A stretch of DNA of 20,092 nt, from the IMG/VR virus record IMGVR_UViG_3300037193_000367, positions 1 through 20,092 of that record; one strand, written 5' to 3'. Shown one piece after another: positions 1-20,092 of this stretch. Made by a program: the position numbers and the translations under genes. The notes under the pieces were generated by a model. The model saw only the letters and a list, made by a program, of their open reading frames with translations. It was not told the DNA's origin and made no database searches. The DNA is from a virus. Each line of letters starts with the position of its first letter. The stretch's first letter is position 1.

Positions 1-1
1 C

Positions 2-1174
2 TGGGCGCCACCGGGCACCGAGGACGAGCCGACGCCCGAGCTTCGGTGGCCGCTGTCGGTTGACGTGTATGACCAGATGCGGCGCCAAGACGCCCAGATC
101 CGGTCCGTACTGCGGGCGGTGGTGCTGCCGATTCTGCGCACGGATTGGTGGATCGAGCCGAACGGCGCCCGTGACGAGGTTGTGCAGCTCGTGGCCGAGG
201 ATCTCAACCTGCCGGTCAAGGGCGAGGAACCCAAGCCCACCCGGCGGACGCGGGACCGGTTCTCGTGGTTCGAGCACCTACGCCTAGCGCTGTTAATGCT
301 TCCTTACGGACATTCGCTGTTCGAGCAAGAGGCCCGCATAGATGAGCAAGGCCGGGCGCGTCTGCGCAAGTTGTCCTATCGGCCGGCGCGAACCATTAGC
401 GCGTTCAACGTCGACTATGACGGCGGCCTGTCCTCGATCGAGCAATACGGGCACATTGACACGTCCGGCCCGGTGACGATCCCGGTGACCCGGTTGGTTG
501 CCTACGTCTACGAACGCGAGGGTGGCAACTGGGCGGGTACGTCCTTGCTCCGGCCCGCCTATAAGAACTGGCTGTTGAAAGACCGGCTGTTGCGGATCGG
601 CACCATGACGGTTGAGCGCAACGGACTGGGCCTGCCGATCTACGAGGCCGCCGAGGGCGAGACCGACCTTAGCGCCGGGACCGCGTTGGCCTCCTCGGTC
701 CGTGCCGGTGACGGCGCCGGGGCCGCAACGCCCAACGGCGCGAAACTCCGGCTTGCCGGCGTGGAAGGAACCTTGCCCGACGCGCTGCCGTGGGTCCGTT
801 ACCACGATGAGCAGATGGGCCGCGCCGTCCTGGCGCACTTCCTCAACCTGGGCACACAGACCGGCTCGTGGGCCTTGGGCTCGACGTTCGCGGATTTCTT
901 CACCTTGAGCTTGCAGGCGTTGGCGCAACAGCTAGCCGACGTGGCCACACAGCACGTGGTCGAGGACATGGTCGATTGGAACTGGGGCACCGACGAGCCC
1001 GCGCCGGTGATCGGCTTTCAAGAGATCGGCTCGCAACAGCAAGCCACCGCCGCCGCCATCAAGTTGCTCACGGACGCCGGGATCCTCTTGCCGGACAAGA
1101 GTCTTGAGGAAGCCATGCGCCAAACCCTCGGCCTGCCGCCGAAAGATCCCAAGCCGGGAGGAACGACGCCGTGA
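2..1174 (+). CDS. Phage portal protein, 5'-truncated by window edge (Mu gp29/DUF935-like)
   Basis: The portal forms the dodecameric ring at one capsid vertex through which DNA is packaged and ejected, and it seats the head-tail connectors. A GTG at 65 could start a 369-residue ORF, but the frame is open back to base 2 and the upstream codons read like protein (ELRWPLSVDVYDQMRRQDAQ). The true start therefore lies left of the window. Visible landmarks of this portal family are the N-terminal helix MRRQDAQIRSVLRAVVLPI, DWWIEPNG, the segment FSWFEHLRLALLMLPYGHSL, and the alanine/glutamine-rich C-terminal segment near QQQATAAAIKLLTDAGILLP. Members are usually around 500 residues, so roughly the first 100 or more are missing. 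The stop overlaps the protease start as GTGA (1171-1174), which is typical of a coupled head operon. The family is clear; the finer DUF935 assignment is from memory of the motifs. Confidence 0.88.
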   Translation, partial: WAPPGTEDEPTPELRWPLSVDVYDQMRRQDAQIRSVLRAVVLPILRTDWWIEPNGARDEVVQLVAEDLNLPVKGEEPKPTRRTRDRFSWFEHLRLALLMLPYGHSLFEQEARIDEQGRARLRKLSYRPARTISAFNVDYDGGLSSIEQYGHIDTSGPVTIPVTRLVAYVYEREGGNWAGTSLLRPAYKNWLLKDRLLRIGTMTVERNGLGLPIYEAAEGETDLSAGTALASSVRAGDGAGAATPNGAKLRLAGVEGTLPDALPWVRYHDEQMGRAVLAHFLNLGTQTGSWALGSTFADFFTLSLQALAQQLADVATQHVVEDMVDWNWGTDEPAPVIGFQEIGSQQQATAAAIKLLTDAGILLPDKSLEEAMRQTLGLPPKDPKPGGTTP

Positions 1175-2397
1175 ACCCCTCACGCCTGATGAATCGGCGC
1201 GGCCAGTACCGCATCCGCAACGAGGCCGAAACCCCAACGGTGACAGAGATCCTGTTGTACGACGAGATCGGCGAGGATCCGTGGTGGGGGACCGGCGTAT
1301 CGGCCAAGGCGTTTGCCGAGGATCTGCAAGCCATTGATACCGACGAGATCCACCTACGGCTGAACTCGCCCGGCGGCGACGTGTTCGAGGCCGTGGCCAT
1401 GCTCAACGCGATCCGGCGCCACAAGGCCAAGGTGACCGTGTACGTGGACGGCCTCGCCGCGTCGGCGGCCTCGATCCTGGCCATGGGTGGCGACGAGGTG
1501 GTCATGAGCCGCAACGCCGAGCTGATGATCCACGACGCGTGGGGAGTTGCCATCGGCAACGCCGACGACATGCAGAAGATGCACGAGGATCTGAGCCGCG
1601 CATCGGACAACCTGGCCTCGGCCTACGCCGACAAGGCAGGCGGCACGGTCGCCCAGTGGCGTAAGGCGATGAAAGCCGAGACGTGGTACTCGGACAAGGA
1701 AGCCGTTGCCGCCGGTCTGGCCGACCGGGTCGAGCAATCCAAGACCGCAAGCGACAAGGCCAAAGCCAAGTTCAACCTGTCGCTGTACGCGTACGCCGGG
1801 CGCGCGGAAGCCCCGGCCCCGTTCCTTCCGGCTGAGCCGGAAACGCCCGAAAACAAGGAAGGACAGGCCATGCCTGACACCTTGGCCAAGGTGCGCCAAC
1901 GGCTCGGCCTCAGTGCCGACGCTGACGAGGCGTCGATCCTGGCCGCACTGAACACCGTTGCCCCTGACAACGACCCGGACACTGAGCCCGAGCCCGAGCC
2001 TGTGCCGGCGCCGGACGAGGACGACCCCGACACCGGCGAGGAAACCGAGGAAGGAACCGAGGCCGAGCCCGCCGTCCAGACGGTCGACTCGGACACCCTG
2101 CGGAACCTGATCCGTGACGCCGAGGCCGGACGTAAGGCGTACGAGGCCCAGCAGGCCGCCCACCGAGAGAACCTCGTTGAGGCCGCCGTCCGCGATGGCC
2201 GGATCTCCCGTGCCCGTTCGGCCGATTGGCTCAACAAGCTCGCCAAGGATCCCGGATCCGAGTCCGAACTTGCCTCACTCGCCAAGGGGCTCATCCCTGT
2301 CGACGGCCCGCGCGGCTACACCGGTTCACTGACCGACGTGGCCGAGGACGCCGATGACGCCATCTACAACGCGCTGTTCGCGCCTGAGGGGGCCTAA
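1171..2397 (+). CDS. ClpP-like (S14) head maturation protease fused to acidic scaffold domain
   Basis: This 408-aa protein is a prohead protease with a C-terminal scaffold extension. It would cleave scaffold and capsid parts during head maturation. The GTG start has GGGAGGA (1156-1162) eight bases upstream. Residues 25-190 have the ClpP fold signature: LNSPGGD (65-70), the nucleophile motif GLAASAAS with Ser98, and MIHDAWG with His121. By eye alignment the third catalytic position is near Glu170 in AETWYSDKEAVAAGL, where ClpP has Asp; this needs a proper alignment. Residues about 235-408 form a separate part: an acidic, proline-rich linker (PDTEPEPEPVPAPDEDD) followed by helical segments with RNLIRDAEAGRKAYEAQQAA, as in phage scaffolds. 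An in-frame ATG with a strong ribosome binding site at residue 234 suggests the scaffold is also made alone. The gene lies between portal and decoration genes, the usual position. Confidence 0.9.
   Translation: MNPSRLMNRRGQYRIRNEAETPTVTEILLYDEIGEDPWWGTGVSAKAFAEDLQAIDTDEIHLRLNSPGGDVFEAVAMLNAIRRHKAKVTVYVDGLAASAASILAMGGDEVVMSRNAELMIHDAWGVAIGNADDMQKMHEDLSRASDNLASAYADKAGGTVAQWRKAMKAETWYSDKEAVAAGLADRVEQSKTASDKAKAKFNLSLYAYAGRAEAPAPFLPAEPETPENKEGQAMPDTLAKVRQRLGLSADADEASILAALNTVAPDNDPDTEPEPEPVPAPDEDDPDTGEETEEGTEAEPAVQTVDSDTLRNLIRDAEAGRKAYEAQQAAHRENLVEAAVRDGRISRARSADWLNKLAKDPGSESELASLAKGLIPVDGPRGYTGSLTDVAEDADDAIYNALFAPEGA
1855..1863 (+). promoter_or_regulatory. Internal Shine-Dalgarno for nested scaffold start
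   Basis: AAGGAAGGA lies six bases before the in-frame ATG at 1870, inside the protease-scaffold gene. It is as strong as the sites that serve real starts in this window, for example 17333-17340 before the endolysin. It sits at the junction between the protease domain and the acidic scaffold domain, where an internal start would be useful. Confidence 0.6.
1870..2397 (+). CDS. Nested in-frame scaffold protein (C-terminal part of the protease gene)
   Basis: If translation starts at the internal ATG, the product is a 175-aa protein beginning MPDTLAKVRQRLGLSADADE and ending with the shared C terminus. It would contain the acidic linker and the helical scaffold part but no protease residues. Phage lambda makes its scaffold Nu3 this way, from an internal start within the protease gene C; that is established knowledge, and its application here is inference. 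No separate scaffold gene is visible between protease and capsid gene, which fits. The alternative is that only the fusion is made and autoproteolysis releases the scaffold. Confidence 0.55.
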   Translation: MPDTLAKVRQRLGLSADADEASILAALNTVAPDNDPDTEPEPEPVPAPDEDDPDTGEETEEGTEAEPAVQTVDSDTLRNLIRDAEAGRKAYEAQQAAHRENLVEAAVRDGRISRARSADWLNKLAKDPGSESELASLAKGLIPVDGPRGYTGSLTDVAEDADDAIYNALFAPEGA

Positions 2398-2400
2398 GCC

Positions 2401-2769
2401 ATGGCCGATTACGTTCCGCTCTACAAGCCCGGTCAGGCGATCACCTCGACCGTCGCCACATCCGCTGTTGTCGGCGGCCGGCTGGTGGAAGTCAACGGCG
2501 TCAGTACCGTTGGTCCGGCCGGTGCCGCGTCCACCAAGGTGGTTGGCGTCGCCGCCTTTGACGCCGCCGTGGGCGACAAGGTCACCATCCACGCTGGTGG
2601 CGTGCAGCGGCTTACCGCATCCGCTGCCATCACCGCCGGGGACAACCTGGCCGCCGCCGCCGCCGGAAAGGTTGCCGCCATCGGCGCCGGAACCTTCGGT
2701 CAGCTTGTCGGCGTGGCCCTCACCTCGGCCGCCGCTGACGGTGACCTCGTTGAAGTTCAGATGCGGTAA
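2401..2769 (+). CDS. Head decoration / capsid cement-like protein (DUF2190-like)
   Basis: This 122-aa protein begins MADYVPLYKPGQAITSTV and is rich in Ala, Gly, Val and Thr, with short beta strands such as VVGVAAFDAAVGDKVTIHAGG and LVGVALTSAAADGDLVEVQM. This matches small capsid decoration proteins of the DUF2190 type, which stabilise HK97-fold shells at their threefold sites or between capsomers. A GAGGGGG run (2386-2392) lies eight bases upstream of the ATG, and the gene starts three bases after the protease stop. The place between protease-scaffold and major capsid genes is where such proteins are normally encoded. I am fairly sure of the family; its presence on the mature virion is inferred. 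Confidence 0.78.
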   Translation: MADYVPLYKPGQAITSTVATSAVVGGRLVEVNGVSTVGPAGAASTKVVGVAAFDAAVGDKVTIHAGGVQRLTASAAITAGDNLAAAAAGKVAAIGAGTFGQLVGVALTSAAADGDLVEVQMR

Positions 2770-2783
2770 GGGGAACCACTGAC

Positions 2784-3710
2784 ATGCCTTACACCTACCC
2801 GCCTGCTGCCCCGACGATCAGCGGCGACAACGTCACCATCAGCCGGTTCTTGGGCAACCCGACGCTGATTGCACGCCGTCTGCGGTCCTTGCTCGAACAG
2901 CGGTACATCGCAGACGCCCTACTCACCGGGCGCTACAGCGCCACCGGCTCGGGCTCGATCGAGTACGAAACCGGCGAGTCGATCTTTTCCGGGGAGAACC
3001 CTCGGGCCGTTGCCCCCGGCAGCGAGTACCCGATCGTCAACCCGGCGGTCGGTGCGGCGTCCCTCGCCAAGACGGTCAACTGGGGCCAAGACGCACTCAT
3101 CACCGACGCGAGCATTGCCCGCCGTCAGATGGACCCGGTCAACCGCGCGCTCGTCAAGCTCGCCAATCAGAACGTCAAGTACGTCGACTCGGTGGCGTTG
3201 TCCGCGATCTCGTCGGTGGTCACACAGAACACCGCCGCCGCCGCCGACTGGTCCACCGCGACGGCGGCGCAGATCCTCAAGGACGTGGGTCTGGCCAAGG
3301 CGAACATCCTTGCGCTGAACGAGGGTTACGACCCGGACACCGTGGTCATTGACGACATCAACTGGGTGCATGCGATGACCTCGTTTGTTGCTGCCGGCTA
3401 CGTTCCGCGCGAATCGGTCGCGGACAACCCGGCGATGACTGGCGAGTTCCCGGTCATCCTCGGACTCCGGTGGATGGCGAGCCCGAACGTGCCGACCGCC
3501 AACACCGCCTTTGTGCTCGACTCGCAACAGCTCGGCGGCATGGCGGACGAGGATCTCGGCGGACCCGGCTACACCTCTGCCGGCGGCGTCGGCGTTCAGG
3601 TGAAGACGATGCGCGAGGACGAGACCGACGAGTGGCGCGTTCGCTGCCGCCGGGTCACCGTGCCGGTGGTGGTCGAGCCCGCGTCCGCGTGGAAGATCAC
3701 GGGCATCTGA
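2784..3710 (+). CDS. Major capsid protein (HK97 fold)
   Basis: This 308-aa protein is the shell subunit. The ATG follows AAGGGGA (2768-2774) by nine bases. The N-terminal part (ISRFLGNPTLIARRLRSLLEQRYIADALLTGRY) is helical, as in phage capsid N-arms. It is followed by an E-loop-like strand region (SGSIEYETGESIFSG) and a long spine-helix region (DPVNRALVKLANQNVKYVDSVALSAI). The C-terminal part has alternating strands (GVGVQVKTMREDETDEWRVRCRR, VTVPVVVEPASAWKITGI), typical of the P- and A-domains. Size and position after protease and decoration genes agree. There is no long N-terminal delta domain, in keeping with scaffold supplied by the protease gene. The stop overlaps the next ATG as TGATG. 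Confidence 0.88.
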   Translation: MPYTYPPAAPTISGDNVTISRFLGNPTLIARRLRSLLEQRYIADALLTGRYSATGSGSIEYETGESIFSGENPRAVAPGSEYPIVNPAVGAASLAKTVNWGQDALITDASIARRQMDPVNRALVKLANQNVKYVDSVALSAISSVVTQNTAAAADWSTATAAQILKDVGLAKANILALNEGYDPDTVVIDDINWVHAMTSFVAAGYVPRESVADNPAMTGEFPVILGLRWMASPNVPTANTAFVLDSQQLGGMADEDLGGPGYTSAGGVGVQVKTMREDETDEWRVRCRRVTVPVVVEPASAWKITGI

Positions 3711-4048
3711 TGGGCTACGTAGTCAAGGCGCCGCTGGTGATTGCGCGCACCGAGAACGATGGCTACGTCCATCTGTACGACGGCTCGCCGGTTCCGGACA
3801 ACATCGTTGCTGACGACGTTGAGCGTCTGGCCGGTGCGGGCTTCCTGGCCGACGCTGAGGCGCCGTCTGAGGCCACGCCCGAGCCGGGGGTAGTCGAGCC
3901 CGTGCCGGACAAGGAAAAGCCCGTCAAGCCCGCAGGAAACGCCAGTCATGAGGCGTGGGTTGACTACGTCGTGCAGTCCGGGCGGGCCACCCACGACGAG
4001 GTCCGCAACCTGACCCGTGACGAGATCCGCGACCGCTACGGCCGTTGA
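3710..4048 (+). CDS. Small head-associated protein of unknown function, with C-terminal SAP/HeH-like motif
   Basis: I chose the ATG at 3710, which overlaps the capsid stop, over the longer upstream reading frame that would run inside the capsid gene. The product is 112 aa. Residues 1-50 contain a compact beta segment with HLYDGSPVPDNIVADDVERL. Residues 52-75 are an acidic, proline-rich linker, and the last 30 residues (WVDYVVQSGRATHDEVRNLT, then RDEIRDRYGR) look like a short helix-extended-loop-helix (SAP/HeH-like) module. Actinophages often encode such a protein between capsid and adaptor genes; I do not know its job. There is no strong ribosome binding site, so translation is probably coupled to the capsid gene. 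The PVP-containing segment resembles one in the 79-aa protein at 9526. Confidence 0.7.
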   Translation: MGYVVKAPLVIARTENDGYVHLYDGSPVPDNIVADDVERLAGAGFLADAEAPSEATPEPGVVEPVPDKEKPVKPAGNASHEAWVDYVVQSGRATHDEVRNLTRDEIRDRYGR

Positions 4049-4051
4049 GCC

Positions 4052-4115
4052 ACCACCCTCTCTCTTGACTGCAAGCGTGCGGGCGCCTTTGGCGTGCAGT
4101 CGGGGAGAGGGTGGT
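4052..4115 (+). terminator. Long two-part hairpin between capsid and connector genes (terminator or attenuator)
   Basis: ACCACCCTCTC (4052-4062) is perfectly complementary to 4105-4115, and GACTGCA (4067-4073) to TGCAGTC (4095-4101). An internal loop of four and three bases separates the two stems. The apical region holds a further small hairpin, CGCC-TTT-GGCG (4084-4094). The downstream side reads TTTCCC, so there is no proper U-tract. The hairpin occupies the largest gap in the rightward gene block, immediately after the capsid-region stop. A partial terminator or mRNA-stabilising structure that sets capsid expression apart from the connector genes is the likely role, but this is inferred. 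Confidence 0.6.
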
Positions 4116-4134
4116 TTCCCACGAAAGGGGCGCC

Positions 4135-4527
4135 GTGGCCGACATAGCGACCATCGAGGAATTCGCGTCGTTCCTCCAGACCGACCCCGACACGGCGACT
4201 GCCAACCTACTGTTGCTCGACCTGGCCCAAGGACTCATCACCGCCGAGATCGGCGCACAGGATCCGTGGCCCACCATCGCCAAGTCCATTGCCCTCGCGG
4301 CGGCCGGGCGGGCGTACGTCAACCCCGAGGGCCTGAGGCAAGACACGGTCGGTTCCACCACCGCCATTTACAACACGCCGCTGTACGTGAACGGCGTCTA
4401 CCTCACCGACGCCGAGCGGGCCTCACTGCACACGTGGGCCAACGGTCCCGGCGGTTCGTCACGCGGCAAGCCGCAAGGCGCGTTCCCGGTGGCATGGCCG
4501 TGGCCCGATCCCGCCCAGACCGACTAG
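4135..4527 (+). CDS. Head-tail adaptor (connector) protein
   Basis: The product is 130 aa from the GTG at 4135, with GAAAGGGG (4123-4130) upstream; the reading frame opens earlier but inside the hairpin. It begins VADIATIEEFASFLQTDPDT and has the helical arrangement of gp6/gp15-like adaptors, which bind under the portal ring: an N-terminal segment on which residues are counted off as a short domain (EEFASFL), a helix with LLLLDLAQGLITAEIGAQ, then SIALAAAGRAYVNPEGL and the strand pair around VGSTTAIYNTPLYVNGVYLTDAE. The motif AYxNPxG followed by a short beta hairpin is common in this family. It ends just before a fibre-like gene rather than the stopper, which is unusual. Confidence 0.75.
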   Translation: MADIATIEEFASFLQTDPDTATANLLLLDLAQGLITAEIGAQDPWPTIAKSIALAAAGRAYVNPEGLRQDTVGSTTAIYNTPLYVNGVYLTDAERASLHTWANGPGGSSRGKPQGAFPVAWPWPDPAQTD

Positions 4528-4540
4528 GGGGTTGACGGCA

Positions 4541-5248
4541 TTGGCGAGCCAAACCCGTGGGGCGCAGATTAGCTCATCTACTGTGGCGTCATTCAGCATC
4601 GGTGCGTTCCCGGCCGCCACCTCGCAGTCTTACGTACTAGTTGCCGTGGGCATCAACTCTACGACCATCGCGGTTAGCTCGATCACCGGTGGCACCGGCA
4701 CGTTCGTCAAGGTGGCCGGCGCCATCAGCGCGTCAAGCTCGCTAGAGCTGTGGGTTGGCTATGACTTTGGCACGTCCTACCCGACGAGCGCGACCATTAC
4801 CCGTGGCGCTGGCACCGCGACCATGACCACCGTCTCGCGGACCATTGACGTATACGGCGATTGCTCGCAGGCGCCCTCGGCCACGGCGTCTACCGCTGGC
4901 ACCGGCACCGGGACCACGGCCGATAGTGGGTCGCTGACTCCGGCGGTGGGTGACATTCTCTTTACCGGGCTGGTCCTGGCCTCGACCTCGGCGGACTCAA
5001 CCGCCCAGACCCACACCGGCAACACCTACCTGAACAACACCGGCGCCGAACTTTCTAGCGTTCGGGTCGAGTGTGCGTGGTGCGAGGCCGCCGCCGCCGT
5101 TGCCAGTAGCGAGTCGTGGACGATCGGCTCGACCACCTGGGCCGCCGTCCAAGCCAAGTGGACGCCGCCCGCCGCACCGGCCGCATCAACGGCGTGGGTC
5201 TACAAGGGCCGGGATCTCGCGTCCCTCGACACGGAAGGGGTTGCCTGA
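4541..5248 (+). CDS. Beta-rich fibre-like virion protein, function unknown
   Basis: Start choice: AGGGGG (4526-4531) is directly against a TTG at 4532 but nine bases before the TTG at 4541, so 4541 is preferred and gives 235 aa. The protein is rich in Ser, Thr, Ala and Gly with many short beta strands (YVLVAVGINSTTIAVSSITG, ILFTGLVLASTS, SVRVECAWCEA), like the jelly-roll or concanavalin-like domains of phage tail-fibre proteins. Residues about 185-190 hold a CAWC pair. The last 20 residues (WVYKGRDLASLDTEGVA) are polar and may be a linking tail. It overlaps the next gene by TGATG. I do not recognise a specific family; a minor virion or receptor-contact protein is inferred from composition and neighbours. 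Confidence 0.7.
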   Translation: MASQTRGAQISSSTVASFSIGAFPAATSQSYVLVAVGINSTTIAVSSITGGTGTFVKVAGAISASSSLELWVGYDFGTSYPTSATITRGAGTATMTTVSRTIDVYGDCSQAPSATASTAGTGTGTTADSGSLTPAVGDILFTGLVLASTSADSTAQTHTGNTYLNNTGAELSSVRVECAWCEAAAAVASSESWTIGSTTWAAVQAKWTPPAAPAASTAWVYKGRDLASLDTEGVA

Positions 5249-6150
5249 TGGCGACGCACTTTGCCATGGGCGACTCGGTGATCACGTCCGTGGTGGCCGA
5301 CCTCGTCACCGCGATCACGGCGTCAAGCGACTGGACCAACCCGGCCGGATCTCGCGTGGTCGCCACCACCACCCGAGGCGCGGACATGGTGGTTGATCTG
5401 GCCGACGCCGCCGCCGGGATCTCCGGGCTCACTCTGGGCGTGTACCGGACCGCCGGGCTTGCGGACAAGATCACCCGCTATCTTCCGTGGCGCGGATCGA
5501 CGAGTGGCGGCGCAACGTCCAACACCGTGCATTGGACGGTCAGTGCGGGCAAGGAACACCTGTTCGTCTCGATCGAGGGGCCGCGTCAAGGCGAACCGGG
5601 CTACAACATCAGCTCTACACCGTGCCGGGGGTCGCTGTTCCTGGGCGACATAGTGCCCTATTTCGGTGCTGACACTGTGGCGGCGGTGGTGTGCGTCAGT
5701 CACGCGGCGGGACTCGGTAGCTCGGATGTTACGGTCGGGTGCAATGTGTCCCGGAATGCCGCGAACAACGCCTCGTGGGTTACCGGAAAGTTGCTGACCT
5801 TGGCCGTGCCGATTCTCTACAGCTCCACTCTCGCCGTTGGCTCGGTTCAGCGGATCGCATCCGGGGATGGCAAGACGTACCTCTGGCCCTACGTGGTGGT
5901 TGAGGACACCGCCGGGTTGCGAGGCCGGATCGGCAAGGCGTTCTACGCGGGGATGGGTTACGACGGGTCAGCCTCTGGCGTCGATCCCATCCCCTCGCCC
6001 TATAGCCGGGTGACGTACTCCGGCGAGACGTACATGGTGCTGATGGCTAATGCGTTAGCAGGGGTCAGCGGCTACACGTTCAACGCCTTTGGTGGGGATG
6101 CCAACGGTGGCTCGGGCAGCGGTCCCATCGTCGCCGTTCCCTACGCCTAG
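5248..6150 (+). CDS. Predicted minor virion/tail structural protein, unknown family
   Basis: This 300-aa protein starts at the ATG overlapping the previous stop, with GGAAGGGG (5233-5240) seven bases upstream. A longer in-frame extension into the previous gene is rejected. It begins with a helix (MGDSVITSVVADLVTAITAS), then becomes mostly beta, with HLFVSIEGPRQGEPGYNISS, a short GDIVPYFGADTVAAVVCVSH stretch, YLWPYVVVEDTAGLRGRIGK and a Gly/Ser-rich end. No catalytic motif, signal peptide or membrane segment is seen. Its neighbours are a fibre-like protein and a large minor tail protein, so a tail-tip or fibre component is likely. The true role is unknown. Confidence 0.7.
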   Translation: MATHFAMGDSVITSVVADLVTAITASSDWTNPAGSRVVATTTRGADMVVDLADAAAGISGLTLGVYRTAGLADKITRYLPWRGSTSGGATSNTVHWTVSAGKEHLFVSIEGPRQGEPGYNISSTPCRGSLFLGDIVPYFGADTVAAVVCVSHAAGLGSSDVTVGCNVSRNAANNASWVTGKLLTLAVPILYSSTLAVGSVQRIASGDGKTYLWPYVVVEDTAGLRGRIGKAFYAGMGYDGSASGVDPIPSPYSRVTYSGETYMVLMANALAGVSGYTFNAFGGDANGGSGSGPIVAVPYA

Positions 6151-6166
6151 TTAGGGAGTAGGTCCA

Positions 6167-8083
6167 TTGCCTTGGATCGCAACCGATGAGGTTGACGACG
6201 CGGCCCGGTGGCTGACTGCCCCTGAGTCCTTACTGGACACGACGCTCACGGGCAGCGTGTTGCTGGCGGCAACGGCCATCACGGAAAAGTCTGCCGGCGC
6301 GACGCGTTCGGGCACTGGCACCATCACCGCGTCGGCATCGGGCGAGGCGCCCGCCGGTGTTGTGCTGTCTGGCACCGGCGCCCTGACCGCCGAGGCCACC
6401 GTTGAACCTCGCAACGCCGCACTGATCATCACCGCCACGTCGGCGGTGCCGATCGCTGTACGGGTCAAGAACGTCCGGTACGACGGCATGTTGACCGGTT
6501 ACTTGCACGGGGCACCAAAGTTCACCAAGACCGACCCCGGCGGCTACCGTGCCGCGTCGTTCGTGGTCGATCAGCGGTTGGGCTTCCGTACCGACATGGT
6601 GCAGGACTACAGCCGGGTGTACTTCTACGACAAGCGTTCGGGCGCCACGGTGTTCGAGGGCGACGTAAGCCATCCTGGCAAGTCGGTCAGTGATGACGGC
6701 GCGTTGCTTGAGGTGCAGATTGACGGCGGCGCCGAACGCCTCAACGACTGGTCCGGCATGCGGATCTATATCGACCGCGACATGACCGCGTGGAAGAAAC
6801 ACACCACCTCAGTGGTGTCCACCACCGTCGAGACCGGCGACGATCGGGGGGGCTCGGGCGACGACGCGTTGACGTTGGCGTTCCCGCAGGACACCCACGT
6901 CGATACCGAGTACAAGTGCGAGGCCATCTACACCCGTGTCCGTGAGTCCGGACAGCAACTCGGTTGGTACAACTACGCATGGGACGGCGGGCAGACCAAC
7001 GCGTCCTGGCGAGTGATCAGCATGGTGACGCCGCCGTCCACGGTGGTCCGCGACCAAGCGCTGTCAACGTCGGGCAGCGGCGGCAGTGGCGCGGTCGTTG
7101 GCGGCTCGATCCCCGAGGGTGCGCAGTGGGCATTCCTCCAACTGTTGTGGAACTCCGGCCCGTCGAACACCGGCAGCGGCGTGGACGTGTGTTGGGTGTC
7201 GTTCACCCGCGTCATCGTGATCGTCCGGCTCAAGCTCAAGGACGGGTCGTGGAAATCCGGCGCGAGCTACGGCGACACCATCAATGCCTATGACGTGGTC
7301 AACGACCTGTTGGGTGACCAGCTCGCCGCCACCTTTGACGGCGCCAACGCCACCGTCGAGACCGGGGCCGGGCTAGCGATTGGCCACCTGGCATTCCCGG
7401 ACGGCGTCACGCCTGCCGGCGTGCTTGAGGAACTGCTGAAGTTCGAGGGCGGCTGCACCTACTTTGTCGGACCGTCGAGGCCCGGCGTGGACAAGTACAC
7501 GTTCAAGTGGGTGGCCCGGTCGCAGTCGGTCCGCTACGAGTTCGTCCTTGGCACCGACGACTACAGCAACGGCGCACAGTCGACGGACCAATACAACGTC
7601 GCGGTTGCTCGGTGGCAGTCCCCGGCCGGGCGCATCAAGAACACCACCACCACGCAGACCATCCCCGATATGGATGCGATCGGCCGCACCCGCCGGTTCT
7701 TCCAAGACCTCGGCGCGATCTCCGGCAACGAGGACCAAGCCGTCAACGCGAACAACGCCGTGCTGGAGGACCACCGCTACCCGGTCAACGGCGGCCGGGT
7801 CACCGTGGCGCGCGAGGTGGTGGACCTGTTCACCGGCCGCCGGGTTCAGCCGTACGAGATCGAGCCCGGCTACCTGTGCCGGCTGGTGGGCATTGACCCC
7901 GAGCCCGATGCGCTCAATGTCACCGCGCCCAACGGCGGCACGGTCTGTCGCATCGTCACCACCGACTATGACGCCGACACCCACGCGGTCAGTTTGGATC
8001 TGGACAGCACCTCGTGGTCTCTGTTCCGCGCTATCGCCCGCGCCAACCGGCACACCGGACGCCCGCAGCGTAAGGCGTTCTGA
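6167..8083 (+). CDS. Large minor tail protein (tail-tip hub-type) with N-terminal Gly/Thr beta repeats
   Basis: The TTG start is supported by AGGGAG (6153-6158) eight bases upstream; the product is 638 aa. Residues 25-95 contain imperfect repeats, SGTGTITASASG and SGTGALTAEATV, a pattern I know from fibre-like extensions of actinophage tail proteins. The following part has YFYDKRSGATVFEGDVSHPG and KSVSDDGALLEVQIDGGAERL with IYIDRDMTAWKK. That combination is typical of actinophage minor tail proteins normally encoded just after the distal tail (Dit-like) gene. The C-terminal third has YEIEPGYLCRLVGIDPEP and DYDADTHAVSLDLDSTSWSL, like the closing domains of hub proteins. Here the gene lies about 6 kb upstream of the tape measure, among connector genes, which is odd. 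The minor tail role is fairly sure; the hub label is inference. Confidence 0.75.
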   Translation: MPWIATDEVDDAARWLTAPESLLDTTLTGSVLLAATAITEKSAGATRSGTGTITASASGEAPAGVVLSGTGALTAEATVEPRNAALIITATSAVPIAVRVKNVRYDGMLTGYLHGAPKFTKTDPGGYRAASFVVDQRLGFRTDMVQDYSRVYFYDKRSGATVFEGDVSHPGKSVSDDGALLEVQIDGGAERLNDWSGMRIYIDRDMTAWKKHTTSVVSTTVETGDDRGGSGDDALTLAFPQDTHVDTEYKCEAIYTRVRESGQQLGWYNYAWDGGQTNASWRVISMVTPPSTVVRDQALSTSGSGGSGAVVGGSIPEGAQWAFLQLLWNSGPSNTGSGVDVCWVSFTRVIVIVRLKLKDGSWKSGASYGDTINAYDVVNDLLGDQLAATFDGANATVETGAGLAIGHLAFPDGVTPAGVLEELLKFEGGCTYFVGPSRPGVDKYTFKWVARSQSVRYEFVLGTDDYSNGAQSTDQYNVAVARWQSPAGRIKNTTTTQTIPDMDAIGRTRRFFQDLGAISGNEDQAVNANNAVLEDHRYPVNGGRVTVAREVVDLFTGRRVQPYEIEPGYLCRLVGIDPEPDALNVTAPNGGTVCRIVTTDYDADTHAVSLDLDSTSWSLFRAIARANRHTGRPQRKAF

Positions 8084-8107
8084 GACACCCGAGGGGAGAA
8101 CGGCACA

Positions 8108-8374
8108 TTGTCTGACGTACTCATGCGCGTGACCGTCACCGCCGACGCCGAGGTCACCAAGGCCGCCGACATTCGGCAGTGGACCTTACGCGGCACGTTC
8201 GAGGATGACGAGATCACCGTTGAGGTCGGCAACAACGCGGTCTATGTGCGCAGTACCGGTGACCCCGTTTCGGATCTCGTCTGCATGTTGCGGCCGGACT
8301 CGGCCCGCGAGTTGGCCCGCTGCCTGAACGCCGCCGCCGACAAGGCCGAACTTCCGAAAGACGAGGACCACTGA
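8108..8374 (+). CDS. Small hypothetical protein in tail module
   Basis: This 88-aa protein starts with TTG, with GGGGAG (8093-8098) nine bases upstream. It has beta strands in the first two thirds (MRVTVTADAEVTK, WTLRGTFEDDEITVEVGNNA) and a C-terminal helix (RPDSARELARCLNAAADKAE). Helices of the form LxPDxARELAxxLxxAAD are common in small actinophage proteins whose function is not known. It overlaps the next gene as TGATG, so the two are probably translated together. No enzyme motif or membrane segment is seen. Confidence 0.75.
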   Translation: MSDVLMRVTVTADAEVTKAADIRQWTLRGTFEDDEITVEVGNNAVYVRSTGDPVSDLVCMLRPDSARELARCLNAAADKAELPKDEDH

Positions 8375-8775
8375 TGGCCGTTGGGTTCTCGACCGTCAAC
8401 ACGGTCAATGCGTGGCTGGACTGTTTGCGGGGCACGGGCGCCACGACGTTCACCGGCGTCACCACCTTGTATGTCCAGCTCCACAAGGGCGACCCCGGCC
8501 CGGCCGGAACTAACAACGTGTCGAGCACCACCACCCGGCAGGCGGTCAACTTCGCTGCCGCGTCCGGCGGAAGCCAAAGCATCACCGGTACGCCTCAATG
8601 GACGAACTGGGCCGGGACCAACGGTGAGGTGGTCAGCCACATTGCCGTGTTCGGCGCCTCGTCTGGCGGCACGTTCTATTACTCCGGCACCCTGTCCACG
8701 CCCAAGACCGTCAACACCGGGGACACCCTCACCCTGTCCGCGCTCACCGTGTCGATCACACCGTTGGCGGCGTAG
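8374..8775 (+). CDS. Minor tail / tail-fibre-like protein, 133 aa
   Basis: The protein begins MAVGFSTVNTVNAWLDCLRG and contains VYVQLHKGDPGPAGT-like and TTRQAVNFAAASGG segments, then WTNWAGTNGEVVSHIAVFGA and SSGGTFYYSGTLSTPKTVNTG, ending in a beta strand. (Residues near 31 read LYVQLHKGDPGPAGTNN.) This pattern, with LHxGDPG, WTN and SHIxxF/W, recurs in short tail-fibre-like proteins of actinophages that I recall well. GAGGA (8363-8367) lies six bases before the ATG. It is the last gene of the tail-like block before the stopper. Its exact place on the virion is unknown. Confidence 0.7.
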   Translation: MAVGFSTVNTVNAWLDCLRGTGATTFTGVTTLYVQLHKGDPGPAGTNNVSSTTTRQAVNFAAASGGSQSITGTPQWTNWAGTNGEVVSHIAVFGASSGGTFYYSGTLSTPKTVNTGDTLTLSALTVSITPLAA

Positions 8776-8778
8776 CCC

Positions 8779-9108
8779 GTGCGCTTCCGTGACGTGGTGA
8801 CCGTCGTCCGCGCGCCGGAACTCGTCGGCCCGGACGGCGCCACAAGCCCCGATTGGAACGGCACACTCACCACCACCGACTACCCCGGCGAGTTTCAACC
8901 GATCGGCTCGACCGAGGAAATCGTTGGACAGGAACGCACCGAGTCCACCCACAAGGCGTTTCTGCCGGCTGACGCCGACGTTAAGGCCACCGACCGGGTC
9001 CGATTCCTGGGCGTCGACTACACCGTTGACGGCGACCCCGAGCACCACCGCCACCGGGGCCGACCGCATCACCTAGAGGTGTTCTGCTTCCGTGTCCAAG
9101 GGGGCTAG
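8779..9108 (+). CDS. Head closure / head-tail stopper protein
   Basis: This 109-aa protein starts with GTG three bases after the previous stop. No good ribosome binding site is visible, so reinitiation is likely. It has the beta-barrel pattern of stopper proteins, which plug the channel below the adaptor: RFRDVVTVVRAPELVGPDG at the start, FQPIGSTEEIVGQERTES in the middle, and DRVRFLGVDYTVDGDPEHHR with HHLEVFCFRVQGG at the end. The pairing DxxxfxGxxYxVxGxP is the family hallmark. It is normally encoded directly after the adaptor, but here 4.2 kb of fibre and minor tail genes intervene. Confidence 0.78.
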   Translation: MRFRDVVTVVRAPELVGPDGATSPDWNGTLTTTDYPGEFQPIGSTEEIVGQERTESTHKAFLPADADVKATDRVRFLGVDYTVDGDPEHHRHRGRPHHLEVFCFRVQGG

Positions 9109-9111
9109 TCC

Positions 9112-9513
9112 ATGCCGCTGCCCGTCCTGGCGGATCCGGTTGTCGCGGTCCGCGCAGCCCTCGTCGCACAGTCGACGCTCACAAGCCTTGTTGCCCAGCG
9201 CATCTATTACGCGATCCCGGCGACGCCCACCTACCCGCTGTTGGTCCTGACCTTGGTGGACGAGGACGAGGTCCGGCCGGACACCCTCGGCGCGCGGGTG
9301 CAAGTCGACGTGTGGGGATCCGGCGGCAGCAACCAACAGGTGATCGACGCGCACGCCATTGCCGCCGTGATCCGGTCCGTCGCCCGCGACCTTAAAGGCA
9401 GCTATGCCGGCGCCTCGATCTCGAACGCCGTTGCCGGGCAAGTCATCCCCAATCCCGACACCACCACGAGCCGCGCTCGGTTCGTCGTGGACCTACAGGT
9501 TGAACTCACGTAA
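9112..9513 (+). CDS. Tail terminator protein (DUF3168-like)
   Basis: The product is 133 aa; AAGGGGG (9098-9104) lies seven bases before the ATG. It has an N-terminal helix (DPVVAVRAALVAQSTLTSLV), then YAIPATPTYPLLVLTLVDED, RVQVDVWGSGGSNQQVIDAH, a central helix and a final strand ARFVVDLQVELT. This alpha/beta layout, with DVWG followed by a helix, matches tail terminator/completion proteins, which cap the tube end that joins the head. It follows the stopper, as expected, but precedes rather than follows the gp10-like gene. Confidence 0.78.
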   Translation: MPLPVLADPVVAVRAALVAQSTLTSLVAQRIYYAIPATPTYPLLVLTLVDEDEVRPDTLGARVQVDVWGSGGSNQQVIDAHAIAAVIRSVARDLKGSYAGASISNAVAGQVIPNPDTTTSRARFVVDLQVELT

Positions 9514-9525
9514 AGGACTCTCATC

Positions 9526-9765
9526 GTGGCCACTAGCAAGGATCCGAAGATCGCTGAGGCACTGTCCGAGCCGGTGGCCGAGGACATTGAAGCCCAGCGC
9601 ACCGAGTACGGCACCTATGTCGCCAACCGCCCGATCGACGTGAACGGCGTCCGCGCCTACAACGTGGGCGACCCGGTGCCCGTCTCCAATGTTGACGCCC
9701 ACGGGTACGACAAGATGCCGACCGGCGACGGGACCAAGACCGAGTCCTGGGTCGACAAGGTCTGA
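9526..9765 (+). CDS. Small hypothetical protein between tail terminator and gp10-like genes
   Basis: This 79-aa protein starts with GTG, with AAAGGA (9512-9517) eight bases upstream. The N-terminal 25 residues are charged and helical (KIAEALSEPVAEDIEAQR). The rest has GVRAYNVGDPVPVSNVDAHG and a polar end. The segment with Y-x-x-G-x-PVP-x-x-N resembles YDGSPVPDNIVADD in the 112-aa head protein at 3710. Both might carry a small KOW-like beta module, but this is only by eye. The function is unknown; the position suggests a connector accessory role. Confidence 0.7.
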   Translation: MATSKDPKIAEALSEPVAEDIEAQRTEYGTYVANRPIDVNGVRAYNVGDPVPVSNVDAHGYDKMPTGDGTKTESWVDKV

Positions 9766-9766
9766 C

Positions 9767-10093
9767 ATGCGTGTCGGCAGGTTCCGGCCGGAAGTCCTCG
9801 CCGCCGTGTCACAGGCGCCATCGGTCAAAAAGGTTGTTCGCGCTGCCGCCGTCGAGATCCGCAAGGAAGCCCGCCGTCGGGTACCCAAGAACACCGGCAA
9901 CCTGGCCAAGAACATCGCCATTGAGAACGCCTATGACGCCGCGACCGGCTTGGTTGAGTACCGCGTCGGGTGGACCAAGCGCGGCGGGTTCTACGGCCCC
10001 TTGGTTGAGCTGGGCACCGAGGACACTCCGGCCCGGCCGCACCTACGCCCGGCCGCCGATCTGATCAACAGCCGTCTGCGTTCTGCCGGCTGA
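9767..10093 (+). CDS. HK97 gp10-like neck / connector protein
   Basis: The ATG at 9767 is one base after the previous stop, with AAGG six bases upstream; the frame is open farther left but inside the previous gene. The 108-aa product has KVVRAAAVEIRKEARRRVPK NTGNLAKNI (read as two parts), GLVEYRVGWTKRGGFYGPLV and ELGTEDTPARPHLRPAAD. The closing motif ELGTxxxPARPxLRPA is the signature of the HK97 gp10-like family, found in the neck of siphoviruses. The stop is followed by 28 bases to the tube gene, with no visible feature apart from its ribosome binding site. Confidence 0.82.
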   Translation: MRVGRFRPEVLAAVSQAPSVKKVVRAAAVEIRKEARRRVPKNTGNLAKNIAIENAYDAATGLVEYRVGWTKRGGFYGPLVELGTEDTPARPHLRPAADLINSRLRSAG

Positions 10094-10121
10094 ACACCCG
10101 TAAGACAAGAAAGGTCCGCAC

Positions 10122-10706
10122 ATGCCGACCACTGCCGTGCCGAATCTCTTGCAGGATCCCGGCTATCTGTTCTGGGCGCCACTGGCGTCAACCGAGCCGA
10201 CCAACACCGTGGCCGGTTCTGAGTTCACCGACTCGTGGCCGGTGGCGTGGATCAGTCTTGGCGCGACCGAGGCCGGGTCGACGTTCAACTACTCAAGTTC
10301 GATCGAGGCCGTCCGGGTGGCCGAGTTCTTTGACCCGATCCGCTACGCCACCACCGAGCGGTCCGGCTCGATCTCGTTTGCCATGGCGGACTGGACCTTG
10401 CAGAACCTCAAGCGCGCACTGAACGGCGGCGCCGTGACCGTGGTGTCCGGCACCGGCGCCACGACGCTGAGCAAGTACGAACCGCCCGAGCCGGGCAGCG
10501 AGGTCAGGTGCATGATCGGGTGGGAGTCGCTCGACAGCACCACGCGGATTGTGATGCGGCAGTGCATCCAAGGCGGCGAGATCTCGTCCGAGTTCGTCAA
10601 GGCGCCGGACTACGCCAAGATTGCGGCGACGTTCAATTTCGAGTACCCGACCGGCGCCAAGCCGTTCACCGTCTACAGTGCGGGCACCGCGCGGGCCGGT
10701 AGCTGA
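10122..10706 (+). CDS. Major tail (tube) protein
   Basis: This 194-aa protein follows AAGAAAGG (10107-10114) by seven bases, a very strong site that fits a protein made in large amounts. It has the tube-protein layout: an N-terminal strand region (GYLFWAPLASTEPTNTV), WPVAWISLGATEAGSTFNYS, a middle helix (SISFAMADWTLQNLKRALNG), beta strands and a final part FNFEYPTGAKPFTVYSAGTA. The gene lies directly before the tail assembly chaperones and the tape measure, the normal place. Its stop overlaps the chaperone start as TGATG. Confidence 0.82.
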   Translation: MPTTAVPNLLQDPGYLFWAPLASTEPTNTVAGSEFTDSWPVAWISLGATEAGSTFNYSSSIEAVRVAEFFDPIRYATTERSGSISFAMADWTLQNLKRALNGGAVTVVSGTGATTLSKYEPPEPGSEVRCMIGWESLDSTTRIVMRQCIQGGEISSEFVKAPDYAKIAATFNFEYPTGAKPFTVYSAGTARAGS

Positions 10707-11194
10707 TGCGCTCGGTTGACTTCCTGGGCGCCGAGTTCGCCATTGCCGACAAGGTTGGACTCATGCCGTTACTGCGGTTCGCGCACGCGGCAAAGTCCGG
10801 CCTTGACTCGGCCGACCTTGAGGGCATGGCGGCGATGTACGACATGCTCCGGCAGTGCATTGCCGACGAGGCCGTGTACGTCCGCGACGGTCGCCCGATC
10901 GACAAGCCCGCCGAGGTGGACGAGTCCGTGACCAAGCTCGGTGGTTGGGCCGAGTTCGAGGCGCACGCCACCAAGGCCAAGGCCGACGATGAGGATTTGA
11001 TGGGCGTGGTTCAGCGCGTGATGACGCTGTTGTCCGAACGCCCTACTTCACAGCCCTCCGACTCATCGGATGGGCCGCAGCAAATCGCGCCTACATCAGA
11101 GGCCGACTCATCCTCGCTCGCGGTGGTGCGCCGTCTGAAGTCGACGGGCAGGCCGGACCTGGCGATGGCGGTGGTGAGGTCGCAAACGGGTTGA
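10706..11194 (+). CDS. Tail assembly chaperone, first ORF (gpG-like)
   Basis: This 162-aa protein has a helical, charged N-terminal domain (FAIADKVGLMPLLRFAHAAK, LEGMAAMYDMLRQCIADEAV) and a low-complexity Ser/Thr/Pro tail (residues about 113-140) ending in VVRRLKSTGRPDLAMAVVRS. That tail, with SDSSDGP and a GRPDLA end, is typical of actinophage chaperones placed between tube and tape measure genes. These proteins hold the tape measure during tail assembly and are not in the virion. Translation is coupled to the tube gene. The next ORF begins within its stop codon and lies in the -1 frame, as in chaperone pairs joined by frameshifting, though no clear slippery heptamer is seen. Confidence 0.8.
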   Translation: MRSVDFLGAEFAIADKVGLMPLLRFAHAAKSGLDSADLEGMAAMYDMLRQCIADEAVYVRDGRPIDKPAEVDESVTKLGGWAEFEAHATKAKADDEDLMGVVQRVMTLLSERPTSQPSDSSDGPQQIAPTSEADSSSLAVVRRLKSTGRPDLAMAVVRSQTG

Positions 11195-11394
11195 CCCTGG
11201 CCGACCTGTGCGACGTGGTCTACGCCCTACAGGTTGACCAGATGCAGGCGTTGGAGCTGGCCGCCATCGCTGCCGGCGCCGAGGTTGTACCCGGCGACAT
11301 GGTCGACAAGTTCGAGACGTGGTTGTGGTCCGAGCCGGACCCGGTCGACACCGAGCGAGCACAACTGATGGCCGCGTTGGGAGTGAGCCCGTGA
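11191..11394 (+). CDS. Tail assembly chaperone, second ORF (gpT-like), 67 aa
   Basis: The ORF starts at a TTG that overlaps the first chaperone's stop as TTGA. A GAGG lies eleven bases upstream, a modest site. The product (MTLADLCDVVYALQVDQMQA, then LELAAIAAGAEVVPG and FETWLWSEP) looks like the second, translationally linked part of a chaperone pair. Relative to the first ORF it is in the -1 frame, and that frame is open upstream to 10993, so a frameshift fusion is possible anywhere in a 200-base overlap. Reinitiation at the TTG is the other explanation. Its stop overlaps the tape measure GTG as GTGA. Confidence 0.72.
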   Translation: MTLADLCDVVYALQVDQMQALELAAIAAGAEVVPGDMVDKFETWLWSEPDPVDTERAQLMAALGVSP

Positions 11395-14300
11395 CCGCAC
11401 TCACCGAGGCGTTCGTTGCCGTCAAGCCGGACATGGACAAGTTCGGCCCCGAGGTGAAAAAGAAGCTCGCCAAGATCGACGCCCGCAAAGAGGGCGCGTC
11501 CGTCGCGGGCCGGTTCGGGGTCGGGTTCAACGGCGCGTTCGGCGGCATCGTCAAGCACTCGGCCGGCTTGTTCGTCGGCGCCTTTGCGGCCATCAAGGGT
11601 GCGCAGGTATTCGGCGGTTTCATCAAGGACGCGGCCGAGTCCGCCAAGGTGTCCCGGCTGACCACTGCCGTGATCAAGTCCACCGGTGGCGCGGCCAAGA
11701 TCACCGCCGGACAGGTAGGCGACCTGGCCACCGCCATCAGCAACAAGACCGGGGCCGATGACGAGACGATCCAATCCGGCGCCAACCTGTTGCTGACGTT
11801 CACCAACATCCGCAACGCGGTCGGCAAGAACAACGACATTTTCAATCAGGCCACCTCGACCGTGACCGACATGGCCGCCGCGCTGAACGGTGGCGAGGTC
11901 AGCGCCAGTGGGGTCAAGTCCGCGTCGATCCAACTGGGCAAGGCGTTGAACGACCCGATCAAGGGCGTCACCGCGCTACAGAAAGTCGGCGTCTCGTTCA
12001 CCGACGATCAGAAGAAGCAGATCAAAACCCTTGTCGAGTCCGGCAAGACGATGGAAGCCCAGAAGGTCATCCTTGCCGAGCTGAACAAGGAGTTCGGTGG
12101 CGCGGCGGCGGCGGCCGGTGACCCGTTCGTCCGGCTCAAGACCATCATGGGGAACCTCGGCGAGGAAATCGGCGGCTACCTGTTGCCGGTGGCAAGCAAG
12201 TTCGCTGACTGGGTTTCCGGCAAGGCGATCCCCGGTCTGTCCGCACTGTTCGGGCTGTTCAAGTCCGGCGACGTGGCCGGGTTCGCCAAGGCGTTCAACG
12301 TCGCCCCGGACTCCGGCCTGATCAAGTTCCTGACCGGTCTGCGGTCGATCGCCATTACCGTGTTCACCACGGTCAAGGACGGGATCAACGGGTTCGTCAC
12401 CGCGTTCAAAGAGGGTGGCGGCGAGGTCCAGACCACCGGGTTCTACGGATTCATGGAACGCCTCGGCCTCATCGCTCAGAAGACGTTCGGATTCTTTAAA
12501 ACCGAGGTCATCCCACGGCTCAAAGACTTTGCCGGGTTCGTCAAGGACGAGGTGGTCCCGCGCCTCAAGGATTTTGGCGGCTTCCTCAAGGACACCGTTG
12601 TGCCGGCTGTCGGCAACCTGATCAGCGCATTCAAGCCACTGGCCGGTGACGTGGCCAACGCGGTGGGCGCCCTGGCCGACAAACTGTGGCCGGTGCTGCA
12701 GGACGTGGGCGGGTTCATCAAGGACACCGTGGTCCCGGCGATCAAGGATTTCACCGGGTGGCTTAAGGACAACTCGACCGTGGTCGGTGCGGTGGCCGTG
12801 GGCATCGGTGCCGCCGTCGCCGCGCTCTACATCTACAAGGGTGTGGTCGCCACGATCTCGGCCGTCACAAAGGCGTGGACCGCCATACAGGCCGCGTTCA
12901 ACGTGGTCATGAGCCTCAACCCCATCGGCGTCATCATCATCGCGCTAGTCGCCCTGGCGGCCGGGCTCGTCTACGCCTACAAGAAATCCGAGACGTTCCG
13001 CAACGTGGTCAACGGCGTATTCAACGCGGTGAAGGACGTTGCCGGGAAGGTGTTCGGCGCGGTGGTGGGGTTCGTCAAGGGCGCGATTGATTGGGTGAAA
13101 AAGAACTGGCCGTTGTTGCTGGGCGTCCTGACCGGGCCTATCGGCCTTGCCGTGGTGTTGATCGCCCAGCATTGGCAGGCCATCAAGGACGGCGCCCGTA
13201 CGGCGATTGCGTTTGTGGTCGACAAGTTCTTGTTCCTCGTGCAATCACTGATCAACGGCGCGGCTACCGCGTTCGGGTGGGTGCCGGGGCTCGGCCCCAA
13301 GCTCAAGGAAGCGGCGAGCAAGTTCGAGACCTTCCGCAAGGACGTAAACACCAAGCTCGCCGGGATCAACGACCAAGAGGTCACGATCACGCCGGTTGTC
13401 CTGGCCGCACAGGCAGCGCGGCGCAAATCCGTACAAGACCGGCTCGACCGCACCGACTCGCACTATGCCACCGGCGGCCGGGTGCGTGGTCCCGGCACGG
13501 GCACGTCGGATTCCATCCCCGCCATGCTGTCTAACGGCGAGCATGTCTGGACCGCCCGCGAGGTGTCGGCGGCCGGTGGCCACGGCGCGGTTGAGCAGAT
13601 GCGCGCCTCGGTGATCAAGGGATTCGCCAAGGGCGGCGCGGTCAAGTTCGACGTGACCGGCCAGTTCCCCAACACCACGCGGGCCGCCAACAGCATTGCC
13701 GCCACGGCGGTGGCCGTCGCCAAGCCGATTGCACAGGCCCTCGGCAACGCACTCGGCGGCATCAGCCCTGGCCTGAAAGGCGTTCTCGCGTTCGTCAAAT
13801 CCCAAGTGGGCAAGCCCTACGTGTGGGGCGGCGTCGGCCCCGGCGGCTACGACTGTTCCGGACTGGTGTCGGCGGCCATCAACGTGGCCCTCGGCCGGCG
13901 CCCTTACAGCCGGATCGGCGCCACCGGGTCGATGCCGTGGCCGATGTTCGCATCCGGTCCGGGCGCGTTCGAGGTGGGTTGGTTCACGGGTTCGCCCGGC
14001 CACACCGCCGCCACCGTCAACGGCGTCAACATCGAGTCGCGCGGTGGCCGTGGCGTGGTCATGGGTGCGGCAGCTCGTGGTGCCCGCAACGCGCTGTTCA
14101 CCCGCCATGCCCACGTGAAGGGCTTTGCCGGCGGCGGCCGGGTCAGCGGCAGTGGTGGCGACGCCGCCTTTGACGTGCTCGACCCACGCGGCAAGGCGTT
14201 CGCCGGTCGGGAAGTCCTGCGGGCGTTGGGCATTGAGGATTTCGACACCGGCGGCCGGTGGCGGTCCGGAACCCTCGGCGTGAACCTGTCCGGCAAGACC

Positions 14301-14453
14301 GAGACCGTTGTTCCTGGCGACGGCCCGATGACCGTGCAACTGTCCCGCCATGACCGGCAATTGTTGCGGGCGGTGGCCGATCGTTCGATCACCCTCGACG
14401 GCAGGCGCGTTGACGAGGCGTTCAGCCGACGAGCGTTGGGAGGTGGGTACTGA
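11391..14453 (+). CDS. Tape measure protein with NlpC/P60-like peptidase domain
   Basis: The GTG at 11391 has GGGAG seven bases upstream and overlaps the chaperone stop; a longer frame to the left lies in the chaperone gene. The 1020-aa product sets tail length. At about 0.15 nm per residue a tail near 150 nm is inferred. The N-terminal half is helical. Residues 368-412 and 442-456 hold a 15-residue repeat. Hydrophobic stretches lie at about 466-492, 507-530 and 572-595 and could enter the host membrane during DNA ejection. Residues about 704-720 have GTSDSIPAMLSNGEHVW, common in tape measures. Residues 795-900 look like an NlpC/P60 peptidase: KPYVWGGVGPGGYDCSGLVS with Cys822, and SPGHTAATVNG with His871. 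Such a domain could open peptidoglycan during entry. Confidence 0.9.
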   Translation: MTALTEAFVAVKPDMDKFGPEVKKKLAKIDARKEGASVAGRFGVGFNGAFGGIVKHSAGLFVGAFAAIKGAQVFGGFIKDAAESAKVSRLTTAVIKSTGGAAKITAGQVGDLATAISNKTGADDETIQSGANLLLTFTNIRNAVGKNNDIFNQATSTVTDMAAALNGGEVSASGVKSASIQLGKALNDPIKGVTALQKVGVSFTDDQKKQIKTLVESGKTMEAQKVILAELNKEFGGAAAAAGDPFVRLKTIMGNLGEEIGGYLLPVASKFADWVSGKAIPGLSALFGLFKSGDVAGFAKAFNVAPDSGLIKFLTGLRSIAITVFTTVKDGINGFVTAFKEGGGEVQTTGFYGFMERLGLIAQKTFGFFKTEVIPRLKDFAGFVKDEVVPRLKDFGGFLKDTVVPAVGNLISAFKPLAGDVANAVGALADKLWPVLQDVGGFIKDTVVPAIKDFTGWLKDNSTVVGAVAVGIGAAVAALYIYKGVVATISAVTKAWTAIQAAFNVVMSLNPIGVIIIALVALAAGLVYAYKKSETFRNVVNGVFNAVKDVAGKVFGAVVGFVKGAIDWVKKNWPLLLGVLTGPIGLAVVLIAQHWQAIKDGARTAIAFVVDKFLFLVQSLINGAATAFGWVPGLGPKLKEAASKFETFRKDVNTKLAGINDQEVTITPVVLAAQAARRKSVQDRLDRTDSHYATGGRVRGPGTGTSDSIPAMLSNGEHVWTAREVSAAGGHGAVEQMRASVIKGFAKGGAVKFDVTGQFPNTTRAANSIAATAVAVAKPIAQALGNALGGISPGLKGVLAFVKSQVGKPYVWGGVGPGGYDCSGLVSAAINVALGRRPYSRIGATGSMPWPMFASGPGAFEVGWFTGSPGHTAATVNGVNIESRGGRGVVMGAAARGARNALFTRHAHVKGFAGGGRVSGSGGDAAFDVLDPRGKAFAGREVLRALGIEDFDTGGRWRSGTLGVNLSGKTETVVPGDGPMTVQLSRHDRQLLRAVADRSITLDGRRVDEAFSRRALGGGY
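12492..12758 (+). repeat. 15-residue (45-bp) tandem repeats inside tape measure gene
   Basis: Three adjacent units of 15 residues cover 12492-12626: FFKTEVIPRLKDFAG, FVKDEVVPRLKDFGG and FLKDTVVPAVGNLIS. A fourth, FIKDTVVPAIKDFTG, lies at 12714-12758. The pattern F-x-K-D-x-V-V-P-x-x-K-D-F is clear at protein level, but the DNA units have diverged. Tape measures often carry helical repeats, and gain or loss of units changes tail length. Confidence 0.75.
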
Positions 14454-15862
14454 TGGCGACGTGGCAGTTCGTTGCCGACATGGCAACCGCGACGCCGTCA
14501 GTCCTGCTTGATCTCAACACCACCGGCATCCGGGTCGGCAACGATTGGAACCTCGACCCGGCGCCGTACGACAAGGCCCGCGTGGGCGGACCCATGCGGC
14601 ACGGGCAGCGGATCACCCGATCGGTGGCGGGCAACCGCGTCCTGACCATCCCCATCGAGATCACACAGGCGTCCTCCGACGATGCGGCCACGGCGGTTGA
14701 GAGTCTCGGCCGACAGCTTGCCGTTGACAACATTCTCAAAGTGCAGTTCGGCAGCAACCCGGTGTTCTTCCGGACCTTTGCCGACCCCGGCTACGCGGCC
14801 CGTGTGCGCGGCATCCTCACCCAAGACACCTCGCTCACCCTTGAGATCGAGGCCGAGCCGTTCGCCTACGGGCCGAGGGTGACCGTCACCGGGTCGCCGT
14901 TCACCGTCTCCAACAACCCGGCCGCCGGAACCAACCCGTGCCGGTTCGACGTGACCGGAGTCCTGGGCGACGTACCGACGCCGTTGTTGCTGGTGGCAAC
15001 GTCCACCGGCGCATCCGGTACGCCGTCCGGTCTGGTGTCCAAGTGGACCCACATCGCCACCCGCCGCCGGGGCACACCGAGCGGATACAGCAACGTGATC
15101 CAAGCCGAGGACATGACTCAAGGCACCGACACCACGGTCACCGCCGACGCCACCATGTCTAGCGGCAGCAAGTCACGGATCTCGTACGCCACCGCCACCG
15201 GCAGCGTCTTGCGGTTGTCGGGCACCTTCCCCGGCGGCGGCGCCACGGTCGAGGCCCGAGGCGAGTACACCGTTTATGCCCGTCTAGCGAGGACCGGAAC
15301 AGGCGGAACGATCCACGTCCAACTGGGCTACGGCGCATCGTCGGCGGCGCCGATCATGAATGACGCGGTGACTCCGCCGTTCGTCACCAACCCGGTGTGG
15401 GTCAACCTCGGCCGGGTGCCGGTGCCGGTGTTCTCGGACCCGGTCACGCACGGATTCTCCGGTGTGCAGACCAAGGCATCGTTGGGGTTCGTCGGCATCT
15501 ACGCGGACCGGGTCAGTAGCACGTCGAACCTTGACATTGACTGTCTCTACTTTGTGCCGGCTGACGACAGCACCGTCATTGTGAAGTGGCCGAGCACCGA
15601 CACCATCTACGCCGTTGACGGCACCACGGACGAGGGCGGCGCCGTGTACGCGACCACCACCGCCTTGGACGAGATCGTGTCCACGAACACGCCACCACAG
15701 GTTGTCGGCGGCGGCGGCTTCCCCGAGGTGATCCCCGGCCAGACGAACCGGATTCACTTCCTGCGCAACGTCGATCCCAACGGCACGGCTGACGCCATCG
15801 GCGACACCACCACCCTGGCCGCGTACTACTGGCCCCGGTGGCGGGAGTTCACCCGGACCTAA
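14453..15862 (+). CDS. Distal tail (Dit-like) minor tail protein with probable carbohydrate-binding domain
   Basis: This 469-aa protein starts at an ATG overlapping the tape measure stop, with GGGAGG (14438-14443) nine bases upstream. Residues 1-145 match Dit-like tail proteins: an early beta region with VLLDLNTTGIRVGNDWNLDP and GGPMRHGQRITRSVAGNRVL, and VFFRTFADPGYAARVRGILT before LEIEAEPFAYGP. Residues about 205-370 look like a CBM6/35-type jelly roll: VIQAEDMTQG near 215, EYTVYARLARTGTGGTIHVQ, and VWVNLGRVPVP. The end (GGGGFPEVIPGQTNRIHFLR, then WPRWREF) is the usual closing strand set of actinophage minor tail proteins. It sits next to the tape measure as expected and probably contacts the cell surface glycan; the sugar is unknown. 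Confidence 0.8.
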   Translation: MATWQFVADMATATPSVLLDLNTTGIRVGNDWNLDPAPYDKARVGGPMRHGQRITRSVAGNRVLTIPIEITQASSDDAATAVESLGRQLAVDNILKVQFGSNPVFFRTFADPGYAARVRGILTQDTSLTLEIEAEPFAYGPRVTVTGSPFTVSNNPAAGTNPCRFDVTGVLGDVPTPLLLVATSTGASGTPSGLVSKWTHIATRRRGTPSGYSNVIQAEDMTQGTDTTVTADATMSSGSKSRISYATATGSVLRLSGTFPGGGATVEARGEYTVYARLARTGTGGTIHVQLGYGASSAAPIMNDAVTPPFVTNPVWVNLGRVPVPVFSDPVTHGFSGVQTKASLGFVGIYADRVSSTSNLDIDCLYFVPADDSTVIVKWPSTDTIYAVDGTTDEGGAVYATTTALDEIVSTNTPPQVVGGGGFPEVIPGQTNRIHFLRNVDPNGTADAIGDTTTLAAYYWPRWREFTRT

Positions 15863-15879
15863 CCAGCGAGGACGCCCGC

Positions 15880-16287
15880 ATGACTGCACTGGTCCAAGGA
15901 CAGATCACGATTACCCCGGCGCTGACCTGGGCCGAGGTGTCACCGACCGGCCGCATGGTGATGGACTCTGCCGGCTACCCGCAAGTCCCGGCCGGAACCT
16001 ACGTCAAGCTCGTCCCCACCGAGGAACTCGTCGCCAACCCGGACGGCACCTTGCACAAGTTCACGTTCGCCGCCTTGGTCCCGAGCGAGGCGAGTATCCC
16101 ATCCGGCGACCGGGAGACGTTCCGGGCAGGAGTGCAATCAACCATCGCCGCGTTTCCCGGCCACACGTTCGCGGGCACCATCCGGTTCCGGGGTGACCTG
16201 ATTGACGATCAGTGGCGGATCGGCGTGGCTCCGGACGGCGTGACCGTGCGCCGCCAGATCGCCCAACTGACATGGGTCAACGCGTAA
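15880..16287 (+). CDS. Hypothetical minor virion protein, 135 aa
   Basis: The ATG at 15880 has GAGGA (15868-15872) seven bases upstream; the longer reading frame begins inside the previous gene and is rejected. The protein begins MTALVQGQITITPALTWAEV and is beta-rich with one helical part near residues 70-90 (DRETFRAGVQSTIAAFPGH), ending FRGDLIDDQWRIGVAPDG and VTVRRQIAQLTWVNA. There is no membrane segment or catalytic motif. Its place between the Dit-like gene and the lysis region suggests a small tail accessory protein. I do not recognise the family. Confidence 0.7.
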   Translation: MTALVQGQITITPALTWAEVSPTGRMVMDSAGYPQVPAGTYVKLVPTEELVANPDGTLHKFTFAALVPSEASIPSGDRETFRAGVQSTIAAFPGHTFAGTIRFRGDLIDDQWRIGVAPDGVTVRRQIAQLTWVNA

Positions 16288-16297
16288 GGCCCGGCGT

Positions 16298-16546
16298 GTG
16301 GAACCCGTGCTATTGCAGTACGGCGCGCTGGGCGTGATGGTCTTGGCTGCCGGCGCGATCATCCGGGTGCTGTTCCAACGCGAGACCGCCGCCCACGAGC
16401 GCGAACGGGACCGCGCCGACCGGATGGAAGCCGAGGTGCAGCGGCTCAACAGTGTGATCCAAGACCGCATGTTGCCGATCTTGCACGAGGCGACACAGGC
16501 GATCAGCGAGGCACTGCACCAAGAGCAACGGAAGGACCGCCGGTGA
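16298..16546 (+). CDS. Small membrane protein with one TM segment and a coiled coil (lysis region)
   Basis: The GTG at 16298 follows AAGG (16286-16289) by eight bases. The 82-aa protein has one transmembrane segment at residues about 6-25 (LLQYGALGVMVLAAGAIIRV) and then a long charged helix (RETAAHERERDRADRMEAEV, then QRLNSVIQDRMLPILHEATQ). This layout is common in actinophage lysis regions and is sometimes annotated as holin. A holin with several TM segments lies at 17968, so this one may be an accessory membrane protein or antiholin. It overlaps the next gene as GTGA. Confidence 0.72.
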   Translation: MEPVLLQYGALGVMVLAAGAIIRVLFQRETAAHERERDRADRMEAEVQRLNSVIQDRMLPILHEATQAISEALHQEQRKDRR

Positions 16547-16722
16547 GTCCGTACCGTGACCGCGCCAAGGCGGCCGAGCTGCTGCAAAGCTCGGAAAAGT
16601 TGCGCTCGGATCTGCTCACCGCCGTGGCCAAGCTCGATTCGTACATTGAGCAACTCAAGGCGGTCATGCCACCCATCAAGCCGGAGGCGCCCAGCGATGA
16701 CCCAACGCCGCCGCCTACCTGA
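16543..16722 (+). CDS. 59-aa hypothetical helical protein
   Basis: This short gene starts at GTG, overlapping the previous stop, with AAGGA (16532-16536) six bases upstream. It reads MSPYRDRAKAAELLQSSEKL, RSDLLTAVAKLDSYIEQLKA and a proline-rich end. The middle is a probable amphipathic helix or coiled coil. The next gene starts 26 bases before its stop. Ribosome binding site, exact overlap and helix-forming composition support it as real. It has no recognised function; its neighbours suggest a lysis or membrane-associated role. Confidence 0.68.
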   Translation: MSPYRDRAKAAELLQSSEKLRSDLLTAVAKLDSYIEQLKAVMPPIKPEAPSDDPTPPPT

Positions 16723-16858
16723 GCCGCCGGTCGCCCTGGCCCGCGAAACGACCGAGCTACTCACCACACTTGAGGCCACGGTGGTCACACTGCGGGAGTT
16801 CACCGAACGGTTGCGGACGGCAACAGCCGCACAGGCCCAACGGGAGGATGACCAGTGA
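16697..16858 (+). CDS. 53-aa small helical protein
   Basis: The ATG at 16697 has GGAGG (16683-16687) nine bases upstream, inside the previous gene. A longer open frame to the left has no such site. The product (MTQRRRLPEPPVALARETTE, then LLTTLEATVVTLREFTERLR) has a basic, proline-containing start and a leucine-heptad-like helix that could be a coiled coil. It overlaps the next gene as GTGA. The function is unknown; with its two neighbours it forms a set of small coiled-coil proteins before the endolysin. Confidence 0.65.
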   Translation: MTQRRRLPEPPVALARETTELLTTLEATVVTLREFTERLRTATAAQAQREDDQ

Positions 16859-17334
16859 CCGAGCCGCCGCCGTTTGACCTGTCCACACAGGCCGCACAAC
16901 TGTCCATACAGGTTGAGGGCCTCAGTGCCTCGGTGTCCGCGCTGGCCCGCAAGCAACGCCGAGATCGGACATTGATCCGGTGGACGGTGGCCGGGCTGTG
17001 CGTGAGCCTCGTGGCCTTGGTGCTCGTCGGGGTCGTTGCCGTCCGCGCCAATCAGGCCGCCGACCGGGCCGACAGTGCCTATGCGGTGGCCGAGGCCAAC
17101 AGGCAGGCAGCGCGGCTGACGTGTGAGGCCAACAACCAAAGCCGGGCAACGCAGATCGAGCTATGGACCTACGTCCTCGAACTGTCCGCGCAATCCAACC
17201 CGGCACCGACCCGCGAGCAAGCCAAACGCATTGCACAGTTCCGGACCTACATCCAGCACGTGTTCGCACCGCGCGATTGTTCCAAGCCGGTTACACCCAC
17301 CGCGCCGGTGCCCACACCGACCGGCACTCGTTAG
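16855..17334 (+). CDS. Membrane-anchored protein with one TM segment, 159 aa
   Basis: The GTG start has GGGAGGA (16842-16848) six bases upstream. Residues 1-42 are a predicted cytoplasmic helix with a basic end (RKQRRDRTLIRW). Residues about 43-62 form a TM segment (TVAGLCVSLVALVLVGVVAV). The rest, about 95 residues, would be outside the membrane by the positive-inside rule, with an Ala-rich helix, two cysteines (in LTCEANN and PRDCSK) and a Pro/Thr-rich tail. It precedes the endolysin. A role in lysis (spanin-like or regulator) is possible, but no motif shows it. Confidence 0.72.
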   Translation: MTEPPPFDLSTQAAQLSIQVEGLSASVSALARKQRRDRTLIRWTVAGLCVSLVALVLVGVVAVRANQAADRADSAYAVAEANRQAARLTCEANNQSRATQIELWTYVLELSAQSNPAPTREQAKRIAQFRTYIQHVFAPRDCSKPVTPTAPVPTPTGTR

Positions 17335-17347
17335 GAAGGACGCGCCC

Positions 17348-17971
17348 GTGTCCACCTACCGCAACGAGGACGGCTACCTGGCGCCGTCATTGGTCGCACT
17401 GTTCAACGAGGTCGACGCCCGTTGGCCGGCGCGCTCCAAGGCCAGTGACGGATGGATTGGCGACGCCGCCCACCTCGCCCGGTCAAGCGACCACAACCCC
17501 GACAAGGCCGCCGGTGGCGTGGTCCGGGCCATCGACGTGACCGCCCAAGGCATCAATGTGCCCGAGCTGCTCGCAGCCATCATCAGGGATCCACGCGTGT
17601 GGTACGTGATTTGGAATCGCCAGATTGCCTCGGTCACTTACGGGTGGAAGTGGCAGAACTACACCGGCACCAACCCACACACCAAGCACATTCACATCAG
17701 CATCAAGCACAACCGGGCCGCCGAGACCAGCACGGCCCGATGGTTCAAGTTGCCCACCGCAACAAAGGACACAGACATGACCGACGCGGCAGCACTCCGC
17801 AACGCGGTAAAGCTCGGCACGCTCGACGCCCTACGCGAGTACGGCGCGGCACTGTTCAAGGACAGCGGCGGCACCGCCGACCGGATTTGGGATGAGTCCC
17901 GAGAGAACCAGCGGGCGATCCTTGAGGCCATCAACGAGGTTACGGCGGCGATCAGGGAACGGGAGTCGTGA
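17348..17971 (+). CDS. Endolysin, M15-type metallopeptidase
   Basis: The GTG at 17348 has AGGAAGGA (17333-17340) seven bases upstream; the frame is open farther left but inside the previous gene. The 207-aa product has an N-terminal peptidase domain (about 1-125): GDAAHLARSSDHNPD with His49, VVRAIDVTAQG with Asp63, and HTKHIHISIKH with His114 and His116. These fit the zinc ligands and HxH of M15-type D-Ala/L-Ala peptidases, which cut stem peptides of peptidoglycan; the ligand choice is by eye. Residues about 141-207 are helical (LRNAVKLGTLDALREYGAAL and NQRAILEAINEVTAAIRER) and have no clear cell-wall-binding motif. No signal peptide is seen, so the holin at 17968 would release it. Residue 144 is an internal start candidate. 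Confidence 0.85.
   Translation: MSTYRNEDGYLAPSLVALFNEVDARWPARSKASDGWIGDAAHLARSSDHNPDKAAGGVVRAIDVTAQGINVPELLAAIIRDPRVWYVIWNRQIASVTYGWKWQNYTGTNPHTKHIHISIKHNRAAETSTARWFKLPTATKDTDMTDAAALRNAVKLGTLDALREYGAALFKDSGGTADRIWDESRENQRAILEAINEVTAAIRERES
17764..17769 (+). promoter_or_regulatory. Internal Shine-Dalgarno for nested endolysin C-terminal start
   Basis: AAAGGA lies seven bases before the in-frame ATG at 17777, at the border between peptidase domain and C-terminal helical part. Spacing and strength are as good as at accepted starts in this window. Confidence 0.5.
17777..17971 (+). CDS. Nested C-terminal endolysin fragment (64 aa), in-frame
   Basis: Starting at the internal ATG gives a 64-aa protein beginning MTDAAALRNAVKLGTLDALR and sharing the endolysin C terminus, with no catalytic residues. 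Several phage endolysins are known to be made as full-length enzyme plus C-terminal fragment from an internal start, with the two assembling into one complex; that is established for other phages. Here the evidence is only the well-placed ribosome binding site and its location at a domain border. The alternative is a chance AAAGGA in the linker. Confidence 0.42.
   Translation: MTDAAALRNAVKLGTLDALREYGAALFKDSGGTADRIWDESRENQRAILEAINEVTAAIRERES
17954..17965 (+). promoter_or_regulatory. Tandem Shine-Dalgarno sites for dual holin starts
   Basis: AGGGAA (17954-17959) is eight bases before the GTG at 17968, and GGGAG (17961-17965) is eight bases before the ATG at 17974. Each possible holin start thus has its own well-spaced site. 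Confidence 0.5.
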
Positions 17972-18342
17972 TCATGGGCAGGATCCTGGGCAGGGAACCG
18001 GCCGCGTGGTCCGGACTCATCCAAGCGCTGTTGGCCTTGGCGCTGTCACTCAACCTGTTTGCCCTCACGTCCGAAACCGTCGCCCTCATCATGGCCGTGG
18101 TCAACGCCGCCTTTGGCGTCTACCTGGCGTGGGTGACCGCCAATACCATGCTCGGCGTCATCGTCGGCTTGGCCGAGGCCGTCTTTGCCCTCGTTGCCGG
18201 CTACGGCTATGAGTTGTCCACGGCAACGACCTCGGCCGCCATCGCCGTGGTGACCGTCCTTGTGGGGTTCTTCCACCGCACACAGACCACGCCCTTGCCG
18301 GCGCCGTCGTTCAGCTCGGATCGGTTACCCAAGGCCGCATAG
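17968..18342 (+). CDS. Holin with several TM segments and two possible starts
   Basis: The product is 124 aa from GTG (overlapping the endolysin stop as GTGA) or 122 aa from the ATG two codons later. It has four hydrophobic segments at about 14-33 (WSGLIQALLALALSLNLFAL), 37-56, 61-81 (MLGVIVGLAEAVFALVAGYG) and 90-103, a short basic N terminus (MGRILGREP) and a polar, Ser/Pro/Lys C-terminal tail. Position directly after the endolysin, size and membrane layout fit a holin, which makes membrane lesions that release the endolysin. Phage lambda S also has two starts two codons apart, giving holin and antiholin; here the extra residues are uncharged, so regulation would differ. No gene follows on this strand. 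Confidence 0.78.
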   Translation: MIMGRILGREPAAWSGLIQALLALALSLNLFALTSETVALIMAVVNAAFGVYLAWVTANTMLGVIVGLAEAVFALVAGYGYELSTATTSAAIAVVTVLVGFFHRTQTTPLPAPSFSSDRLPKAA

Positions 18343-18354
18343 GACCAGACATGA

Positions 18355-18397
18355 AAGAGCCGCCCATCTTCCCAAGCCGGGAGGGTGGGCGGCTCTT
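18355..18397. terminator. Bidirectional terminator hairpin between convergent gene blocks
   Basis: AAGAGCCGCCCA (18355-18366) is perfectly complementary to 18386-18397. The stem continues with a T-G wobble pair and six more pairs (18368-18373 with 18379-18384, one of them a wobble), leaving a 5-base loop AAGCC. This 19-bp stem lies 12 bases after the holin stop and 8 bases before the end of the leftward genes. A U-tract is weak on the plus side and short (CTCTTTC) on the minus side. A shared transcription stop for both blocks is strongly suggested. Confidence 0.85.
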
Positions 18398-18405
18398 GTG
18401 CGTTG

Positions 18406-18660
18406 TTACGGCCGACGCCGCTGCCAACGCCGGAACACCTCGGCCCACGAGGACGGCGCCCGGACGGTGACCTTGATGCACTGGCCGGGGCCTAGCGCGT
18501 CGGCGGTGATCCGCTCGGTTAGGTCAAGCTCGATCGGGTCGCCATCAATGCTGACGGCAAGGAACGCGTTCGGCTCGCTCGTGGGGATATAGCGCACCTC
18601 GGTACGGCTACCGTCCTCGCGTTCGACCCACCCGCCACGGGGCCGGATCTCATCGCTCAT
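18406..18660 (-). CDS. Hypothetical protein, leftward cluster, 84 aa
   Basis: The ATG at 18660 has GGGAGGA on the minus strand a few bases upstream. The protein begins MSDEIRPRGGWVEREDGSRT and has a beta-rich middle (EVRYIPTSEPNAFLAVSIDG, DPIELDLTERITADALGPGQ) and a basic, tryptophan-containing helix at the end (WAEVFRRWQRRRP). It is the last gene of the leftward cluster, ending just before the shared terminator. Its start overlaps the previous leftward gene's stop as ATGA. I do not recognise the family. The basic C terminus might bind nucleic acid, but nothing proves it. Confidence 0.72.
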   Translation of the reverse strand: MSDEIRPRGGWVEREDGSRTEVRYIPTSEPNAFLAVSIDGDPIELDLTERITADALGPGQCIKVTVRAPSSWAEVFRRWQRRRP

Positions 18661-18899
18661 GGTTCCTCCCGTTCTTTTGAGGCCAAGATCAGCCGGGCGT
18701 GACGTAGGTGAACCTGTGCTTGCCGGACTAGTTCGAGCCCGCTATAGACATGCTCGTCGCGGTGAGCCTCGGCAAAGATCAGCCGGTGACAACGGTCTAG
18801 GTTCTGCTGGGCCACCGACAGCGATTGCATGGCTTGGTTGTAATCGGCCTTGAGCTTGTCGCGGTGCCGCTGTTCAGGCGTGCGGTCATCGTCAGTCAT
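18657..18899 (-). CDS. Hypothetical helical protein, leftward cluster, 80 aa
   Basis: The start at 18899 (ATG, GAGGTG about seven bases upstream on the minus strand) is preferred over a longer reading that adds five residues and lacks a site. The protein is almost entirely helical and charged (TPEQRHRDKLKADYNQAMQS, LSVAQQNLDRCHRLIFAEAH, LVRQAQVHLRHARLILASKE), which suggests a coiled coil or helical bundle. Histidines are frequent, but there is only one cysteine, so metal binding is not clear. It overlaps its upstream neighbour by 8 bases and its downstream neighbour by ATGA. The function is unknown. Confidence 0.7.
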   Translation of the reverse strand: MTDDDRTPEQRHRDKLKADYNQAMQSLSVAQQNLDRCHRLIFAEAHRDEHVYSGLELVRQAQVHLRHARLILASKEREEP

Positions 18900-19173
18900 G
18901 GCGGCACCTCGCACACACCGGCGGTACGTCGCTCACGTCCGGACCGAACCAATCCCCGCACGCCGCACACTGCCACTCACCGACGAGGTCGATCCGTTGC
19001 GCGTTGTCGGCAAGCTCGCCCAGCGTCTTGGACGGATCCCACGAGAACACGTGGCACGCCTCGTTCGGGCAGAACGCCTGCCCGCTATCGACCACGAGGG
19101 CGCCGCCGATGGTCAAGACCATTGCGGCGTGACCACAGCCGGGACAGGTGAGTCCTTGCGGCTCGGTGGTCAT
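18892..19173 (-). CDS. Double zinc-ribbon protein, 93 aa
   Basis: The ATG at 19173 shares its A with the previous gene's TGA; an ATG nine bases farther upstream has a poorer site. The protein has two four-cysteine clusters. The first is CPGCGH (Cys10, Cys13) with CPNEACH (Cys35, Cys40); the second is CAACGDWF (Cys69, Cys72) with CARCRH (Cys87, Cys90). Each would bind one zinc as a ribbon. Between them lies WDPSKTLGELADNAQRIDLV. Such small ribbons occur in phage proteins that bind nucleic acid or host polymerase parts, but the partner here is unknown. The much longer open frame upstream of this start overlaps the neighbouring gene and reads as low-complexity basic sequence, so it is rejected. 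Confidence 0.75.
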   Translation of the reverse strand: MTTEPQGLTCPGCGHAAMVLTIGGALVVDSGQAFCPNEACHVFSWDPSKTLGELADNAQRIDLVGEWQCAACGDWFGPDVSDVPPVCARCRHD

Positions 19174-19478
19174 CACAGCCATATCCAATCGGTACGAACC
19201 CAATTGAGGGCGTCCGGCTGCAACATCAGCAAGGCCGCGTAACCCTGGGCCTGTCCGTTCCGTTCGGCCAACAGCACGGCGCCCGCGTCCTGGGCGTGGG
19301 CCGTCTGCCACTCGGCCGAGGTGATCGCCCACCGCCGCGTGTACTCGGGCATGGGCGTACCGGGCACGAGCCCGGCCACCACCTCGATCATGACGCGGAC
19401 GCTTACCGATTTGCTGCCGCCGTCGATCGGCTCGGTTTGCGGTCCTGCCGGCGCGTCCGGTTCGTTGGTGTCTGTCAT
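19173..19478 (-). CDS. Hypothetical protein, leftward cluster, 101 aa
   Basis: The ATG at 19478 has AGGA about ten bases upstream on the minus strand. The first 22 residues are polar and disordered (MTDTNEPDAPAGPQTEPIDG). The rest has a beta strand (SVSVRVMIEVVAGLVPG), RRWAITSAEWQTAHAQDAGA, VLLAERNGQAQGYAALLMLQ and an end VRTDWIWL. The compact alpha/beta pattern and tryptophan-rich end look like a folded domain, but I recognise no family. It follows a 50-aa ORF by five bases and overlaps the zinc-ribbon gene by one base. Confidence 0.7.
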   Translation of the reverse strand: MTDTNEPDAPAGPQTEPIDGGSKSVSVRVMIEVVAGLVPGTPMPEYTRRWAITSAEWQTAHAQDAGAVLLAERNGQAQGYAALLMLQPDALNWVRTDWIWL

Positions 19479-19483
19479 CGTCG

Positions 19484-19636
19484 CTAGTTCCTGTCTCGCG
19501 GTTTGTCGGGGGTCGGGTCATTCCGCACAAGGCGCAAGCTCGGCCGAGGGGTATCGGTTGCCCGGTGCTTGGGGCTCGTCTTGGCCCTCGGCAGTAGTCC
19601 GGACAACCGAGCCCGGATCTCGGTCAGTCGCCGCAT
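19484..19636 (-). CDS. 50-aa hypothetical basic protein, leftward cluster
   Basis: This short ORF fills the gap between two leftward genes: its ATG (19636) overlaps the end of the upstream gene by 13 bases and its TAG is five bases before the next ATG. The product (MRRLTEIRARLSGLLPRAKT, then a Pro/Arg/Asp-rich tail) is basic. G or C occurs at most third codon positions, as in its neighbours. The ribosome binding site is weak, so coupled translation is likely. Without it the cluster would have an unexplained 145-base gap. Confidence is moderate because the ORF is short and the sequence G+C-rich. Confidence 0.5.
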   Translation of the reverse strand: MRRLTEIRARLSGLLPRAKTSPKHRATDTPRPSLRLVRNDPTPDKPRDRN

Positions 19637-20037
19637 GGTTGGTTCAGTACGAGCACCCTGTCAGGCCCGAGCACCCGAATGCGCCGTACGTCGCCGCCTG
19701 CCCGCCTGAGGGCGTCGGCCCTCACCAATGGATGCACACCCGCCAAAACGTCGCGTACGGGCCGCACAGCGCGAACGGTGACCGGTTCCGGGCTCGGCCT
19801 CGTACGACGGCGGCGACGGACGGCGGGTTGGTCAAAGATGGTGCCGCCGGGACGGACCTTGACGAACGCTGCCGGCTTGGCCTGATCGAGGCGTTGCAGG
19901 TAGGCGTCTTGTTCGGCCTTGAACTTGCCGATCTCGCGCTCGATCGTGGACTCGGACAGATGGGCGAACCTGCCCAACGTGAGACGTAGGTCGGGGGCAT
20001 CCGACCACAGCGGCTTGGCGAGTACCTGGCGACTCAT
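19624..20037 (-). CDS. Hypothetical protein, leftward cluster, 137 aa
   Basis: The ATG at 20037 is preferred because it overlaps a stop codon as ATGA, like other genes here; a GTG at 20064 would add nine residues. The ribosome binding site is weak for both. The first half is helical (LRLTLGRFAHLSESTIEREI, GKFKAEQDAYLQRLDQAKPA). The middle is very basic (residues about 80-90, AVRRRRRTRPSPEP), and the last 40 residues are Arg/Val/Leu-rich. A nucleic-acid-contacting role is conceivable, but no family is recognised. The open frame runs unbroken for its whole length and the product has few low-complexity parts, so I take it as real. Confidence 0.62.
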   Translation of the reverse strand: MSRQVLAKPLWSDAPDLRLTLGRFAHLSESTIEREIGKFKAEQDAYLQRLDQAKPAAFVKVRPGGTIFDQPAVRRRRRTRPSPEPVTVRAVRPVRDVLAGVHPLVRADALRRAGGDVRRIRVLGPDRVLVLNQPCGD

Positions 20038-20092
20038 GGCAACCGCCGCCGTCGACACGTCCACTCAACACCGCGCATTCCCCTGCTCATGC
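20034..20092 (-). CDS. C-terminal end of a possible leftward gene cut by the window edge
   Basis: A minus-strand frame is open from the right edge to a TGA at 20036-20034, which overlaps the next gene's ATG as ATGA. The last residues read MSRGMRGVEWTCRRRRLP. Only 18 codons are visible. Two ATGs occur in it, so it could be either the end of a longer gene or chance. The exact overlap is the main support. Confidence 0.35.
   Translation of the reverse strand, partial: MSRGMRGVEWTCRRRRLP

Follow-up and report, generated by a model that had tools for sequence, protein, structure and literature searches.

Does the endolysin gene of this phage give one protein or two? The window, by which we mean the whole 20,092-base virus record analysed here, carries a 207-codon endolysin gene whose only ATG, at 17777, lies in frame with the initiating GTG at 17348 and is followed by 64 codons up to the stop at 17971. 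The hexamer AAAGGA precedes this ATG at a spacer of 7 nt (17770-17776). A first-pass annotation, made from the letters of the sequence, had proposed on this basis a C-terminal fragment produced beside the full enzyme, and the coordinates it gave are exact (17764-17769, 7-nt spacer, 64 codons). Our assessment, held with a probability of roughly three in four and drawn from comparison of sequences, is that one gene yields two in-frame products, the internal start being a selected initiation site and not a chance Shine-Dalgarno (SD) sequence. The features of the locus are collected in Table 1.

Table 1. Features of the endolysin locus in the window
Feature	Position	Strand	Basis
SD AGGAAGGA for the 207-aa endolysin, 7 nt 5' of GTG 17348	17333..17340	+	sequence; duplex -9.4 kcal/mol
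Endolysin CDS, 207 aa, GTG start	17348..17971	+	ORF; LAS/M15-like relatives in phages
LAS/M15-like metallopeptidase domain, about residues 10-135	17375..17752	+	invariant alignment columns; AlphaFold2 (AF2) model; VldE fold match
Codon signature of an initiation region, with 5 codons ending in A from -9 to +5	17750..17794	+	window codon statistics; family shows a similar pattern
Internal SD AAAGGA, in linker	17764..17769	+	sequence; L271 has the identical hexamer spelled by other codons; other SDs in helical-tail relatives
Internal start ATG, Met144 (codon 144 of 207)	17777..17779	+	sequence; all of the non-redundant WFDxAT junctions (34/34) have ATG at this position
Predicted short product, a C-terminal polypeptide of 64 aa with two helices	17777..17971	+	AF2; modules beginning at Met in L082 and L083
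Overlapping small hydrophobic (holin-like) gene of probable lysis cassette	17968..18342	+	ORF; hydrophobic sequence

The endolysin and its surroundings

The host of the phage is very probably an actinobacterium, because phages of Gordonia, Mycobacterium and Arthrobacter have the major capsid proteins closest to the one encoded in the window (up to 59.7%). Within the endolysin, S47, H49, D63, H114 and H116 (SxH...D...HxH) are invariant across 16 aligned relatives, and we take these residues to be the zinc ligands. The AF2 model of the 207-aa protein shows a domain that is confident as far as about residue 130; a linker (139-146, pLDDT below 50) separates it from a pair of helices at 147-170 and 177-206. 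The top solved fold for the catalytic domain is the C-terminal domain of VldE from Streptococcus pneumoniae (PDB 9fln, 9flm; Z 10.1, rmsd 2.6, 99 residues aligned), well over the scores of unrelated structures, with MepA (Z 4.3) and Sonic hedgehog (Z 3.4) also among the matches. VldE has the same LAS-type metallopeptidase fold at 16-17% identity, and no internal-start architecture is implied for it. The best Foldseek match of the endolysin had an E value of 4.8e-3, and a sequence search of solved structures returned chance matches apart from a weak one to VldE. The protein matched PHROG 32486 (E 5.8e-18), a family of unknown function, while a Pfam search gave no match and hence none to M15. 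With both the conserved residues and a LAS fold found, the catalytic domain is, by sequence and model, a LAS/M15-like metallopeptidase; we prefer this name since VldE is the best fold, MepA and Sonic hedgehog follow far behind, and Pfam is without a match. The 'M15 type' of the first-pass annotation is therefore better put as LAS/M15-like.

Met144 lies in the low-confidence linker, 3' of the catalytic domain and 5' of the two-helix tail, just where that annotation had placed it, and its description of the C-terminal part as helical agrees with the model. It was also right that a 64-aa fragment would be devoid of catalytic residues, because the putative metal ligands (SxH 47-49, D63, H114xH116) are all upstream. 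Modelled alone, the tail is predicted to form helices at 4-28 and 33-63 with a mean pLDDT of 77 (moderate confidence). Pfam and PHROG searches with these 64 residues gave no match and no recognised wall-binding domain. We call the tail rare because tail-only searches gave one relative in IMG/VR and none confirmed in bacterial genomes or isolated phages. Among the helical-tail relatives compared, it is common to L082 (51% identical) and L083 (43%) only, and it starts at the Met.

The gene overlapping the end of the endolysin had no match in a Pfam search, and judging from its position its function is probably holin-like. Immediately 5' of the endolysin, three small genes (16298-17334) encode hydrophobic or charged helical segments and probably belong to the same lysis cassette. 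A GC-rich inverted repeat (AAGAGCCGCCCA...TGGGCGGCTCTT) at 18354-18398, between convergent genes, is probably a two-way terminator closing it. Elsewhere, the gene after the endolysin relative of phage Montesquieu is annotated as a holin, and a collagen-like Gly-X-Y repeat gene (L082:4610-5347) lies directly 5' of the endolysin in L082.

The internal start in the window

The duplex of the internal SD with the 16S tail (-5.8 kcal/mol) ranks 13th among the 49 internal ATGs of the window; it is moderate in strength and weaker than most real starts of the window. When the same peptide is recoded synonymously with the codon usage of the window, 25-30% of the recodings equal it (p 0.25-0.30), and local RNA folding at the site is uninformative. 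Taken alone, then, the SD of the window is scarcely above chance. The codons around ATG 17777 are less ordinary: 5 of 14 (GCA, ACA, ACA, GCA, GCA) end in A, in genes where 6% of codons do so, and at least five A-ending codons occur in only 0.3% of 14-codon windows across the 21 genes of the window. Judged by sequence, the strong evidence for an internal start comes from relatives of the endolysin and not from the window SD itself.

Relatives with helical tails

The closest relative found, L271, is 67% identical over the matched stretch and has a tail unrelated in sequence to that of the window. Its linker reads PKGTSM as opposed to TKDTDM, and its DNA (CCG AAA GGA ACC AGC ATG) keeps AAAGGA in another phase and other codons, 6 nt before the ATG, with an SD of -9.8 and a synonymous p of 0.007. 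L271, L279, L282, L284 and L345 all came from a profile search that set no condition on an internal site. The junctions read CTGGAGGACGAC-ATG in L279 and L282, GGTGGAGGATTTTGTT-ATG in L284, TCGGAGGAGGGTTC-ATG in L345 and CAAGGAGGCCGACGAC-ATG in L003; in L082 and L083 (AAGGACTGGTTCGAC-ATG) AAGGA and ATG are kept despite a differing linker. In each of these seven the SD-ATG lies 3' of the catalytic domain and 5' of a mostly helical tail, and the SDs at this same junction of helical-tail LAS/M15 endolysins are spelled by different peptides.

Across 11 LAS/M15-type helical-tail junctions, part of them picked by motif, the SD averages -9.4 kcal/mol, compared with -7.2 under a synonymous null (Wilcoxon p 0.002); the mean of 498 control internal ATGs in neighbouring genes is -3.6 (Mann-Whitney 3e-7). 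The controls are not above their own synonymous null, and 31% of them have an SD of -5 or better. Because some of the eleven were chosen through the motif, the unconditioned junctions weigh most, the cleaner cases being L271, L279, L282, L284, L345 and L003. The site and its location, its persistence while peptides and codons change, and its initiation-like codon signals can all be read directly in the DNA.

LAS/M15 enzymes with other C-termini mostly do not have the site (PG_binding_1 in L002, and the Glutamicibacter phages BIM BV-113 and Montesquieu). A strict rule, by which a helical tail entails the site and a classical binder its absence, is roughly true and had to be rejected: Actinoplanes phage phiAsp2 Pas66 has a different, longer tail, yet carries AGGAGAGGGAAAC-ATG at the junction, and L301/L302 have coiled-coil tails without an internal site. 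The Glutamicibacter phage loci L351/L352, which lack the site, are in keeping with the rough rule. The protein annotated as hypothetical in phiAsp2 Pas66 (L353:1489-2373) belongs among the LAS/M15-like endolysin relatives; its internal SD, followed by ATG, is strong, and its C-terminal repeat is collagen-like. Those annotated as hypothetical at L351:1489-2355 and L352:1492-2322 are likewise LAS/M15-like endolysin relatives, 58-61% identical to the catalytic domain of the window.

A junction recurring across endolysin families

A pattern scan derived from the L082 junction (KDWFDMA) showed it to be present also in endolysins that carry Amidase_2, M15_4, Amidase_5 and M23 domains. The resulting [SD]-W-F-D-ATG-GCA-[AT] junction (L083-L162, L214-L270) recurs with unrelated catalytic domains and unrelated C-terminal lengths. 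As a guard against circularity, the pattern W-F-D-x-A-T-[KE]-x-[DE]-L, which leaves the Met and all that precedes the motif unspecified, was scanned; two unrelated matches were left out, and x was ATG in every endolysin-like case, with 34 of 34 among the non-redundant junctions. The SD is spelled by the peptides KD (AAGGA), EGD (GAAGGAG), SGD (TCAGGAG), TGD (ACAGGAG) and EED (GAGGAGG), and also by PED (CGGAGG), GRT (GGAAGG), ERT (GAGAGG) and GGS (GGAGGG). Its mean is -8.7 kcal/mol, as against -6.7 when the same peptide is recoded synonymously (Wilcoxon 3.7e-7), and the Ala after the ATG is GCA in 22 of 33 junctions where 5.1 are expected (4e-11); the 34 junctions are partly related to one another, so that fewer independent events stand behind these p-values than they suggest. 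Over codons 0 to +4, GC3 declines to 0.44 from a level of about 0.8, and A3 rises. On sequence grounds, the SD excess, the GCA and the GC3 dip together are the signature of real translation initiation, and since these signals lie at the codon level, conservation of the protein alone does not explain them.

The DWFDM peptide may also serve the protein itself, because two Rothia endolysins (L175, 5907-5930; L213, 6014-6037) keep DWFDMATKADL with no SD, L263 keeps module and peptide with a weak SD, and in several KDWFDM members the amino acids would by themselves produce the SD. The first-pass annotation had let its proposal depend in part on the site being kept in relatives; for the most part this is so, as in L271 and L082/L083, where the peptide changes while SD and ATG stay, with L263 and L175/L213 as exceptions in the wider family. 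Short DWFDM queries by tblastn against INPHARED gave no match, a pattern scan of genome contigs gave mostly unrelated proteins with the Rothia endolysins alone relevant, and KDWFDM is absent from the open-access papers searched.

We entertain, at somewhat less than even odds, the wider idea that actinobacterial phages have in common a portable cassette at the junction (SD, in many cases W-F-D, ATG-GCA, helical module) swapped among LAS/M15, M15_4, Amidase_2, Amidase_5 and M23 endolysins, each of which would be a two-polypeptide enzyme with a small helical assembly subunit in place of a classical wall-binding domain.

Alternative explanations

The simplest alternative is that the AAG GAC codons (Lys-Asp) merely happen to precede the linker Met and that nothing starts there. 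The ordinary SD of the window, with its rank of 13th and its synonymous p of 0.25-0.30, fits such a coincidence, as does the nearly one-third of control ATGs reaching -5 or better. Against it stand the retention of the site in changed codons in L271, the presence of an SD and ATG at this junction in other helical-tail relatives that came from unconditioned searches, the A-ending codon cluster seen in 0.3% of windows and the fact that this is the only ATG in the gene, and we consider coincidence unlikely.

The tail could also descend from a separate gene with its own ribosome-binding site that was fused to the peptidase, leaving the old start behind without a function; that the module begins at Met, and that one junction joins unrelated catalytic domains (Amidase_2, M15_4, M23, Amidase_5), is what module joining predicts. 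Such a relic should decay, whereas SDs above the synonymous null and start-proximal codon bias are seen in many divergent lineages, and the fetched loci held no stand-alone copy of the module, which makes this history very unlikely. Alternatively, the motif may serve the protein or elongation, either as a conserved WFD linker peptide or as a pause between domains, given that SD-like sites are readable as elongation pauses. Conservation of DWFDM as a peptide, and its survival in the Rothia endolysins without an SD, speak for this. A pause needs neither an ATG nor GCA and A-rich codons after it, yet both are found (34/34 and 22/33), and most LAS/M15 cases keep SD and ATG without any WFD; of the three alternatives we rate this one the least probable.

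Comparison with known endolysins and proposed working

Internal starts in endolysins have been proven in other phages (PMC3111421, PMC4777826, PMC9430671), and two types of such endolysins (Type I and Type II iTSS) have been told apart (PMC12203907). The Type II enzymes Lys170, LysIME-EF1, CTP1L and CD27L (PMC7098653, PMC4777826) are encoded by one gene with an internal SD and an in-frame start before the C-terminal module, so that the short product is that module alone, as is predicted for the window. By the architecture seen in sequence and model, with an in-frame internal start, preceded by an SD of its own, where the last catalytic domain gives way to the C-terminal module, the window endolysin is probably of Type II. 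The known Type II enzymes differ in their catalytic domains and carry folded, ring-forming wall-binding domains, in contrast to the LAS/M15-like peptidase and 64-aa two-helix tail of the window, in which no binding domain is recognised; for them, two products and their complex have been shown, whereas the window case is known from sequence and model. Among actinobacterial phages, mycobacteriophage Ms6 LysA/Lysin241 (PMC3111421) and, probably, Corndog gp69 (PMC3314691) have an internal start giving a C-terminal product. In Ms6, TGGAGGT stands 6 nt before a GTG at codon 144, and the short product retains the amidase domain (Type I; PMC3111421), while that predicted for the window contains no catalytic residue.

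The first-pass annotation had treated internal starts as known for some endolysins and knew of no case of this M15 type. The former understates their frequency, as Pinto et al. 2022 (PMC9430671) predict them in about half of the screened endolysins from phages of Gram-positive bacteria and mycobacteria; the latter agrees with our search, in which no LAS/M15-like internal-start endolysin was found described in the open-access literature. That survey likewise places predicted internal SDs and starts outside conserved domains, and it scored genes by predicted initiation rate where we used synonymous codons; its main text mentions neither M15 nor the WFD-ATG junction. Within the open-access literature we also found no description of a helical module without a recognised binding domain as the small product, or of one junction common to endolysins of several catalytic families. 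The novelty of the shared-junction family is accordingly provisional, being judged against open-access literature and, for PMC9430671, its main text.

In the two-product reading, the 207-aa endolysin (LAS/M15-like peptidase and two-helix tail) would be made from GTG 17348, and a second ribosome-binding site in the linker would give the helical tail of 64 aa by itself. In Lys170, LysIME-EF1 and CTP1L the free C-terminal module assembles with the enzyme (PMC7098653, PMC4777826, PMC9430671), and by analogy we propose that the helices of the free tail most likely join it to the tail of the full enzyme in an oligomer; if initiation occurs we lean towards such assembly. The multi-tailed complex may then be better retained on the wall or lyse with better timing, in the manner of Type II iTSS endolysins. 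Translation of the short product, its assembly and its advantage are what we infer from these comparisons.

If the short product is made, many actinobacterial-phage endolysins now interpreted, and cloned, as single proteins would consist of two subunits, and versions produced without the internal start could be incomplete. Synonymous-codon evidence, moreover, offers a simple way of testing whether an internal start is true, independent of predicted initiation rates.
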